Shown here: piece after piece, positions 1 through 64,000 of the stretch
Layout of the letters: the number at the start of each line of letters is the position of its first letter
How positions within the stretch are numbered: the first letter of the stretch is position 1
From: Nitrososphaeraceae archaeon
Lineage (GTDB): Archaea; Thermoproteota; Nitrososphaeria; Nitrososphaerales; Nitrososphaeraceae
Assembly: GCA_009377575.1 (NCBI GenBank)
Contig: WHTU01000008.1
Coordinates: 1 to 64,000 of the forward strand
Reading direction: 5' to 3'
Length of the DNA: 64,000 bases
Notes under the pieces: generated by a model
The model's database searches: none
What the model saw: only the letters and a program-made list of their open reading frames with translations
What the model was told of the DNA's origin: nothing
Made by a program: the position numbers and the translations under genes

Positions 1-22
1 CATAGTCTGTAGCAACGTTAAT

Positions 23-655
23 TTGCATCAGTACTGTACTCCCTTAACTTCCCTTTCATTCGTAGCTGATGCCTGGTGTCCTGATGACTATCATAGGAGT
101 CCTGATGGAGATTGTGAAAGGGTTCCTTCAGTAGATGCTAGTGTCGATGAACGTTCTGAAGCAGACAATGGCAATGATGAGATTGGACAAATGAAGAATA
201 TAATGACAAAGTTGAAGCTAATAGTCCTTCTCGTAGTGGTGGAATTCAGATCATTCAAGCCAGTAAATGCAAAGGTTAGGCTGATTGTTTCAGAGGTACG
301 GTTACCGAGATAGTTGACGGTGATACAATTGACGTCAACAATGTGCGTATCTGTCTTTCACTGGTAAACACGCCAGAAAGAGGGGAAGCTGGATATAATG
401 ATGCTATCGAAACTACAGAATCTGTATGTCAGGTGGGAAGCCCTGCATTAGTGGATGAAGACGATGGTCAAAAAGAGGGAAGTTACGATAGATTAATAGG
501 AGTAATTTATTCTAATGGTAGCCCGACGTCTTTAAACCAAATACTGGAATAAGCTATTTCCCAATCGATATTACCATTAGATCTGCTAGGAGCATTTAAT
601 CCTCCCGAGGTCATTTCTTACCACTCTTCTCCTTTAATTCATGCACGAATTTCTC
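23..655 (+). pseudogene. Secreted thermonuclease-like (SNase-fold) gene, frameshifted
   Basis: The reading is split. Positions 23-313 encode an N-terminal part with a CPDDYHRSPDGDC segment, a start typical of exported thaumarchaeal proteins. From 280 a second frame encodes the SNase core: VDGDTID, then LVNTPERGE, then a YDRLIGVIY segment matching the end of the staphylococcal nuclease active site. A TAG at 277 and the frame change separate the two parts. A TAA at about 550 ends the core, but the same frame stays readable to 655. By alignment to staphylococcal nuclease (family knowledge), the Arg35 position is Cys here and Asp40 is Asn, while Glu43 and Arg87 equivalents remain. The intact family cleaves nucleic acid outside the cell. 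This copy looks dead. The true 5' end may lie outside the window. Confidence 0.7.
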
Positions 656-719
656 TCTGATGTTTGTGGATAGGCATTCCAATCTGGATACTTATTTACA
701 ATATATTGTACTTTGGAAT

Positions 720-878
720 CTAATATAGTAATAGAGGAAGCAAGAGTGAAATAGGACAGTAATCACATATCATGTCCTTCTCTACCAGTTTACGTTGTAC
801 TGCAGGAATAACGTCACGCTGCCAATCTATTTTTTCTATATATAGACAATTGGCTTGATCACTATTATTATATGTCAT
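720..878 (-). CDS. Small hypothetical protein downstream of the primase/helicase, probably frameshifted
   Basis: An ATG at 878 opens a 52-codon frame 15 bases after the stop of the primase/helicase gene. A GGGAG ribosome-binding-like sequence lies about 7 bases upstream. The product begins MTYNNSDQ and contains a CDYC pair. Its last residues (LLLPLLLY) look out of character. After a frame change near 735-745, protein-like reading continues to a TAA at 634-636 (VQYIVNKYPDWNAY). The original gene was therefore probably about 80 codons long. No family is recognised. It is likely co-transcribed with the primase operon. Confidence 0.4.
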   Translation of the reverse strand: MTYNNSDQANCLYIEKIDWQRDVIPAVQRKLVEKDMICDYCPISLLLPLLLY

Positions 879-893
879 ATGTATTCTCCCAGC

Positions 894-3644
894 TTATTGA
901 TGTAAATTAAGGTAGGAATCGTAAGAATCGTAAGAATCCTCAGATTGAGCGTGATTGTTGTAGCCCATAACAGACGATATTTTATTTTCTTCTGATAATA
1001 TATGGTCCGCAGATCTATTATCGTCAGATATTCTTGGCTTGTTTTGAGCATAATTTTGAATCTCTGATGAATCAGATGATTCTGACGATTGTTTACTGAT
1101 TCTTAATCCACCTAGCCCAGTTTTTGTATTAATTGTGAACTTTTCGATTGTGATCCCAATCTCTCGCAGGTTTGTTCTTACCTCGTTGATCCTTCGAGTT
1201 AAAATATTTGGACGTTTTGGCCACAGTTTAGTCTTTGTATTTATCCTCAGCTGCGTTGCGGCAATCGTTTCAAGCTCTGCCAGTAGTTCGGTTGCAGTTC
1301 CTTCCCATTCTCCGGTTCTTAATTCAATAAGTTTGATAATGGAAGTTGCAACAGGGCTGGCTTCCAATGCTTCCTCGGTTTGCAATCTCATATTTGAGCA
1401 GTAGACATTGAGAAACTCATTTTCCTTGTAATCCATACATCTAGATATTATCTCAGATACCTCTTCGAAATCAGCCATTCTCGATCTACTTTCTAACCTA
1501 ATTCCTCCATCGTTCTTAACTCGCAGAACCTTTGTTAGTATATCGAAGATATAACCCAGTAGCTGTGGCTTTATCTTCTCAAACTCGATCCAGATATCTT
1601 CGACCTTCCGGTATTTTTCTTTAGGTATACGTTCTAACTGTATTATGATCCCTCTATCCAAAAGATCAGCTTTGGTAGCTCCTAGATTTATCCCGTTAAA
1701 ACCTATACCTCGTTTAAAGTTATAGATAATATCTTCATCCGAGGTGTAAAGCTCCCTCTTGGAAAAGCCACTTCCAGTAACAGCTCGGCACAACTGATCT
1801 GATATCCATTCCTTTATGTAGGAAACATTGTCAAAATATGCAACATAATTGTGTTCAAGTTGCTGGACTAATTCATTGATATCTCGAGGAAAGGTTAGAG
1901 TTCTTATAATACTTGGGTCAACAAGCATCTTGATCAATTCTTGCAAGGTAGATTTTGCGCTTCCCTGTTCGCCATGCAGCATTAGGATGGGTTTAGGGAT
2001 ACCTGGAATGAATAAAGATATTATGTAGCATTTAAGGAGCAGCTTTGTATCTTGATCATGTAAGTTAACTAAATCCAAGAATCTATTGAATATGTCATTC
2101 GGATATTCGCGAACTGGATATACTTGCGATTGGAGATTACTATATCTTTTAAACATTATAGGCATTGATTCTGAACTCTCGATAGACCATCCATCGTCTG
2201 CAGTAATCCTTATGATTTCCCATTTCTTGTTTGCAAGATCATAATAGAATTCCTGGTTTAGATTGTTATTCTTCATATCAGTATTATCACCGTTACTTAT
2301 ACGTAGGTTCAATATCCTCGTAATTCCGCTGAAGGTGGCTTGTGCCTTGAGGATATTCAGAATACTTCCTATACTTTCTCCGGTTAGAACCGAATCGCCA
2401 TTTTGTGATTCATAATAAAGCTTGCAAATCCAATTCCTGAATCTGTTACTCTCCATTGGAAGTACCTCGATATGTTGATTTATACCAACAGCTGCGAATG
2501 GTCGATTATATTGATCGACAAAGAATTCCGAACACTTTTGCTGAACTAATGCAAGCGCTCTGGATGCTGCAGACCAATTTGAATCTTCAATACCGTCATA
2601 ATGCATAACGGAAGATTTGTCTTTACCATTTTTCTTTCTCACAAAATCTACTGCACAATCCCACTGTCGATCAAATTCTTTTTTATCTAGGGGTGGCTTA
2701 CATATCTGTAAATTTCTTTTCCAGGTTAGCTCTCTAATTTGATCTAATGAAAGAATGCCTTTATTTCTAAAGATGAGTGATTCGGCAATTCTTAATACTG
2801 CTTCATGTCTATTATTACCTTCAGTTATTTCAAAATCTTGTTTGAAAAGGTCTTGTATCGGTGTTAAAGCTTTGCCATTTCCATTATTGATGTCTAAGTA
2901 CTGAAGGCCATACTTCTTGCTTATATCATCAAAATGTTGTTCAAGTTCAGAGGTCTGTTTTTCTGTAAGTGTTGCTGGTTCATAAGTTGCCAATATAGTA
3001 TAGGGGAATCCGTTCTTGTGCATAGATGGAGCACAATAAATGATTCCATGTTCCCCTAGACTCTTGATCTCAAAAGCAGGAATCTGGTTATTTCTCATTT
3101 TTCTTGTATCAATACGAGAGATATCACTAGCCTTACCTAACAGTGGTCTTGGACAATATATGTAAAAGTGCATCTTGTCAGGACTGTCACTATGTTGTTC
3201 TACTATGGTTCTTGTTGCGAATTTCTCTGGTGAGATTGTTTTCTCACTTCTTGAAAGTATCTCATGTATTGCCTTGAAATTATCTGCATCAACTCCGACA
3301 AGATAATATCCTTCTTTATCTTTTCTATGCCATACCTTTCCTAGGATTACAGCAAGTCCATTACAGAACAGTCCTTCAGACTTCCATTGATCATGTAGCT
3401 TAATTGGTATCGGATCATTTTGAAAACTTTTCCACGGTATGATAGGTTTCTTGTGTAATGTATCAGCAGGTATGACATTAACGCCAATATGATATCTCCA
3501 ATAGTCTGCCCCTGCATTGTAAAATTCTATCTTTTCTTCATGAGAAAGAAACACACCCATCTTTTTCTGCCTTGCCGTGTAAATTAGTAGCGTATCTAAA
3601 TATCTGCTTGGGGTGTCACCACTATCAGAAACAGAAGATATCAT
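894..3644 (-). CDS. Primase-polymerase / helicase fusion of a mobile element
   Basis: A 916-residue replication protein. The N-terminal part resembles archaeo-eukaryotic primase-polymerase domains: motif I DAD (D119, D121), an HFYIY segment near H159, and motif III with E192 and a CAPSMHKNG stretch (H209), like the Prim-Pol consensus. The C-terminal part has a P-loop GEQGSAKST (558-566), an acidic Walker B-like VAYFDNV (D605) and a DLLDRG arginine (about 664), as in D5-like or SF3-like plasmid and viral helicases. Known relatives start and drive replication of archaeal plasmids and viruses. The gene is the last large gene of a minus-strand operon whose members overlap by ATGA junctions. With the recombinase at 5186-6430, it points to an integrated replicon. 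The exact helicase superfamily is uncertain. Confidence 0.85.
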   Translation of the reverse strand: MISSVSDSGDTPSRYLDTLLIYTARQKKMGVFLSHEEKIEFYNAGADYWRYHIGVNVIPADTLHKKPIIPWKSFQNDPIPIKLHDQWKSEGLFCNGLAVILGKVWHRKDKEGYYLVGVDADNFKAIHEILSRSEKTISPEKFATRTIVEQHSDSPDKMHFYIYCPRPLLGKASDISRIDTRKMRNNQIPAFEIKSLGEHGIIYCAPSMHKNGFPYTILATYEPATLTEKQTSELEQHFDDISKKYGLQYLDINNGNGKALTPIQDLFKQDFEITEGNNRHEAVLRIAESLIFRNKGILSLDQIRELTWKRNLQICKPPLDKKEFDRQWDCAVDFVRKKNGKDKSSVMHYDGIEDSNWSAASRALALVQQKCSEFFVDQYNRPFAAVGINQHIEVLPMESNRFRNWICKLYYESQNGDSVLTGESIGSILNILKAQATFSGITRILNLRISNGDNTDMKNNNLNQEFYYDLANKKWEIIRITADDGWSIESSESMPIMFKRYSNLQSQVYPVREYPNDIFNRFLDLVNLHDQDTKLLLKCYIISLFIPGIPKPILMLHGEQGSAKSTLQELIKMLVDPSIIRTLTFPRDINELVQQLEHNYVAYFDNVSYIKEWISDQLCRAVTGSGFSKRELYTSDEDIIYNFKRGIGFNGINLGATKADLLDRGIIIQLERIPKEKYRKVEDIWIEFEKIKPQLLGYIFDILTKVLRVKNDGGIRLESRSRMADFEEVSEIISRCMDYKENEFLNVYCSNMRLQTEEALEASPVATSIIKLIELRTGEWEGTATELLAELETIAATQLRINTKTKLWPKRPNILTRRINEVRTNLREIGITIEKFTINTKTGLGGLRISKQSSESSDSSEIQNYAQNKPRISDDNRSADHILSEENKISSVMGYNNHAQSEDSYDSYDSYLNLHQ

Positions 3645-3886
3645 TCGAACGTCACCTCGTCATCTCTAGCTTCTGATTGATCGCAAGCTATCCCATACCA
3701 ACATAGATCGGAGGCACAGGTGCTACTGTAAAGGCCACTATTGATCTGCCGCAATACCATAAGCCTTTTAGTAGCTACATTGATACAGTTAGGACATTCA
3801 CAGGTTAGGTTTTGTTTATGGTACGCGGCCTTAGGATCGAAAACCTTATTTTTCGTTGTGTCGTTAATTGTATCGCTGTAGATCAT
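3641..3886 (-). CDS. Small Cys-rich protein of the element
   Basis: An 81-residue protein with a CECPNC cluster near residue 30 and further cysteines (STCASDLC, GIAC), a pattern suited to binding one zinc ion. Its stop overlaps the start of the primase/helicase by an ATGA, and its own start overlaps the stop of the gene before it in the same way, so translational coupling is likely. No family is recognised. Small zinc-binding proteins beside replication genes in archaeal plasmids are often DNA-binding or accessory replication factors. That role is only inference here. Confidence 0.6.
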   Translation of the reverse strand: MIYSDTINDTTKNKVFDPKAAYHKQNLTCECPNCINVATKRLMVLRQINSGLYSSTCASDLCWYGIACDQSEARDDEVTFE

Positions 3887-4107
3887 CCGCTTGGGTCGTC
3901 ACCTGAGTCTTGATTTACTTCAAAATGAGGTGCTAGTTCAGTCTTGTACCCGTCTAAACTAGCACCATGTCCTTGTTTTTTATGACAATGACATAAACAA
4001 TTAAAATTAAACCCTAGCCCTTGCCATCTCCCCGCACAACTATAATGCTTCCCTAACTTACAATTTCTATTTTCAAATTCCAGCGAGGTCAAAGTTAGCT
4101 CGTTCAA
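3883..4107 (-). CDS. Small Cys/His-rich protein of the element
   Basis: A 74-residue protein starting with TTG immediately after the TAA of the ribbon-helix-helix gene, so the start is supported by tight operon packing. It contains C-x6-C followed by NCLCHCHKK, a Cys/His cluster able to bind metal. The C-terminal third is acidic and polar. Family unknown. It sits between a DNA-binding regulator and another Cys-rich protein in a four- or five-gene operon. Confidence 0.55.
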   Translation of the reverse strand: MNELTLTSLEFENRNCKLGKHYSCAGRWQGLGFNFNCLCHCHKKQGHGASLDGYKTELAPHFEVNQDSGDDPSG

Positions 4108-4266
4108 TTAAGATGGAACGACCTCCTCAACTTCATCTTGAACATTTTTATCCAGCTCCGAAAATATGCGCAAAATGACATCGCTGTAGGTTTCACCAAA
4201 TTTTCCAGCAATCTTGACTTTCTGGAATGCCTCCTGATTTAGCGTAATAGTATGCCGAGTATGCAT
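4108..4266 (-). CDS. Ribbon-helix-helix (antitoxin-like) regulator, 52 aa
   Basis: A short gene read from an ATG at 4266 to a TAA at 4108. The product starts MHTRHTITLNQEAFQKVK and continues GKFGETYSDVILRI. An initial beta strand followed by two helices with a Gly-x-Ser/Thr-Tyr-Ser-Asp turn is the layout of small archaeal RHH proteins of the VapB/DUF7557 type. Such proteins bind operator DNA as dimers and often repress their own operon. Here it is the first gene of the minus-strand replication operon and faces the gene at 4315 across a 48-bp spacer, so it may control both. No PIN or RelE toxin follows it. Confidence 0.65.
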   Translation of the reverse strand: MHTRHTITLNQEAFQKVKIAGKFGETYSDVILRIFSELDKNVQDEVEEVVPS

Positions 4267-4314
4267 ATAATAGGATGAATAAACATAAAATTAGAATAAT
4301 GTTTTTGTCTTATA
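4267..4314. promoter_or_regulatory. Divergent promoter spacer of the element
   Basis: Only 48 very AT-rich bases separate the start of the minus-strand RHH operon from the plus-strand gene at 4315. Both promoters must lie within this spacer or its edges, so an operator bound by the RHH protein could affect both directions. This is inferred from layout. I did not identify a clear palindrome. Confidence 0.35.
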
Positions 4315-5142
4315 ATGGTCAATGAGGACAAAAACGTTAAAATATTTCCTCAACCTGAACGTGACGAAATAGAATCAATACTTATAAAAATAGTAAGAGA
4401 GATGCAACGATCTCTGGACAATTTACCAGATCCTAAAGAATACTCATCTATCATTTTAAAGGAAGCTAGATCTAATATAACTCTGGCAACCGTCTTGTTA
4501 TTATCGCTATCTTTTGGTCTAGGACCAAAAGATAAGTTAGATCCTAAAGAATTTAGAAAAAGATTTGGACAAGAATCTAGTTTTGAGCCATATCAAATAA
4601 CAGCTGCTTTTGATAGAGCAAAAAAGGAGGGTGCATATACTGAGGTAGAAAGACACAAAAAAATTAGACACCCTGGACGACCTAAATCTTCTGACAATAT
4701 GTCAAATAATAGAGGAAGTGGTCGTCCAGCGCGAACCTTTCAAGTATCTAAAGGATTAGTGAAACTAAGGAAAATTATATCCATAGAAGATGCAAATAAA
4801 CTAATACACGATCGGTTAAATCAAGAAGGAATATTACAAGAATACTATAAATTCCTTATTTTGACATTCTATTACGCGCTGAGAAAGGAGGGTTCCTCAG
4901 AAGGGATATTATTTAAGGGAATAAAAACAGCATTCCCAAATTATATGAAAAATGTCATGGGATATAATGAAAAGATAGACATTAATCCCTCAAGTTGGAA
5001 GTCCTTAGTAAATGATGTATTCTTGAGATATGATGAAAAACATTTCGAATCTCTTGTTGCGCCAAGATTAGCAAACTTCCTCACTGAAAATCAATTAGAC
5101 TATCATTCTTTTTTTCTTAAAATATTGCCAAAGCTACAGTGA
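4315..5142 (+). CDS. Putative DNA-binding protein with AT-hook-like linker
   Basis: A 275-residue protein of unknown family. The N-terminal ~110 residues are helical and charged. A central basic linker (about 115-145) carries two GRP cores, HPGRPKSS and GSGRPARTF, that resemble AT-hook minor-groove binding motifs. The C-terminal part is again helical (VKLRKIISIEDANKLI, then RNAs of lysine-rich helices to the end). It is transcribed away from the replication operon and toward the recombinase, and is followed by a T-run. A role in replication or partition of the element is a guess from context. The start is ATG close to the divergent promoter. Confidence 0.55.
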   Translation: MVNEDKNVKIFPQPERDEIESILIKIVREMQRSLDNLPDPKEYSSIILKEARSNITLATVLLLSLSFGLGPKDKLDPKEFRKRFGQESSFEPYQITAAFDRAKKEGAYTEVERHKKIRHPGRPKSSDNMSNNRGSGRPARTFQVSKGLVKLRKIISIEDANKLIHDRLNQEGILQEYYKFLILTFYYALRKEGSSEGILFKGIKTAFPNYMKNVMGYNEKIDINPSSWKSLVNDVFLRYDEKHFESLVAPRLANFLTENQLDYHSFFLKILPKLQ

Positions 5143-5155
5143 AGGTAAAACCAAG

Positions 5156-5162
5156 TTTTTTT
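5156..5162 (+). terminator. T-run terminator after the gene at 4315
   Basis: Seven consecutive T residues follow the stop codon by about 14 bases. Archaeal transcription commonly ends at oligo-T stretches in the non-template strand. The site also separates this gene from the convergent recombinase gene. Confidence 0.4.
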
Positions 5163-5185
5163 CAATTAAAAACCGCTCACTGCAG

Positions 5186-6430
5186 CTATGTACTATTTAA
5201 AGATTTTGGTTTTAGCTGCCCTGAATCGATAAGTGATTGAATTAGTTGTTCAAATTGTTCCTGCTTACGCACCATATTTTGAATCATTTTATCCTTCTCT
5301 TCAAGCTGTGATATGATATCTGCACCTTTTCTTTCTAGCTCCCCATAATCAAGAAAGGTTAGATATGGTTCTATTTTTTTAAAAATCTCTATTTTTTCTT
5401 TTTCACTCTTTCTATAATAGGTGGATCCTGAATGACCGATAAAGAAATTGGCATAATCCGAATAACCAAGATCAGAAATGGTGGAATAAACATATCTGCG
5501 AAAAGAATGGAGGGTGATCCTCCTATGTTGAGCTCCAACCGATTCCTCTCTTTGTCCTCTCCCCATGCGATCTAATGTGTTACCAAAGATGGAAGCTAGT
5601 TCAACATACATAGATCGAATAGAAACAGAAAGATAGCCTTGAGATGAAGCGTTCATTGAGAAAACTAAATCGTTATCTATTTTTGGTGGCGTTCTGTATT
5701 CAGAAGTCGACTTGCCAGCTTTCTTATCATAAAACGACACTCTTCTTTTACGAAATTTATATTCCAACCAGTTCCTAAGTTGCTTGGCTATTTCTTGCGT
5801 AAGTAGAACAGTACGATCTGATCTAGTTTTTGTGTATTCTCCTCTCACGTATAACTTAGGCGGAATCGAATCTAAATCCAAATCACAGATTCGCACTGAG
5901 ATTACTTCTGAAGCTCTCATTCCTGTTGCAGCTAGCAACATTACATATGTTTTGAGCCGAACATTTGAACAAGTATTAAGAATATCTGTTACATCACTTT
6001 TACTTAGTGCTTTCTTTTCTTTTTGAACAGCTCTTGGGAGCTTAACCTTAAACTTGAACTTTCTTACACTAACTTCAATATCGCAATATTCAAAAAAGTT
6101 CTTTGCAGTTACTACACGCTGTTTGATAGTGATTGGAGCGATAGTTCCTGTTAGATAAGCAGCATATGATGATAGTACGTCGTAAGGATTCAAATTCGTT
6201 TCCTTATTCTGGTTATCATAGTTGAGAATCTTGTGAATAAGATTATCTATATTACATTGATAGGTCTTGTACACAAATTTAGCAAAATCATGCAATCTAT
6301 TCTTGTATTCTTGTGCGGTTGAATTACTCATTGATTTTACATTATTAATATATTTGATCGCTAGTTGACTACTCATCATACTTCTTTTTCGATCAGCAAT
6401 GTCATTTGTACGCTTAACTAGTTGCAACAC
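5186..6430 (-). CDS. Tyrosine recombinase / integrase
   Basis: A 414-residue site-specific recombinase. An N-terminal core-binding (SAM-like) region at about 20-120 is followed by the catalytic domain. It shows R172 in ATGMRASEV, a lysine in YTKTRSDR (about 201), the HxxR box LHSFRR (H308, R311), H333 in IGHSGS, and the Tyr pair at 338-339 in STYYRK, one of which should be the nucleophile. A C-terminal coiled-coil-like helix (about 370-400) follows. The family inserts and excises DNA at short identical sites. Lying at one end of the replication module, it is probably the element's integrase. I could not identify the attachment sites or a tRNA target. Confidence 0.9.
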   Translation of the reverse strand: MLQLVKRTNDIADRKRSMMSSQLAIKYINNVKSMSNSTAQEYKNRLHDFAKFVYKTYQCNIDNLIHKILNYDNQNKETNLNPYDVLSSYAAYLTGTIAPITIKQRVVTAKNFFEYCDIEVSVRKFKFKVKLPRAVQKEKKALSKSDVTDILNTCSNVRLKTYVMLLAATGMRASEVISVRICDLDLDSIPPKLYVRGEYTKTRSDRTVLLTQEIAKQLRNWLEYKFRKRRVSFYDKKAGKSTSEYRTPPKIDNDLVFSMNASSQGYLSVSIRSMYVELASIFGNTLDRMGRGQREESVGAQHRRITLHSFRRYVYSTISDLGYSDYANFFIGHSGSTYYRKSEKEKIEIFKKIEPYLTFLDYGELERKGADIISQLEEKDKMIQNMVRKQEQFEQLIQSLIDSGQLKPKSLNST

Positions 6431-6662
6431 AGGTAGATAGAAACCTTAAACTTATAACTATTGCGTATTTATAAAGGTCTATGCTTGATAAACTAAGCAA
6501 TTGTTATAATATTTATAGATAAGTTAATTTACCCAGAATCTAATCATAGGTAGAACTTTGAGATTTATAAGGCCCTAATACTTGTTCTACTCCATCTCGG
6601 CAATCTTAAAATGGTATTCACCTTGCGAGCAGTGGTTTTCGAGAGTTACTATATTCGAAATT

Positions 6663-6713
6663 GGTATCAAATCAGGTTAACCCAGGTATCAAATCAGGTA
6701 AACCCAGGTATCA
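6663..6713. repeat. 22-bp tandem direct repeat, 2.3 copies
   Basis: Copies at 6663-6684 and 6685-6706 begin GGTATCAAATCAGGT and differ at one position (T or A). A 7-base start of a third copy follows at 6707. The array is about 230 bases upstream of the recombinase gene start. Iteron-like or operator arrays of this length are common near plasmid origins and integrase control regions. Its function here is not shown. Confidence 0.7.
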
Positions 6714-6778
6714 TTAAAGATGTAGAATGGATGTCATGCTTAAAACTGCGATATGGGGCTTTGAATAAGATAGGATAA

Positions 6779-6976
6779 TCATATCAGGTTCCTCATATCT
6801 CTGCTTATTTCTGCTTTTGGCATCATATATGAGACTAATTTGTCTGTTAAATGCACTGGCAAGGGGAAGGCTATTATCCGCTTCAGAATACTCTTCCTGC
6901 CTTGAATCTCAAAGAAATTCAGACGGCCGTCAGTCCTGCTAGTAATTGAGCCGTCAAATGTCCCGACTGATAACAT
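6779..6976 (-). CDS. Doubtful small ORF
   Basis: A 65-codon frame with a plausible amino-acid mix (SVGTFDGSI near the start, LVSYMMPKAE near the end) but no recognised family and no clear ribosome-binding site. It could be the remnant of a larger gene, since it lies between an element edge and a broken ABM gene. Little else can be said. Confidence 0.2.
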   Translation of the reverse strand: MLSVGTFDGSITSRTDGRLNFFEIQGRKSILKRIIAFPLPVHLTDKLVSYMMPKAEISRDMRNLI

Positions 6977-7109
6977 GATGAGAAGATCTGATAGGAAGTT
7001 CTGGACGGGAGGACACTAAGTCGTGATGATCATTTGCTGCATTGAGAATCCTCACTCCTGCACAAATGAGTTACCAAATACTGAAATATTATTGCCTGGA
7101 AAATAGGAT

Positions 7110-7479
7110 ATGGTAAAAATTATTGAAATGGACGATAAGGTATCACTCAATGAACCGTTTAAAGATGACGTTGGGGCAGTGATTCTAATGAACAAGTTCA
7201 ATGTGAGCTCTGACGAGGTCAAAGAATTTCTAGAGGTATTTGCCGAGACGACTAAATTCTTTAAGCAACAACCCGGATTTATCTCAGCTCAAGTTGCACT
7301 TAGGAATTGCTGGGAGTTCCACATTCATTAATTATGTAGTATAGGAGTCTGTAGCACACTTCAAACAGGCATTTAGCAGGCCTGAGTTTCGATCAAACAT
7401 GGCCAAGCTACTTCCCAACACTGTTATGTCTTCTCACCTGTTCAAAAAAGTTGCAGTCCCTGGGATTTGTGTGGATTAG
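7110..7479 (+). pseudogene. ABM-domain (antibiotic biosynthesis monooxygenase-like) gene, broken
   Basis: The first frame (from ATG 7110) reads VGAVILMNKFNVSS and FFKQQPGFISAQ, typical of the small ferredoxin-like ABM fold. Near 7295 the frame breaks. The correct continuation is in another frame (GIAGSSTFINYVV, then HFKQAFSRPEF), interrupted once by TAG at 7343-7345 and ending at TAG 7477-7479 with LFKKVAVPGI. A complete product would be about 123 residues. Family members are cofactor-free oxygenases or heme-associated proteins, and their substrates are hard to predict. One frameshift plus one stop suggests real decay rather than a single sequencing error. Confidence 0.7.
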
Positions 7480-8391
7480 TTATTGTGACCGTTCTGATCC
7501 ACTCCGATCCAACTTTGAAGGTATAAGTCTACAGCTCTCCCATAGTCGTGCTGATAATGACAAGGAGGCAAATCAACTGAAGTAGAACAAACTTGACCGT
7601 TCTATCTAGTCTTATTATCTGCAACCACGTCCGATGTCTGAAAATTAGGTCCAGGTAGCAATTTGAACCGGAACCTCTCAGATTATTTCTTCCTAACTCT
7701 ATAGTTACTTTGAATCTAATTCGCATATTCGAATTTTTTACAGTTAAAAATGGTTAGCACCTGAAATATAGGAGGAGGATGCTAGATGACGTCTACACTG
7801 TGTAGGGTGGAACCAATCTGGCCACATATGGAAACGTAGCTGACATAGAACTAAGAAACTAATAGTATGCTTTATTATCGCGTAGTACATATCTCTCTAA
7901 GACTCATATTCATAGCTATCCATGTTATTAGAGTATGAGGAATCAAACTGTTTGTCTCCAGATTCCCTTAAGCATATCATTTTTCGGGCGATATATTCAA
8001 AGACAATATATGCGCCAGAGGGATTGACCCATACACATGTCTTGCTCATTCAGCTGTAATATGACTTCGAAAATTCTTGGTATTGAGTTTGCGGTTGTTT
8101 CCATGTTCTAGGAGTCGACAGCTACACTTCTCGATCCGGGGGGGGGGGAATAACTGTTTCTTATTTAGGTATTAACTGATTGCGAAACGTGCAAGCACAT
8201 CGTATAAAGGATATAGGTCAAAACAATCTACGAGGGGTGTGTTGAATATGCTCTCGAGAATACACTCACTGAGAATGCAGTAAATCACCAAACTCAAAAG
8301 ATCAAGCTCCAAGTAAGAGGACTATTTTTAGGTCACAGTTTGTGAATTAATATAAAAAATAATCTGAGCTCTTAATGACTTATAACAGGGA
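7480..8391. other. Long spacer without a convincing gene
   Basis: About 900 bases with no supported gene. It contains a strong GGAGGAGG sequence at 7771-7778 placed correctly for an ATG at 7786, but that frame ends after 17 codons (tag at 7837-7839). It also holds a run of 11 G residues and an AT-rich TATA-like stretch near 8347-8360 that may serve the HtrA gene. A 65-codon minus frame at 7529-7726 has no protein-like features. Confidence 0.5.
8138..8148. repeat. G11 homopolymer
   Basis: Eleven consecutive G residues in an otherwise AT-rich spacer. Such runs are unusual in this base composition. They may be slippage-prone or reflect an assembly artefact. No gene depends on it visibly. Confidence 0.8.
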
Positions 8392-9606
8392 ATGTCCCCT
8401 AATTTATGGACTGAGATGCTGATCATGAGAAAGTATTATGGCATCCATATTTCTTTGATAATCGTTCTGCTGATATTTGTTTTTTGCATCCAAGAGATGT
8501 CATTTGCTTCTGTGCAAGAAAACATTACGTCAAATTCTCCGCAAACGCTGTTTGATGAACTAAAGCATTCGACTGTGAGCGTAATGAACACAATACCTAC
8601 AAATCTGTTTAATCCCCAGATACAAAACCTGACTGAATTAGGTACAGGTTTCATTTTTGGTGACACGGTACACGTTATCACTGCTTATCACTTGTTGTCA
8701 GGAGCCAGAAACGTTGATGTAATATCGAGCGAAGGAGATAGGTACCCAGCGACGTTGCTGGGAGCAGACCCATTTAGCGACGTCGCGATTTTGGAAGTGA
8801 ATTCAACTACTCCAATTCAAAAAAGGATAACTACAACTTCTCCGATGCAAAGCCATTTGACGACTTTAAACGAATCCCTTAAACCAGTAAGAGTGGGTAA
8901 TTCGAGCGCATTGCGTGTAGGGGATCCCGTTGTAACTATCGGCTACAATTTTGGTTCGACTGGTCCCTCTATGACGGGGGGACTGGTAAGTAAGACCGAC
9001 TATGTATTAGCATTTCCTGCAGGCGGATTCTCTATACCTAACATAATACAATCTGACGTAACGGTGAATCCTGGCAATTCTGGAGGACCGTTGGTAGACA
9101 TGTCTGGGAGAGTTGTTGGAATGATTTATGGTAGGCTGAACCCAGTGGGCGTGCCGCTGGGACAATTCCCTGGAATTACGGCGGTTATTCCTTTCAATAT
9201 AGTCAATCGAATCGCTTCATCAATTGTTGAAGAAGGGTATTATTTACACCCAGGTATCGGCATCGTTGGAGAAACGCTCACTCCAGACCTGATTCAACGA
9301 ATGATCAACTTTACGAATATACCACCTGGTCTCTATGGAGTATTTATAAGTAAATTACAGAGGGGTGGGACTGCGGATTTAGCAGGCTTGCAGGGGAGTG
9401 ATACAAACGAATATGGGGAGATACTTGGTGGAGACGTAATAACTGCCATCGATGGAATTTCTGTAGATAAATTTGAAGAACTATTAGCATATATCCAAGA
9501 ACACAAATCAGTAGGGGACAATATTTCCTTCACTGTGCTTCGTAGTGGCCAAATCTTGGAAAGACACGGGGTAGTTCAGACATTTCTTCCTTCTACAGCA
9601 AGATAA
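8392..9606 (+). CDS. HtrA/DegP-like exported serine protease with PDZ domain
   Basis: A 404-residue protein. A hydrophobic export segment at about 18-40 (preceded by MRKYYG) is followed by a trypsin-like domain: H100 in ITAYHLL, D130 in DPFSDVAIL and S230 in NPGNSGGPLVD form the expected triad. A PDZ-like domain occupies about 290-395 (GGTADLAGLQG, GGDVITAIDG). HtrA proteases degrade or refold damaged envelope proteins outside the membrane. The start at 8392 sits a suitable distance from a TATA-like AATATAAAAAAT for a short or absent leader. The ATG at 8425 (MRKYY) is an alternative. It is monocistronic. Confidence 0.9.
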   Translation: MSPNLWTEMLIMRKYYGIHISLIIVLLIFVFCIQEMSFASVQENITSNSPQTLFDELKHSTVSVMNTIPTNLFNPQIQNLTELGTGFIFGDTVHVITAYHLLSGARNVDVISSEGDRYPATLLGADPFSDVAILEVNSTTPIQKRITTTSPMQSHLTTLNESLKPVRVGNSSALRVGDPVVTIGYNFGSTGPSMTGGLVSKTDYVLAFPAGGFSIPNIIQSDVTVNPGNSGGPLVDMSGRVVGMIYGRLNPVGVPLGQFPGITAVIPFNIVNRIASSIVEEGYYLHPGIGIVGETLTPDLIQRMINFTNIPPGLYGVFISKLQRGGTADLAGLQGSDTNEYGEILGGDVITAIDGISVDKFEELLAYIQEHKSVGDNISFTVLRSGQILERHGVVQTFLPSTAR

Positions 9607-10258
9607 TTCGACATGTCTGTCTTTGTCACTTTGGAATGGTTATGGTCGCAAATGTACTGAACGCGAACGTCCACGCGGATTCGTCAGTTAGCACCGCTGA
9701 GCTGCCTGAATATCTAGGTGTATGAGTCATGAAATTGTAGATAAATGGGAATCCCTAACCGAGATGAATTATATTATATGCGACAATGAAACTTTAAGAC
9801 GTGTTAAATATTCCTCTCTTGATTTCTTTGAATTGAGGAAACGTCTGCTGGGAAAAGAACTCTTCTTCATTGTCGTGATAAAATTTACCGAGATATTATG
9901 ATTTGAATTGAAGTGTAGTTTTGGAAATCTAGTACCAATAATTGCCTAGTCTGTTCTGACAAGTGTTATGGAACAAATCACGAATATCGGTAGCAATCGT
10001 TTATCTCTATCGTCCGAATCTGAAAGTGCTCAGAGAATATGCTTTCTACTTAGTTTAGTGTCCCTGTTTTCTTTACAGTAATGGATATCCAGTTCAAGGT
10101 CCAATGTCAATTTGTTACCTACTTTGTACCCACTCATTAAATTTGAAGATTGGACACCATTAAATCAAAAGTAGACACAAGATCAATATTCCTCATATAG
10201 GGGAGCATTTTTCTCAAAACAAAAACTTATTGGTCAGTATTAATGACTGTCAGCGTGA
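9607..10258. other. Spacer between htrA-like gene and moeA
   Basis: About 650 bases with no supported gene. A 29-codon frame from 9637 (MVMVANVLNANVHADS) is too short to call. An AT-rich stretch around 10195-10250 could hold the moeA promoter. Confidence 0.45.
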
Positions 10259-11557
10259 ATGGATACTATCCAGAGATCTAAGAAAAGCCATCGGAATTTC
10301 ATCTCGGTGGAAAGCGCTCATGACAGGCTTTTTTCATCGATCAACAAACCAAATACTAATAAAAAGAAAACAGAATATCTATATTTAATTGAGTCTAACG
10401 GACGGGTACTGGCCGAAAACTTACATTCTGGTACGGATGTTCCTCCGTTCGATAGATCCGATAGGGATGGTTTTGCAATATTCTCATCTGATACAGGTAA
10501 TGCGTCATATCAATCTCCAATTTATCTCAAGATAATTGGAAAAGGCCTCGCAGGACAACAGGCAACGTTGCAGCACCTAAGAAAGGGGCAAGCACTTGAG
10601 ATTGCCACTGGAGCCAAACTTCCCAAAGGTGCTGATTCTGTTATTATGTTTGAAGATACTACCTCAGAGGATAACAGGCTAGTCAAGATTTCCAAACCTG
10701 TTAATCGGGGTGATCATATATCTCGCAAAGGTAGTGACGTTAGAAAAAAACAATTAGTATTAAAAAAGGGAACGTGGCTTACTTCACAAGATGTAGCCTT
10801 GATTGCTTCCATGGGTCTTGACAAGATCTCCGTGGTCAAAAAGCCTAAGGTGGGTATACTAGCAACTGGTGACGAACTTACAGAGCCTGGGTGCCGACCT
10901 TTAAATGATGCAAGTATTTTTGAAAGCAATAGATACATGTTGTGTTGTTTGGTACGGGACGCTGGTGGACAAGCTGTAGATTTGGGGTTGTGTAAAGATG
11001 ATCCAGACGCAATTTTTGAAATACTAAAGTCAGCACTGAACCTCGATATGATTGTTGTATCCGGTGGGGCGTCAGTAGGTGAAAAGGATTATACACCTTT
11101 GCTCATAGACCGGCTGGGAAAACCAGGACTCGTAGTTCATGGAATAGCTATGAAACCGGGATCCCCGACCGGACTTGGAATTGTGAGAAATACACCAATT
11201 ATAATATGTCCTGGTTTTCCAGTTTCTGCCTTTGCCGCTTTTTCTATGTTCGGGGTACCACTTTTGTTCAGATTATTAGGTACGCAAGGACCTGTTAGAT
11301 CAATCCTAAAAGCGGAGATGACTGAAAATATAAGTGTTCACAAGGATTTTCTAACACTCGTGCGAGTGTTAGTGTATCGCCAGAATGATGTTTTCCTAGC
11401 CAGGCCAGTTAGTGCCAGTGATCCAAGCTTGATTTCAACGCTGACAAACTCAAACGGGATAGTAATCGTAAATGGACGGATCACCCGTAGTAATGAGTTA
11501 AAAAAAGGTGATATTGTGGAAGTTACTTTATTTAAGAACATCCAGGAAATCATTTGA
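10259..11557 (+). CDS. moeA: Molybdopterin molybdotransferase MoeA
   Basis: A 432-residue protein of usual MoeA length. Near residue 60 it has VPPFDRSDRDGFA, the MoeA substrate-loop consensus (usually PxFDxSxMDG). GDHISRKGSDV lies at about 150 and LATGDEL at about 200. The MogA-like nucleotide/molybdopterin fold shows SGGASVGEKDYTP near 270 and MKPGSPTGLG near 300. MoeA inserts molybdate into adenylylated molybdopterin, the last general step of Moco synthesis in the cytoplasm. The other Moco genes follow 750 bases downstream on the same strand. Confidence 0.93.
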   Translation: MDTIQRSKKSHRNFISVESAHDRLFSSINKPNTNKKKTEYLYLIESNGRVLAENLHSGTDVPPFDRSDRDGFAIFSSDTGNASYQSPIYLKIIGKGLAGQQATLQHLRKGQALEIATGAKLPKGADSVIMFEDTTSEDNRLVKISKPVNRGDHISRKGSDVRKKQLVLKKGTWLTSQDVALIASMGLDKISVVKKPKVGILATGDELTEPGCRPLNDASIFESNRYMLCCLVRDAGGQAVDLGLCKDDPDAIFEILKSALNLDMIVVSGGASVGEKDYTPLLIDRLGKPGLVVHGIAMKPGSPTGLGIVRNTPIIICPGFPVSAFAAFSMFGVPLLFRLLGTQGPVRSILKAEMTENISVHKDFLTLVRVLVYRQNDVFLARPVSASDPSLISTLTNSNGIVIVNGRITRSNELKKGDIVEVTLFKNIQEII

Positions 11558-12306
11558 CTGTTCTATAGTGGGGGAGGATGAATAATAGAAGATCCTAGCA
11601 AGTGGTGGTAGGTTGTTTAGGTAAAGTTATGACTTTGTAGATTAAAGTATCTCGCTATGGACCATGTGATATAAGATGTTTTCGTATTCAGTACCATTTA
11701 TAGGACAGAACAGTTACGAAAGTTGACGTTGCCTTATGATGCGATGTTCTTGGAAGAGATTCGAGACCGCGACCAATTGTATTGTTGCTCGCCCTCGAAG
11801 ATGAAGAACCTTTGACAAATTGAGAGGTGGCCTACACCCATATTCAATTTGAAAAATGTACGGGAAGATAGACTGATTGGTAAGCTTTTGCACTAATGAT
11901 TTTGCTTAAAATCATGAGTTGCAATTAGAAGCACGGTTATTGATTACGCCTTGATGTGAAGTGATTAAAACTGGCAATTCAAAAACAGGACAACAAGTTT
12001 CAGCACTTTTTTTTCATTTTAATTTCTTCGGTCCTATTCATAATGGGTGTAAAGTACAAGCCAGTGAGTTTTTTAAGTCATGTTCTAGGAATCACAAAAA
12101 AAGCTTAGATATCCGAATTCAGGAATCAGGAGAGTCTCTTCATAGATTGGTTCCCAATAAGCTGCTGTTGCGCGAATCTAAAATCGACAATCAAAAAAAA
12201 TTCTCAAAACCGACAGATACAACCAATTGGATTATAAGTATTACGGTTATTAATTAGATAGATCTAATTTGAGATACATGACTTGGACAGGAGTTGAAAT
12301 TTAGTT
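11558..12306. other. Spacer between moeA and moaD
   Basis: About 750 bases. The only long frame is 11961-12257 (98 codons, GTG start). Its product has an irregular composition and no motif, so I do not call it. A segment of a degraded gene is possible. Confidence 0.4.
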
Positions 12307-12570
12307 GTGATAGAGGATACTGGACGCAAAATAAATTTAAAATTATATGCTTCGATTAAAGACATCTTGGGTAAGGATGGAATAGACATGGATTGGACAA
12401 ATAATATGACTGTCGGCGACCTTAGAAAAAAGCTAGACGCATCATATCCGATCCTATCCATCGTCAAGGCCCGGTTCTCGATATCAGTAAATCGAAAGCC
12501 TGTAGATGATAGCGAATTAATTAGAAACACCGATGAAATAGCAGTATTACCCCCAATTAGTGGAGGGTGA
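12307..12570 (+). CDS. moaD: Molybdopterin synthase small subunit MoaD
   Basis: An 87-residue ubiquitin-fold sulfur carrier. It ends in PPISGG; the terminal Gly-Gly is adenylated and converted to a thiocarboxylate in this family. GTG start. Its stop overlaps the GTG start of moaE (GTGA), so the two subunits are translationally coupled. With MoaE it forms the synthase that adds dithiolene sulfur to cPMP. Confidence 0.92.
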   Translation: MIEDTGRKINLKLYASIKDILGKDGIDMDWTNNMTVGDLRKKLDASYPILSIVKARFSISVNRKPVDDSELIRNTDEIAVLPPISGG

Positions 12571-13010
12571 ATCCTAAGCTGGGTTATCTAACATCTGAAG
12601 TAATTCATTTAAGTAAGTTAATCGCTGATCCCCAAAATAGTGCTATTGGTGGAACGGTCATTTTCTTAGGAACTGTCAGGGAACTCAATAGTGAAAATCT
12701 CAAATTGTCACAATTGTATTATGAAGCATATGAAACAATGGCAGAAGAGATTTTTTGTGATATTGAAGCTGAGACTAGGCGGAAATGGAATATTGAAAGG
12801 CTTACAGCTATACATCGAATAGGGAGTGTGAATGTAGGCGAAGTGAGTGTGGTCATCATCGTTTCATCGGCGCATCGAAAAGAAGCTTTCGACAGTTGCA
12901 AGTACATCATAGACAATGTAAAGACTAGAGTGCCCATTTGGAAGATGGAAATTAGCGAGGCCGGTAAAAAATGGCTAGGAGGCACACTTATACTTCCGAC
13001 AGAGAAATGA
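12567..13010 (+). CDS. moaE: Molybdopterin synthase catalytic subunit MoaE
   Basis: A 147-residue protein, normal for the family. It shows the FLGTVRELN segment, YYEAYETMA, HRIGSVNVGE, and the C-terminal KTRVPIWKMEI with the lysines used in catalysis. It binds the MoaD tail and converts cPMP to molybdopterin. It starts with GTG overlapping moaD and ends 4 bases before the moaC-moaB gene, giving a compact three-gene unit. Confidence 0.93.
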   Translation: MNPKLGYLTSEVIHLSKLIADPQNSAIGGTVIFLGTVRELNSENLKLSQLYYEAYETMAEEIFCDIEAETRRKWNIERLTAIHRIGSVNVGEVSVVIIVSSAHRKEAFDSCKYIIDNVKTRVPIWKMEISEAGKKWLGGTLILPTEK

Positions 13011-13014
13011 TTCC

Positions 13015-13950
13015 TTGGAAAACGTGGAAATGACTAAAGGTGGGATGTATGATATAAGTGATAAGCCAGAAACCTATAGGACGGCAGCAGCTCAAGCCAT
13101 TGTTAAAGTATCCCCATTTACAGTAACACTCGTAAATGAAGGAAAAATCCCCAAAGGGAACATATTTGATGCAGCAAAAGTTTCAGCTAATATGGCAGCT
13201 AAACGGACTTGGGATTTAATACCATATTGTCATCCAATATCTATTGACCATATCGCAGTTGACTTTGATGTAATAGCGGAAGGGAGCATCAAAATTACTG
13301 TAACTGTAAAAAATGTAGATAAGACAGGAGTTGAGATGGAGGCGCTCACGGGTGCTTGTATAGCAGCACTAACCATCTATGATATGCTCAAACCTGTAGA
13401 TGATAATTTAGAAATTGAATCTATCAAGCTCCTGGAAAAGACAGGCGGTTTAAATTCTTATCTTCAGACTTACGATGTGAAACTTCGGGCTGCTGTGCTG
13501 GTGTTGAGCGATTCGAGGAGTAAAAAGGAGGACAAATCGGGTAAGGTCATCCTTGAAAGACTTGCTAAATACGGTCTGGAACTAAAGGAGTACAAAATAT
13601 TAGCAGACGAGCAAAAGGTTATCGAGTTTGAGCTCGTTCGACTGTGCGATGAATTGAGAGTCGATATCGTGCTCACAAGCGGAGGAACTGGGGTTGGTCC
13701 ACGGGATGTGACTCCCGAGGCAACAGCAAATGTTTTAGAAAAGGAGGTCAACGGAATAACTGAGACATTGAGGGCGTACGGTCAGAAGCGGACTCCGTTG
13801 TCGATGCTTTCAAGAGGTATAGGAGGTGTGAGAGGAAGCACCGTGATAATCAACCTACCTGGGAGCGTGAGGGCTGTAACAGAATCACTCGATTCTTTAT
13901 TCCCAGGTATCCTGCACATATTTAGGATGCTAGAGGGCCATAGCCACTGA
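13015..13950 (+). CDS. MoaC-MoaB fusion (cPMP synthase domain plus MogA/MoaB domain)
   Basis: A 311-residue protein with two Moco domains. Residues ~1-150 are MoaC: KGNIFDAAKVSA, PYCHPISI, VEMEALTGACIAALTIYDM and the KPVDD segment near the end. Residues ~160-311 are MoaB/MogA: VLSDSRSKKED, LTSGGTGVGPRDVTPEAT and a final INLPGS segment. MoaC makes cyclic pyranopterin phosphate after MoaA. MoaB/MogA adenylylates molybdopterin before MoeA acts. The fusion joins an early and a late step. TTG start at 13015, with an internal ATG at 13030 as alternative. It is the last gene of the moaD-moaE unit. MoaA itself is not in the window. Confidence 0.92.
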   Translation: MENVEMTKGGMYDISDKPETYRTAAAQAIVKVSPFTVTLVNEGKIPKGNIFDAAKVSANMAAKRTWDLIPYCHPISIDHIAVDFDVIAEGSIKITVTVKNVDKTGVEMEALTGACIAALTIYDMLKPVDDNLEIESIKLLEKTGGLNSYLQTYDVKLRAAVLVLSDSRSKKEDKSGKVILERLAKYGLELKEYKILADEQKVIEFELVRLCDELRVDIVLTSGGTGVGPRDVTPEATANVLEKEVNGITETLRAYGQKRTPLSMLSRGIGGVRGSTVIINLPGSVRAVTESLDSLFPGILHIFRMLEGHSH

Positions 13951-13955
13951 CTCTA

Positions 13956-13963
13956 TTTTTTTT
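13956..13963 (+). terminator. T8 terminator after the Moco unit
   Basis: Eight T residues begin six bases after the stop of the moaC-moaB gene, a typical archaeal oligo-T termination signal. Confidence 0.5.
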
Positions 13964-14535
13964 AAGTTAAAGAACGCAGCGTAGTTTTATCAAATTTACA
14001 AGTAGATGACGTTTGGTATTTGATAATCCTCCATATGAATTCAGATAAGTTAAGCCATAATGTGGAATCTTCAGTCAGGGGCCTATAGCATCAAACGAAT
14101 TCAAAACTGAATACTCAAATTCTATGAACCGGTTTGATGCTGCTGGTGTTTCCCATTGCTGCCATTACTTTTTTTCAATATATCCTCTAGTTCAAAACAG
14201 CCTCATCTGTCTTCTAATTAGGTTTATCGAAGAGTTTCTGTTATATTTATTGGGCGCAAATAGTTGATTGGATTTTCACCCACCTTAACCACCAAGGTTG
14301 AATAGTCAGTTTGAACCGCTATCATGGTGGAGAACTGTGGCATAAAGCAACTGACAGCATTTAATTTCTAATGCACGTTACCTCGAGAGAGGACTAATCT
14401 TATAGATATGACTTAATAGATGAATTACGAAGGGAAAATACATGTCAAAACATTAAACTTTCTAAGGGAAATCATTCAGCAAGAGAGACGAGATTCTGCA
14501 CAATTTACCTTACTACCTTAACTGTTCATGCAATA
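13964..14535. other. Spacer after the Moco genes
   Basis: About 570 bases with no reading frame of convincing length or composition on either strand, and no RNA motif that I can support. Confidence 0.45.
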
Positions 14536-14886
14536 TTACTCTATAATAAATCTGGGACTTGCAACACTTTGTGGTGTATGAATAACCAGACCCTCAATTT
14601 CAGCCAGTCTATCCATACAATCTACTTCATTCCTTAAATAAAGATATGATGAATCGGTCTTTATCGCTTGTAACAGTTCAAGCACCTGTTCATTAGTCAC
14701 GCCATGTTTAATATCATAATTTATTTGCCTACACACTCTTGTTCTCCCACCGTACCGTCGATGCTGTCTTTTTTCCCACGCAGTTGCATTATCAGGAAGT
14801 CCCTTAATGTACTTGATAACGGTCTTCTCCATATGCTGAACATGCCATTCTTTCATAGGAAAACTATTTTGGATCAAAATTACCAC
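14536..14886 (-). CDS. Hypothetical protein, basic
   Basis: A 116-residue soluble protein without signal peptide or membrane segment. It has a basic centre (WEKRQHRRYGGRTRVCRQ) and a helical C-terminal half. No family is recognised. The basic patch could bind nucleic acid, but that is not established. ATG start, with an internal ATG at residue 11 as alternative. No operon partner. Confidence 0.5.
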   Translation of the reverse strand: MVILIQNSFPMKEWHVQHMEKTVIKYIKGLPDNATAWEKRQHRRYGGRTRVCRQINYDIKHGVTNEQVLELLQAIKTDSSYLYLRNEVDCMDRLAEIEGLVIHTPQSVASPRFIIE

Positions 14887-15524
14887 TCACACCTTTCTAG
14901 TACTGATGGAGGTATATAAAATGACCCCGGCATTGCGGCCTTCGGGCCTTGTGAAGCGCACGAATTGATTTCGATGAGATGCCATTCACAATGCTCGGTA
15001 CTTTCTCGCATCTCCCATGCCAAGTATCATGGTGATATCCAATGACACTAGCTCATTCTAAATATGTCGTTGAAATAATTATGATCCTAAATCTTAAACA
15101 TGCTTCATCGCGATAACTACCTGCTAGAAAAGACGACAAATAAGAAAGATCTCTTGAGGGCATTATATACTAACTAATAATAGTTACCACATTATAGGAC
15201 CATATATACCGTCGTGATGACAGATACATGGCGAGTCGGGAGTTGCAACTTTGAATTGTCAGCCACACAAACCGGCTTTAATTAAAGAACAGCAAACGCA
15301 AACAAAAGGGTTACATAAATCAAGTTTATGCTGAGGTTTTCATCCTTCAAGAGGGAATTCAGTCATACACGCGCAGAGAAACGGAAGGATTTAAGAATAT
15401 CTACTCCCTGTACAAGTGGATTTTAAACTATCAACCGCTCAACGTTAGATTTTCAAGTGATTAGCAAAGTTTTTTATTCCATAGGTACATATATCCGAGC
15501 TATAAAGTGTGAGTCGTATCTAGT
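14887..15524. other. Spacer, no gene seen
   Basis: About 640 bases. A short GC-rich inverted patch near 14935-14955 (GCGGCCTTCGGGCC) could form a small hairpin with a TTCG loop, but it is not part of any RNA that I recognise. Confidence 0.4.
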
Positions 15525-16163
15525 TTGTTTGGGAAGAAAAAAAGCAGTTCCAACAGTGGCAGTGCCAAGGTTAAAAATAAAAAGAAAAGCGGCAGCTATT
15601 TGGATGCTTCTAAGAAGAAGCGGCAAAAGTATCTCATAATAATAATACCCATTATAGCTGCAACGGTGGCGATTCTAGCTATCTCTGGTACGCGATATTC
15701 GTCAGAGATTAATAAGTTCGGTACGGTTGGTTCTGCACACGAGCATGCTGCTTTCATTATCAATGTAAATGGTACACCTATCGATTTCAGTCAACCCCAA
15801 TATCAGGTCACGTCGAGACTCATTCATGTTGAAGGAGGTGATGGAGTCACTCTGCATAGGCATACTGATAGAGTACCATTCGGTGAATTTTTAAGGAGCG
15901 TAAATATGAATATCGAGGATAGTTGCTTCTCTATTCCCGAAGAAACTTCTAATCAACAGGAACAACAACAAGAGTACTGCTCAAATGGGACGGAGGAACT
16001 CAGAGCGTTTGTTAACGGAGAGGAATTAGAGTCTCCCTCATCGCTAGGCAGTTACATTCTAAAGGATGATGACAGAATCTTATTGATTTACGGTAACCAA
16101 ACTGCGGACCAGCTAAGTCAATCGCTAAGTGCTTTGGAAGAAGCTCCTATCCTCAAAACATAG
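15525..16163 (+). CDS. Membrane-anchored extracytoplasmic protein with His-rich segment
   Basis: A 212-residue protein. A very basic cytoplasmic tail (Lys/Ser, residues 1-35) precedes one membrane helix (about 36-56, LIIIIPIIAATVAILAI). The outer domain begins with GSAHEHAAFIINVNG and includes HVEGGDGVTLHRHTDRVPFG, so several His residues lie close together, as for metal binding. Two cysteines (about 129 and 147) could form a disulfide across a Gln-rich insert. Related proteins are common in Thaumarchaeota but have no assigned role. TTG start, chosen because it gives a correct positive-inside topology. Confidence 0.7.
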   Translation: MFGKKKSSSNSGSAKVKNKKKSGSYLDASKKKRQKYLIIIIPIIAATVAILAISGTRYSSEINKFGTVGSAHEHAAFIINVNGTPIDFSQPQYQVTSRLIHVEGGDGVTLHRHTDRVPFGEFLRSVNMNIEDSCFSIPEETSNQQEQQQEYCSNGTEELRAFVNGEELESPSSLGSYILKDDDRILLIYGNQTADQLSQSLSALEEAPILKT

Positions 16164-16218
16164 GTATTTTTTGGTGTAGTCCTCGCCTCCTCGCACTCAG
16201 ATGCTCAGATAATTAGAC

Positions 16219-17700
16219 TCATGCGGCTGCACCCAATTCTTTCAAATACCCGATAGTGTCAAGACGAGAGAAAATTGCTAAATCTAATTTCGCACCTGGG
16301 TTCATTATATTTCTGAGTTCCGCTCCAGCTTCCTTTTCCTTCCACCATGTCTCACCGAATTTAGCCATTATATATCTCTCTAGTTCAAAAGCTCTCACAG
16401 CAGCAACCAGATAACTCGGTACATACATTATTGCTTCGGGTAAGATATGATGTAAGAGCCAATACTCACCTGGCATGTCAATACCCAGATATTCTCTTAT
16501 GAGCCTAGAATAAAGATCAGAAGCCCTATCAATAGTCAGGCTTTTCTCCCAATATTCAATTTTCATCAAGGTATTCGCAGTATAGAATGTGATGAAGAAG
16601 AGGTCCATGAAATTGTTCTTGGCGATTATTTGATCGATTTGGATGTCATTTTTAACCCGCGGCCTAAGAGATTTGAGGTAAGAAGGATTCCTCGATAACC
16701 TTTCTACAAACATAGAAAATATCTCGGCTATACCCATTGAAATTCTATACTTGTCTGAGTAACTACGGCTACCGTCTATAGAAGTTGCATGAATTGCATG
16801 TCCGGTTTCGTGCAAGCAGCCTTGAAAATCAAAGTACGGACTTTCACTCTTGTAAAGCACTCGAATGTCAGAAGGAATCTCTACAAAGAAGCAGATGGGA
16901 GATGGGTATTTGCCTTTTCTATTTTCAGTATCAAATTGAATATTGGATAGGTCAAAATTCATTGATTTCAGTGTCCTCTTAGCCTCGTCAACAGGATCCA
17001 GGGATGCGAAAGCTCCTTCGATACCCGAGTAAATTCGATTTCTAAAAAAGTAAAAATCATCGTAATATTCAGGATGCCTGTTCAACAATTCATTGCTTCT
17101 ATCTAGCAAGGTCTTGCGAAAGGGAACTTTCGCTTTCTCACCTAATGATTTCACAAATTCTATTAGGGAATCATGCTTGAAATTCTCATTCGCCATATAT
17201 GCGGTAACCGGAGTTAGGCTATATTCAAGATTCGATTCGGCCATGTTTGAGTATTCAACATATGTTTGATTTATCAATGAGAATCTCGACTCGACAATAG
17301 GCGAAATCTTTTGTGTTTTCTCGATGAATTCGTCGAAAACTTCTTGTCTCTTGGAATCTTCCTTTTCGTGGCTATTAAATTGTCTCCAAGTACTCCAATT
17401 CACGGGAACTCCATTAAACTCATGTTTTGCTGAAACAATATCTGTATTTCTCAATCGATGGATTTCGAGTTCTAAAGTTTTAGTTTTAGAATAGGCAATA
17501 TCTTCTACAGCCCCAAGAAACAATGCCTCATCTTGATTAGGGAAGAAATCAAGATACGTCTTCGAATTCTGCCGCTTCATTTCTGCAAGCCGAACTATAA
17601 GTCCTTCATCATGACCAAGTCCTGCATATTGCTTGCACTCTTCATCCGTCTGGCAGACGTAGAGCATTTCGTCCAATCTACACCATTGTTTAAAGTTCAT
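16219..17700 (-). CDS. M3-like zinc metallopeptidase (oligopeptidase)
   Basis: A 493-residue, mainly helical soluble protein. The zinc site is HETGH (H297, E298, H301) in GCLHETGHAIHA, with a likely third ligand E326 in MGIAEIFSMF, the spacing expected for family M3 and related gluzincins. The C-terminal third resembles oligoendopeptidase F. The protein is shorter than typical M3 enzymes (about 550-700) and lacks part of the usual N-terminal region. It probably trims peptides in the cytoplasm. Monocistronic, convergent with the gene at 15525. Confidence 0.82.
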   Translation of the reverse strand: MNFKQWCRLDEMLYVCQTDEECKQYAGLGHDEGLIVRLAEMKRQNSKTYLDFFPNQDEALFLGAVEDIAYSKTKTLELEIHRLRNTDIVSAKHEFNGVPVNWSTWRQFNSHEKEDSKRQEVFDEFIEKTQKISPIVESRFSLINQTYVEYSNMAESNLEYSLTPVTAYMANENFKHDSLIEFVKSLGEKAKVPFRKTLLDRSNELLNRHPEYYDDFYFFRNRIYSGIEGAFASLDPVDEAKRTLKSMNFDLSNIQFDTENRKGKYPSPICFFVEIPSDIRVLYKSESPYFDFQGCLHETGHAIHATSIDGSRSYSDKYRISMGIAEIFSMFVERLSRNPSYLKSLRPRVKNDIQIDQIIAKNNFMDLFFITFYTANTLMKIEYWEKSLTIDRASDLYSRLIREYLGIDMPGEYWLLHHILPEAIMYVPSYLVAAVRAFELERYIMAKFGETWWKEKEAGAELRNIMNPGAKLDLAIFSRLDTIGYLKELGAAA

Positions 17701-17940
17701 TCTATCTCACAGGAAGATGAACTATTATAATATTCTGATACCACCAGTGAGGTTACTTTCAACTCCGCTATAGTAATTACCTTAGATAACATACCTTGTG
17801 AGTTTCCTAGTATAACGTGAACATTCCCAATAGAGAGATGCAAGACGTGGAAATAGTGTTCCCAACAGTCGGTTTCAGTGACTAGATATATTACAGAGAT
17901 TCAAAAAGAATCGTTAGATATGATCTGATTGTCTCTCGTG

Positions 17941-18315
17941 CTATTCTCTTATTGCCTCAAGGGAAGATACAACATCCCATATCTTCGTCCGTATATGCGA
18001 TTGTACGTGTCTACTGTACGTTAATTCTTCCATTATACTTATAGCATTGGCTGCCCGAACTGACATGCTACCATTATTTTCATCTTTTAGCATCAGGTTT
18101 GCTTCAGTTATCAGCCTTTTAATTCTCTTGGGGATCTGTATATCCTTCTTGATCGTTTCTAAAGTTTCAGTAGAATGAGTCAATCTTTCTTGATTTTGTA
18201 TTATCTTCTGTTCTCTCATTTCCTGCCTCGATGGTCTTCTTGGTCGACTATCATCAGGCTTGCTGGATTTGCTAGCATCGGGAGCGTCAGGGTAGGACAT
18301 GCCGATATGATGCAT
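17941..18315 (-). CDS. UPF0147 family protein
   Basis: A 124-residue protein. From about residue 50 it matches the archaeal UPF0147 family: helices containing DIQIPKRIKRLI, LMLKDENNGSMSVRAANAIS and a final IWDVVSSLEAIRE. An N-terminal polar extension (Ser/Pro/Arg-rich, PSRQEMREQK) is usual in thaumarchaeal versions. The function of the family is unknown; it is a small helical bundle found across archaea. The ATG at 18300 (MSYPDAP) is a likely alternative start. Confidence 0.85.
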   Translation of the reverse strand: MHHIGMSYPDAPDASKSSKPDDSRPRRPSRQEMREQKIIQNQERLTHSTETLETIKKDIQIPKRIKRLITEANLMLKDENNGSMSVRAANAISIMEELTYSRHVQSHIRTKIWDVVSSLEAIRE

Positions 18316-18582
18316 TATCGATGAATTAAATCTTTCACCTATTCTTTTCTAAAAGTTTAAGTTCAAACATAACTAGTTCACTTCCACTTATCAACTAGCT
18401 TGTTCACATCGGCCGTCTTACCGACAAGAACATCTAGTTGCAGATAATGTGACTTCAGAATCCTCAGTATCTCATACGGAATCCAATATGGAACCTGGGA
18501 CTGAAATCTAAATTAGAGGTTCGCGATACCGTAGCAAATTGCGAGCTCACGCGAAGAACATTAACCGACTATCTGGGTCTCG

Positions 18583-19149
18583 CTAATCTTGCGGATATGC
18601 CTCATCTATCAGTTTGCTTACAGGTTCCCCTGAAGGTAGAGGAGCATTTCTGTCAAGTTCGTATTTGAAGATGTCAGGAAAGTTTATATCCAAAATTACA
18701 TTTCTCCCGACCGCTATTATATGAGACTTCGGTATATCAAACCTAGAATTCGAATAGCCGAACACAACTATCTTGTCATTTGTCTCTTTCATAACGTGTC
18801 CCACATCGTCCTCATTATTTGCTCTGACTCCTTTATTAAATAATGACATTGGATATTTTCCTTCATATGTGGCCAGATCGACAACTTTATCGTCAGCAGG
18901 CCATGGGTCTCTTCTGCTAGTGGGCAAGGGTTCTTTTCGGCTGACGGTATATTTTTCAATTATATCCTTAAATGGGAGACCGATAAGGACGTTTGCGCCC
19001 ACTTGCTGTATTTCTTTGATTGGGATATCATATCTTTCTTGTTTACCCCCAAATACTACTACTTTATCGGGGGTCTCTCTAACAACATGACCTATATGAG
19101 GAGCATCTAACGCCTTCACTCCCTTATTGAAGTATTTGCCGGAAGTCAA
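18583..19149 (-). CDS. Tandem PRC-barrel-like protein
   Basis: A 188-residue protein with two similar halves. Each half reads FNKGV(K/R)A...HIGHV or DVGHV, then a K-V/I-VVFG strand, then a DIP segment and VGANVLI / VGRNVIL. The halves are at about 5-75 and 100-175, joined by a Pro/Asp-rich linker. This matches the PRC-barrel idea (small beta barrel first defined in photosynthetic reaction centre H subunit and RimM). Function unknown, with RNA or protein contacts often proposed. Soluble, no signal peptide. Confidence 0.7.
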   Translation of the reverse strand: MTSGKYFNKGVKALDAPHIGHVVRETPDKVVVFGGKQERYDIPIKEIQQVGANVLIGLPFKDIIEKYTVSRKEPLPTSRRDPWPADDKVVDLATYEGKYPMSLFNKGVRANNEDDVGHVMKETNDKIVVFGYSNSRFDIPKSHIIAVGRNVILDINFPDIFKYELDRNAPLPSGEPVSKLIDEAYPQD

Positions 19150-19346
19150 ACTTAATATTATTGATCAGCGCCGGGTTTTAAATAGTTGCCTAGTAGTTTG
19201 ATTGCATCCCCGAGAACCAGTTGCCTAAGTTTAAAAATATTTGATACTAGCGAAATATTCAATGTAATAATTCTCATAATATAACAAATTACGGAATCTA
19301 GACTAAAAATCATTTTAAGTATGAAATTACTAATAATATGATGTAG

Positions 19347-19820
19347 TTGAGCTTAGATCAAAGGATACATACTTCTAGCCAAGCAGATGATGATAATTTG
19401 CTTGCTGAAGATATGCGCAGAGATGATGGGACCAAAGCAGGTCATTCACATAAAATCCTGGTGGTAGATGATGAGCAAGACATAGTCTTCACCTTGAAGA
19501 CTATCTTGACTGAGGCTGGTTTTTCTGTAGACGCCTTTACCAATCCATCTGTTGCATTCGAAATGTTTAGACCTGAAAAGTATGAATTGATTATCTTGGA
19601 TATCAGAATGCCAGGTCTTAATGGATTTGAATTGTATATGAAATTGTTGGAACAGGACAATTCCATCAAAGTTTTATTTTTGACAGCCGTTAACGAATTC
19701 TCAATGTATGCTAAATTCAAGAGTAGCGTCTCTCCAATGTCCGGCAAAAGATATTATTTGCAAAAACCCGTGGACCTTACGAAATTGTTGCAGCGTGTAG
19801 ACGACATGTTAAGACTTTGA
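19347..19820 (+). CDS. Receiver-only response regulator
   Basis: A 157-residue protein with one CheY-like receiver domain after a ~35-residue polar leader. Acidic pocket DDE at 41-43, phosphoacceptor D85 in LDIRMPG, Thr113 in LFLTA and K140 in LQKP are all in place, so it should accept phosphate. No output domain is attached. It must act through partners or compete for phosphate. No kinase is adjacent. GTG/TTG-type start at 19347 (non-ATG). Its stop overlaps the ATG of the next gene (TGATG), which suggests coupling. Confidence 0.88.
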   Translation: MSLDQRIHTSSQADDDNLLAEDMRRDDGTKAGHSHKILVVDDEQDIVFTLKTILTEAGFSVDAFTNPSVAFEMFRPEKYELIILDIRMPGLNGFELYMKLLEQDNSIKVLFLTAVNEFSMYAKFKSSVSPMSGKRYYLQKPVDLTKLLQRVDDMLRL

Positions 19821-20320
19821 TGAATCATCTTCATTTTCTTATACCTGATCTATTTTTGTTTGAAAGTTACACATTTCAGAGTGGCCTATCTCTGATAGGT
19901 CCAGAGCGCCGCGGTGTTGGGGAAAGATTCATCTACGACTGTTCATATACCAAGGTTATGAGAGTAAATACGGCTGTCCAACGAGAAGCTGACAAAGCCA
20001 ACGACCACTCGCTGTCAGAAAAATTACTTACTCTAAAAGAAATTTCACCAAAATGGTTCGAACGGTTGTTTGGCAAGAGAAAGAATCTTCCATTACCACT
20101 GTCTCCAGTATGGTTTAAATGGTATTTTGAATTAGATTCTCCTTCTAAATGCGTAATAGGCGAAGCATACGGTTACTCTTCATCATACGAATACACCTGT
20201 AAGGAATGCGATCGATTGGGTTGGAGTTTTGGTAAATCCTTCTTTCTACGATCGCAAGAAAGACTCGAGGACGACGTCAACCAATTCGTTGATCATTGGA
20301 ATACAAAGCATTTAAGTTGA
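19820..20320 (+). CDS. Hypothetical protein coupled to a response regulator
   Basis: About 166 residues from an ATG overlapping the stop of the receiver gene. The first ~48 residues are of uneven composition. From MRVNTAVQREADK (ATG 19961) the sequence is clearly protein-like: KWFERLFGKRKN, a Trp-rich WFKWYFELD, CKECDRLGWSFG with a Cys pair, and a C-terminal NQFVDHWNTKH. The later ATG may be the true start. No family is recognised. Its position suggests that it works with the receiver protein. Confidence 0.5.
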   Translation: MNHLHFLIPDLFLFESYTFQSGLSLIGPERRGVGERFIYDCSYTKVMRVNTAVQREADKANDHSLSEKLLTLKEISPKWFERLFGKRKNLPLPLSPVWFKWYFELDSPSKCVIGEAYGYSSSYEYTCKECDRLGWSFGKSFFLRSQERLEDDVNQFVDHWNTKHLS

Positions 20321-20522
20321 TATTTCACGTGCAATAACTCGAGGAACGGGCAAATTAGCATATGGTAGCATTACAAGATAGACAGTATTATTTCACGAAA
20401 TGGACATGACAAGACATATTTTGAAGGATTTTGCATAACTCATCGGTACGCCGGCTAACGTTTTAAGTATTATATTTCATCTGGGGAGAAGGTTTTATGG
20501 ATGCCTATGAATGCCATAGTCG

Positions 20523-20969
20523 TTATGAAACTATACCTATTCCTTGTCCTGTGTATCCTCTACTTTCTGCCTCTATTGAATAGCCTTGGGCAAGTAACGT
20601 GTCAATACAGCTTTCTGGTTGCGGCTTTTTCTCCAGAGTTAAAGAGATCACTGCGCCTCCCTCTTGATCTGTGGTATTTGATACAGTACCAATTAATGGG
20701 GTCTTAAATTCAACCATAGCATTGGGTATTGCATTTATAGTTTTATTGTCCCATACCGAGATTGATACTGAGTAAACGCAAGTACTTGACTGACTTTTCG
20801 CCTGAATGTGGTGCTCAATTATTAATGCTTGCTCTGCATATGCGACCGAAAACAGATCTGCGTTTGTTTCTAAACCAGGTAATGTCAGTGCAAAAACGCA
20901 TGCACTCGCCACCATTACAACCTCATGAATAATATTTTTGACATTAAATACTCCGTTAGTTCTAAACAT
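20523..20969 (-). CDS. Exported protein with Ig-like/CNA-type fold
   Basis: A 148-residue protein. A hydrophobic export segment (about 12-32, VVMVASACVFALTLP) is followed by a mature beta-rich domain containing VSISVWDNKTINAIPNAMVEFKT and TDQEGGAVISLTL, the pattern of carboxypeptidase-regulatory or Big-type domains with an Asp/Asn turn. Two Cys residues may pair. Likely attached to or released at the cell surface. Function unknown. Confidence 0.65.
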   Translation of the reverse strand: MFRTNGVFNVKNIIHEVVMVASACVFALTLPGLETNADLFSVAYAEQALIIEHHIQAKSQSSTCVYSVSISVWDNKTINAIPNAMVEFKTPLIGTVSNTTDQEGGAVISLTLEKKPQPESCIDTLLAQGYSIEAESRGYTGQGIGIVS

Positions 20970-21403
20970 AATTAATAGTATTGATATTCAATTCTTTATA
21001 AGATTTGACATGATTGAGGGGCCAGAAAAATGAATTATGCTCTCAAAATCAATAGCGTCCTTTGAGCTATTGAGTTTTTTAAATCAAGCGTCAAAGAGTT
21101 AGTAAGGATGATATGTTCACAATTGTGGAAATACTTAACTGTCGTTCATACGGCGGATCTATCCTCTTGAGTACATTTCGCAGATGGGAACGCTCATTTC
21201 TTCTCCGCAATGAGCGGTAGAAGCAATAATTGTTGTTATGTACCTTCGATGCCAATAATATGAGTAGGTACATCTTAGTACAAATATCCTGGATTTTATT
21301 GTAATTAAAAATTGCTTTTTTTTGTCTATCCACAATTTTCAGTGGGTGGATCACTGGGAAATAGGTAAAAGATATCAGTATGCACTTGATATGATATATT
21401 GAT

Positions 21404-21550
21404 ATGTTTGCAAAGACTCGTTGCAGATTGTGCAACGATGAAGTGAGGTTTGCACTACGACATTTAAGGACCAAACATCCAGAAGTTTTGAGTGACAGGG
21501 ACGTCGCTAGGCTTAACATGTCTCAGATCATGAAAAGGTTCTTCATCTAA
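21404..21550 (+). CDS. C2H2 zinc-finger miniprotein, 48 aa
   Basis: An ATG at 21404 opens a 48-codon frame ending TAA at 21548-21550. The product has CRLC followed by HLRTKH, a C-x2-C-x9-H-x4-H arrangement close to classical C2H2 fingers, then a helical RDVARLNMSQIMKRF tail. Single-finger miniproteins of this kind are common in Thaumarchaeota and are thought to bind DNA, though targets are unknown. A TATA-like ATATGATATATT lies just upstream. Confidence 0.65.
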   Translation: MFAKTRCRLCNDEVRFALRHLRTKHPEVLSDRDVARLNMSQIMKRFFI

Positions 21551-21654
21551 GACTCCGTTAATCGTATCTGTCTTACAATAGGGGCGAAAAATTACGTTTA
21601 AATGTTTAGCTTTATTAATTTAGCTGTATTTCCTCAGCCATCATTGGCATATTC

Positions 21655-21906
21655 ATGGCTAGTTTTGCCGAGGAATTAGCGTTATATATCACACCCTGGC
21701 CCTGCTTTTCTGCCCTAAACCCTCACAGCAGAGGTCCATATAGTGACGGAGTTCTTGTGTCAACAGTTACATCTCTGGTCGGATTGCGGTATTTCATAAA
21801 GAGTATAGTTATAGACAAACCCGAGCGCATAATACTCGAGCCAGAGCTTACTTTGACGCCGGCTCTAGTTATTCCGCTAAACGTAAATGACCGATTCGTA
21901 ACTTGA
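21655..21906 (+). CDS. Doubtful small ORF
   Basis: An 83-codon frame in a region without other genes. Hydrophobic stretches (YITPWPCFSAL, TPALVIPLNV) but no signal peptide or known motif. It may be spurious. Listed only because the composition is not obviously non-coding. Confidence 0.25.
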   Translation: MASFAEELALYITPWPCFSALNPHSRGPYSDGVLVSTVTSLVGLRYFIKSIVIDKPERIILEPELTLTPALVIPLNVNDRFVT

Positions 21907-22060
21907 TATCATACATAGAAGTATTTTCAGTAATGCTACCTCTTAACATCGTGGGGTGTTTACGAAAACGCCTCTTTCTAAGTAGACTCTATTCTTTACT
22001 CCAGTCTTTCCTTTGCATCTTTCCATCATTACTCACTGCTGTTACTCTCTTCCTGGACCT

Positions 22061-22369
22061 CTAATAATCGTCATATTCTATTCTCGTTGCCCTCTCCTTT
22101 TCTTGTACTTTCTTGTAGTAGCTGATATCGGCCTCTAACTCCGAGGTCGGATCTGAGGTATCATTTGTGGAGTGACTTCTATCGTCTTCCTGCATCATTC
22201 TGTCTACAAGGCGTACTCTCCATGCCTTGTAGTACATTAGGGCCCGTGTTTCTTTCAATTCAGGGATGGGTACGAAGTGAGATGCTTCTAGTCTGCCGGC
22301 ATTGATTTCGTTCTCGATATACTGGATGCATTTTGATATCATCATAGTGTCTATTTGTCTCCATTCCAT
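22061..22369 (-). CDS. Hypothetical protein paired with an RHH regulator
   Basis: A 102-residue helical, charged protein starting 2 bases after the stop of the RHH gene. N-terminal helices (DTMMISKCIQYIENEI, MYYKAWRVRLVDRMM) and an acidic coiled-coil-like tail. No known toxin signature (no PIN, HEPN or RelE residues that I can place). The two-gene arrangement resembles toxin-antitoxin operons, but the larger product could equally be an unrelated partner. Confidence 0.5.
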   Translation of the reverse strand: MEWRQIDTMMISKCIQYIENEINAGRLEASHFVPIPELKETRALMYYKAWRVRLVDRMMQEDDRSHSTNDTSDPTSELEADISYYKKVQEKERATRIEYDDY

Positions 22370-22371
22370 TT

Positions 22372-22512
22372 CTAGTATCTTTCCTTTCTCTGAAACTTCC
22401 TGTAGACTTCAATTAATCTACGGATGATAGTATCGAAACTTTCACCTTTAATACCTAAAATTCGGAGTTGTTGCCGGGTTTGAGTTTCTATTAATATTGT
22501 TGTCTTTGCCAA
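22372..22512 (-). CDS. Ribbon-helix-helix (antitoxin-like) protein, 46 aa
   Basis: Read from TTG 22512 to TAG 22372. The product starts MAKTTILIETQTRQQLR and continues LGIKGESFDTIIRRLIEVYRK: one beta strand and two helices with the Gly-Glu-Ser-Phe-Asp turn characteristic of small archaeal RHH/DUF7557-type proteins. It resembles the element-encoded protein at 4108-4266 in layout. It probably binds its own promoter. No ATG is available in frame. Confidence 0.6.
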   Translation of the reverse strand: MAKTTILIETQTRQQLRILGIKGESFDTIIRRLIEVYRKFQRKERY

Positions 22513-22945
22513 CTCAACTTATCTCATGATACCATCAAATACAAGGTTATTAATATTTACAACATCTATCTGAACATATGCGTCTCACGTATAGATCATA
22601 CAGAATTATGAGTCAAGTAAAGCCATGTCCCAAATCCGTATTTGGGATGGAAAAGCCGGGGACTTTCTTCCTCTGTGTGCAGAAGGCCAAAACAATTTAT
22701 TTCTTCTGATGAAACTGTCCGGTAATCTTCTTCTTGTTAAGGCGGAGATTGTTCACCTCGCGGGGATGATATATCGCACGAAACTCTGATACGCTAGAGA
22801 TTCTGAAGTTTCTTTACATCTGTATTGTGAATGATGTATTTGAAAACGATCTTTTTTATGGTCTTAAAACGGGAATCTGTCACTACTTGAAAAACCTGAA
22901 CCTCGATAAAATTCAGGATTGAGCGCAAATAGTAAGCTGCTGAAG
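22513..22945. other. Upstream region of the RHH gene with an 8-bp hairpin
   Basis: About 430 bases without a gene. It contains a perfect inverted repeat at 22628-22647, TCCCAAAT-ccgt-ATTTGGGA, which could be an operator or RNA hairpin. A 33-codon plus-strand frame over it (from 22610) is not convincing. Confidence 0.4.
22628..22647. repeat. Perfect 8-bp inverted repeat with 4-base loop
   Basis: Arms 22628-22635 and 22640-22647 are fully complementary. It is about 115 bases upstream of the RHH start on the opposite strand, so an operator role is possible. No T-run follows immediately, so a terminator is less likely. Confidence 0.55.
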
Positions 22946-23179
22946 CTACTTATTTCCCCACGCGGTAGGTCTTCCTGCAGCTATTATTTTATCAATAGAC
23001 GCCTGGGCTAACCTACCGTTTTCCCACAACTCTGAAAGCAGTTTCTCGACAATCTTCCTTAGTTCGTATTCGTCAGCGATTTTTCCATTGTACTCTAGTC
23101 CTCCTCTACTCATATCTAATTCAGTCATATATCTAATGATAGAATACTGATTTAAATCTGCGTCTTGTGGTGGACCCAT
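22946..23179 (-). CDS. Hypothetical protein, 77 aa
   Basis: A soluble, charged protein with a likely helical body (YELRKIVEKLLSELWENGRLAQASIDKII) and ATG start. Family unknown. It is one of four consecutive small minus-strand genes spaced 40-100 bases apart, so shared transcription is possible. Confidence 0.5.
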   Translation of the reverse strand: MGPPQDADLNQYSIIRYMTELDMSRGGLEYNGKIADEYELRKIVEKLLSELWENGRLAQASIDKIIAAGRPTAWGNK

Positions 23180-23219
23180 CGATCAGAATCTTTTGACTAG
23201 AGTCCGATTCTTTCCTTGA

Positions 23220-23462
23220 CTATCGGTTAAAGTTAACTGTGACTCTATGATATGCCAGCCCTCTCGTAATAGCTTGAATCCCCCATAGGTTCAGAGTCGA
23301 AGCCTCCCCGCTATTGGGCTCCCCTCTATCTTTATCAATAAACTCTACCTTCTGCTGATTAGGATCTCCGATATCAACGACTGTAACGTATTCCGACAAT
23401 ATGTGATGGCTCTGTCTATATTGCAACAAAATTGTGGATAAAAACAACTGCACAGACTTCAT
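23220..23462 (-). CDS. Hypothetical protein, 80 aa
   Basis: A small protein with a hydrophobic start (VQLFLSTILL) too short and polar for a clear membrane helix, then VTVVDIGDPNQQKVEFIDK and a C-terminal TRGLAYHRVTVNF. No recognised family. ATG start. It lies between two other small genes on the same strand. Confidence 0.45.
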   Translation of the reverse strand: MKSVQLFLSTILLQYRQSHHILSEYVTVVDIGDPNQQKVEFIDKDRGEPNSGEASTLNLWGIQAITRGLAYHRVTVNFNR

Positions 23463-23518
23463 TAAAGATAGCGAAGACGAAATGAACGAATATCATGCTT
23501 GTTTCAGATTCTACTAGA

Positions 23519-23707
23519 CTAATGCCAGAACTGCAACTCCCTCCTGACCGCATTGAAGACTATATCATCTAAGGTCGCTACCTTATTCAGCGAACCATTT
23601 CCCTCCTCCATGGCCGTTCTATGCGTACTGATTAACTTGCTGAACCCTGGATTAATCACCGCTTTGCCCACTGTGACAATCTGGCGTTTCCTTCGGCGGG
23701 TAGGCAT
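23519..23707 (-). CDS. Small basic hypothetical protein, 62 aa
   Basis: Starts MPTRRRKRQIVTVGKAVI; strongly basic at the N terminus. The C-terminal half (TLDDIVFNAVRREL) is a likely helix. It could bind nucleic acid. No family found. ATG start; same strand as its neighbours. Confidence 0.45.
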   Translation of the reverse strand: MPTRRRKRQIVTVGKAVINPGFSKLISTHRTAMEEGNGSLNKVATLDDIVFNAVRRELQFWH

Positions 23708-23803
23708 TTCTTAATGATTCTATTGAAAAGCGCGTGGAGGTTAGCACAACCGATACTTGTGGTAAGGAGGCTAAACCTGAATCAGCCCAAAAAAATATCT
23801 GAA

Positions 23804-24061
23804 TCAGACAATTGATACGATGTCATTAACGATGTCATGTATATTACGATTATGCCGCAGAGTAATCTTCTTCCCCGATAAGAATGGTTGAGGAAGACTC
23901 TTCGTAACTATCCACCATGACCAATTGGTTCTATTCGTTGCTAGTCTTTTCCCTTTAACATTTACAACAGTACCTGATATAATCACTATATCTATAGTAG
24001 TCAAATGTGTATAGTGGATAGCAAAAACTAGTTTTAAAGCAGTCTTACATATCACACTCAA
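23804..24061 (-). CDS. Hypothetical protein, low support
   Basis: An 85-codon frame with beta-type sequence (TTIDIVIISGTVVNVKGKRL, then NWSWWIVTKS) and a basic C terminus. The segment from about residue 25 on looks protein-like; the first residues less so. GTG/ATG start uncertain. It faces the zinc-ribbon gene at 24072 with only 10 bases between starts, which argues that the real start lies inside. Confidence 0.35.
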   Translation of the reverse strand: MSVICKTALKLVFAIHYTHLTTIDIVIISGTVVNVKGKRLATNRTNWSWWIVTKSLPQPFLSGKKITLRHNRNIHDIVNDIVSIV

Positions 24062-24071
24062 ATCACATTAG

Positions 24072-24311
24072 GTGAGTAGGAGATACCACTTGAACACGAG
24101 TTTCCTAGAATATGGTTATTTCCTTTATGTTAACTGCCCTTTGTGTGGAGACGCAGCTGGCGTGAGATGGACGAAAACAAAGAAGTTGATGATTCGGTGT
24201 GAGTCCTGCAAATCTATTCTGTTTGCTAATGGATATGCCTCGCAACAATTACTGAGGAATTTGCCTGCTTTTAACAATAAGAACGAATTTTATGGCAATT
24301 ATTATTATTGA
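24072..24311 (+). CDS. Zinc-ribbon miniprotein
   Basis: A 79-residue protein with CPLCG (about 22-26) and CESC (about 45-48), a C-x2-C / C-x2-C zinc ribbon similar to those in transcription factors and ribosomal proteins. GTG start. Function unknown; such ribbons usually mediate nucleic-acid or protein contacts. Confidence 0.65.
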   Translation: MSRRYHLNTSFLEYGYFLYVNCPLCGDAAGVRWTKTKKLMIRCESCKSILFANGYASQQLLRNLPAFNNKNEFYGNYYY

Positions 24312-24590
24312 AGTACTTGCTCTGTAATGCATCAAATGGGTCTTGCAGAGTTAATTCGTGCTAAATTTTAGGTTTAGAGAAATAACGTTTCCATCCTTGC
24401 TTTGATTTATTTAGGTGTTGCCTATAGTAGACATCAATTCTCCTCTCTGCTGGTTGCTGTTAGTCATCCGATATTACCAGCGTACCGAAGGTATCCAGAA
24501 GCATTTGGACCTGCATGGCAGGTGCGCCCAAGGGAGTCTGATGTGATTTCGACGTAATACTATTATTTAACGCAGAATAGATCAGGATCA

Positions 24591-25169
24591 CTGACCACGC
24601 ATCAATTTTCTCCTAGTAATGAGGAGAAAAAACCACTGGGAATTCTATTCCTCATCATTTTTGCTGCCATCACCTCTGCGACGATTCTGGACTGGACCAT
24701 TCTTCCCTACAATCTACCCTCTTATGCCTCTCCAACAATCTGGTGGCTAACTTTTGCCATTATCGCGACCACCCTTGCAATTCGTTTTCGTCCCGCTTTG
24801 CTCCCATTGCGGAATCGGATGAAAACTAGTCTATCGTGGCCTATGAGCGCGAAAATAGTAAATGGGCTATGTTGGGCAGGTCCATTTGCATTGATACCTG
24901 TATTCCAATCTATGTACCCATACTTGGTTTTATTAGGGATTGGGGCAGGGAATATTTGCACTTACAATCTTTTGAGGAAATATGGCCATCTGTCAAACAA
25001 GGGACAGTATCTAGTGGGTATTTTATCAATCTCATTTATACCTCTTGCTTTAATTGTCAATTATATAATTTTTCAGAATTCACTAGAACTTGCTCCATTG
25101 GTTTCTAGGTTGTTGATAGGAATCGCTTATGGGGTCGGAGGCCTTTGTACACTGCTGCTCGATCATTAG
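24591..25169 (+). CDS. Polytopic membrane protein with no standard start codon
   Basis: An open frame from 24558 to 25169 encodes membrane helices throughout: LGILFLIIFAAITSATIL, WWLTFAIIATTLAI, GPFALIPVFQ with YLVLLGIGAGNI, YLVGILSISFIPLALIV and LLIGIAYGVGG. The hydrophobic pattern continues well upstream of the first ATG (24798), so that ATG is not the true start. No ATG, GTG or TTG precedes the first helix. A CTG at 24591 would give a start MTTHQFSPSNEEKK with a polar leader of sensible length. About 192 residues. Family not recognised. The start codon may be CTG or a mutated ATG. Confidence 0.55.
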   Translation: MTTHQFSPSNEEKKPLGILFLIIFAAITSATILDWTILPYNLPSYASPTIWWLTFAIIATTLAIRFRPALLPLRNRMKTSLSWPMSAKIVNGLCWAGPFALIPVFQSMYPYLVLLGIGAGNICTYNLLRKYGHLSNKGQYLVGILSISFIPLALIVNYIIFQNSLELAPLVSRLLIGIAYGVGGLCTLLLDH

Positions 25170-25820
25170 GATTATCATCATGAGAACCTATCTCAAAACT
25201 GCCGAATATGAGTAAGTGAACAAGTTGTTTCTAACTAGATTAAGAATCATTATAAAAAGCACAATATACTATGCATATCAGATTCCAGAATCGCATGAGT
25301 TAGCTGAAATATAAGAATTGGTACAGACAGTGATTCGTGCGGACAGAGCAGAGTATGAAATAGTATCGTAGTATGAGGCCACGAGGTGGCGTTCTTCAGA
25401 GATAAAGGTCCTAATTGTAGGAACAGCGCTAAGTTAGGTTCCAAATACATTGACGTAGACATTAAGAAATAGCTTCCAGTAATTGCTCACACATTAATTT
25501 AGCCAGTATAATTGATACAAATCGAATTGTCATATTATTGCTGAGTAATTCTATTCCTTAGTTCAATTCATGTCTAGTTGAGAGAGTGAATTTTTAGTCA
25601 TCGTGTGGCAAAGCACGTTTGAGTTTCATTAGATGTGTCCTCCATTGCGTTTAGAATGAAAATTGGATTGGCTAATCAGCTGGCCGCCCTCTTGTAGATG
25701 TCAGGGAAGCGGATTGGAACATCAAAATGTGACTCATGCAAGGAACTTCTGATGTGTCAGTACGTAATTATTTACTAGAAGTTCATCATTAAAAAGATAT
25801 AATTCGAAGAATTACGTTGA
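25170..25820. other. Spacer, no gene seen
   Basis: About 650 AT-rich bases. A 70-codon minus-strand frame at 25250-25462 has no convincing features. Confidence 0.4.
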
Positions 25821-26003
25821 TTGTTAGAAGCGGTGAGCAATATCCGGACGCGTATATGTTACAGTTGTGGGGAGGAGAGGTTCATGGACTATGAGCTGGA
25901 GAAAAAGTTAGGAACTAGTATTCCTGTATGTCCTCGCTGCTATATTACGGCTATTTTAGAATTGGATAGAGAACATCGAAACGCAACGGCAGTTGAACCT
26001 TAG
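25821..26003 (+). CDS. Zinc-ribbon miniprotein, 60 aa
   Basis: Contains CYSCGEERF (about 13-21) and CPRCYI (about 37-42), a compact C-x2-C / C-x2-C ribbon, followed by an acidic helix. TTG start at 25821, or GTG at 25833. No family name. Monocistronic and facing a convergent gene. Confidence 0.6.
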   Translation: MLEAVSNIRTRICYSCGEERFMDYELEKKLGTSIPVCPRCYITAILELDREHRNATAVEP

Positions 26004-26096
26004 CCACCGCTAGCGCAATAGCGAGGGAGGATCTGAATGTCGTTTCTGCGATCAGTCGCTCAATTGTTGGACAACTATAAACCTACGATCGTTCAA

Positions 26097-26615
26097 TCAA
26101 AGTAATCCAGATTCATTCAAGCTATCCAGAATCGGTTTTAATTTTTGACCAATTTCCTTTTCGTGTAATACAAATTGACTATTCACTTGGAGGGCAATTG
26201 ATAGCATGTTTCTATCTTCCCTTGACGTATAAATTCCATTTCCTATTATATCAAATCTATCCGAATTAGATCTCATCCACGTCTTCCATGCATCCATTCT
26301 TTGCAAATCTGCCTCCATCCTCTGATATGCAACATCTAACTCTATATGCTCATCTTCGATGTCCAGTAAATCGAGTTTCACAAGAGGAACAAGAACCTCT
26401 CCTCTAGGAATTTCTTTATGCTCCTCGTTCATGGCTTCGATGACAGCCTCCTCATCCTCCTCCTTCTGGTCATCATTAGATTTCTGATCGAACACGAATC
26501 CATAGTCTGGGAAAAAATACCCTGCTAAATCATTATTTCTATCGTAAATCTTGTAAATAGTTTCGTCATATTCGATTTTCCATTTTTGATGGTCCTTCTC
26601 TCTCTTTAAGAACAC
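26097..26615 (-). CDS. Hypothetical acidic protein, 172 aa
   Basis: A soluble protein. The N-terminal ~50 residues are beta-type (WKIEYDETIYKIYDRNNDLAGYFFPDYG is split over strands), followed by an acidic stretch (about 50-68, Asp/Glu-rich) and a helical C-terminal half with VAYQRMEADLQRMDAWKTW. No known domain is recognised. ATG start. Likely real from its length and composition. Confidence 0.55.
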   Translation of the reverse strand: MFLKREKDHQKWKIEYDETIYKIYDRNNDLAGYFFPDYGFVFDQKSNDDQKEEDEEAVIEAMNEEHKEIPRGEVLVPLVKLDLLDIEDEHIELDVAYQRMEADLQRMDAWKTWMRSNSDRFDIIGNGIYTSREDRNMLSIALQVNSQFVLHEKEIGQKLKPILDSLNESGLL

Positions 26616-27063
26616 GATGTCGAAGCTATTTGCAAACAGATGATTTTAATCTTATCCGGCGTATTGTACAGCAGCTTGAGGGATATTGTGATTCACATTT
26701 TCGACCAGGGAGAATTCAAGTGCAATATATACATTCACTATATTCGAACTTAGCTCATGCCATAAGAATCATCGAAACTCAGAATTGCTGATATGCCTAA
26801 CGAACATTACATTTTACTTTAAAGATCTGTTTCAGGATCATTGGAATATTAATGTCTGGCCTTTGATTTGAAAATAAAGAAGCGTGGTGGCAGATCGAAG
26901 TGAGCCCATATCATTGAGGCTTAGTAAATTCTAGCCAATAGTTAGCATATTCTAACCTGGAAAAAATTATTTGCTCTCTGCATGAAACAGAAGAGATTGA
27001 GTAGAGATTGAGCTATGAATCTCAAAACGACTGGAGGTTCTGGTTCATATGCGATCATTGTAT
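26616..27063. other. Spacer, no gene seen
   Basis: About 450 AT-rich bases with no supported frame on either strand. Confidence 0.4.
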
Positions 27064-27480
27064 TCATTTGAGCATATCTGCTGATACAAAATGAATCTGA
27101 AAAAGAGACCATTCAATTACTGTTGCTCGTGATTTCAACTTATGAAATTCGGAGAAATCATGTTTGTTTGTCTTCAACCTCAAAAGGCATTTGTCAATTC
27201 TGGTCAACGCTTTTATGAGTGATGCAATCAGTGATCTAACTGATGATTCAGAAACCGGTTTCCTTTGTCTGAGTATTACATTCAGTTTTTCTGATAACCA
27301 ATTTAGAGTTTCAACCTGATTCGCAATGCTCCACAGGTGACCTGGGTTTATGTCAGTGTGTTGAAATTCCCATCTTTTCTGAGCGATTTGATCGATAATC
27401 AAGTCATGGATTCGTTGAATTAGTAATTCATTATTTCCTCTGTAATACTGTTGTTGCTGTTGCGATATTGGCTTATGCAT
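27064..27480 (-). CDS. Hypothetical helical protein, 138 aa
   Basis: Starts MHKPISQQQQQYY (a short Gln run) and continues as an all-helical soluble protein (IQRIHDLIIDQIAQ, VETLNWLSEKLNVIL, SLIASLIKALTRIDKCLLRL). The four-helix pattern could form a bundle. Family unknown. ATG start. Confidence 0.55.
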   Translation of the reverse strand: MHKPISQQQQQYYRGNNELLIQRIHDLIIDQIAQKRWEFQHTDINPGHLWSIANQVETLNWLSEKLNVILRQRKPVSESSVRSLIASLIKALTRIDKCLLRLKTNKHDFSEFHKLKSRATVIEWSLFQIHFVSADMLK

Positions 27481-27838
27481 AAATTGGGGTATATAAAATT
27501 GAGAATTTAAGGTACGGAATACCGCTACAGGAGGGGGAGAGGGGTACGTTGTGCCCCATTTAGTGCTATGTTGTCAATATTTTCTTTGATTCACATGACA
27601 TTGCGCCAAAATCATATTTTCGAGTAGATATAATATTAGAGCTAGGGTGGTAGTAAAGGGCTCTTTCTAGCGGTAGATTCGAGTGTAGGTATGTTTGTTA
27701 CACACATTTATCTCACTAATATCTCAACTTGGCCACAGCCCTCAAACACCGAAAAGAATTATTCACACGACATGTTCACATATGTTTTGGACTGAATAAT
27801 ATTGCTACGAACACTTGATACTCCATGTTGCGATCCAC

Positions 27839-28123
27839 TCATGAATAACTCTTGTGAACATAACACCATCTCCACTGTTTGTTAGGTAAGGCTACCATTG
27901 CTGGATGACCGGTTTGCTCGAAGTGTTTAGTTGCATGAAGCCCTTCCGATGAATCACAGCAGCCTACATGACCACACGTCAAACACATTCGTAATGCAAC
28001 CCAGTCTGTGCCTTCTATTTCGCATTCCTGACAGGACTGAGTATTACGATTTACCTTATTTTCATCTATCCCGGCAAAATGTTCACACCTACTGCTTTTG
28101 TCAGTTCCACTATGACCATACAT
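27839..28123 (-). CDS. UBP-type zinc-finger protein
   Basis: A 94-residue protein consisting almost entirely of a ZnF-UBP domain. It has CEH near the start, a CQEC pair, CLTCGHVGCCDSS, then HATKHFEQTGHPAMVAL and a terminal WRWCYVH. In eukaryotes this fold (USP5, HDAC6, BRAP) binds the free C-terminal Gly-Gly of ubiquitin. Archaeal and bacterial free-standing copies exist, but their ligands are not known. A ligand of the ubiquitin-like modifier type with an exposed Gly-Gly is a reasonable guess only. Next to it lies a fragment of a MinD-like gene. Confidence 0.8.
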   Translation of the reverse strand: MYGHSGTDKSSRCEHFAGIDENKVNRNTQSCQECEIEGTDWVALRMCLTCGHVGCCDSSEGLHATKHFEQTGHPAMVALPNKQWRWCYVHKSYS

Positions 28124-28148
28124 TCAAAGTATAATTGGTCGCTTGATT

Positions 28149-28463
28149 TTATAAACTATGACAGTGGAATACATCTCTTCCCGTTTCAATGAAGCAGCTG
28201 TATATTTCTTCAGCTACGATTCTTGTGCCGTCGATATCCAAGTCGCTCATTTTTAGAGTCAAAAGCAAAGTATCCGTAATTGCTAACGAGTTTATTGACC
28301 AGAATCTTATCCCTGGACTTGTATCGACTATGATATAGTCTGCACCAAATTCAGACATCAATATTTCTCTAAGATGTATAAATCTTCTAATGGCCTGTTT
28401 GTATCCGCAGAATGTATTATTAAAATAGTGACCACCTTTTCTATGCTGGACATCGAAAATCAT
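28149..28463 (-). pseudogene. MinD/ParA-like ATPase fragment
   Basis: The readable part has IIVDTSPGIRFWSINSLAITDTLLLTLK and EEIYSCFIETGR, close to the centre of the intact MinD-like protein encoded at 41547-42470 (LIIDTSPGIRTWSIN...). The N-terminal P-loop and the C-terminal third are absent. Upstream sequence no longer gives the expected KGGTGKTT motif. It is therefore a remnant of a paralogue, or a partial duplicate. The conserved segment is Walker B and the following helix. Confidence 0.7.
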
Positions 28464-28677
28464 TCAGTTAGTTCTGGTTCAGGTACTACATTCAACTAGT
28501 CAGTTTGTTATGTGAACAAATTCATCCCTATCTCTGGTTCGAATTGATTTCAAAGCGCCCCTGTCGAACTACCTCACAAATACTTCTTTGTGCTGGTTAA
28601 TAAATTCCTATTGACACACAAGACGTGAAGTCAAAATTCCTCATATCACGCGAGATTGGTTCCCTAAAATACTTAGA

Positions 28678-29361
28678 CTATCCTTTGGTGCCAAAGTCAG
28701 TCGAACGTTTCCTTTCTTCAGTTACTAAATCCATATATTCTGTAAACTCTCTTTCACTAAGTTCCTGAGAAACGCCCCCCGTTTCTTCTTCCAAGATTTG
28801 TTTTTCCTTTTCGATTATCTTCAAAATTCTGCTCCTCAATTGCTGTTGCATTTGAGCGGTGCTTATGGTGTGTATAACGCCTATCATACTCTTCTAGATT
28901 GATTGTCTTAATGAGCTACCTTGTGATAACGATATTGCTGAAAGGTAAAACCCGATACTGAATAAATAAGAAGATAATAACACCAAAGAGTGACAAGCTA
29001 TTCCGTACGTAGGCTCTAAAGCAGAAGTAGAGAGAGCTATACCTACGATGGTATCGCCTATTCCTGTGAGAATAAGATAGTCTCTCAATTTTGATGAGGC
29101 CATCTTTCTTGCCACCATGAAGAAAGCAAGGCCAAAAAGGATATTCCCAGTTATTGTTCCTATTCTAAAAATAATTCTAAAGAAATAGCGATATGGTTCA
29201 TCAACTCCTGATAGGCTTTCTCCTGAAAAAAAGCCTCGCATTTTTCTAACAAGATAGAGGATTAAAGGGAGAGAAAGTATAAGCCAAAAGAACAAAGATA
29301 GCTTACCAATCTTCTGATAGCAATTGCGAAGAAGTTGTTGAAGCGATCCACCTAAATACAT
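28678..29361 (-). pseudogene. Membrane protein interrupted by one in-frame TAG
   Basis: A 228-codon frame with one internal TAG (about 28894-28896) and no frame change. The N-terminal 155 residues are membrane protein: LFFWLILSLPLILYLV, FFRIIFRIGTITGNILFGLAFF, LILTGIGDTIVGIAL and LVLLSSYLFSIGFYLSAIS. The TAG follows SSLRQSI. The frame continues with ISTAQMQQQLRSRILKIIEKEKQILEEETGG, a charged helix expected as a cytoplasmic tail. A single point change could restore the gene. Function unknown. Annotators may split it in two ORFs (28894-29361 and 28678-28887). Confidence 0.65.
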
Positions 29362-29647
29362 ACGCTACGGGAAGTACAGTCGAGTGCAAGAGGTTGTAGT
29401 ACTCCCTTTTTGACCCCGGTAGTATAAGGAGTGTAGTAGTATGATGGTTCACTTCTTTACGTATAATTTCTCCATTATGCTATACTCGAAGGATTCATAT
29501 AAGAATGAAGATTCTGTTGACGCTCCTTCAGGTGTTTATTCATATGCTCACGAGCGCGACATATTTGTCAGACTGCGATTGAAGCGGTAAATCCTAATCC
29601 ATGTCATCCATTTTTACGTTTAAGGATACACGCTGAGAACGTAGACT

Positions 29648-29923
29648 TTATTGGGTAATTTCTTCAATAGCATTCGATGGCACTATTTCATACATTTTCG
29701 TGAAGAGTTCTAAAAGTCTGATCCCCTTACCTGTGGTCTTGTATACTCTCTTCCTAGCGTCATAACTTATCAGACCATGGCCCTGGCAATAAGCAATGTA
29801 TTCTTTGAGCTGATTACTGGAAAGGTATGCACCATACATGATCCGTGTCTTAGTGGTTCCATCTGTGCCCTTGGCGGCTTCCAATACCTTAGCTAGTATG
29901 TCGTGATATGTCCTATTTTTCAT
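29648..29923 (-). CDS. Archaeal winged-helix regulator
   Basis: From MKNRTYHDIL the protein has 91 residues and the plan of small archaeal winged helices (HTH_45-like): LAKVLEAAKG, then TKTRIMYGAYLSSNQLKEYIAYCQGHGLI (recognition region) and a VYKTTGKGIRLLELF wing and helix. An ATG further upstream (29968) would add 15 residues with no fold role, so 29923 is preferred. Likely a small transcription factor; targets unknown. Confidence 0.75.
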   Translation of the reverse strand: MKNRTYHDILAKVLEAAKGTDGTTKTRIMYGAYLSSNQLKEYIAYCQGHGLISYDARKRVYKTTGKGIRLLELFTKMYEIVPSNAIEEITQ

Positions 29924-30248
29924 AATTGTCTGTATCAGGAAACTGTATTGAATCGTATTTTTACACATCGGAACCTATTACCAGATAAATCCGATGTCAA
30001 TTTTATATTTGATTGTGTGAGCTAATCTGTTTTCAATAATATAGAGTAAGAACAGATGTAAAATATGGCAAACTTTGGTAAGTCGAATGGAACGAGAGGC
30101 GAGAGCTCTACTTCTGATTTATAGGAAGAAATGAAAGTTTTCTTATCTTTGGCTGGCCAGGTCAATAGCGAGGCTATGAAAGGCAAGTCAAAACTATAGG
30201 CGCACCTAGCGCCTGCAGGCAATTCTAAATGTCTTTAATATCTTTAGT
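29924..30248. other. Spacer with a possible broken short gene
   Basis: About 325 bases. A plus-strand frame from 30065 reads MANFGKSNGTRGE, a TAG, then EEMKVFLSLAGQVNS to a further TAG near 30197. This may be a short gene with one stop, but the evidence is weak. Confidence 0.3.
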
Positions 30249-30905
30249 TTACGAAGCACTACACGCGAATTTGTTGAACTCTGCAATGCTCATAACTAGT
30301 CCGTAATAACCCCGAACGTTTTCTAAGGTCGATTGATAGTGCTTTTCTATGTTCGAAGCTGTAGCGTCGGACATTAATATAACGTCATAGCCTAGATTAA
30401 ACGCATCTCTCAATGAGGACTCCACAGAGATTGAAGTGTCTATCCCACAAAATATCAGAGTGTCTATCCTTGTACTCTTAAGCCATACCCCTATTTCGGT
30501 ATCGTAGAAGGCCGAATCACGTCTCTTTCTGATCACGTGGTCAGAATCGGTAGGTTTTATTTCGTCTACGATCTCCGCATCCCATGTACCTCTCACACAA
30601 ATTGGCTTCATTCTTATTCTTTCCTCGCGAGACCTTGGAAGTATTCGATGAACATTGGTTAGGAGATCAATTCCAGAGGGTTCTCGAATGGCTTGAGTGT
30701 AGAAAATGGGAATTCTTGTGTCTCTGCATATACTAATTAGGTTTGCAATCTTCGGAATTACTTTGAGATATTTTGAGATATCGATACCCAATTGGTCGTA
30801 CGAGCCACCTTTTGCCGCAAAACCATTCTGTACATCAATGACTAATAATGCGGGTCGGATCGTATAGTCATTAACCTTCATAACTCTCAAGATGGTGTTA
30901 GACAA
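30249..30905 (-). CDS. Isochorismatase-fold hydrolase with Ser in place of the catalytic Cys
   Basis: A 218-residue protein with the family core: D24 in LLVIDVQNGF, K127 in IRKRRDSAF and the CGIDTSISVESSLRDAF motif. In cysteine hydrolases of this fold (nicotinamidase, biuret hydrolase) the last motif has Cys before VES; here it is Ser160. Isochorismatases proper also lack this Cys. The substrate is therefore uncertain and classical amidase chemistry is unlikely. Cytoplasmic. The second Met (residue 9) may be the real start. No neighbouring gene suggests a pathway. Confidence 0.82.
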   Translation of the reverse strand: MSNTILRVMKVNDYTIRPALLVIDVQNGFAAKGGSYDQLGIDISKYLKVIPKIANLISICRDTRIPIFYTQAIREPSGIDLLTNVHRILPRSREERIRMKPICVRGTWDAEIVDEIKPTDSDHVIRKRRDSAFYDTEIGVWLKSTRIDTLIFCGIDTSISVESSLRDAFNLGYDVILMSDATASNIEKHYQSTLENVRGYYGLVMSIAEFNKFACSAS

Positions 30906-31241
30906 TCAGAATTGCTAGCCAAATATATTTCATCAATTCCTAACTTCTGGAGTGGTTCTGAGATTTGATTCTCGGTTACCAAGTGATATATTGAGTATTC
31001 AATGGTACGGCCGAAGAAATGTAGCAGCACCGTTATGTGAAATTACAATTTGTCTACTTGGTGCCACATTATCAATCAGTTGCGCATATATTAGATTATC
31101 GAGTGAAATTGAGAGTGTCGGTCCAATCTTTAAGGAGATTCAAGTTACTATCTTAATTCTAGTTTGTGGACAGCCTCCCGGTGTGTAAAGTTTACAATCA
31201 GCGCTGAGCCGATCCTCCAAAGGAGAACGACGATGTACAAC

Positions 31242-31475
31242 CTAAGGACGCTTAATCTCGACCCTTATAGGCATGGCGTTGCAACCGTCTTTTTCATTTA
31301 TCATTTTGCTGCTTCCCCTTCCAAGACTCTGGGCAGACTGCTTCTCCATGCATCCAACTATCAGCCGATACTCCATATCGCAATTGTTGCACCTGTAAAC
31401 CGTGAGATCATCAGAAGCAAAACTTACGGCTGTTAATCTACTACAATTAACACATGTAAAATCCATATCTTTCAA
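31242..31475 (-). CDS. Zinc-ribbon miniprotein, 77 aa
   Basis: CVNC (about 8-11) and CNNC (about 29-32) in FTCVNCSRL and YRCNNCDMEY form a typical ribbon. The C-terminal half is polar and unstructured. ATG start. Function unknown. Confidence 0.55.
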   Translation of the reverse strand: MKDMDFTCVNCSRLTAVSFASDDLTVYRCNNCDMEYRLIVGCMEKQSAQSLGRGSSKMINEKDGCNAMPIRVEIKRP

Positions 31476-31797
31476 CTTCTAAATGCAGAAAGGGAGTTAT
31501 TATGTTTATATGTTGGGATCATAAATAAGTAAACTATTGACGAATCTTCTAGTACCTAATACTAAGTAGGCCACGCTATTAAACTCATCATGTACAAAGT
31601 CGAACGGAGCATTGGAAAGCTTCCGAGATGCTACATTTCTTTCTGCAAGGGGTATTGGTCAGATGCGAATTGATCATTCTCAGTTTAGCTTCGAGCTTAA
31701 TCAAAATCATATGTTTACGAGTTCTAGAATAATATTATATAACTCATATTTAGTAGACTTATTAAGTACAAAATGGTCCTATCATGTAGTATAAAAA

Positions 31798-32325
31798 GTG
31801 ACTTCATTGAAGCAGGTAATTATTCAGGATAAACAAACCGTAAAGATCTGTATGATGGGCTTTGTGGCTACCACTGCCGTTCTGTTGGCATTCTTATCAA
31901 TCCCTTCTCAGGTACCGGGTCATGTGTCAGCTCAGATAACCCCCTCATTAAGACTCGAATCTTCAGGTCCTGGAATAGGGTTCATGACTCAAGATTCTGC
32001 AGCTACTGTCCAGAATAGTACTAGCGCGAACATTACTCAACTTGCCACTATCCTTCCCGCGGTTAGTCAGCCAATTACACCCGCATCCTTTACTCCCGTG
32101 AGTGAAGAACCTGTTGACGATGAGTCTGACGATAGCACTAGCAGTAATGATAACGATGAAAGCGATAGTAGTAGCGGTGACGATGAAAGCGATAGTAGTA
32201 GCGGTGACGATGAAAGCGATAGTAGTAGCGGTGACGATGACGATGATGATAGCGATGATGATGGAGATGGAGGAGGCAGCAGTGCATCTGCAGGTGGCGG
32301 AGGATCCTTCGCATTTGCAGGTTAG
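31798..32325 (+). CDS. Exported Asp/Ser repeat protein
   Basis: A 175-residue protein. An export segment (about 20-40, FVATTAVLLAFLSIP, then VSAQ as a possible cleavage site) precedes an Asn/Thr-rich part. A strongly acidic low-complexity tail follows from about 100. The tail holds three perfect copies of DDESDSSSG, then an Asp run, then Gly/Ser/Ala. Acidic repeats of this kind can bind divalent cations or form a hydrated surface layer. Role not known. GTG start. Compare the Ala/Asp protein at 50054-50365. Confidence 0.65.
   Translation: MTSLKQVIIQDKQTVKICMMGFVATTAVLLAFLSIPSQVPGHVSAQITPSLRLESSGPGIGFMTQDSAATVQNSTSANITQLATILPAVSQPITPASFTPVSEEPVDDESDDSTSSNDNDESDSSSGDDESDSSSGDDESDSSSGDDDDDDSDDDGDGGGSSASAGGGGSFAFAG
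32155..32235 (+). repeat. Three perfect 27-bp coding repeats
   Basis: Unit GATGAAAGCGATAGTAGTAG plus 7 bases, at 32155-32181, 32182-32208 and 32209-32235. The copies are identical at DNA level, so expansion was recent or copies are homogenised. Confidence 0.9.
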
Positions 32326-32497
32326 TTGAAACTCTAGTGGAGGATTAACACAAATCCTTACGATTTCTCTTTTTTTCAAAAAGTAGTTAAATCTTATTAT
32401 GATGAATGGGATAAGATTAGCTCGGTAAGTCAAGTACTTCCTGTTGCCAGAACTTTGGACCTTTAAAGAGTCCTATGAATTACTCTCAATTTAGCAA

Positions 32498-32788
32498 CTA
32501 AGTTAACGGTCCTCTCGTGAGAAACTGGCCAGGCCGGGGGGGAATAAACTCTTTACCCGTTGCCATTGTGACTTTTGTTATCCACTCACAATTTATCCCT
32601 ACTTTGTCATGGTGCTTCACAACTGCCTCCTCATCGGGGGCGTCAAGTAAGCAGAAGCAGACATTGGCCTCATGATTATAGAAAAGGTTAACATGACTAA
32701 CACCAAATTCGTCTTTGGGGGAATGAACCAATTCTTTCAGCTGGTCTTCTTTAAAGGGGACTTTATGGACGTCCAAATAGATAGGCAA
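32498..32788 (-). CDS. DUF4242-like small protein
   Basis: A 96-residue protein that starts MPIYLDVHKVPF and contains CFCLLDAPDEEAVVKHHDKVG, matching the ferredoxin-like DUF4242 family (relative of Streptomyces SCO4226, a nickel-binding protein). The Glu that often follows the first His is replaced here by Lys. Cytoplasmic. ATG start; separated from the sensor gene by a divergent promoter region. Confidence 0.75.
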   Translation of the reverse strand: MPIYLDVHKVPFKEDQLKELVHSPKDEFGVSHVNLFYNHEANVCFCLLDAPDEEAVVKHHDKVGINCEWITKVTMATGKEFIPPRPGQFLTRGPLT

Positions 32789-33030
32789 ATCAGGATATTA
32801 TCTGTGCTTTGAGTTATAAGTGCTTTTTTATCGGCTATTCATATCTGATAAATGTGAATCTGCTATCTAATGGCCAGTTTTAAAATGTTAGTAATACGTT
32901 CAATTACTTCTAATGCGTTTGGTGATAAGCATTTATATTTTGAAGGAGGTATTGAAAACAAGGTTTATAATCTCTGCCTCCCTCTGCTTCGAATGCCATT
33001 TCTGAAGGTTCGGCCAATAATGGTGATTCG
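32789..33030. promoter_or_regulatory. Divergent promoter region, DUF4242-like gene and sensor gene
   Basis: About 240 bases. AGGAGGT at 32944-32950 precedes a TTG at 32952, but that frame stops after a few codons, and it is out of frame with the sensor gene. The sensor frame is open from 32971 without ATG, GTG or TTG until GTG 33031. Confidence 0.35.
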
Positions 33031-34107
33031 GTGGAGATAACAGACGCAATTTCTAAAATTGTTTCCTCGACGGTCAAGAATTATAGTTGCATTTTCGATG
33101 ATGGTTGGTTGGCAGTCCTTCTTGATAGTCCACTTCTTTGGAACGAGCATGTCCAATTGAAATTCAGACATATTGCATCACGCTTTATAACGAGAATTAG
33201 TCAGAACAATCTGGATTATTGCACGAGACTAATGAAATATGTAGAGTTAAGACACATCGATAACGTTACAGGCTATCTTGGGATAAAAGACCTTGAAGAG
33301 CAATTTATCTACGCCTCAAACGGATTGGAGAACATCGACATTGAACCAACTAAACTAATCAATTCAGAATCTGATTTAATTCTCTCCTCTAACCAATCGT
33401 TCGTACAGATGCAATGCTACTTTTTTGAGAGGATCTGGAGTATAGCAACGCCTGCCATGCAAAAGATCGCAGAAATTGAAAGAGGGGTATCTCCACATGA
33501 AATGTCAAAGGAACTGTCGAACGATCCATTAGAGATTTGTAATGCTGTGGCAAACATTATTGAGTCATCAAGAAGTGAAATCCTTGTCGTGTTTCCTAAT
33601 GCCAATACGTTCTGGTGCGCAGAGAGCGCAGGATTAATAGCATCACTGGGGAAAAAGATAAAACATAACGTCGTAGTCAGGGCGATAGTGCATATCGATA
33701 ATAATGAAGGCGAGACCGAAACCATAAAAGAAAAGATTCGACATACTTTGAGAAGTAAAAGTAATGATCTTTATGCCAATATATCCTTCTTAACAAGGGA
33801 ATTGAGAGACAGAAACATGTTCTTCATAGTTGATCAAGTTGACTTACTTTCAGTAGACATCATCGATAGCAAGAAGAAGAATTTAACAGAGATCCTCGGA
33901 AAAGCTACGTTCTCCAATAACGAAACAAGGATCTCTGCTACAATTTCTGTATTTGATACTTTGTGGATTCAGTCAGAACTCGAAAAGCAGAGCCATGCTA
34001 AGCAAGCCTATTTTAATATCTTTAAGGGATTTAGATTGCGACAAGAGGAATACAGGCGAAAATGGCTTTTCGAGCAAAAAGGTTCGAGAAAAGCCAAAGA
34101 TTTATGA
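33031..34107 (+). CDS. Histidine-kinase-type sensor module lacking a kinase domain
   Basis: A 358-residue soluble protein. It resembles the sensory half of thaumarchaeal membrane-free histidine kinases. These have a helical N-terminal domain (HIASRFITRISQNN), a VTGYLGIKDLEEQFIYAS strand pattern, a central YFFERIWSIATPAMQKIAEIERG helix, an SEILVVFPNANTFW alpha/beta core and a final VFDTLWIQSELEKQ. In kinases this last segment is followed by an FINIAAHELRTP H-box. Here it runs into a basic tail and stops, with no HisKA or ATPase domain. It may be a truncated kinase or a free sensor acting on receivers such as those at 35470 or 39939. GTG start. Confidence 0.6.
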   Translation: MEITDAISKIVSSTVKNYSCIFDDGWLAVLLDSPLLWNEHVQLKFRHIASRFITRISQNNLDYCTRLMKYVELRHIDNVTGYLGIKDLEEQFIYASNGLENIDIEPTKLINSESDLILSSNQSFVQMQCYFFERIWSIATPAMQKIAEIERGVSPHEMSKELSNDPLEICNAVANIIESSRSEILVVFPNANTFWCAESAGLIASLGKKIKHNVVVRAIVHIDNNEGETETIKEKIRHTLRSKSNDLYANISFLTRELRDRNMFFIVDQVDLLSVDIIDSKKKNLTEILGKATFSNNETRISATISVFDTLWIQSELEKQSHAKQAYFNIFKGFRLRQEEYRRKWLFEQKGSRKAKDL

Positions 34108-34350
34108 TATGATGTTTTGGGATAATTTTGAAACGTCGGAGTACATTGATGGATGACTTGCATCAATCTGGCTCATCCCAACTTAACCTACGAGTCCACG
34201 AATCAGAATCATGACGATCTACATTTTAAACAAGGTCACACTTACGTTAAGAGTCGAATACTGGCAACTAAGATATTATCTTATGGTAAAAAATCTAGTA
34301 TCCTTTAGTCTGAATTTAAATAAAGATAGATCGGGGAGATAAGAAATTCA

Positions 34351-34542
34351 ATGCACTCTGAAAGACTAGGAATTAAAAACCAAAGCACATATGTTTGCCC
34401 CCGCTGCACTTCTGAAGTATTAAGTATCTTGAATCATCCAGTCGAACAGAATATGGTGATTGAAACTGCGAATTGTCCTCAATGCAATCTGGTGTGGGAG
34501 GACCAGTGGATCTTGCCCGTGTTTCCGATCTCTAAAGGGTAG
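34351..34542 (+). CDS. Zinc-ribbon miniprotein, 63 aa
   Basis: CPRC (about 16-19) and CPQC (about 44-47), followed by NLVWEDQW. The ribbon is well formed and the length typical of thaumarchaeal single-ribbon proteins. ATG start about 30 bases after a TATA-like TTTAAATAAAG. Role unknown. Confidence 0.65.
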   Translation: MHSERLGIKNQSTYVCPRCTSEVLSILNHPVEQNMVIETANCPQCNLVWEDQWILPVFPISKG

Positions 34543-35469
34543 AACTGCATCACGACTCTGTATGTAAATAGACTGATGACTGCATCCATGAGATGCGGTT
34601 TACCTGTCTAGTGACACGGGTCAGAATTCCGTTAGCGATCATAACTTTTCTTTTTGGCTAGATTTGGTGGCAGCAGCAAGATACAAATTCAACCTCTATT
34701 TTGATGGTGTCTTTGCCCTAAATAGCTCACTGAAGTAGCTCGTCTAACTGATGTGTCAGAGGTAGTTTGGTGTCAAAAATTGGACCAGTCAATTGTTGAG
34801 ACTGGAAATAAGGTGTTGAGGGGATCGTTGTTGATGATAATAAAACTTCTGAGATATTGAAATTGCAATTGGTGTTTATAAATATTGTCAGGTGCAACCT
34901 AATTACCATTTTGCCTGGTGCGAAAGCTGGACTTTCTCATATACACGTCTCTAGGTTGTGCGATCTATTACGTAACATATTTCTCAACTGACTCCTAAAC
35001 CGCCACTAACTTAAGTATGATACTTCGTATCGTTTGAATTGGGTAAAGATACTCAAATACTAATCTTCGTTGGATATTCTCTAACATAGTACAGAAAGAT
35101 ACGGGATATGCCAGATGACACAACAGCAGACAATTGCCAAGTAATTCGACCTTGGAATCTAATTCAGGTTGTTGATCTGCGCCGGCGCCTATAGTGAGTG
35201 ATGACACGAAATGGGACCTCCATCTGCTTGCCACAGTACAATACTTAGCAGAGTACTGCTGTAACTAATTCTATTCCGCTCAACTGTTGCATTACGATCT
35301 TAGAATCATAACCTGTGCAGTCAACCTCGTCAGAGTTCAGGTAGGGAAGAAAAGGGGTATGTTTAATTACAAGTCTAGCTGAAATATAAATTTCAGTTCG
35401 GATTAATTAATAATGGCGTCTATAAATCAATATTAGCATCAGCTGGCCATTGTTTTAGAGTAGCAAAAG
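34543..35469. other. Long spacer without a convincing gene
   Basis: About 930 bases. Two minus-strand frames (34727-34909, 34995-35234) have irregular compositions and are not called. The last ~80 bases (AATTAATAATGG region) are AT-rich and probably carry the promoter of the receiver gene at 35470. Confidence 0.45.
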
Positions 35470-36096
35470 ATGACGCCTCTGAATTCCAGGATATTTTCGG
35501 GCACAAGAGATTTGTATCAAATACGTAATAAGCTGAATCCATTTATTTCTGCAGATGATCTAGTTAATACCAAATCCTACAAAAATCTGATTTCAACGGA
35601 TCCAAATTCCTCTGTACCGTCTGTCTTATCACATTCTGATAAAGTAGTTGCAAAAAATACTGAGCCTTCCAAGGTCGGGGATGAATTGGGCAATGCTATC
35701 AAGCAGGTTCTCGTAATAGACGACGACCTTGACAGTGCCATCACAATTAGAACATGCCTTGAGAGCTACTTCAAGAAAGATGATCAAGGGTCAGAATTTC
35801 AGGTTATGGAGGTATCTATGTACTCAAATCCAGTAACGGCATTGGTAGAATTCAAACCATATTACTACGATCTCCTACTTGTCGATATTAACATGCCTAC
35901 TGTAAATGGCTATGAGCTAGTTGAAAAAATAATAAAGCTTGATCTCAACATCAAGGTTTGTTTCATGTCATCTGGGGAGGTGAATTATGAAGCCATACGA
36001 GAAATCCGACATCCTGTTAAGAGTCTTGGCTGCTTTATTAAAAAACCAGCAACAAGAGATTATCTGATAAATCGTGTGGCTCAGGAATTGTTCTAG
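35470..36096 (+). CDS. Receiver-only response regulator with long leader
   Basis: A 208-residue protein. Residues ~1-75 are a polar, probably disordered leader. The receiver domain follows with DDD at 84-86, phosphoacceptor D139 in LLVDINMP, S167-S168 in CFMSSG and K192 in FIKKP. All key residues are present. No output domain. The gene ends 14 bases before the TTG of a subtilisin-like protease frame, so the pair may form one transcript. Confidence 0.87.
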   Translation: MTPLNSRIFSGTRDLYQIRNKLNPFISADDLVNTKSYKNLISTDPNSSVPSVLSHSDKVVAKNTEPSKVGDELGNAIKQVLVIDDDLDSAITIRTCLESYFKKDDQGSEFQVMEVSMYSNPVTALVEFKPYYYDLLLVDINMPTVNGYELVEKIIKLDLNIKVCFMSSGEVNYEAIREIRHPVKSLGCFIKKPATRDYLINRVAQELF

Positions 36097-36110
36097 ACGA
36101 GCCAATTGAC

Positions 36111-37579
36111 TTGCCTAAAGCTTGGTCTGGAGCATGTCAACTCGTAAATAGAGTTATCTATCAGAAACCGTTTGCCCCCATAGTACCGGAGTACATTTTG
36201 CAGCTAAGGCCAGAGCTATGTCTAGATGTGAATATCAACGACGTAGCAGATGAAATACAAGGAATTCCAAGTGTCACATTGATACATGTTTATGATCTCC
36301 CAGGGTACCAAGCAGTTTCATTCAGAGGCAATCCAGGTCCTGAACTTCTTAACGATGATAGATTTGTGGATCATAACACCACTTTACCGGATAGCAACAC
36401 TGAATTAGATCAATCTTCAGGTCATGCGGCACAGCTTATAGACCCAGATAATAACACGCAAATACTTGAAGCAAGTCAAGCATTGCCAAGTGGATTGCAG
36501 AGAACTATTAAAGAATTACCATTTGTTGATAACACAGTGATCGATACTAGAGAGAATATCACCAGTACAAACATGACACTAACAAATGCCACCTCTCTTG
36601 CCGCAAGTTGTGAAATGCAAAGGGTACTTCCAATCAGTACAGAGACAAATATGTCTGCCTCTGACTTTAATGTAGATATCGCAGTTCTAGATACTGGAGT
36701 TAGCCTGATTCACCCTGACCTAAATGTATATAGAGACATAACATTTATCAATGGTACCACAACCGGGAACGATGACAATGGACACGGATCACACGTCGTA
36801 GGCATTGCGGCTGCTAAGGATAATGACATAGGGATTGTGGGTATTGCACCTGGGGCAAGAATCTGGGCTATAAAGGTCTGCGAAAGTCTCGGCGAATGCA
36901 AAATTGCTAATCAGATAAAGGGAGTAGAATACGCTATCCAACATGCTAATGAGATAGATGTTCTCAACATCAGTGTCGAGAATCCGAATTCTTCTGCACC
37001 CAATAACATCATAAATGCCGCAGTCAAAGCAGGTATCACTGTGGTTGTTTCTGCGGGAAATTATGGTAAAGATGCATCGGCTACCACTCCTGCTAATAAT
37101 CCCAATGTCATAACGGTTTCTGCGATTGCTGACAGTGATGGAGTATGTGGTGCGGTAGGACCTGATTTCACTCTAGCAGGCGATAATTCAACTATACCTG
37201 ACGATACATTTGCATTCTTCAGCAACTTCGGTCCAGCAGTCAAGATTGAGCACCTGGCGTAAACATACTCTCGACGTACAATGGTACTGGCTATGCAGTA
37301 GATAGTGGAACGAGTATGGCAGCTCCATACGTTAGTGGATCGGCAGCATTATATAAGGCACAGCATCCTTACGCGATGCCTTCTGAAGTAATGGCCGCCG
37401 TTTTGGGATCTGGTTCATTGCCAGACACGGTCTGTGATGAAGGCGCGCAGGGGTACTTTACTGGAGACTTCGACACCTTGCCAGAACCTCTACTCTATAG
37501 TGAGCCAATTTCAATGTCCTCTATTTCCCCCTCATCTTCTCCGGTAAGTCCTGTGGTTTCCAGGCCAACTGATTGGTAG
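36111..37579 (+). pseudogene. Subtilisin-like (S8) protease with one frameshift
   Basis: Restoring one lost base near 37247 gives a 489-residue S8 protease. A propeptide-like region (about 35-75, IPSVTLIHVYDLPGYQAV) precedes the catalytic domain. It has Asp in IAVLDTGV, His in NGHGSHVVGIAAA, Asn in VVVSAGN and, after the frameshift, Ser in SGTSMAAPYVSG. The first frame ends FGPAVKIEHLA-stop, where relatives read KIAAPGVNIL; adding one base restores exactly that. Without it the catalytic Ser is lost. No signal peptide is visible at the TTG start. Family role: extracellular protein degradation or processing. It is either a recent pseudogene or a sequencing error. Confidence 0.8.
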
Positions 37580-38293
37580 AAGTGCTATTATGTGACATTT
37601 GAGCGAACTCGATTCCTTCCATCAATTTATTTAATGTGACCTCTGTGTATCTGAGATAAATCTTAAGATCCAAGAAGGAACAGTAGGGGCTACTTTTATT
37701 TACTGAGGCGGTATCACACGAATAGCTGCGAACATTCTCTCATATTCTATGAGCTTATTAGAACGTGAGAGAATATCTGCAGGGACAATACTGTATGCCT
37801 TATGCTTTTATTTTCTAAGTTTAAGTGTCAGAAATTGTTGCAGAATTGCCTGACCCAGGTCAAAACATAGGTATATGATAATTGCTGAATCGTTCCTAAG
37901 AACTTTGATGAAATTATACTGTATATTGAGGTGGAGGAGCATGGTACCAAGGAGCATGGTATCCGGAAGTATGCATATCATTAGGGCTTAAAGCATACTG
38001 CATTTACCTTATGAAAAGAGTATAGTAAGCAAAATGGTGCCACCTGTAACTCATCGGAGCAATTCTGGGTTCCATTTTAATAGGGATATCGTTGCAGGCA
38101 TACCTAAGCTTTCAAAAACAAGCCTACTAGACGTCCAAGATCTCCTACTCCAAATCTGATTAACTCTTTCCTTGTATAAATACGGTTTTTACCTCTTCTG
38201 TTGATATTCCTCAATGGATCCAGTTATTTCCCTTAGCGTGCTTACTCCTAGGTTGGTTCAGGCTGTCTTTTTAGGGTCGGCTATACTTCGATT
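37580..38293. other. Spacer with short repeats
   Basis: About 710 bases without a gene. It contains a two-copy AGGAGCATGGTA direct repeat near 37937-37965, and an inverted repeat TTCTCTCA / TGAGAGAA near 37735-37772. Function unknown. Confidence 0.4.
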
Positions 38294-38938
38294 GTGACTG
38301 GACATCTAGTTACTCCTTACACGAATACAACCAGTCATACTTTAAATCCTATAGGAAAACCAGATACTGAAGAAAATTGGAATATAATAAATCACCTGGG
38401 ATCTAAACGTGCAGGAGAAGACCCTATAGGAAGATATGAACTTGAAAAGAGTTTAGCCGATTCAATCAATTCTCCACAAACACCTAGTATTGAGGCACAA
38501 CGATTGAATCCAGAAGAGCGTACATTAGAAGTTGATAGAGATGCAGGGCGTAAAGAAGAACGGGAACAAGAGATGAAGCAAAGAGACAACACTAGGGGCC
38601 TAGAGCAAGGAGATGGGCTATATACGTCTACTAGCGACGTGATTACTAGCCAACCCCCTATATTTTGTGAAATGTCCCAGGGCCAAGGTGGTGGAGTTCA
38701 GATGCCAGGATCAGTACTGAAAGAATTAGTAAGGTTGATAGGACAAAATGGGCAGCCACAACAAACTCAGGCATGGCCACAACGGCAATATGGCCTACAA
38801 CAAGACTTAATGGCTCAACAAGGTATCGCCAATCACCAACTAACGGTAGAGGATCAACAATTCGTTAACGAGACTCAAAGAATGCTGGAAGCACAAATAA
38901 GGGAGAGAAAAACAAGCAATAGCAGAAGAAGAATGTAA
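38294..38938 (+). CDS. Hypothetical Gln-rich polar protein, 214 aa
   Basis: A highly polar, probably disordered protein. The first half has charged helices (EERTLEVDRDAGRKEEREQE). The second half is Gln/Pro-rich (NGQPQQTQAWPQRQYG) and ends in a basic RKTSNSRRRM. No export signal. No family recognised. Start GTG 38294. Composition suggests a scaffold or nucleic-acid contact, but this is only a guess. Confidence 0.5.
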   Translation: MTGHLVTPYTNTTSHTLNPIGKPDTEENWNIINHLGSKRAGEDPIGRYELEKSLADSINSPQTPSIEAQRLNPEERTLEVDRDAGRKEEREQEMKQRDNTRGLEQGDGLYTSTSDVITSQPPIFCEMSQGQGGGVQMPGSVLKELVRLIGQNGQPQQTQAWPQRQYGLQQDLMAQQGIANHQLTVEDQQFVNETQRMLEAQIRERKTSNSRRRM

Positions 38939-39938
38939 ACAGCATTAGTAACAACGATTTGTGGCCGCTTCAGTTTCCAGTATATCTATCCTCTCACTGC
39001 CATGAAAATAATGCTTTATCATTATCTTCTTCGTAAGTTACTGCCTAGAAATCATGCTCGCCCCATCTCTATCTCCCATCTTATTCAGAGTTGTATTGTC
39101 AGTTATCCCGTGATACGAATTAGCAGAACATACTATCTCCTCCCTAAGTACAAGGGTATCTTGAGTCTTTATCGGTCTTGTGAAATTAACGATACTAATG
39201 CTGACTCTATTGCCGCTACTACTATCACTAACATCAACATCGACATCATTACTACTAACACTATCATTAGTATTGATAGTATTGATGTATCTTGGGATTG
39301 TTCCCTGTTCTCCCCAAGACCCATAAATTATCATATGCAAGCGCACTGTAGGGCGAAGGTTCAATTTCGATATCTTCATGCATCCCCTGCAAAATAGTAT
39401 CTACCTTTGTGGTGTCCTCGTTGGCTCTTCCAAATATTAGGTTGTAATACGATGTACTAACACTGTAATTCAGAACCGAATATTATTCCTTTGCAGCAAG
39501 GGGAGCAATTCTATTATTGGCGCTGATTTAAGTGTTCTCCAGTGTTCATTATATGTCTGATGTAAGGTCTTGGTTATTGATTAGAGGAGATATGATTGCG
39601 TTGGTAAACGCAATCTAGCTGTCCAAACTTTACATTATGTAGAAACAAGAATTAGCAAGGGTGCTAGAGAGAGAAAGAAATAGTATATGTTATTGGACAA
39701 TATTATAGTCAGACATAATGCGCTTACACGAGTCGGTTTGGGTTCTGAACAGGTGTCATTCTTATTGTGTTAAAGATACTTTTCCGCTTCATACCCAAGT
39801 CTTTATCCTGTGAATAGGGCTTCTTCTATGAAGCATCTGGGTGTTCACAATGTAGAATGAATAAAGTGAAGCTCATCAACTCGAACAATATTCGTAGTAT
39901 AAATCCTAAATCTAGCGAGCGCTAAACAATTATTAAGA
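38939..39938. other. 1-kb spacer with overlapping opposite frames
   Basis: Frames on both strands (39002-39397 plus, 39038-39379 minus) cover a patch of trinucleotide-biased sequence (39195-39280, Thr/Asn/Ile or Asp/Val/Ser codons). The minus reading (NDVDVDVSDSSSGN) is slightly more protein-like, but neither is supported. The rest is AT-rich. Confidence 0.4.
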
Positions 39939-40366
39939 ATGCCAGATTCTGATCGTCTACGGCAAGAAAACCTTTCGAAAATAAGTCAGACGAATCAGAC
40001 ATCACAAGGATATTTTTGGTCGATGACGATCCCGACGTACTATTTTCGATTGTGACTGCTCTGGAGTCGAGTGGTTTTGTTGTTGATTCATATGGTTCCC
40101 CTGACATAGCGCTCGAAAAGTTCAGGCCCTATTACTATGATTTACTATTGCTGGACGTTAAAATGCCTGGAATGACAGGATTTGAGCTTTATGATGAAAT
40201 CAACAAAATGGATGCAAGGGTACACGTGATATTCATTACCGCATTTGAGGTTTATTATGAGGCGCTTAAGGAAATTTACCCTGATCTTGTCCCTTCATCA
40301 TTCATTCAAAAACCGATCTCAAATGACGATCTTGTTGGACGTATTAAACGAGAACTAAGTAAGTGA
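39939..40366 (+). CDS. Receiver-only response regulator, start disturbed
   Basis: The receiver domain is clear: IFLVDDDPDV, phosphoacceptor Asp in LLLLDVKMPG, Thr in IFITAFE and Lys in FIQKPIS. In its frame the first standard start codon is a TTG inside the first beta strand (40016), which would delete part of the fold. Upstream sequence in frame (NKSDESDITR) is protein-like back to about 39952. An ATG at 39939 (MPDSDRLR) is in another frame. A one-base indel near 39955-39970 would join them. Similar in plan to the receivers at 19347 and 35470. No output domain. Confidence 0.75.
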
Positions 40367-41546
40367 CCCCTTTCACTACAACATAAGTGTACTATAAGGA
40401 AATTTCATAGAGCTTGTATGGTAACGTATAAGAAGCGCTACATTTATTCGTGTGAAATACCGTTGCAGTCTAGATGATCTCGTACAAATATATCAGTTTC
40501 AACTTTAACCAAACTCTAAAACTCTAAAATCCACGAAGAGAATGAGGAATTGGCACATTCCTTTAAGGAGCCAGAGTTTATTATCTATAATAATACTTCG
40601 AAAAGTTGAATCACAGATACGCCGTGTTGGCACGAAATCGACGGTATAATCCTGTAAGAAGTTAGGTTGGTCTGATATTAGTTGCGACGTAGTTGAAGCA
40701 GACGAGTATGAAGCTTTTAGAATCGCAAGTAACTGAGAATTGATTGAGTCTAAATCCAATTGAAGAGGCTGTCGCCTTTGAGTCTTACCCTTCTAACTAT
40801 TGGTGGGGAGCTATCTCAGGGCTTCCCTGTAGCATAGGATAGAGCATCAGTTACATGGGCAGAAGAATACGACTCTTGAAACTATCATCCCATGCAATTA
40901 CACTCGTATCCCATGAAAATTGAGTCCTCCTACTGCTGATGATCCTTCTTCCTCTAAACCCCTAATCCCGTCCTAGTTAAACAGACAGAAATATCAAGGA
41001 TCCTCTCCTCTACAACTAGGCCAGGTTGACAAACTAACTCAACGAACCTTTGACAAGTCCCTATCCATTATTCGCAATGCGCAAGTCAACTAGATGTGGC
41101 AAAATCAACAGTAGAAGAACACTGGATTAGCCTGAGCTAATGGAAGACCAAAGGGCATCATGCAATCAAATTAATATTCTGACAAAAGAGAAAAGAAAAA
41201 TTTGACAACGGACAAGGAGGTTCAATAGTTCAATTCATTAGACAGATTAATGCTCCAACACCAAAGTACTGCAAGAAACCAAAAATCATTGACAGCTTCG
41301 ATGTAATTTGATCCTTTCCCATTTTAGGCCACACAAAATTTATCGTTAATTCTATTTCCGACACATCACCAATTTCAAACCTGGCCTATTCATTATTCTT
41401 AGTATTCGGTAAAACAGGAGGTTATTTTGTTTACGACTTTGACACCTAGGGAGTCTGTCTTGGTCCCTTTTATTTGGGACCAACTTCTATATTTTTCCCA
41501 AAGATTTAATTTCATAGGCAACCTGTTAGAGTCATAAGAGCTCTTC
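40367..41546. other. 1.2-kb spacer with gene debris
   Basis: No intact gene. Short protein-like segments occur on the plus strand: SQLDVAKSTVEEHW around 41083-41125 (helix-turn-helix-like), and DNGQGGSIVQFIRQINAP around 41197-41250, in different frames and broken by stops. These may be remains of a recombinase or transposase, but they are too short to classify. A minus frame 40505-40759 is not convincing. Confidence 0.4.
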
Positions 41547-42470
41547 ATGAACCCTACCTCAATAGCTTTCCATTCATACAAAGGTGGTACTGGAAAGACT
41601 ACCATCGCTTGTAATTTCGCTGCTCAGTTGGCGAAGCGTGGAAATCGGGTCGGATTACTTGATTTAGATATTTACGCTCCAAGTATCCAGACATACTTCG
41701 AAATTGAGCCAAAAAGGTGGCTTAACAATTATCTCAATTCTTCCGCTGATTTGGCGGAGGTGATTATTGATGGCAATCAATTTGTCAGTTCAGGTAAAGT
41801 TAATCCAGGCAATTACAATTCAAAGGAAAAATCAACGAATCCTGGCGGGGGAAATTTGTGGCTCGGCTTCAGTAACCCGCGCAGTGAGGAAATATTGCAG
41901 CTAGAAACCACTGGCACTAGTACCGCAAGGGAGATCTTGAAGAAACTTATCCTTTTGAAAGAAAAAATGCTTACGGATCTAAGGCTTGACTATCTTATTA
42001 TCGACACGAGTCCAGGTATTCGCACCTGGTCGATTAACGCTTTGGCTGTTTCTGATATTTTGCTTCTTACTTTAAAATCAGGAGATATTGATAGCAAGGG
42101 TACCAAACGTCTCGTTGAGGATATTTATGATACATTCACCAGGCACGGAAGCAAATCCTATTTGCTATATAATAGGGTACAAGGTTATTGCAAGCCGCCA
42201 AAGGATTATCTTGGAGCAAACAATAACAAATCTAATCTTTCATATAAAGAAGGAATTTCTGGGCCTGCTGAAGAAAACCCGCTCAAATCTGGTTCATTGA
42301 TGGGAGAACCCAAATTATCGCAAGAACTCGGTATCAAGACAATCACTTCTATCCCATGCTTTTGCGATATTCAGTTTTCTGAGAAAGAATTCTTGACGGT
42401 ATTGAATTATCCGGAACATCCTTTCTCGAATTATGTCAATGAGCTTATTACTGGAATCAGGTCGGCTTGA
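41547..42470 (+). CDS. MinD/ParA-family ATPase
   Basis: A 307-residue SIMIBI ATPase. The deviant Walker A KGGTGKTT is at 12-19, followed by VGLLDLDIYAPS (Walker A-prime Asp). Walker B is LIIDTSPG (about 150), then the family-typical SINALAVSDILLLTLK. These proteins dimerise on ATP and position protein complexes, DNA or membrane machines. A ~70-residue polar insert near 70-125 and a Cys-containing C terminus (IPCFCDIQFSE) are specific features. A truncated paralogue lies at 28149-28463. The next gene, 200 bases downstream on the same strand, is a KaiC-like ATPase/cyclase fusion. Confidence 0.88.
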   Translation: MNPTSIAFHSYKGGTGKTTIACNFAAQLAKRGNRVGLLDLDIYAPSIQTYFEIEPKRWLNNYLNSSADLAEVIIDGNQFVSSGKVNPGNYNSKEKSTNPGGGNLWLGFSNPRSEEILQLETTGTSTAREILKKLILLKEKMLTDLRLDYLIIDTSPGIRTWSINALAVSDILLLTLKSGDIDSKGTKRLVEDIYDTFTRHGSKSYLLYNRVQGYCKPPKDYLGANNNKSNLSYKEGISGPAEENPLKSGSLMGEPKLSQELGIKTITSIPCFCDIQFSEKEFLTVLNYPEHPFSNYVNELITGIRSA

Positions 42471-42671
42471 TCTGTGATGGAAAGCTAATTGTAAATCTTC
42501 TCATGCTAATGTGGGCCTTTAAATGGTGGGGATTTATCGACTTTTCGTGATTGAACCCATTGTGTAAAAGTGAAGTTTCAGAAATTTGTGCTCTTGCTGT
42601 TCACTTTTGGTAACAAAAGTTTCATATACGCGTGTAACAGTCCATAATTATCAATTTTTAGGTAGAATGAG

Positions 42672-44138
42672 ATGCATATCCCTGGACTGCTTGAACTCAC
42701 TGAACGGGAAGAGATTCCTAAGTGTATGATACTATTGACAGGCAATTTAAACGTTGGAAAAAGTTGCTATAGCAGAGAATTCTTACTGGAACGGGTAAAC
42801 GACGGATCAGATTGTGCTTACATTTCATGCACTGAAACAGAGGAACAATTTCAAAACTGGCTGGTGAGTGCAGGTGTCTCCCGCACCCAGATAAATACTA
42901 GCCTACATTTCATAAACCCGTATATGCGTAGGCACGCTGGAGATAATAGTTCACAGTTACCAGGGATCATTTCGGAAATAAAAGGGGAGATCACAGCTAA
43001 CTCTCAAGCCTCTAACGCTGGAATTCCTAGTTTGAATACAGACAAAAACCTGAACCGAAATGAAAACTTAGCAGAGAAAAAGAAACCAAATTTAACCCTT
43101 ATTATCGATTCTTTAAATCATTTGATCGCCTTATTCGGGCTCAAAGAAGTTGAAGCATTTGTTACTGACGTGTATTTTACCTCGAAGATTGAACGATTAT
43201 CCGGAATCTGTAGCCTTACTGTCCCATCACTTGATCAGGAACAGTTTGAACGCTTGAGTCTTTCATTTGATGCTATTTTGGAAATGGCGTTTAAAGAAGA
43301 AATAGAGTCTCGCCTCCGAGCAATGAAGATGACTTCGATCAGGGGGATAGTATTGACTCCCAAATGGGTAAATTTTGAAATCACGCAGGAGGGGTACATT
43401 CGATTTCTCCAAAAAGGCACTGATTTTATTTGTTATGTTTGCAAAACAAAAATTAATGAAAGTCCTATTTCATATTCTGGGCTGTATTTTCATATTAATC
43501 ATTTGGAAGTCTATAAGAAGCTAGTAGGCATCTACGGGCTAAGTCTATCTGAACTAGGATTTTCATCGGAGGTCATGGACGCAAGTTTCTTCTTCATAGA
43601 CATAGTCGGCCTTTCCGATCCGAGCTACTCTGTTAGTTCCCAAAGGCAAAAGATTGAGGTTCTTAACAACTTGATAATGTCGTGCAATGCATATAACTTG
43701 GAAGAAAAGAAAATCATCTTGCCCACAGGGGATGGAATGGTTATTGGCTTTCTGTTGAACCCAGAACTTTCATTGAAGCTTGGTATTGAACTCCACCGAA
43801 GATTAAGGACGTACAATAGGGGTAAAGGCGAAAGGGACAGGATCAAGGTAAGAATAGGCTTAAGTTCTGGACCTGTTTTTTCTGTAAGCGACATAAAGAA
43901 TAACCAAAATTTCTGGGGCCCTGGAATAATATTAGCCCGAAGGGTTATGGATATCGGAGGCGAGGGTCACATCTTGCTGTCGGATTCTCTAGCAAAGGCC
44001 TTGCTTGGCTTGAAGGATGAATATAAACCCATTATTAATTATATTGGCGAATATTCCATAAAACATGGACAAGTACTGACTCTTTATTCTGCCTTTGCCG
44101 ATGATTTTGGCAATCCAGAATCCCCTGAAAAGAGATGA
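42672..44138 (+). CDS. KaiC/RecA-like ATPase fused to a class III nucleotide cyclase domain
   Basis: A 488-residue protein in three parts. Residues 1-240 resemble a KaiC/RecA-like domain: P-loop GNLNVGKS (24-31), Walker B LTLIIDS (D146). Residues ~252-280 have C254-x2-C257 and H274-x2-H277, a possible zinc finger. Residues ~300-480 match class III adenylate/guanylate cyclases: metal Asp D310 in FFIDIVG, D354 in PTGDGMV, KVRIGLSSGPV, and FWGPGIILARRV. In the last motif the usual Asn is Ile420 while Arg424 is kept. Catalysis may be weak, altered or lost. Known class III cyclases make cAMP or cGMP. It probably acts with the MinD-like ATPase. Confidence 0.8.
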   Translation: MHIPGLLELTEREEIPKCMILLTGNLNVGKSCYSREFLLERVNDGSDCAYISCTETEEQFQNWLVSAGVSRTQINTSLHFINPYMRRHAGDNSSQLPGIISEIKGEITANSQASNAGIPSLNTDKNLNRNENLAEKKKPNLTLIIDSLNHLIALFGLKEVEAFVTDVYFTSKIERLSGICSLTVPSLDQEQFERLSLSFDAILEMAFKEEIESRLRAMKMTSIRGIVLTPKWVNFEITQEGYIRFLQKGTDFICYVCKTKINESPISYSGLYFHINHLEVYKKLVGIYGLSLSELGFSSEVMDASFFFIDIVGLSDPSYSVSSQRQKIEVLNNLIMSCNAYNLEEKKIILPTGDGMVIGFLLNPELSLKLGIELHRRLRTYNRGKGERDRIKVRIGLSSGPVFSVSDIKNNQNFWGPGIILARRVMDIGGEGHILLSDSLAKALLGLKDEYKPIINYIGEYSIKHGQVLTLYSAFADDFGNPESPEKR

Positions 44139-44233
44139 GACTCGAATATTTTCCCGTTATTGGGAACTGGTATTTAACTTTTTTTGCTAGGCAGAAGGAT
44201 TAATTAAGATCGTACTTTTTTAAAAATTGCCTC

Positions 44234-45533
44234 TTTAAAATCTCCATCCCGAAGATTACTACTATCATTGTTTCTAGTGTTTGCCGTCTTTTCATCTGTA
44301 ATTGCTACGAGCTCAATTTCTAATCATACTCTCAAATATTCAGACTTATGGTCAGGATCCGGTAGATGAGGAGAAATCAGTTTCGGAGCAAGATCCAGAT
44401 CCATCAGATTCGGAGCAAGATCTAGATCCAGCTACAAACCCTGACCCCCAAATTAACGACGAGCTTGAGATAGTAGAACAAGCTTTAATTGTACCCCTGA
44501 GGAAACTTGTCCTGACGGGAGCAGCCCGGAGGGTGGTCAATGTACCGTTCCATCAGACAGCGTTATTGACATGGAATCAGACATTGCCATATGGGCTGAA
44601 CGCCGCGTTTGGGAATGGTTCGATTGCTAGTATGAGTAATTATTCCCAAGAGGAGAACGCAAGTGAACACCTGATGTTCAAAACCATACAACTGATATTG
44701 GTATAGCCGCTAGAAATGTTAGCTTCATAAAGGGACATTGACAGGCGATGACGATCAAGGCCATGGATCTCATGTTGCAGGGATAGCAGCTGCTAAAGAC
44801 AATGACGTTGGTATCATGGGAATAGCCCCTGGAGCAAGATTGCGATGGACTTGGAGAATGCAAGATTTTGAACCAGATGGAGGGAATAGAGTATGCTATT
44901 AAACACGCTGACGAGATCGACGTTCTCAATATAAGTATCGAAAATCCCAATTCACCATCTCTTATCAAGGTCATTGATCAAGCGGTTTAGGCAGGTATAA
45001 CTGTCGTTGTAGCCGCAGGCAATTATGTTAAGGATGCCTCTGATACCACCCCAGCAAATAACCCGAATGTTCTCACAGTATCTGCGATTGTAGGTACAGA
45101 CGGTAAATGCGGTGGATTGGGACCTTCATTGCCTGACCCAGAGGTAACTACGATAAATGACGATACGTTTGCATACTTTAGTAACTTTGGTCCTGTAGTA
45201 AAGTTCTCCAGGAGTCGACATATTGTCGACCTTAAATGGAAGTGATTATGGCATAGAGAGAGGAACCAGCATGGCAGCCCCTCATGTTGCAGGCTCAGTC
45301 GCACTTTACAAACTTGAAAACCCTGATGCCACCCCTCAGGAAATCATGAATATGGTTCTTGATTCAAGCTCTACCCCAAATACAGTATGCAATGGAGGAT
45401 CTCAGGGTTAGGAGAGCTTGATACCCTAAACGAGCCCTTACTCTTTAGAGAAGTGCCACGCCTCGCATCGCCGGATAGTGAGTTCAGATATAGCCCTGAT
45501 CCAGCGGTTCAATCACATATTGGAAGAATATAG
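44234..45533 (+). pseudogene. Subtilisin-like (S8) protease pseudogene
   Basis: Fragments in at least three frames: an export-type segment (LLLSLFLVFAVFSSVIA near 44255), an acidic repeat (SEQDPDPSDSEQDLDP), the His box DDQGHGSHVAGIAAAKDND near 44755, a DEIDVLNISIENPNS segment with a TAG nearby, AGNYVKDASDTTPANNPNV, and the Ser box ERGTSMAAPHVAGS near 45265. The Asp box is missing. It is a paralogue of the gene at 36111-37579, with several frameshifts and stops, so it is certainly inactive. The end near 45533 is the last readable C-terminal segment (EFRYSPDP). Confidence 0.82.
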
Positions 45534-46029
45534 GGTAGATTGCCATCCGGATTTATTCAATGACATAGCCTCATGCGAATCCCCCAATAAGGTTCATGTT
45601 CGCCTTCCTAAGCACATTTCATTTACCTCAGTTCAGATTCGTGAATATCTACAATTTCCTAAGTTATGAATAATTCAACGTCCGCCTGGATATCCAAGTG
45701 TATCAAAGCAAGTGATTTGTAAAGCAGAAATTGACACTCTGATGCCTCTATGATGAACCAAAACAATGAAAGTGTGTTGCCATTGAAGGTACAGATTACT
45801 CGCATATCGAGACAATTATTATAAATATCGCTAACAGGCCAGTGATAGTAGCATCACATCTAAATGATGGATTCCTTAAAACTTTTTATCATTACAAATT
45901 TCTAATTTAGCGTCAATATAAAATGTACGTACTTAGCACAGTAATTAGACTGCTTAAGATTTATTATATTTAAGTGCTCGTTATGAGATTCCTAATTCAA
46001 ATATATCAAGTACAAGCTTTTTCTTTGAT
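45534..46029. other. Spacer and promoter region
   Basis: About 500 AT-rich bases. A TATA-like TTTATTATATTTAAG at 45959-45973 is well placed for the small exported protein at 46030. A 63-codon frame across 45478-45669 is a shadow of the protease remnant. Confidence 0.4.
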
Positions 46030-46272
46030 ATGAAAAACTCCAAGAGTTTTGGAATTATAGCCATAGCAGCGGTGGCAGTAATGCTTATTGCCTCAGCAGC
46101 AGCAATGCAAGAAGACGCATTTGCAGGAAAAAAGAAAAAATATGTGCAATCACTATCTCAAGCAAATGATTGTGGAAATGGCATACTTCCGTTGAACGTC
46201 TATTGCCAGAATTTGGCAGCCCAAATTCAAGGTGATGGAAACGCAATGAACATCATAGGTGCACAAGGCTAA
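46030..46272 (+). CDS. Small exported protein, 80 aa
   Basis: A clear signal peptide (MKNSKSFGIIAIAAVAVMLI then AFA with cleavage expected before GKKKK). The ~50-residue mature part has two Cys (NDCGNG, VYCQN), likely one disulfide, and ends GDGNAMNIIGAQG. Small secreted proteins with this signal style are frequent in Nitrososphaeria; function unknown. A strong promoter and a terminator frame the gene, suggesting good expression. Confidence 0.7.
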   Translation: MKNSKSFGIIAIAAVAVMLIASAAAMQEDAFAGKKKKYVQSLSQANDCGNGILPLNVYCQNLAAQIQGDGNAMNIIGAQG

Positions 46273-46289
46273 ACACCATAGATATCAAT

Positions 46290-46322
46290 CAGCCTTATTG
46301 TGGCTGTGACCTTTTCTTTTTT
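46290..46322 (+). terminator. Hairpin plus T-rich terminator
   Basis: CAGCC (46290-46294) pairs with GGCTG (46302-46306), followed by a T-rich tract (CTTTTCTTTTTT). It lies 17 bases after the small exported protein gene. Confidence 0.55.
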
Positions 46323-46615
46323 AATTCACCTTCCGTAGTTACATTGTCTTTTGAAGGGTATTTTTCAGAGTTGATTACTTCTGGGTAATAATGGAATATC
46401 TCTCTTAATACAAATAGAAGTTCCTTTTTTTATCCTTGAAAGGAAACGATGAATGTTGAGTCTGTGAAATTATGCTAGCTAAATTATATAGTAGACATGT
46501 ACGATAGTTTTAAGTGATATAATGTGTATATCGAGAATACGTACTCATGGATGTTTACCTTTAATAGTATTGCTGTATGTGAGATCTTACATGTGGTAAA
46601 TGGAGGATTATAAAA

Positions 46616-47782
46616 ATGAAAAGGTTTTCAAATAGTCATAGTGTTGTTTATAATCTAGAAGGTAAACCAAAAATTGTGGCACCTTTATTCCTTACCTCCA
46701 TTGCCGTCTTAATAGTTTTAGTGGTCAATGCGAGCACCGGAAGCATTGCATATTCTCAGATTATGCCGACGAATAGCAGTATTAACACAATTGAAAATAA
46801 AACGATATCTCCACAGATGGAGATAAAAAATATGACTTCAAATCAAACTGTAGTTAAAGACGGACAAAATACTAATGAAAGTGGAATTCTCTCTAATTCG
46901 TCACTAAATAATACATTACAAAATAATGCGAGTAGTTTAGAAAATGCTACCAAACCACAAAGTATAATCCCGCAAGTTAAGATCACATCACTTACCAAAG
47001 GTCAAGAAGTTTATGCAGGCACGTTGTCAATCAATGGCGTATCTTCTGACAATTCGTCAAGTGGATGTGATGTATATGTTCTACTGAACGGTATCAAACC
47101 CTATCAGAGAGTCACTCCTGCGGGTCAAGGTGATCCCAGTAATAGTACCACGGATTATTCGATGTGGCGATTCACTTTTTTACCAACCTATGGACTGATT
47201 GCAGAAGGAGATAACAAGATGACCGCAAAAATTACGTGTATAAATGGTAGTATCAATGCTACGAAATTCAATAGTCTTAATGTAACTGGTGTATTATCCA
47301 ACGTCATCAATTCAAATACATCGATACCACAAACTGTAAATTCCTTGCAAGGCAGTGACAATGCCACCACAAATAGCGCTGATAATGTTCAAGGGAACTC
47401 AACTTCTCTAAAGTCTACGTATTCTCCACCTGTGGATGTTCACCAAACCCCTACAACTGGTGGTATAACACCGCAGACTAACTACTATGGGATAACTCCT
47501 TCGTCTCCCCACATTGATGAAATTCCAATTCAAAATTCTTCTCTTACTGAACAGGAAGAGCAAAAGCCTATGAACGGCATTTCCATTCTTGAAGACAAGG
47601 ATCTAGATAGTGATCAGCTCGACTCTGTTGATAAGGAAATATCAGTACAAACAAAGAGGGCCGTCGACGAATTTATATCCAAGGTCCAAGGCACAGTTGA
47701 AGAGCGGATAGAAGAAGCCTTAAGGATGAGAACTCCATTTCAACTTGTTACCCCAACGCCATTTGATTCTGAGGATGACTAG
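46616..47782 (+). CDS. Exported surface protein, Asn/Ser/Thr-rich
   Basis: A 388-residue protein. An export segment lies at about 20-42 (FLTSIAVLIVLVVNAS), then a long Asn/Ser/Thr stretch with many N-glycosylation sequons. A beta-type domain at about 120-220 (VKITSLTKGQEVYAGTLSINGVS) has two Cys, similar to Ig-like repeats of archaeal surface proteins. A charged C-terminal helix follows. No C-terminal membrane anchor is seen. The ATG has a good GGAGG site 8 bases upstream. Probably secreted or held at the S-layer. Confidence 0.65.
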   Translation: MKRFSNSHSVVYNLEGKPKIVAPLFLTSIAVLIVLVVNASTGSIAYSQIMPTNSSINTIENKTISPQMEIKNMTSNQTVVKDGQNTNESGILSNSSLNNTLQNNASSLENATKPQSIIPQVKITSLTKGQEVYAGTLSINGVSSDNSSSGCDVYVLLNGIKPYQRVTPAGQGDPSNSTTDYSMWRFTFLPTYGLIAEGDNKMTAKITCINGSINATKFNSLNVTGVLSNVINSNTSIPQTVNSLQGSDNATTNSADNVQGNSTSLKSTYSPPVDVHQTPTTGGITPQTNYYGITPSSPHIDEIPIQNSSLTEQEEQKPMNGISILEDKDLDSDQLDSVDKEISVQTKRAVDEFISKVQGTVEERIEEALRMRTPFQLVTPTPFDSEDD

Positions 47783-47814
47783 ATAGCTAACCGACAAATG
47801 GTTGAACTCTTGAT

Positions 47815-48198
47815 TTGTATTATACTATAGAGGGAGGGATTGATGCTTATACGATTATTATTATAGGATATATTGAATACTCGGCAGAGTCGTCAGCCAT
47901 CACATCAGTAGATAAATACACGCAATTGAATTTGGCCATCTATCTGTCCGAAGCGTTTACTAAGATTGTGGCACATAATCGTAATCTTAATTTTTATCAT
48001 AATAGATCTCAGATCATTAGAATACTAATTCAATTTCGCCGATTCATTATTTCTCAGTGGCCACAAATGGCATACAATACAATGATTGAGATAGGTCAAC
48101 GCGCACCGGAAGAAAGTTTCAATAGAAAGCTCTTTCGTATAGTAGTACATAAAGCTCAAATTGGTTTGAGTAAGCAAGGATGGTTTTTGTTTGACTAA
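47815..48198 (+). CDS. Hypothetical protein, low support
   Basis: A 127-codon frame starting TTG, 30 bases after the surface protein. Its composition is aromatic and Ile-rich (YTIIIIGYIEYSAES, then IIRILIQFRRFIISQW). No known domain. It may be an ordinary small protein or a chance frame. Confidence 0.3.
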   Translation: MYYTIEGGIDAYTIIIIGYIEYSAESSAITSVDKYTQLNLAIYLSEAFTKIVAHNRNLNFYHNRSQIIRILIQFRRFIISQWPQMAYNTMIEIGQRAPEESFNRKLFRIVVHKAQIGLSKQGWFLFD

Positions 48199-48255
48199 TT
48201 TTAATTCTCGTGATGGGACGCTGTTGCTAGTAATTAGGCAAAAAAAAGGTATGCG

Positions 48256-48858
48256 TTAACTTGGATTCAAACCTTGATTTACACATTGCCAATCTTCGAT
48301 GTTCATATCAAAATCACACTTAATGTCGATAATTGGGACATCGAGGCCCTCTACTGATCCTATTACATTTGAAACCTCTTCGATTATACTTTGATTAACT
48401 GTGGCTGAATCCACGAACGGGTTGGGTAGAGTTAAGTCATCTGGGGCCTGTGAGTCGGTGGACGATAAAGTAGAGACATTTCCTGCTTTAATATATCCAA
48501 TTGTAGGGGATTTATTAAGATCATCGCGTACCGCAGATATAATAGCATTCTCCGCACCCTTTAATGACTCGCTGTTCCCAGAAATAGTATAAGTAGTATC
48601 AAAAGCACCTAAGAATTCGGTCTCATTATTCACTATATTATAAGTTGTCATAGACTCTTTAACTATTTGAACAACATTAGGTTCCGCTTCATCTGTGGTT
48701 TGACCGGAACCCGATGCCATATACATTCCCGCAGGATCCTTTAGTGACAAGAACGAAGTGGGCACCATAAAAGATAGTAAAACGGCAAAAACAATAATTG
48801 CATTTAGGTGCGGGTTTAGCATTTCTTTTGGCAGGTCAAGTGTCATTGGATGTCTCAT
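48256..48858 (-). CDS. Exported protein, 200 aa
   Basis: An N-terminal hydrophobic segment (about 18-38, LNAIIVFAVLLSFMVPTSF) precedes a soluble part with VVQIVKESMTTYNIV, an Asn/Ser-rich middle and a C-terminal domain (VEGLDVPIIDIKCDFDMNIEDWQC) containing two Cys. Likely anchored by its N terminus or secreted. Family unknown. ATG start; an internal ATG at residue 5 is an alternative. Confidence 0.6.
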   Translation of the reverse strand: MRHPMTLDLPKEMLNPHLNAIIVFAVLLSFMVPTSFLSLKDPAGMYMASGSGQTTDEAEPNVVQIVKESMTTYNIVNNETEFLGAFDTTYTISGNSESLKGAENAIISAVRDDLNKSPTIGYIKAGNVSTLSSTDSQAPDDLTLPNPFVDSATVNQSIIEEVSNVIGSVEGLDVPIIDIKCDFDMNIEDWQCVNQGLNPS

Positions 48859-49157
48859 TTTCTAATATTCAGAGAGTATAAAAGCATATTTATTTCATTC
48901 AGACTTCAACTAGCTTGATTAAGGATTTAAATAGCCTATTCAATATTTAATCTAACGAAATGCCAACTCAATGGGAATCAAGGTGCTATTACCTGTTTTT
49001 GATCAAAAGCAGCCGGTTAATTTCCATACAACTTGTCACAGTTCCACGCATGTGATGATCGAGAGAGAGAATACTTCTCCAAATTATAAGGGAGACTCAC
49101 AGGAAATTTATAGATACTTGGACTTATTTTTCTGTCATTGATAGGGCTAAATCGGTA

Positions 49158-49835
49158 TTGCACGCAAGTAGGTCCACGTTAATGGATATCATTACTATTC
49201 TTTTGCACCAAGCTATTGCATTTGATTTTATCCACTTTTCATTCAAAATCAGAACAGAATATATTGCCTATCTCCAACAAGGAACATTGTTACAATTGAA
49301 ATGTAAATATAATTATGAAACAGTTCTTGAATTCAAGACGCTAATCGTATTGCTGTCGTTGGTCCTCATAGCGGTCCCTGGCTTCAAACTTATGTCTAGT
49401 GACGCTATAGGACAAAGTGAAAGAACAAAATCTGAAGAATTAAACGCTACATCTCTCCCCAATAAAGTAAAAATTACGATTAATAATGTCAATCTGCAAG
49501 CGGATGTAGCACTTTCGTCTGAAGAACAGACAAAAGGTCTTTCAATAAAGGATAGTCTCAAATCTAATGAAGGAATGATATTCCCTTACGAGTCTCCACG
49601 GACTCTAAGCTTCTGGATGAAAGATATGAAATTTCCCATAGATATCCTCTGGCTGGATGCTGACAAAAAAGTAGTCCATATTGAAGAGGGTCTTCAACCG
49701 TGCAGCCCATTACTACCTTGTCCATCATATACCCCAGACGTTCAGGCACAATATGTTCTGGAAACGGTCGCAGGTTTCTCATCTGCCAATGGAATTACTA
49801 CGGGTACTCCTGTTGAATTCAATCTGTCAACATAG
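49158..49835 (+). CDS. Exported DUF192 protein
   Basis: The C-terminal ~115 residues are DUF192: VTINNVNL-type strand, LSSEEQTKGLSIKDSL, EGMIFPYESPRTLSFWMKDMKFPIDILWLDADKKVVH and YVLETVAGF. A hydrophobic segment TLIVLLSLVLIAVPG comes before it, so the protein is exported or membrane-bound. The far N-terminal ~45 residues are of poor quality. TTG 49296 is a more likely start and gives about 179 residues. DUF192 proteins are small beta-barrel proteins with unknown activity; halophilic and marine archaea have many. Confidence 0.75.
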   Translation: MHASRSTLMDIITILLHQAIAFDFIHFSFKIRTEYIAYLQQGTLLQLKCKYNYETVLEFKTLIVLLSLVLIAVPGFKLMSSDAIGQSERTKSEELNATSLPNKVKITINNVNLQADVALSSEEQTKGLSIKDSLKSNEGMIFPYESPRTLSFWMKDMKFPIDILWLDADKKVVHIEEGLQPCSPLLPCPSYTPDVQAQYVLETVAGFSSANGITTGTPVEFNLST

Positions 49836-50053
49836 GACATTATTCTAATCCTTATTTTGCTATAGACGTCGGATCTAGTATGCAAATCCAAGTACTCGCC
49901 CGTGGAATCTATTTCAATATAATTTTAAAATCAAATATAAAATAAGAACACAGTACTAAGATTCGTGCTGCGCACTAAAAAGAATCATGGATTAGATTCT
50001 TTAAAAAAAAATATCTGGGGAGCTTTTTGAGTAGCGTGTCAAGTCAGCTCAAT

Positions 50054-50365
50054 CTAGCCTGTTGCCGCTGCCGCAGCCGCTGATCCGCCTGAAGCTGCAC
50101 TTGCTGCTGATGAAGATCCTGCTGCCGCTGCCGCTGCCGCTGATCCTCCGTCATCTCCATCATCGTCGTCGTCGCAACCAGAAGCAGCTGCCGCAGCCGC
50201 GCTATCATCTGCCGCCGCCGCTGATCCACAGTCATCATCGTCGTCATCACCGCCTACGAAGGCATGTTGCGGAGCCAACATCAAACTAGGGATTGCTAGA
50301 CCCAAGGTCAACAAAGCTAATAATGTTATAGATAACTTTGACTTCATTGTAGACAAATTATGCAT
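50054..50365 (-). CDS. Exported low-complexity Ala/Asp protein
   Basis: A 103-residue protein. Its signal peptide (KSKLSITLLALLTLGLAIP, then APQHAF) is followed by Asp runs and Ala runs with Gly/Ser and two Cys. The mature part has almost no sequence complexity. The start ATG may be 50347 (MKSKLS). Acidic blocks may bind cations; the Ala/Gly blocks resemble surface-fibre proteins. Function unknown. It relates in style to the acidic protein at 31798-32325. Divergent from the gene at 50613. Confidence 0.6.
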   Translation of the reverse strand: MHNLSTMKSKLSITLLALLTLGLAIPSLMLAPQHAFVGGDDDDDDCGSAAAADDSAAAAAASGCDDDDDGDDGGSAAAAAAAGSSSAASAASGGSAAAAAATG

Positions 50366-50612
50366 AACATTAAAAGTTATAGAAAGTTTTTCACTTGTAC
50401 TTGTATCTTTGTTACCTAAGATATCTATATTTTTTCTAAATATACTAGTTTGATAGCTTCCCCTAACCCAGGATCCAGATAGTATAAGAGACCTTTAAAA
50501 TAAAAAATGACAGCCACACCTTATCATATTGTAGATACTTAATTCATTTCTGTAAAATAGTATCTTAATATTAATATTCCATAATGAAAATCTAGATTAC
50601 AGGATTGGAATA

Positions 50613-50906
50613 GTGCTGCGGAAGAATTTGGTAGTAGTGATGATGGTGATATGTACGCTAAGCTTTGTCGTGTTTACAATGACAAACTTTAACGCATTTG
50701 CGCAAACTAGTTGCTCAGCTCAGGAGAATGCTGCTTGTGCACAGTCAGATCTGTCTCTCCCCATCCCTTCAGAAAATGATATCGTACCGCCGGGCGTACA
50801 ACAACAGCTACCAGACCACTCACAGGATAATGAAGAGGACTTTGGCGGTCAAGATGATAATGGTAACAATAATGATGGAAATACTTTCCTTCTGCCATTC
50901 CCATGA
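50613..50906 (+). CDS. Small exported protein, 97 aa
   Basis: Signal peptide (LVVVMMVICTLSFVVF, cleavage after AFA) followed by a Gln/Asp/Asn-rich mature part with two Cys (SCSAQENAACAQ) and an acidic, Asn-rich tail. GTG start. Together with the divergent gene at 50054-50365 it suggests a local set of secreted small proteins. No family. Confidence 0.6.
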   Translation: MLRKNLVVVMMVICTLSFVVFTMTNFNAFAQTSCSAQENAACAQSDLSLPIPSENDIVPPGVQQQLPDHSQDNEEDFGGQDDNGNNNDGNTFLLPFP

Positions 50907-50998
50907 CGATAAGAATCGTAATGTGGTTTGAAGATTCTCAAACCTATTCAATTACCCCCATTGAATGGTTGGTAGCACATTTTTTCTGATAATTAAGG

Positions 50999-51190
50999 AT
51001 GTTTGAAGTGAGTTATGACGAGCATGATACACCAATACATTCCTCTAGATTGAGGCGTTTGTCATGTCATCATGCCAAAATGTATCACCCAAAACGTAAG
51101 ACATCTCCAAGAATAAAACAGGAATTCATCCAGGACTACGTTGCTAGTCTGACTGTTTACTATGGAAGAGAACGTGAATCACCATTTTGA
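50999..51190 (+). CDS. Small hypothetical protein, 63 aa
   Basis: A basic, His-rich protein (SRLRRLSCHHAKMYHPKRK) with a helical centre. ATG start without a clear ribosome site. The composition is reasonable but no family is known. Confidence 0.35.
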   Translation: MFEVSYDEHDTPIHSSRLRRLSCHHAKMYHPKRKTSPRIKQEFIQDYVASLTVYYGRERESPF

Positions 51191-51431
51191 AATCAATTGA
51201 TACTTTAGCGGTCAGACTCATTAAGATTCTCTGAAGTCTGATTTCTAATTAGATAACACTGAATATGCCAAAGATGTCATCTAAAAAATGCACATCTGCA
51301 TGCTGCACGCTATTTCACCATTGAAAGGGTATTGAGATAAGTAGCAGCTTAATCATTAATCAAATGCTCTAAACATACAATATTGAAGCATCCCCATGCG
51401 ATCATATTTTGTGATCAAATGGGGCGAAGGC

Positions 51432-51878
51432 TTACGTGTCACTAACATGATCACTATCAATACCCCAACTCCATTTCTTTCTGGGAGTTATTTTTATTGA
51501 ATAGACAGTTTCAAAATATCCATGTTTTTCCAAGGAAGCCCCTTGTCGTTTGGTGATCTCTGCATCACCGTACACTCTAATCCCTCGAGGCTGCCAAGGT
51601 TTGATACTTATTAGATCATCAATTACCAGTGCCACTAAACTATTTCTGAGAACGTTCTTGTACTTGGTAGATTGGGGCATATTGAATCCCCCGATGTAAA
51701 AATATTCGCCATCAAAGTAAAAACCCACAGGTACAACATCTGGTTGGAAAGTTATCGATGTATTGCCTTCTGATTGATAATCAGGCCTTGTCCTGACTTC
51801 AGCAGCTGTTGCAATTCGTGCGAGACGTTGAGACTTGATATACTCAACCTCTTTCCCCGAAAATATCGATACCATCAT
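51432..51878 (-). CDS. PPOX-class (F420-/FMN-type) split-barrel protein
   Basis: A 148-residue protein with the pyridoxamine-oxidase-like split barrel: EYIKSQRLARIATAAE, VVPVGFYFDGEYFYIGG, STKYKNVLRNSLVALVIDD and WQPRGIRVYGDAEI. Members bind FMN or F420 as dimers and reduce varied substrates. This one lacks features that would name a substrate. Archaeal ammonia oxidisers use F420, so F420 is plausible. Monocistronic. Confidence 0.82.
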   Translation of the reverse strand: MMVSIFSGKEVEYIKSQRLARIATAAEVRTRPDYQSEGNTSITFQPDVVPVGFYFDGEYFYIGGFNMPQSTKYKNVLRNSLVALVIDDLISIKPWQPRGIRVYGDAEITKRQGASLEKHGYFETVYSIKITPRKKWSWGIDSDHVSDT

Positions 51879-52318
51879 CGGATTCTCCTTGTCGCTAACA
51901 GACTGTTGGCCAGTAAGTTAATAATCGTTTGTCATGCGAGAATCAGCTCTTTTCACAGTTTACATAATTTGTAAAAAAATCTATTCGTCAAGCAATTTTA
52001 AAGAGGAAGGGAACTAGAGTCCGATTCTTCAACACATTAACAGTCTACGGGTTAAATGGTATTCTAAAGATGTGCAAGAAAATCATTTAGCTGGGGTGGT
52101 CATCAATGGGGCAACTTAAAATCGAGTTTGCAGTCGAACTTCTGACCCCCGTCCTAATTTGACTGCCGTACTAATACACAATCAGGTATTTCTTCAAACA
52201 AATAAAAAGTTAAACACTTTAATCGTAAATTGGCTCCTTAACCTAACTTCCTCGACATACCACCAGATGTTTAGCATTTCTTTTACGTTTACGAGCAATC
52301 TTTCGAATAATATCCAAA
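51879..52318. other. Spacer without a gene
   Basis: About 440 bases. A plus-strand frame 52159-52428 overlaps the zinc-ribbon gene on the other strand and has no convincing features. Confidence 0.4.
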
Positions 52319-52624
52319 TCATGTATGCTTATTTGGAACCAGTAACTGTCTTTTCTGCATTTTCGAAGCAGCTGGAGGAACCTGAATTGTGGTGGTATCT
52401 ACAAAGTTGGATTGGATCTTTGTTTTGAACTTCATTAGACGGGGTTTAAGTCTTAACCGTTGTCTACAACATGGACACCATAGTCCTGACCAGTTCACAA
52501 AAACCTCACAAATCTGACACCGCTTCTGACCACTCACGTATCTCCCCACACCATACCGTTTGTGAGCCCTGTACCTTGTGCACAGCCCCTTACAAACCAT
52601 ATCTATCCAGATTGTACCATTCAT
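52319..52624 (-). CDS. Zinc-ribbon protein conserved in ammonia-oxidising archaea
   Basis: A 101-residue protein. CKGLC (about 11-15), CQIC (36-39) and CPCC (50-53) occur in a basic setting (RYVSGQKRCQICEVFVNWSG), with a basic RLRLKPRLMKFKTK tail. The layout resembles zinc-ribbon proteins that I recall as conserved in Nitrososphaeria, of unknown role. Nucleic-acid binding is likely. ATG start. Confidence 0.7.
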   Translation of the reverse strand: MNGTIWIDMVCKGLCTRYRAHKRYGVGRYVSGQKRCQICEVFVNWSGLWCPCCRQRLRLKPRLMKFKTKIQSNFVDTTTIQVPPAASKMQKRQLLVPNKHT

Positions 52625-52782
52625 TAATGACTACATATATGAAGGTTAAGATGTAATAGCCCAATTGAATTTCAAATTTGGTCGTATAGCCCCTGTATAT
52701 TCAAGAATGGTTTTATTATTCTATCAATCTGCACGAAACGAAATCAGCGTCTATCTAGTCGAAGACTTGGCGTGTCATTGGT

Positions 52783-54171
52783 CTAACCATTCTTCTTCCT
52801 GCTCCTTACGAAATCAAAGATGTAGGTAGAAAATCCTCCTACAAACCCTGCCGCTATTAGGGATATCAAAGTACCATAAGAGCTCCAGAAATCCTTTATC
52901 ATTTCAGGAGTTGAAGGAGGCTCTAATACCGAAAAAGTCAGATTAACAAATCTGGTAACGAAATTCTCAGTTGGAACAGAAAGATTCATCCCGGGCAGGT
53001 TGATGAATTCTGAAGGAAATAAGGTCCCAGTCGATATGTTTACTAATACTGGGACAGAGTGAAGCCCCAGATTCGTCCCCTCTGGAGCGCTTAATCTAAA
53101 TGAAGCAGGTTGGGTAACAGAAGAGGTCGTGTTATCAGTTTCACGGCTAATTTCTTGAATTTCAATATCTGAAGAATCTTCTTCCGGTAAAAAAGAAATA
53201 GAATTGGGGAGACTGCCAGAACTGGACTCAAGTTGTAACCCTACCTCTTTCTCTTCGCCACGCACAATTTCTATTGGAGATGGTGTGGTCAAAAATGAAT
53301 ATGTGGGAGGAGGGATGTCAATCCAACTGCTTAGATCTACAACTATCTTGGATATGCCATCGTCAGCCGTTTTATTGGTAGGAGACGAAGTCGATCTATA
53401 GTTATAGTCATTAACATCCTCGTCTATTCGGTTGTGTCGATCTCCGTAAATCACAAGAGCATAATATAAAACCTTAAACCGAGCGGGTGATGTAATTGAA
53501 TCTAGCTCCAGTGGAATCAAAACGTGAGTTTGGTTTTCGTCAAAAAATCCAGTAAAATTACTTTGCAACTCTAATGTGCGCGAATGCTCTGGTGATGAAT
53601 ATTCCACGAGAAGGCTATTCCAGTTTCCAACCGTTGAATTCCATTGTATTTCTCGTTGGAAGTCAACACCATATTTTCCTGTATTTTTGTTATTATCTGA
53701 ATCCACCAATACCCCATAAACTATCGCCTTGGCCCCTAATATTGATGGATTGGACATCACCTTTCCTCCGAGCCAAAGGGTCGCATTAAGAATTTCTCCC
53801 TTCGCGTTAGAGTATGTTACTGTCTGAATATCGGTGGAGTTGTCATAAAAAGCAGTATAGTCAGCACTCCCCTGAATATATTCATCAAGTGAGGTGAGGT
53901 TGGAACCAATCTTAGAAACTTGGATTCCATCTCGGGCGCCAGTGTTTACTTCTTGCCGAGAAAACAGGGGCATCTCAGGAGAGGGAGACATCTCAGCCGA
54001 CGAAGGAGTTAAAAAAGGAGGTGCTGAGGCAATATTGGAAACTTCTTGAGCGTAGAGGCGATTATCCATAACCTCATGGTCAATTTGTATATAGCAGCTT
54101 ATCAGAATGCTTAGCAGTGGTAATAACATGACTCGCACTATTTTTGGGCTATAATATCGTCCCATTCGCAA
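52783..54171 (-). CDS. Membrane-anchored surface protein, 462 aa
   Basis: An N-terminal export segment (IVRVMLLPLLSILISCYI), a long extracytoplasmic part rich in Asn/Ser/Thr, and one C-terminal membrane helix (about 433-455, LISLIAAGFVGGFSTYIF) followed by a basic stop-transfer tail RSRKKNG. The outer part has beta-type segments (AIVYGVLVDSDNNKNTGKYGVDFQ, with Asp/Asn turn; then VGLQLESSSGSLPNSISF), like archaeal surface proteins with CARDB- or NEW3-type repeats. Many N-glycosylation sequons. Function unknown. Confidence 0.7.
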   Translation of the reverse strand: MRMGRYYSPKIVRVMLLPLLSILISCYIQIDHEVMDNRLYAQEVSNIASAPPFLTPSSAEMSPSPEMPLFSRQEVNTGARDGIQVSKIGSNLTSLDEYIQGSADYTAFYDNSTDIQTVTYSNAKGEILNATLWLGGKVMSNPSILGAKAIVYGVLVDSDNNKNTGKYGVDFQREIQWNSTVGNWNSLLVEYSSPEHSRTLELQSNFTGFFDENQTHVLIPLELDSITSPARFKVLYYALVIYGDRHNRIDEDVNDYNYRSTSSPTNKTADDGISKIVVDLSSWIDIPPPTYSFLTTPSPIEIVRGEEKEVGLQLESSSGSLPNSISFLPEEDSSDIEIQEISRETDNTTSSVTQPASFRLSAPEGTNLGLHSVPVLVNISTGTLFPSEFINLPGMNLSVPTENFVTRFVNLTFSVLEPPSTPEMIKDFWSSYGTLISLIAAGFVGGFSTYIFDFVRSRKKNG

Positions 54172-54562
54172 TTACTCTCTTCCTACTTTGATGGATTCTT
54201 TCGTCGCGATATAATAAGTAGTATTGTCGGTTATGATATTCTAACAATCGCAACTTGAAGTTCCTAAGAAGAACATTCACCTTAGGATCTAGTGGGAAGA
54301 GTGAACAGTATGTCTCTATTATTGCATCATAAAGAACTCAACAAATTCGTAGTACGCCAGAGCGGTGATGTGGTCAGTGAGCAACTTAATTCATTATTGG
54401 GATTAGATATCGGCTGAATTGGGTCGGTTATAATCGCCATTCACATCAGAAACACTAGATAAATGCCTTGTTTGGAAGATTTGATATCATTTAACAATAT
54501 CAAAAGAGTTTAATATCAAGACAGAAAACAACTCTAAAAGAAAAGAAAAAGGAGGAAAATGC
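54172..54562. promoter_or_regulatory. Divergent promoter region
   Basis: About 390 bases between the minus-strand surface protein and the plus-strand BNR-like protein. A strong AGGAGG at 54550-54555 serves the ATG at 54563. No operator is recognised. Confidence 0.4.
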
Positions 54563-55183
54563 ATGGAAGGCCCAACTACAATAATGCCAAGTCATATATT
54601 TCTAATGTCCGTTTTTCTTGGTGTGCTACTTTCAATGTTGGTGGTTATTACGGGATTGCAAGCCACAATAGTAGCTATAACTGTCGACAACTCGACCAAC
54701 CAGAATTCAACGATTGATTCACATCGCCAGGACGCTTCTCCCCCTACAGAAAGGATAACCACCACTAACAACTCATTAGTTCAGCCAGTTCTTTTAGCAC
54801 CGATTAAGATCTCCGGTGATAACGTATTCATAGTTTGGCCGGACAATAAAACAAAACCATTTCTAACGGCAGGGGCTGGCACTGACATTATGGCCAATAT
54901 ATCTGACTCTATGCTTCCTAATTGGGAAATCTTCTTTGTAAGGAGCTCTGATGCAGGAAAAACGTTCGGCATCCCACTTAATTTAAGCAACTCTCCTAAT
55001 GGAACTTCAACAGGACCTGAGTTAGATATCCACGAAAACAACGAGGGGATAAATAGCGTATTCGTCACTTTTTGGGATAATAAAACTGGCAATCATGCCC
55101 CGTACCTAGTCTTAAGCCGTGACGATGGGACCACGTTTACTAGTCCAATTAAACTCAATACTAGCCAAGAATATCTAGAGTGA
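54563..55183 (+). CDS. Exported BNR/sialidase-like repeat protein, short
   Basis: A 206-residue protein. A signal segment (about 10-40, MSVFLGVLLSMLVVITG) and an Asn/Thr-rich linker precede two repeats with the Asp-box pattern SxDxGxTF: SSDAGKTFG near 135 and SRDDGTTFT near 190. The strands VFIVWPDNKT and VFVTFWDNKTG alternate with them, as in BNR beta propellers. Thaumarchaeal relatives usually have many such blades; with two, this protein may be short or broken at the C terminus. Not necessarily a sialidase. AGGAGG upstream. Confidence 0.75.
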   Translation: MEGPTTIMPSHIFLMSVFLGVLLSMLVVITGLQATIVAITVDNSTNQNSTIDSHRQDASPPTERITTTNNSLVQPVLLAPIKISGDNVFIVWPDNKTKPFLTAGAGTDIMANISDSMLPNWEIFFVRSSDAGKTFGIPLNLSNSPNGTSTGPELDIHENNEGINSVFVTFWDNKTGNHAPYLVLSRDDGTTFTSPIKLNTSQEYLE

Positions 55184-55466
55184 GAATGTAGTAGGCAATT
55201 AAGTAATTGGACTTGTAAAAAATTATTGTTACCAACACAACGCGGAGGTACAGTAACAACTAATACCGACATAAACTGATATGGACACCTATCATGCTCA
55301 ACCGACTGGAGGACCATTCCGTACCAAGTCGACTAGAAACATGATCGCCAAGTGCATTCCTAGCGCTATACGACTTCTAGAAGTGTGTCAAACATTCATG
55401 GTATCCTAAAAGCAGCGTGATACAGATATCCATAATTAGGTTGAATGTATACTTTATTGCGCATGA
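55184..55466. other. Spacer, no gene seen
   Basis: About 280 bases. No additional Asp-box repeat is readable on the plus strand, so the BNR-like gene does not obviously continue. Confidence 0.4.
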
Positions 55467-55679
55467 ATGAAGCCAGAGGGTAGGCTTGGAAAATTCTGGG
55501 AGGACTATTTACAGATGGAGGCAAGAAGACATTTTGAAGAGTTATCATCTGTTTCGTACGAGTTAATTGCAGGTAGGACCAATTATTGTCCGAAACATGA
55601 AGAGATGTATTTGAAGCTTCTCAGGATAGATATGATATGGCTAATGGGTGATATGATATGGTTCAAAGAAAAAGAATAG
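55467..55679 (+). CDS. Small hypothetical protein, 70 aa
   Basis: Charged, helical protein (KFWEDYLQMEARRHFEEL) with NYCPKHEEMYLKLLR; the C-terminal 15 residues contain a near-duplicate DMIWLMG / DMIWFKE caused by a short DNA repeat. ATG start. No family. Confidence 0.45.
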   Translation: MKPEGRLGKFWEDYLQMEARRHFEELSSVSYELIAGRTNYCPKHEEMYLKLLRIDMIWLMGDMIWFKEKE

Positions 55680-55911
55680 GATTCTAAAATGATTAATTGT
55701 CTCTATTAATATTGCGATCCTTCAGGTTGGCTGCATTGTCCCAAGCGGTCGGATTAATTCCTATTGCAGATCCTAAGCAACATTAGGTCAATTGAATCCA
55801 GCTAGATGCTGGGAAACAGTACCTAAAAATCTCATATTCGAGATTCTGAATCTTGAGGAATCTGACTTCACATAGCATAAGGAGTTCACATTAATTAGGA
55901 ATCGAGATATC

Positions 55912-56721
55912 CTAGTACCCTCCTCCCTCATCCATTCTGTTTGGTTCTCTTCTCCAATGCAATTGTCCTTTCGCCATGAATTTGGTAAGTATTACGCCGG
56001 CCAAAAACCCTCCAATATGAGCAGTGAAGGCTATTGGTATCGAAGTTACGGATCCTACGAACGCGAAAATTATCTGAAAAATTAACCAGTAGTACGCTCT
56101 TCGGTTTCCGATAGCAGCTGCAATACCTAATACTCCAGAAATAGCTCCTGATGCCCCTATCAACAAAGTCTGACCGCTGCCCAAAAAATATGAGGCTAAT
56201 ACTCCATGGAATAAAGCTGCACATATGCCAGATAGAAAATAGATTATAACGTATCTAGCCGTTCCAATGGACCTTTCTGAGTAGCCTCCGATATATGCTA
56301 GGGCAGCAAGGTTGAAGACAATATGAGTAATACTCGCATGGATAAACATTGAGGATATTAACCGTATTAGAGGAGAAGTCGCACTATTTTCGAGACTTCT
56401 TGGATCTGTTTGAAATGTGTAGGATTGGCGAGAAGTATTCACGCTGTCCGTATTAAATATAGAGTCTGGAACAAACCCGAAGTTTGTAATTATCCAAGTA
56501 TTGCTATCAGTGAGGAAACCAAACGCAAAAACCAGGAGATTTAAGGCAATTAATGAAACAGTAGCTACCGGGAGATTTCGAATGTTCACCATTGAAGGGA
56601 TGCGGATACAGGGCTTGAAAATCGTTTCACCACATATATAGTTATTATGAGTTCCTTGACGATTAAGCGGGATTTTAACAACGCTTATACTAGCTGTCAT
56701 TTTATTAGGCGGCAGTGCCAT
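55912..56721 (-). CDS. Rhomboid-family intramembrane serine protease
   Basis: A 269-residue membrane protein. Six hydrophobic segments between about 50 and 250. The catalytic dyad is S191 in LLIGASGAISG (GxSG) and H235 in FTAHIGGFLAG. The SSMFIHASITHIVFNLAAL helix matches the family HxxxN/HN region. Rhomboids cut membrane proteins inside the bilayer. The mature core probably starts at M44 (MVNIRNLP). The upstream 43 residues may be extra. Orphan gene, divergent from the hydrolase at 57054. Confidence 0.88.
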   Translation of the reverse strand: MALPPNKMTASISVVKIPLNRQGTHNNYICGETIFKPCIRIPSMVNIRNLPVATVSLIALNLLVFAFGFLTDSNTWIITNFGFVPDSIFNTDSVNTSRQSYTFQTDPRSLENSATSPLIRLISSMFIHASITHIVFNLAALAYIGGYSERSIGTARYVIIYFLSGICAALFHGVLASYFLGSGQTLLIGASGAISGVLGIAAAIGNRRAYYWLIFQIIFAFVGSVTSIPIAFTAHIGGFLAGVILTKFMAKGQLHWRREPNRMDEGGGY

Positions 56722-57053
56722 TATGGGCCTATGCTTGATTAGGTAACGACCATACCGCAGATGCTAGTGATCTGATCAGTCCGTATGACTGCAGATATAG
56801 ACCGCTTTGCATTATCTATTTATGCACTAAGGGACAGCCTTTTGTAGAATTAAACACAGGAATGCAAACAGCAGAAATTCTAATTATCATAGAATGTTCG
56901 GGAATTAGAACTTCGAAACATGCATCGGCTGAGTGGAAAAGCTGCTCTAGATGGAGGATGGCATCAAAATGTTGGTCAATCCCTTTAGCTGGGCTTTGGG
57001 GACGTGTTCTTTTTAACATATTAATTTACCAATTCCATTCAGAGAATTATACT

Positions 57054-57863
57054 GTGATAAGAGTAGGAAGGCTAAAAACAAAGTACGCCGTCATTGACAA
57101 TTTGAGAATACGCTACCAGGACAGCGCCACTGCGGGCGCAAAGACTCTAATATTTCTTCACGGCTTAGGAGGCTCGATCGAAAGTTGGGATAGCAATACG
57201 GGTCAACTGTCCAAAAAGTACAGAACGGTTGTCTTTGATCTTCCGGGATTTGGACTAAGTGACAAACCACTCAAAAACTATACCATAGGATTTTTTTCAT
57301 CGTTCGTTATGCAAGCAGTTCGCAGACTAAACATTGAGTTTCCTATTAATATTATAGGGGCATCACTTGGGGGCCAAATCGCCGCTAATATTGCGGTAGT
57401 AAACCCAAATGATGTGGACAAGCTGGTAATGATAAGTCCTGCAGGTTTTACTCCCAAATCGTTTCTAAATTCTCATGGTCTTCAAAAATATACCGGTATT
57501 CTTGGCGCTACATCAAAAGCAGAAATAAAAAAAGCGTTGTCTGAGACCACTACGGCGCTTGTCAGCAGCAAACTTGCTTCTCTAGTCCGCGAAAGAATAT
57601 CGATGCCGGGAGCTAAGGATGCATTTAATTCATCCCTCAGGCATAGTGCTACTGCTAGAAGAATCAATATCAATAAGATAAAATCATCCACCCTTGTTAT
57701 TTGGGGAAAAGAAGATCTTGTGATCCCTGTTAGGTTCGTATTTCCCTTTATTGAGATGAAAAATTGTAGGGTAAACATATTAGAGAATTGTGGTCATAGG
57801 CCTCATGCCGAACAGCCAGGTTTGGTCAATGAGATCATCCAAAGATTTATTCGAGGTAATTGA
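57054..57863 (+). CDS. Alpha/beta hydrolase
   Basis: From GTG 57054 a 269-residue protein of the alpha/beta hydrolase fold. It has an oxyanion region FLHGLGGS, DLPGFGLSDKP, nucleophile Ser in IIGASLGGQIAA (GxSxG), acid Asp in VIWGKEDLVIP and His in ENCGHRPH. The upstream frame from 56862 adds 64 residues of poor composition, so I prefer the GTG. Likely an esterase, lipase or lactonase. The lid region gives no substrate. Monocistronic. Confidence 0.85.
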   Translation: MIRVGRLKTKYAVIDNLRIRYQDSATAGAKTLIFLHGLGGSIESWDSNTGQLSKKYRTVVFDLPGFGLSDKPLKNYTIGFFSSFVMQAVRRLNIEFPINIIGASLGGQIAANIAVVNPNDVDKLVMISPAGFTPKSFLNSHGLQKYTGILGATSKAEIKKALSETTTALVSSKLASLVRERISMPGAKDAFNSSLRHSATARRININKIKSSTLVIWGKEDLVIPVRFVFPFIEMKNCRVNILENCGHRPHAEQPGLVNEIIQRFIRGN

Positions 57864-58482
57864 GGCCATTTATTTTTGGATACAATCGACTGTGTGAGTT
57901 TCCATGTAGTTATCCGTGATCGCCTGGACGCCATGCATTTGAATTGACCATCAAAGTCGTTAGGCGATGAACTGTTGAGGACTAACTTGCACACTTTCTA
58001 TTTAGGCGATAGGTTTCCCAAAATTGCAATACGTAACAAGTGGCATCTTTCGAACTTGGGACATGAGAAATGATGCTGAGCATAACCTTCTTGTTAAAGT
58101 ACCATGAAGTCGAATTCGTTGATCCGATTTAAGGTGGATATATCAGGTTTTTTCACGGTACGAAGTACATTCCAAAAAGGTCTATCATGGGTGGTTTCAA
58201 AACGACTGCTAGACCTATAACAGCAATTTGATTTCGGTTGACGATAGAGTAGAAGGAGGAAGAATCTAGATCGATCAAGTATCCGTTTTTTTGCTGACTT
58301 TAAGCCACCTTCAATGGATTCCTTTGTAAAATTATGAAGACGGTCTTGAAGTGAGGAATCAAAGATAAAAAACTGACTAATTAGTGCGGACAATTCAACG
58401 GAGAGTTTAAGCCAATTTAAAATCAACTATAAAAGATTCACAATGATCCAACAGGCAATTTAGAGCCCAATGCCTGAAGAGG
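57864..58482. other. Spacer with a possible decayed minus-strand gene
   Basis: The minus frame at 58094-58426 (110 codons) has a protein-like first half (FTKESIEGGLKSAKKRILDRSRFF). After a frame change near 58260 another frame reads NRNQIAVIGLAVVLKPPM. Together they resemble a small holin-like membrane protein, but the support is weak. Confidence 0.3.
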
Positions 58483-59187
58483 ATGACCCCTTATTATCAA
58501 ATCTTTTATCTTTTCTTTCCTTACTTACGGATAAATTGGGGGTCAGGAGGTTTATATCATAGCATTTTGTTTGTTTTTTCGGTATTGTCAAATCATTTCA
58601 AATCAAGCCCTTATGGGGAAATCACTGTGCTGATTGTGTTGGTTAGTTGTACAGTATATACTCTTCCTAATTCTTACACGTTTGCGCAAGGAATAGATCA
58701 GCAGGAACACGATCGAGTCGCAAGATCCTATGATCATTATCCACCAACTTCTAATGATACTAATGCGTACGACGAAGTGGCACTCCCAATTTCCAAAGGT
58801 TACGTGGATGGGAAAGTAGCATACTTCATTGCGACAGACGCTTCAAATAATGAAACTGCAAATTCAATCTTTGAAAACACGGGTTGGCGAGTAAATTTTG
58901 CTTCTATACTGTCACAAATACCTCAAATGGAACTTAGCCAAGGCTTCGAATTTCTGAATGGAATACAAGGCCAAGGGGCCTTTGGTTTTCAGCTTCCTGT
59001 CTCAAGCAGCACACCTGATGAAGAGAATTATAGCCCTCTAGTTCATCTCAATCTCGTTAGATGGAATGACAATGTGACTATTAGTGTTCTGAAGTCTACG
59101 CCTGAAATCATTTCGGCAAATCAAAAAGGGGATCTCCAGATTATTCCCACGAACATCACGATAAATAGTCCAGCCGTGAGCTGGTAG
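58483..59187 (+). CDS. Exported DUF7482-like protein
   Basis: A 234-residue protein. A hydrophobic export segment (about 45-65, ITVLIVLVSCTVYTL) ends at FAQG. The mature part contains YVDGKVAYFIATDASNNE, WRVNFASILSQIPQ, EFLNGIQGQGAFGFQLPV, HLNLVRWND and ILSANQ-type endings. These match a thaumarchaeal/haloarchaeal secreted family that I know as DUF7482, with unknown role. ATG start at 58483; later starts are possible. Probably periplasmic or surface-held. Confidence 0.65.
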   Translation: MTPYYQIFYLFFPYLRINWGSGGLYHSILFVFSVLSNHFKSSPYGEITVLIVLVSCTVYTLPNSYTFAQGIDQQEHDRVARSYDHYPPTSNDTNAYDEVALPISKGYVDGKVAYFIATDASNNETANSIFENTGWRVNFASILSQIPQMELSQGFEFLNGIQGQGAFGFQLPVSSSTPDEENYSPLVHLNLVRWNDNVTISVLKSTPEIISANQKGDLQIIPTNITINSPAVSW

Positions 59188-59714
59188 CGTTTTGAGCCTT
59201 GACCAATGAAACGACTTATCTACGTCCCCCCAGATTTGGATGTGGCGATATTTTGTGCGAACTCATAATTCGACGCTGATCAGCAATGTATCTTAAGAAC
59301 CCAGTCTGAATCTGGTTCCTCTTATAGCGTATTGGTATTATCATAATTCTGTGGAAAGTTACCTATCTTTAAAAAAATATACTGTGGTTAAGAAAATGGA
59401 GGATATTGACAAATAGTGATAATTCGCCCGAAGAGAGATAGCAGCAAATCAAAACTCTCCGATATGATCAGATTCTTTGATAGTTGTGTCTGACAGTAAT
59501 GTTTCTGTCTGAGGATCACAAAGTTAGTGTATGAATCTCGATCATTTAGAATTAAAACCTGTTTTCCAGTCAACCGTGTTTTCGAAATCAAATTTTAATC
59601 TTTATTGCAAGCGGGTCAAATAACTATTGTCATCGTGAGGCTATCATATCTGGCGCTAAGCAATTCACATACAAAAAAATATGAAGAAGCTACTACTGTA
59701 TCATTGATGATAAA
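59188..59714. other. Spacer, no gene seen
   Basis: About 530 AT-rich bases. A minus frame at 59388-59591 has no convincing features. The last 60 bases probably hold the promoter of the dehydrogenase gene. Confidence 0.4.
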
Positions 59715-60701
59715 TTGAATATTGTAGGACTTTTGCAAGGTCTGACGTTTAAACAATCATTGTCGAAGAAATTAGAGGAGTATAATCTCGAGATCAATTA
59801 CGTTGATCCTGATAAGTCATTAGCATCACAGCTCGCTCCTGCACATATTATTGTAAATGGTTTCCATATGATAGATAGATCAATAATCGAAAATTGTCCC
59901 AACCTTAAGCTTGTGCAGCAATCCGGGATTGGAGTAGATAATATCGACATAAAATATTGCTCCACCAAGGGGATCTATGTAGCAAATGTTCCACTCGCAA
60001 ATGCAATTTCTGTTGCAGAACATACTCTTTTTCTTATGTTCTTTTTGTCAAAGAATGTTTCTATCAATCCTGGACACTCAACTTCACCTGTAAGCCTATT
60101 GCATACAAGATCGAAGACAACCGCCGGTATGGAATTACATGGAAAGACATTGGCAATCATTGGTTTAGGGGTAACTGGCCTAGAGGTCGCAAAAATTGCA
60201 CGAGGCTTAGGCCTGAGAGTGGAGGCCGTGACCAAACACCCTTTTACGAAAAGGGATGGTTATGACAAAAAATACTACGTTGACGATTTGGCTGGCATAG
60301 ACCGGCTTCCTGAAGTCTTAGCAAGAGCAGATATTGTTTCAATTCATACGCCACTAACTGACGAGACCACGGACATGTTTGGAGAAAAGGAATTTAGCAT
60401 GATGAAAAAATCGGCTTACCTGATTAATGTAGCACGGGCCAAGATTGTAAACAAAGATGCCCTCTTCACAGCTTTGAGTGCTCAAAGAATTGCAGGCGCA
60501 GCATTTGATGTATTCTGGAGGGAACCACCTGTTCTAGAAGACAAGATCCTTGCACTCGAAAACTTTATACTTACACCGCATATCGCAGGTTGGACTTCTG
60601 AAGCAATCGAGACCATTACCAGAATAATTTCAATAAATATCGAGAGGATGTCACGCGGAGATCCTCCTCTGACTGTCGTCAACAAGGAATTATTGGTTTG
60701 A
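59715..60701 (+). CDS. D-2-hydroxyacid dehydrogenase family protein
   Basis: A 328-residue enzyme with the D-2-hydroxyacid dehydrogenase plan. The catalytic domain has VQQSGIGVDNIDI; the Rossmann part has LAIIGLGVTGLEVAKIARGLG (GxGxxG). The active-site Arg is in LINVARAKIV, and the acid-base His in LTPHIAGWT. The family reduces 2-ketoacids with NAD(P)H (glycerate, lactate, phosphoglycerate types). The position after GxGxxG reads VEAVTKHPF, without a clear Asp, so NADP use is possible. TTG start. No pathway neighbours. Confidence 0.88.
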   Translation: MNIVGLLQGLTFKQSLSKKLEEYNLEINYVDPDKSLASQLAPAHIIVNGFHMIDRSIIENCPNLKLVQQSGIGVDNIDIKYCSTKGIYVANVPLANAISVAEHTLFLMFFLSKNVSINPGHSTSPVSLLHTRSKTTAGMELHGKTLAIIGLGVTGLEVAKIARGLGLRVEAVTKHPFTKRDGYDKKYYVDDLAGIDRLPEVLARADIVSIHTPLTDETTDMFGEKEFSMMKKSAYLINVARAKIVNKDALFTALSAQRIAGAAFDVFWREPPVLEDKILALENFILTPHIAGWTSEAIETITRIISINIERMSRGDPPLTVVNKELLV

Positions 60702-61192
60702 GCAAGTACATGAGCAAATATACGCGCATGTGTTTATTGCAGCCGGTATATGTCTTAGGTGAAGTGATTCATATAGCTGCATAATTTTAGTAAGTTTTGT
60801 TCAAGCTGTCTCACCGACATTAGTTATTCCGCCAACTATTGTCCCTTGCATCATTTCATTACGCCAAAATTCCAAATTTATTGATGAGAAGAGGAGGGTA
60901 TCATTAGCATCACCATTGTCCTTATCGGAAATCTAAAGTCTACAAGTAGGAACAGAAATGAAAACAAAAGCGACAGAACAACATCAGTCATTTCAGTAGG
61001 ATTAAGCGAGTGGATTGAATAATCCTTGCCAGGTCTTTATCGACCCCTTACCCACAGATTAGACGAATTAAGTTCTTAAGATAGAAGTAAACGCATCTCT
61101 AATGCTATAATTAGAAAAGAATGTCTGGTTCGGTCACTTTTTAGCACCGACTGAAAAAAATACTTTTATTTTCTAGCTTGCTTTATTGCTAC
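60702..61192. other. Spacer, no gene seen
   Basis: About 490 bases between convergent genes. An A/T-rich tract with T-runs near 61137-61175 probably ends transcription on one or both strands. Confidence 0.4.
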
Positions 61193-62440
61193 TTAAAAGT
61201 TGTCAACCGGGAGATTCCTCTCTTTGAGTACCTGCTTCAATAATCCTAGGTCATAAATATTCGTCAAATCCGGTTCATTCCCTCTTCCTATCAACCCTAG
61301 ATCATACGCATCATCTGCCATTCTAAAAAGCGACTGTTCAATAGGATCATATGTAAATTCGAGTCTTTGCAGCGCATCACTCAATTCGTCTTCAGGGACT
61401 GTATTCCCCGTGATCCGCTTGAGGCCATCATTAAATGAATGTATGAACGCCTCGACGCCGCCATTCTCAAGGTCATCATTTGATTGGTTTTCCTTATTCC
61501 CTGAAGCTCCATTGACGTTGCCGTTCCGTAAATTCTGTAGAGTATCATTTATCCAAATTGTCTCATCAATATGCGCATTAATCAGCTTCCTTATTGTCTC
61601 AGGATTGTTTTTTAAATAATCCGATCTAACGATGATGTTCGTAGTTACGAATTTACCATCTGGCGGCCATAAATCCCGCTCGTCTACAAATATCTTCCCG
61701 TTAGCTTCTTTGACAAGACGCGCTCCCCAGGGTTCAGGAACCCAAGCACCGTCAATCTCTTTCTTAAGCATGAGTGTAAGAATATCTGAAGGTTTCACTG
61801 GAACCACAGTTACATTACCTCTATTCTCGACGGTTTCATACCCGTTCTGTATCAAATATTTTCTCAGGGCCACATCCTGAGTATTGCCCAATTGTGGAGA
61901 AGCAAATTTCTTTCCACCAAAGTCGCTAGTGGATTGTATGCCGGTATCGTTTCTCACTACAAATACGGCTCCCCCACTCGCAGATCCAGAAATTATTCGT
62001 ATCCCCTCACCATTAGATGCCAAGTAACCATTTATCGCAGGATTGGGTCCAACATATGCCACATCAATTTGCCCTGCATATAGTGCCTCAATAGCTGAAG
62101 GGCCAGCGCTGAACACGTATTCCTTTATACTGATATCCTCATCTCCTTCTTCGCCACTGCTTGTGCTGTTTTCTGACAGTATTTTTTGGAAGTGTCCATT
62201 CGCTAATCCAATGATTACTTGGGCATGATTTAGATTAGGAAAATAACCCAATCGCAAAACATTCGATCGGGAATCAGTATCCTGTCCTGCTGCCTCCCTC
62301 CCGGCGTCATTATCACCACTTTGAGGACCATTAGTTAAGGAGTTGGTCACACTCAGCAGGAGATCCGAATTGAATTGTGAACTCAAAGCAACTACAAGAA
62401 TAATTATGCCTGACAGTAAGAATTTAGTTCTTACTTTCAT
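61193..62440 (-). CDS. ABC transporter substrate-binding protein (nitrate/sulfonate/taurine type)
   Basis: A 415-residue exported binding protein. N-terminal signal/anchor (LLSGIIILVVALSSQF), an Asn/Asp/Ser linker, then the SsuA/TauA/NrtA fold: LRLGYFPNLNHAQVIIG, AGQIDVAYVGPNPA, GSASGGAVFVV, FASPQLGNTQDVALR, DGAWVPEPWGARL and TTNIIVRSDYL. Ligands of the family include nitrate, sulfonates, pyrimidines and bicarbonate. The GWVPEPW-type motif is general and does not decide. It diverges from a permease at 63094. No ATPase is seen within the window. Confidence 0.88.
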   Translation of the reverse strand: MKVRTKFLLSGIIILVVALSSQFNSDLLLSVTNSLTNGPQSGDNDAGREAAGQDTDSRSNVLRLGYFPNLNHAQVIIGLANGHFQKILSENSTSSGEEGDEDISIKEYVFSAGPSAIEALYAGQIDVAYVGPNPAINGYLASNGEGIRIISGSASGGAVFVVRNDTGIQSTSDFGGKKFASPQLGNTQDVALRKYLIQNGYETVENRGNVTVVPVKPSDILTLMLKKEIDGAWVPEPWGARLVKEANGKIFVDERDLWPPDGKFVTTNIIVRSDYLKNNPETIRKLINAHIDETIWINDTLQNLRNGNVNGASGNKENQSNDDLENGGVEAFIHSFNDGLKRITGNTVPEDELSDALQRLEFTYDPIEQSLFRMADDAYDLGLIGRGNEPDLTNIYDLGLLKQVLKERNLPVDNF

Positions 62441-62842
62441 AGCTCCCCATCAATTCCTCCTCGAGATATTCTGCCTCTCCAATATTAGTGGTGCATTGGA
62501 TTATCTCTATTAGAGCAATATTATCTGTTTGATTGGTGCAAAACAGCCAAAATATATGCACAAAATCTAGACCTAAATTTGAGTCGAGGCAAGAACTTCA
62601 TAGAGTTTTCTATGACTGAAATAATATGATTATGCTCAATTATTAATTTGAAAGGAAAGTACTGTTAAGGTATGCTTCAAGAAGAGCATACTGCATTTAT
62701 TCGAAGGCCCAACATAATTAATACGAAGTAGAGTAGCTTTATTGCGCAATGTATACGCAATGATTTCATCAAACAATTCTATTTTTCACATTTAAAGGCA
62801 ATTATATATATCCTCCTTTAGACTTGTCTTTAAGAACAGGAA
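62441..62842. promoter_or_regulatory. Divergent control region of the transporter
   Basis: About 400 AT-rich bases between the binding-protein gene and the plus-strand genes. A TATA-like AATTATATATATCC (62800-62813) is at a leaderless or short-leader distance from the ATG 62843. No operator is recognised. Confidence 0.45.
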
Positions 62843-63034
62843 ATGTCATATCAGATCAAAACCGAATTTTTGCGTACTTCAAGTCCGGACACATTACTTG
62901 TTAGCAATCTTGGAGCACGTCTCTCTAAGGCATTTGATTTTCCAGAAATGTTCCGTTTTCCTCCTCGTGGCATATTGAAATGGGCGAATCTTGAGTTAGA
63001 GAAAACGAAGGCTAAAAAAAGGTCAGATAAATAG
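62843..63034 (+). CDS. Small hypothetical protein, 63 aa
   Basis: Charged soluble protein (LGARLSKAFDFPEMFRFPP, then ANLELEKTKAKKRSDK). ATG start placed well behind a TATA-like box. It ends 59 bases before the permease start region, so it may be co-transcribed. No family. Confidence 0.4.
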   Translation: MSYQIKTEFLRTSSPDTLLVSNLGARLSKAFDFPEMFRFPPRGILKWANLELEKTKAKKRSDK

Positions 63035-63093
63035 AGTTTCAGATACTAAGCAGAATGCAGAAGCATGATACCAGTGGATAAGGCGAAACAATC

Positions 63094-63921
63094 CTGACTT
63101 TTACTACAGGTACATCATCATCGATTAAGCATAGAAAGGTTAAATTAGATATTGAGGACCTTGCCAATGTAACTCTATTCATTGCAGCCTTCATAGGGAT
63201 ATGGCAGCTGGTATTCATGTTAGGGATTTGGCCTGAAGTTTCATTGCCATCCCCAGCTATGGTTGCAGGATCCTTTGTCGATCTTGTGAAGAATTTGACA
63301 CTGATCATAAGTATTGCAGTAACTATGTACCGTCTTGTTATTGGTTTTACGTTGTCGATCGTCATCGGGGTTTCAGTTGGATTGGCTATGGTGAAATTCC
63401 CTGGCTTCGGTAAAACCATGAGCTCTTTTGCCGTCGGTTTACAATCATTTCCTAGCGTAGCATGGGTACCATTCGCTATACTACTAATAGGACTTAATGA
63501 TGCAGGAATACTTTTCGTCGTAATAATGAGTTCCGTCTTTTCGGTCATGATGTCCACTTATGGGGGAATAAGAAATATATCCCCAATCTATATCCGCGCC
63601 GCACAGAATATGGGTGCCAAAGGTTTCTCCTTATTCAGGTACGTCATGATTCCTGCAGCTACTCCGTCGCTGATCGTTGGAATAAAACAAGCCTGGTCAT
63701 TTGCATGGCATGCTCTTATAGGCGCAGAAATATTAATTGCTGCCGCCGTTGGTTTAGGACATGTTCTTTTAGTAGGTAGAGAGTTCCAACTTATGGATCA
63801 AATAATCGCTTCAATGATCACAATATTCGCTATCGGACTCGTGTTTGACCGTGTTCTATTTTCGAAGCTCGAAGACCGCGTAAGAGAAAGGTGGGGGTTG
63901 ATTCAAGAGGGAGGTAATTAA
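63094..63921 (+). CDS. ABC transporter permease (nitrate/sulfonate/taurine type)
   Basis: From CTG 63094 the product has 275 residues. Helices LFIAAFIGIWQLVFMLGIW, ISIAVTMYRLVIGFTLSIVIGVSVGLAM, SSFAVGLQSFPSVAWVPFAILLIG and others, with the EAA-type loop YIRAAQNMGAKGFSLFRYVMIPAATPSLIVG, are those of SsuC/TauC permeases. The first ATG (63217) would remove most of the first helix. The frame is open upstream to 63086 without ATG, GTG or TTG, so CTG (giving MTFTTGTSSSIKHRKV) or another unusual codon is likely. Partners: the binding protein at 61193. An ATPase may follow outside the window. Confidence 0.8.
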   Translation: MTFTTGTSSSIKHRKVKLDIEDLANVTLFIAAFIGIWQLVFMLGIWPEVSLPSPAMVAGSFVDLVKNLTLIISIAVTMYRLVIGFTLSIVIGVSVGLAMVKFPGFGKTMSSFAVGLQSFPSVAWVPFAILLIGLNDAGILFVVIMSSVFSVMMSTYGGIRNISPIYIRAAQNMGAKGFSLFRYVMIPAATPSLIVGIKQAWSFAWHALIGAEILIAAAVGLGHVLLVGREFQLMDQIIASMITIFAIGLVFDRVLFSKLEDRVRERWGLIQEGGN

Positions 63922-64000
63922 TATAAATGTACTCCCAACGAGCAGAACTGATAAAGTGTCAAAGCTTCAGTTCGAACCGTGTTTATCTTTCCAAGTTTTA

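Follow-up and report, generated by a model that had tools for sequence, protein, structure and literature searches.

A probable integrated plasmid-like element of a Nitrososphaeraceae-type archaeon and the gene frame it shares with sister loci

Cryptic integrated elements (CIE) of Thaumarchaeota were described by Krupovic et al. in 2019, who report no signature genes for the class; attachment (att) sites, identified for 68 of 74 published elements, are usual but not required (PMC6563490). The minimal replicon of the plasmid pRN1 includes an operon that encodes an RHH repressor together with a Prim-Pol/helicase (PMC3869888, PMC4234260). As for integrases, the characterized archaeal enzymes are all bidirectional without a directionality factor according to a 2021 review, which also mentions one pair of modulating cofactors (PMC8371274).

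The window examined here, a stretch of 64,000 nucleotides at one end of a contig from a Nitrososphaeraceae archaeon, very probably contains an integrated plasmid-like element of about 6.0-6.5 kb that belongs to a Nitrososphaeraceae-type archaeon and may excise and replicate; control through the tail of its integrase is a speculative addition. The original prediction of an integrated plasmid or cryptic element is supported by the existence of element-free relatives, by the patchy distribution of the Prim-Pol protein (26 of 101 genomes searched) and by a gene order that recurs elsewhere. All six predicted genes were found in place, between 894 and 6430. At the right edge, the integrase gene and a gene for a 275-aa protein stand tail to tail, 43 bp apart, while a divergent operon made of RHH, two genes for Cys-rich proteins (C74 and C81) and Prim-Pol/helicase reaches the left edge of the element. 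The operon, on the minus strand, is as compact as anticipated, with overlaps of 4, 4 and 0 bp within it and 48 bp to the divergent gene.

The replication gene (894..3644, minus strand) encodes a 916-aa protein with a Prim-Pol domain at about residues 54-226 and an AAA-type helicase half at about 358-844. The Prim-Pol domain matches PF09250 above the curated cut-off (E 6.4e-5 at residues 54-226), and a profile built from 11 homologues found pRN1 ORF904 as first match among solved structures (E 0.0034). Among 11 aligned proteins, the Walker A (GEQGSAKST) and Walker B (FDN) motifs and Prim-Pol residues D119, D121, H159, E192, S207 and H209 are invariant or nearly so. The protein has distant helicase relatives in 4 IMG/VR contigs; its structure model is unreliable (mean pLDDT 38.5). 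Downstream of the gene, the left end of the element (541..893, no strand) is mostly non-coding; a 52-aa ORF at 720-878 (minus strand) may not be real. By analogy with pRN1, this stretch is a candidate origin region; no stem-loop origin was detected 3' of the gene, as 546-893 (minus strand) folds no better than shuffled sequences (z 0.02).

Both small proteins of the operon, C81 (81 aa; 3641..3886, minus strand, with a 4-bp overlap with the Prim-Pol gene) and C74 (74 aa; 3883..4107, minus strand), are indeed Cys-rich, and C81 had no family match in profile scans. C74 carries a motif, roughly Cx4Hx2Cx3WxGhGx4CxCxCH, that looks like a metal-binding knuckle, and its gene adjoins RHH in 11 loci counting the window's. 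The 52-aa RHH protein (4108..4266, minus strand), a VapB/CopG-like putative repressor, gave sub-threshold matches only (VAPB_antitox 0.002; NCBIfam NF010249 6.1e-6), and the prediction is supported by homologues found at the corresponding place in the gene order of 11 other loci. Between RHH and the divergent gene lies a 48-bp promoter region (4267..4314, no strand), likely the RHH operator. The accessory protein of 275 aa (4315..5142, plus strand) is matched by distant homologues in the corresponding place of six sister loci. Its supposed AT-hook nature is upheld in part: two GRP (AT-hook-like) motifs are present, but no Pfam match was found at E values up to 1. Its structure model is unreliable as well (mean pLDDT 39.5). 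An imperfect inverted repeat between the convergent 275-aa and integrase genes (5137..5223; arms 5137-5161 and 5199-5223) is a possible terminator.

The 414-aa integrase (5186..6430, minus strand) is a tyrosine recombinase, as judged by matches to PF00589 (E 5.7e-13), phrog_1 (9.8e-21) and XerA_Arch (5.5e-24). Residues K201, H308, R311, H333 and Y338 do not vary among 10 aligned integrases, of which 8 also have R172; we take these six to be the catalytic residues. The reading frame is intact, hence the split integrase of an SSV-type suicidal integrase element was not found. No relatives of the integrase were found in IMG/VR. Its C-terminal tail, made of the last 43 residues (5189..5317, minus strand), is a module shared with other loci. 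In keeping with the original prediction, a scan of the six genes yielded no credible match to capsid, terminase, casposase or conjugation genes. A provirus was discarded on similar grounds: the six proteins had no credible match to PHROGs capsid or packaging families, and a head-and-packaging hit of the integrase (E 0.042) was taken as chance. Neither tRNA nor Rfam matches were found in the window, and there was no match to defence families.

Comparison with relatives shows where the insert lies. Four genomes of the same genus have conserved the genes of the right flank, and the element is absent beside them in all those whose upstream sequence is readable (3/3); the six genes are therefore not found at the same place in all relatives, an arrangement that would mark them as chromosomal. 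The GC content of 553-6496 is 0.362, whereas 103 equally long windows from the rest of the stretch range over 0.378-0.407. The insert is foreign. Its left end is at about 541-560, where a pseudogene for a secreted thermonuclease-like protein (23..552, plus strand), frameshifted and truncated at its 3' end, is cut off; homology to the intact 239-aa gene of G001:C738 ends at 540-546. The right end lies within 6497..7012 (no strand), a zone hardly alignable to relatives; the predicted end at 6713 is not supported. A 22-bp tandem repeat is found at 6663-6706 in this zone. Just left of it, at the edge of homology, a 31-bp sequence upstream of the integrase gene (6466..6496, plus strand), identical in G001:C177 and with a single copy per genome, represents the integrase promoter and/or the element end. 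The right chromosomal flank (7013..12000, plus strand) contains a short, frameshifted conserved gene from 7110, an HtrA-like protease gene (8392-9606) and MoeA (10259-11557).

A search for attachment repeats around the element found none. The best candidate pair, 536-551 and 7073-7088 (15/16 bp), was not retained: its right copy is part of a promoter that is also conserved where relatives have no element, and alignment to G003 extends through the 60 bp left of that copy (0 of 300 shuffles were as good). The 31-bp sequence was likewise rejected as an att site: its 18-bp core occurs once in G000 and once in G001 and is missing from 5 other genomes. Given that attachment repeats were not detected and that the contig starts at window base 1, 893 bp to the left of the Prim-Pol gene, the description of the element as a self-contained, minimal unit of about 6 kb is likely but not proven, and its left border rests on the truncated nuclease gene.

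A similar gene order recurs in sister loci. The shared frame consists of the integrase tail, the 275-aa family, RHH and C74, which recur together, while the bodies of the integrases bearing the common tail can be as little as 17-36% identical. Downstream of the frame, the replication module is exchanged: it can be Prim-Pol/AAA, another Prim-Pol/helicase, a Prim-Pol/MCM fusion, RadA or unassigned proteins. RHH, detected by HMM, adjoins 9 of 14 tail-bearing integrases versus 1 of 15 controls, and the C74 gene adjoins 8/14 versus 0/15. Three of the five tail-bearing integrases (5/14) without RHH are broken or fragments. These counts omit the three loci from which the RHH and C74 models were built (the window, L071 and L068) and two loci with too little sequence 3' of the integrase (L088 and L183). 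Controls were left out as duplicates (L025, L027, L028, L029, L031) or for too little room (L091, L093, L096), and L179 and L181 were entered as negatives. One locus (L038, the same as L184), at first a control by its integrase body, was moved post hoc to the tail group, as it has the tail, RHH and C74; the initial test, with the earlier grouping, gave 8/12 versus 2/21 (Fisher 0.0012). Borders of sister elements were also sought. In G023, homology to six relatives begins at or near the 3' end of a tRNA-Lys gene beside the integrase, and no left end was found within 26 kb; in G038, the same tRNA has an insert of 6.5 kb, which proved to hold other genes. L060, L061, L062 and L143 showed no tRNA-end repeat, and the flanks of G000:C322 are multi-copy, so that no empty site was obtained.

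These features suggest how the element might work. The integrase would excise and integrate a circle, on which the Prim-Pol/helicase would prime and unwind DNA and recruit the host polymerase. By binding the 48-bp divergent promoter, RHH would hold the replication operon low, as proposed for the pRN1 RHH repressor. A more speculative step is that C74 and/or RHH might influence the recombinase as well, by way of its C-terminal tail, thus providing one switch for replication and excision. With neither capsid nor transfer genes seen, movement of the element would be passive. A tentative extension, which we regard as doubtful, is that tail, RHH and C74 make up a transferable control cassette: RHH and/or C74 would dock on the tail and choose between integration and excision, and the same RHH would control the replication operon. 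Because such a cassette would address only the tail, it could be combined with a wide range of integrase bodies and with replication modules of any kind, and the swapping would be accounted for.

Other explanations admit part of the evidence. One is that the element is a dead remnant that integrated once, is decaying and has lost excision. The failure to find an attachment repeat fits this possibility, and so do the frameshifts in genes on both flanks, which may reflect decay or sequence errors, and the broken integrases and Prim-Pols of several sister loci. However, none of the six genes of the element is interrupted, their starts and stops overlap and the catalytic residues are intact, and we consider a remnant possible but on the whole doubtful. 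It is unlikely, in turn, that the six genes form just the right-hand part of a larger element or island, which would continue leftwards past the end of the contig and carry the nuclease as cargo. Besides the contig boundary at window base 1, this explanation could draw on the thermonuclease-family gene of pH6Ac, a plasmid with a related replication protein, and on the 125-aa gene that relatives lead one to expect as left neighbour: it sits on another contig (C88), joined to other DNA, which implies a rearranged locus or a chimeric contig. A frameshifted nuclease gene whose 3' part is cut where the element begins is, however, what an old target would look like, rather than cargo, and the sister loci show the same compact gene order. 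A larger insertion spanning C88 was set aside because, as judged from translations, C88 carries ordinary-looking chromosomal genes past the 125-aa gene.

The third alternative concerns the small proteins: RHH and one Cys-rich protein might form a toxin-antitoxin pair, with a VapB-like antitoxin, that maintains the element instead of acting as a switch for replication and recombination. VAPB_antitox is the best Pfam family of RHH, also in sisters (7.6e-5 and 1.7e-4), and the RHH and C74 genes overlap or abut. Yet C74 matches no toxin family, its knuckle-like motif points to metal binding, and the pair follows the integrase tail, for which a stand-alone pair would have no need; a toxin-antitoxin role is thus quite improbable.

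The reading of the locus as an integrated plasmid-like element has several implications. On sequence grounds, the novelty is the combination of a shared integrase tail, the 275-aa family, RHH and C74 on divergent integrase bodies with exchange of the replication module. Signature genes are thereby given for part of the thaumarchaeal CIE, a class said to have none (PMC6563490), and the way in which such elements are assembled is seen in the unrelated replication modules that replace one another on one frame. The same source considers genetic tools for soil ammonia oxidizers much needed (PMC6563490), and the element is a candidate small natural replicon for these organisms. The link between tail, RHH and C74 makes the control of archaeal integrases testable; if real, the cassette would be an archaeal system that links the direction of recombination to copy control.

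Compared with known systems, the element is best read as a thaumarchaeal cryptic integrated element working like an integrated pRN1-type plasmid. Its integrase is encoded in foreign DNA inserted into a thaumarchaeal chromosome. Like CIE, it combines an integrase and a replication protein in a thaumarchaeal chromosome without capsid or conjugation genes, and the class is known to include Prim-Pol/helicase fusions as well as MCM and RHH genes (PMC6563490). Unlike the 68 of 74 published elements with identified att sites (PMC6563490), it has none that we could find, and it differs from the class, as there described, in its four-part signature with exchangeable replication modules. Relatives of the helicase half are found on plasmids. 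That of pH6Ac from Methanothrix harundinacea (NC_016637) shows 29% identity across 507 columns, with E 2e-54 for residues 358-844, and is fused to a weak Prim-Pol match, and an RHH gene is present; pH6Ac is, however, a free circle of 11,991 bp with no annotated integrase, a different gene order and a replication protein of 1124 aa. A helicase protein of Streptomyces pFP11 (NC_006911) is related over residues 466-844, but pFP11 is a bacterial, mobilizable plasmid of 35 kb in which helicase and Prim-Pol are separate genes, the latter just upstream. As to the pRN1 family of Sulfolobus, its plasmids are similar in size to the element and have orf80 as a third gene, which is less conserved. Unlike the element, pRN1 is a free plasmid without the integrase frame; it also has a stem-loop origin of about 100 nt 3' of the replication gene, not found in the element, and lacks Cys-rich genes between RHH and Prim-Pol. 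In both, an RHH gene precedes a large Prim-Pol/helicase gene within one operon, although in the window the RHH match is sub-threshold and the two Cys-rich genes intervene, and ORF904 is the solved structure nearest to the Prim-Pol domain, in a weak match confined to that domain.

The left end of the 93,133-bp contig C369, from a genome assembled in 380 contigs, coincides with base 1 of the window, which spans bases 1-64000 of that contig. Gene calls at 894-6430 yielded six open reading frames that match the original prediction: a tyrosine integrase (5186-6430, minus strand), a 275-aa gene (4315-5142, plus strand), a 52-aa RHH putative repressor (4108-4266, minus strand) whose family match scores below curated cut-offs, the Cys-rich proteins C74 (3883-4107, minus strand; 74 aa) and C81 (3641-3886, minus strand; 81 aa), and a Prim-Pol/helicase (894-3644, minus strand). 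Genes of the operon overlap or abut (4, 4 and 0 bp), and gaps of 48 and 43 bp separate the 275-aa gene from the operon and from the integrase, respectively. Pfam matches included Prim-Pol (PF09250, E 6.4e-5, exceeding the cut-off) and Phage_integrase (PF00589, E 5.7e-13); in PHROGs, matches to DNA primase (5.2e-9) and integrase (9.8e-21) were found. No defence family was matched, and neither tRNA genes nor Rfam families were detected within the 64-kb window.

The element is foreign to its chromosomal surroundings. The right flank, from 7013, contains a small gene, an HtrA-like protease and MoeA (Pfam), and a DNA search with 6431-12000 found protease and MoeA together in each of the other four congeneric genomes. 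Had the same genes occupied this spot in all relatives, the original prediction would have considered them chromosomal; in G003, G004 and G001, however, a 125-aa gene lies upstream of the small gene and the readable upstream sequence (641 bp in G003; pieced in G001 from two contigs with 141 identical bases in common) lacks the element, while the G002 contig stops before this region. Prim-Pol is present in 26 of 101 genomes and integrase matches in 48 of 101; for the 275-aa protein, 3 of 71 genomes, the source genome included, contain a close relative. The GC content of 553-6496 (0.362) is lower than that of all 103 same-size windows elsewhere in the stretch (0.378-0.407). Seventeen of the integrase matches are found inside the source genome (G000), some of which have ordinary neighbouring genes and no replication module (L081, L082), and it is suggested that the family has been amplified and has decayed there.

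On the left, a 239-aa thermonuclease-like gene in G001 (contig C738) matches 263-540 at 79% identity; the nuclease gene of the window is frameshifted, and homology ends about 30 codons short of the gene end. On the right, homology to G001 contig C177, whose integrase is 82% identical, ends at 6496 after 31 identical bases, and chromosomal homology to G003 begins at 7013 (60 bp; 0/300 shuffles as good). Between these points, 6497-7012 aligns with G003 and G004 no better than 34/300 and 134/300 shuffles, and marginally with G001 (3/300). Two tandem 22-bp units (6663-6706, 21/22 identical), for which no function was found, lie between integrase and chromosome. The small conserved gene (7110-7331) is shortened by a frameshift to 73 aa, versus 178 aa in G004; this frameshift and that of the nuclease may reflect either decay or sequencing indels. 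The 125-aa gene expected as left neighbour is instead linked to other genes on contig C88, so either this locus has been rearranged or the contig is a chimera. As a search of the element ends found no attachment repeats either, a size of 6 kb is likely but short of proof.

The last 43 residues of the integrase behave as a module. Identity to L071 is 49% over the integrase body, against 34 of 40 residues in the tail; in L089, L090, L092, L093, L095 and L098, bodies are 51-57% identical and tails share only 5-10 of about 40. A 52-residue tail query matched at 18 places across 61 genomes. RHH and C74 profiles, built from the window, L071 and L068, were tested on those remaining loci in which 1.2 kb or more of sequence lies 3' of the integrase. 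Tail, RHH and C74 are linked: RHH adjoins 9 of 14 tail-bearing integrases (L172, L173, L175, L176, L177, L178, L180, L182, L184; E ≤1.7e-13) and C74 adjoins eight, the same loci minus L176. Neither was found in L057, L174, L171, L179 and L181, the last three with broken or fragmentary integrases. In the control set of 15 deduplicated integrases whose tails differ, RHH occurred once (L032, 9.2e-8) and C74 was absent near the integrase at E up to 0.001, with weak matches (0.0072-0.094) elsewhere in three control loci. Fisher tests gave 0.0017 for RHH and 0.0007 for C74, values to be read as guides rather than probabilities, because the loci share ancestry and one changed group once its result was known. 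Integrase bodies of RHH-bearing loci (training loci excluded) are 17-36% identical to that of the window in the aligned part, and those of controls 42-60%. In all 11 loci that contain both genes, RHH and C74 overlap or are at most 2 bp apart; the extent of the longer overlaps varies with the start codon chosen.

Relatedness extends to the opposite-strand genes (phmmer comparison of ten sequences, with E-values that apply to this small set): window-L177 1.6e-7, window-L172 1.3e-5, L071-L172 1.7e-40, L184-L172 1e-15 and L068-L184 2.7e-10; those of L057 and L175 showed no connection among the ten. A double GRP motif is common to L177 and the 275-aa protein. L095 (integrase 2366-3562) and L090 (3564-4820) have related bodies, another tail and an AbrB-like gene in the RHH position; the AbrB profile was built from L095, L090 and L067, and so matches there by construction, and had no matches in further controls.

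On this common frame (tail, 275-aa family, RHH, C74), replication modules downstream of C74 (of RHH in L176) are exchanged. The window-type Prim-Pol/AAA is found in the window and, broken and 42% identical, in L176; an unassigned 646-aa protein in L071 and G000 contig C322; a second Prim-Pol with DUF5906-like helicase, frame-broken, in L068, with a relative in L095 (other tail, AbrB-like gene). L177 (G008 contig C2, 3132-6725) encodes a 1197-aa fusion of a second-type Prim-Pol-like N-terminus, MCM helicase (PF00493, 1.1e-22) and lid on the same frame as the window. In L173 (G001 contig C764), a RadA/Rad51 recombinase (PF08423, 2.8e-65; 6290-7258) follows RHH and C74 in the operon, and L172, L178, L180, L182 and L184 carry unassigned proteins. 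Window-type and second-type Prim-Pols did not match each other (blastp, E 0.1).

The window's Prim-Pol/helicase and ten homologues can be aligned full-length, with invariant Prim-Pol and Walker residues. A Cys/His zinc-finger-like segment is seen at the C-terminus in most Prim-Pol homologues and is absent from the window's protein, L059 and L066. A search for the gene order elsewhere, proposed as a check with the original prediction, found it in similar form: Prim-Pol, small genes, opposite-strand gene and integrase follow one another in nine of the 11 loci (window, L059, L060, L061, L062, L064, L065, L067, L097), although L060 has no small gene of at least 60 aa listed between Prim-Pol and the opposite-strand gene. 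L066 differs in order, and no integrase was found within 18 kb in L063. Integrase identity is firm in six of the nine; the label rests on PHROGs E 0.013-0.014 in L060 and L061 and on 24% identity to L060 in L062, and comparing profiles of these three and the window's family did not back up the assignment. A tRNA gene adjoins the integrase start in the same three, out of 16 loci scanned.

By analogy with established families, the integrase would excise and integrate the element, the Prim-Pol/helicase would replicate the excised circle, and RHH would repress the divergent promoter. A more speculative possibility is that RHH or C74 may act on the integrase via the tail. A directionality factor is not required by the archaeal integrases characterized, according to a 2021 review (PMC8371274), in which one pair of cofactors with a modulating role is named. 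The element is of a known kind: PMC6563490 describes thaumarchaeal cryptic integrated elements, some with Prim-Pol/helicase fusions, as a class with no discernible signature genes. No earlier description of the frame was found in searches of open-licence papers, a scope outside which the supplement of PMC6563490 lies; the frame therefore appears new within a known kind.

Among solved structures, pRN1 ORF904 ranked first with a profile of the 11 proteins (E 0.0034 and 0.011). According to PMC3869888 and PMC4234260, the pRN1 minimal replicon consists of an RHH repressor, ORF904 and a downstream stem-loop; unlike pRN1, the element shows no such stem-loop in the region downstream of Prim-Pol. The helicase half matches 28 plasmid and two phage records (tblastn), the best plasmid match being the free circular pH6Ac of Methanothrix harundinacea (NC_016637, L123; E 2e-54, residues 358-844). 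Like the left flank in the window, this plasmid carries a thermonuclease-family gene (9045-9725), a coincidence that may be due to chance. In pH6Ac the related helicase is part of a fusion whose Prim-Pol match is weak (5.5e-4, below the cut-off), whereas the Streptomyces plasmid pFP11 carries Prim-Pol as a separate gene (7e-39), unlike the fusion found in the window.
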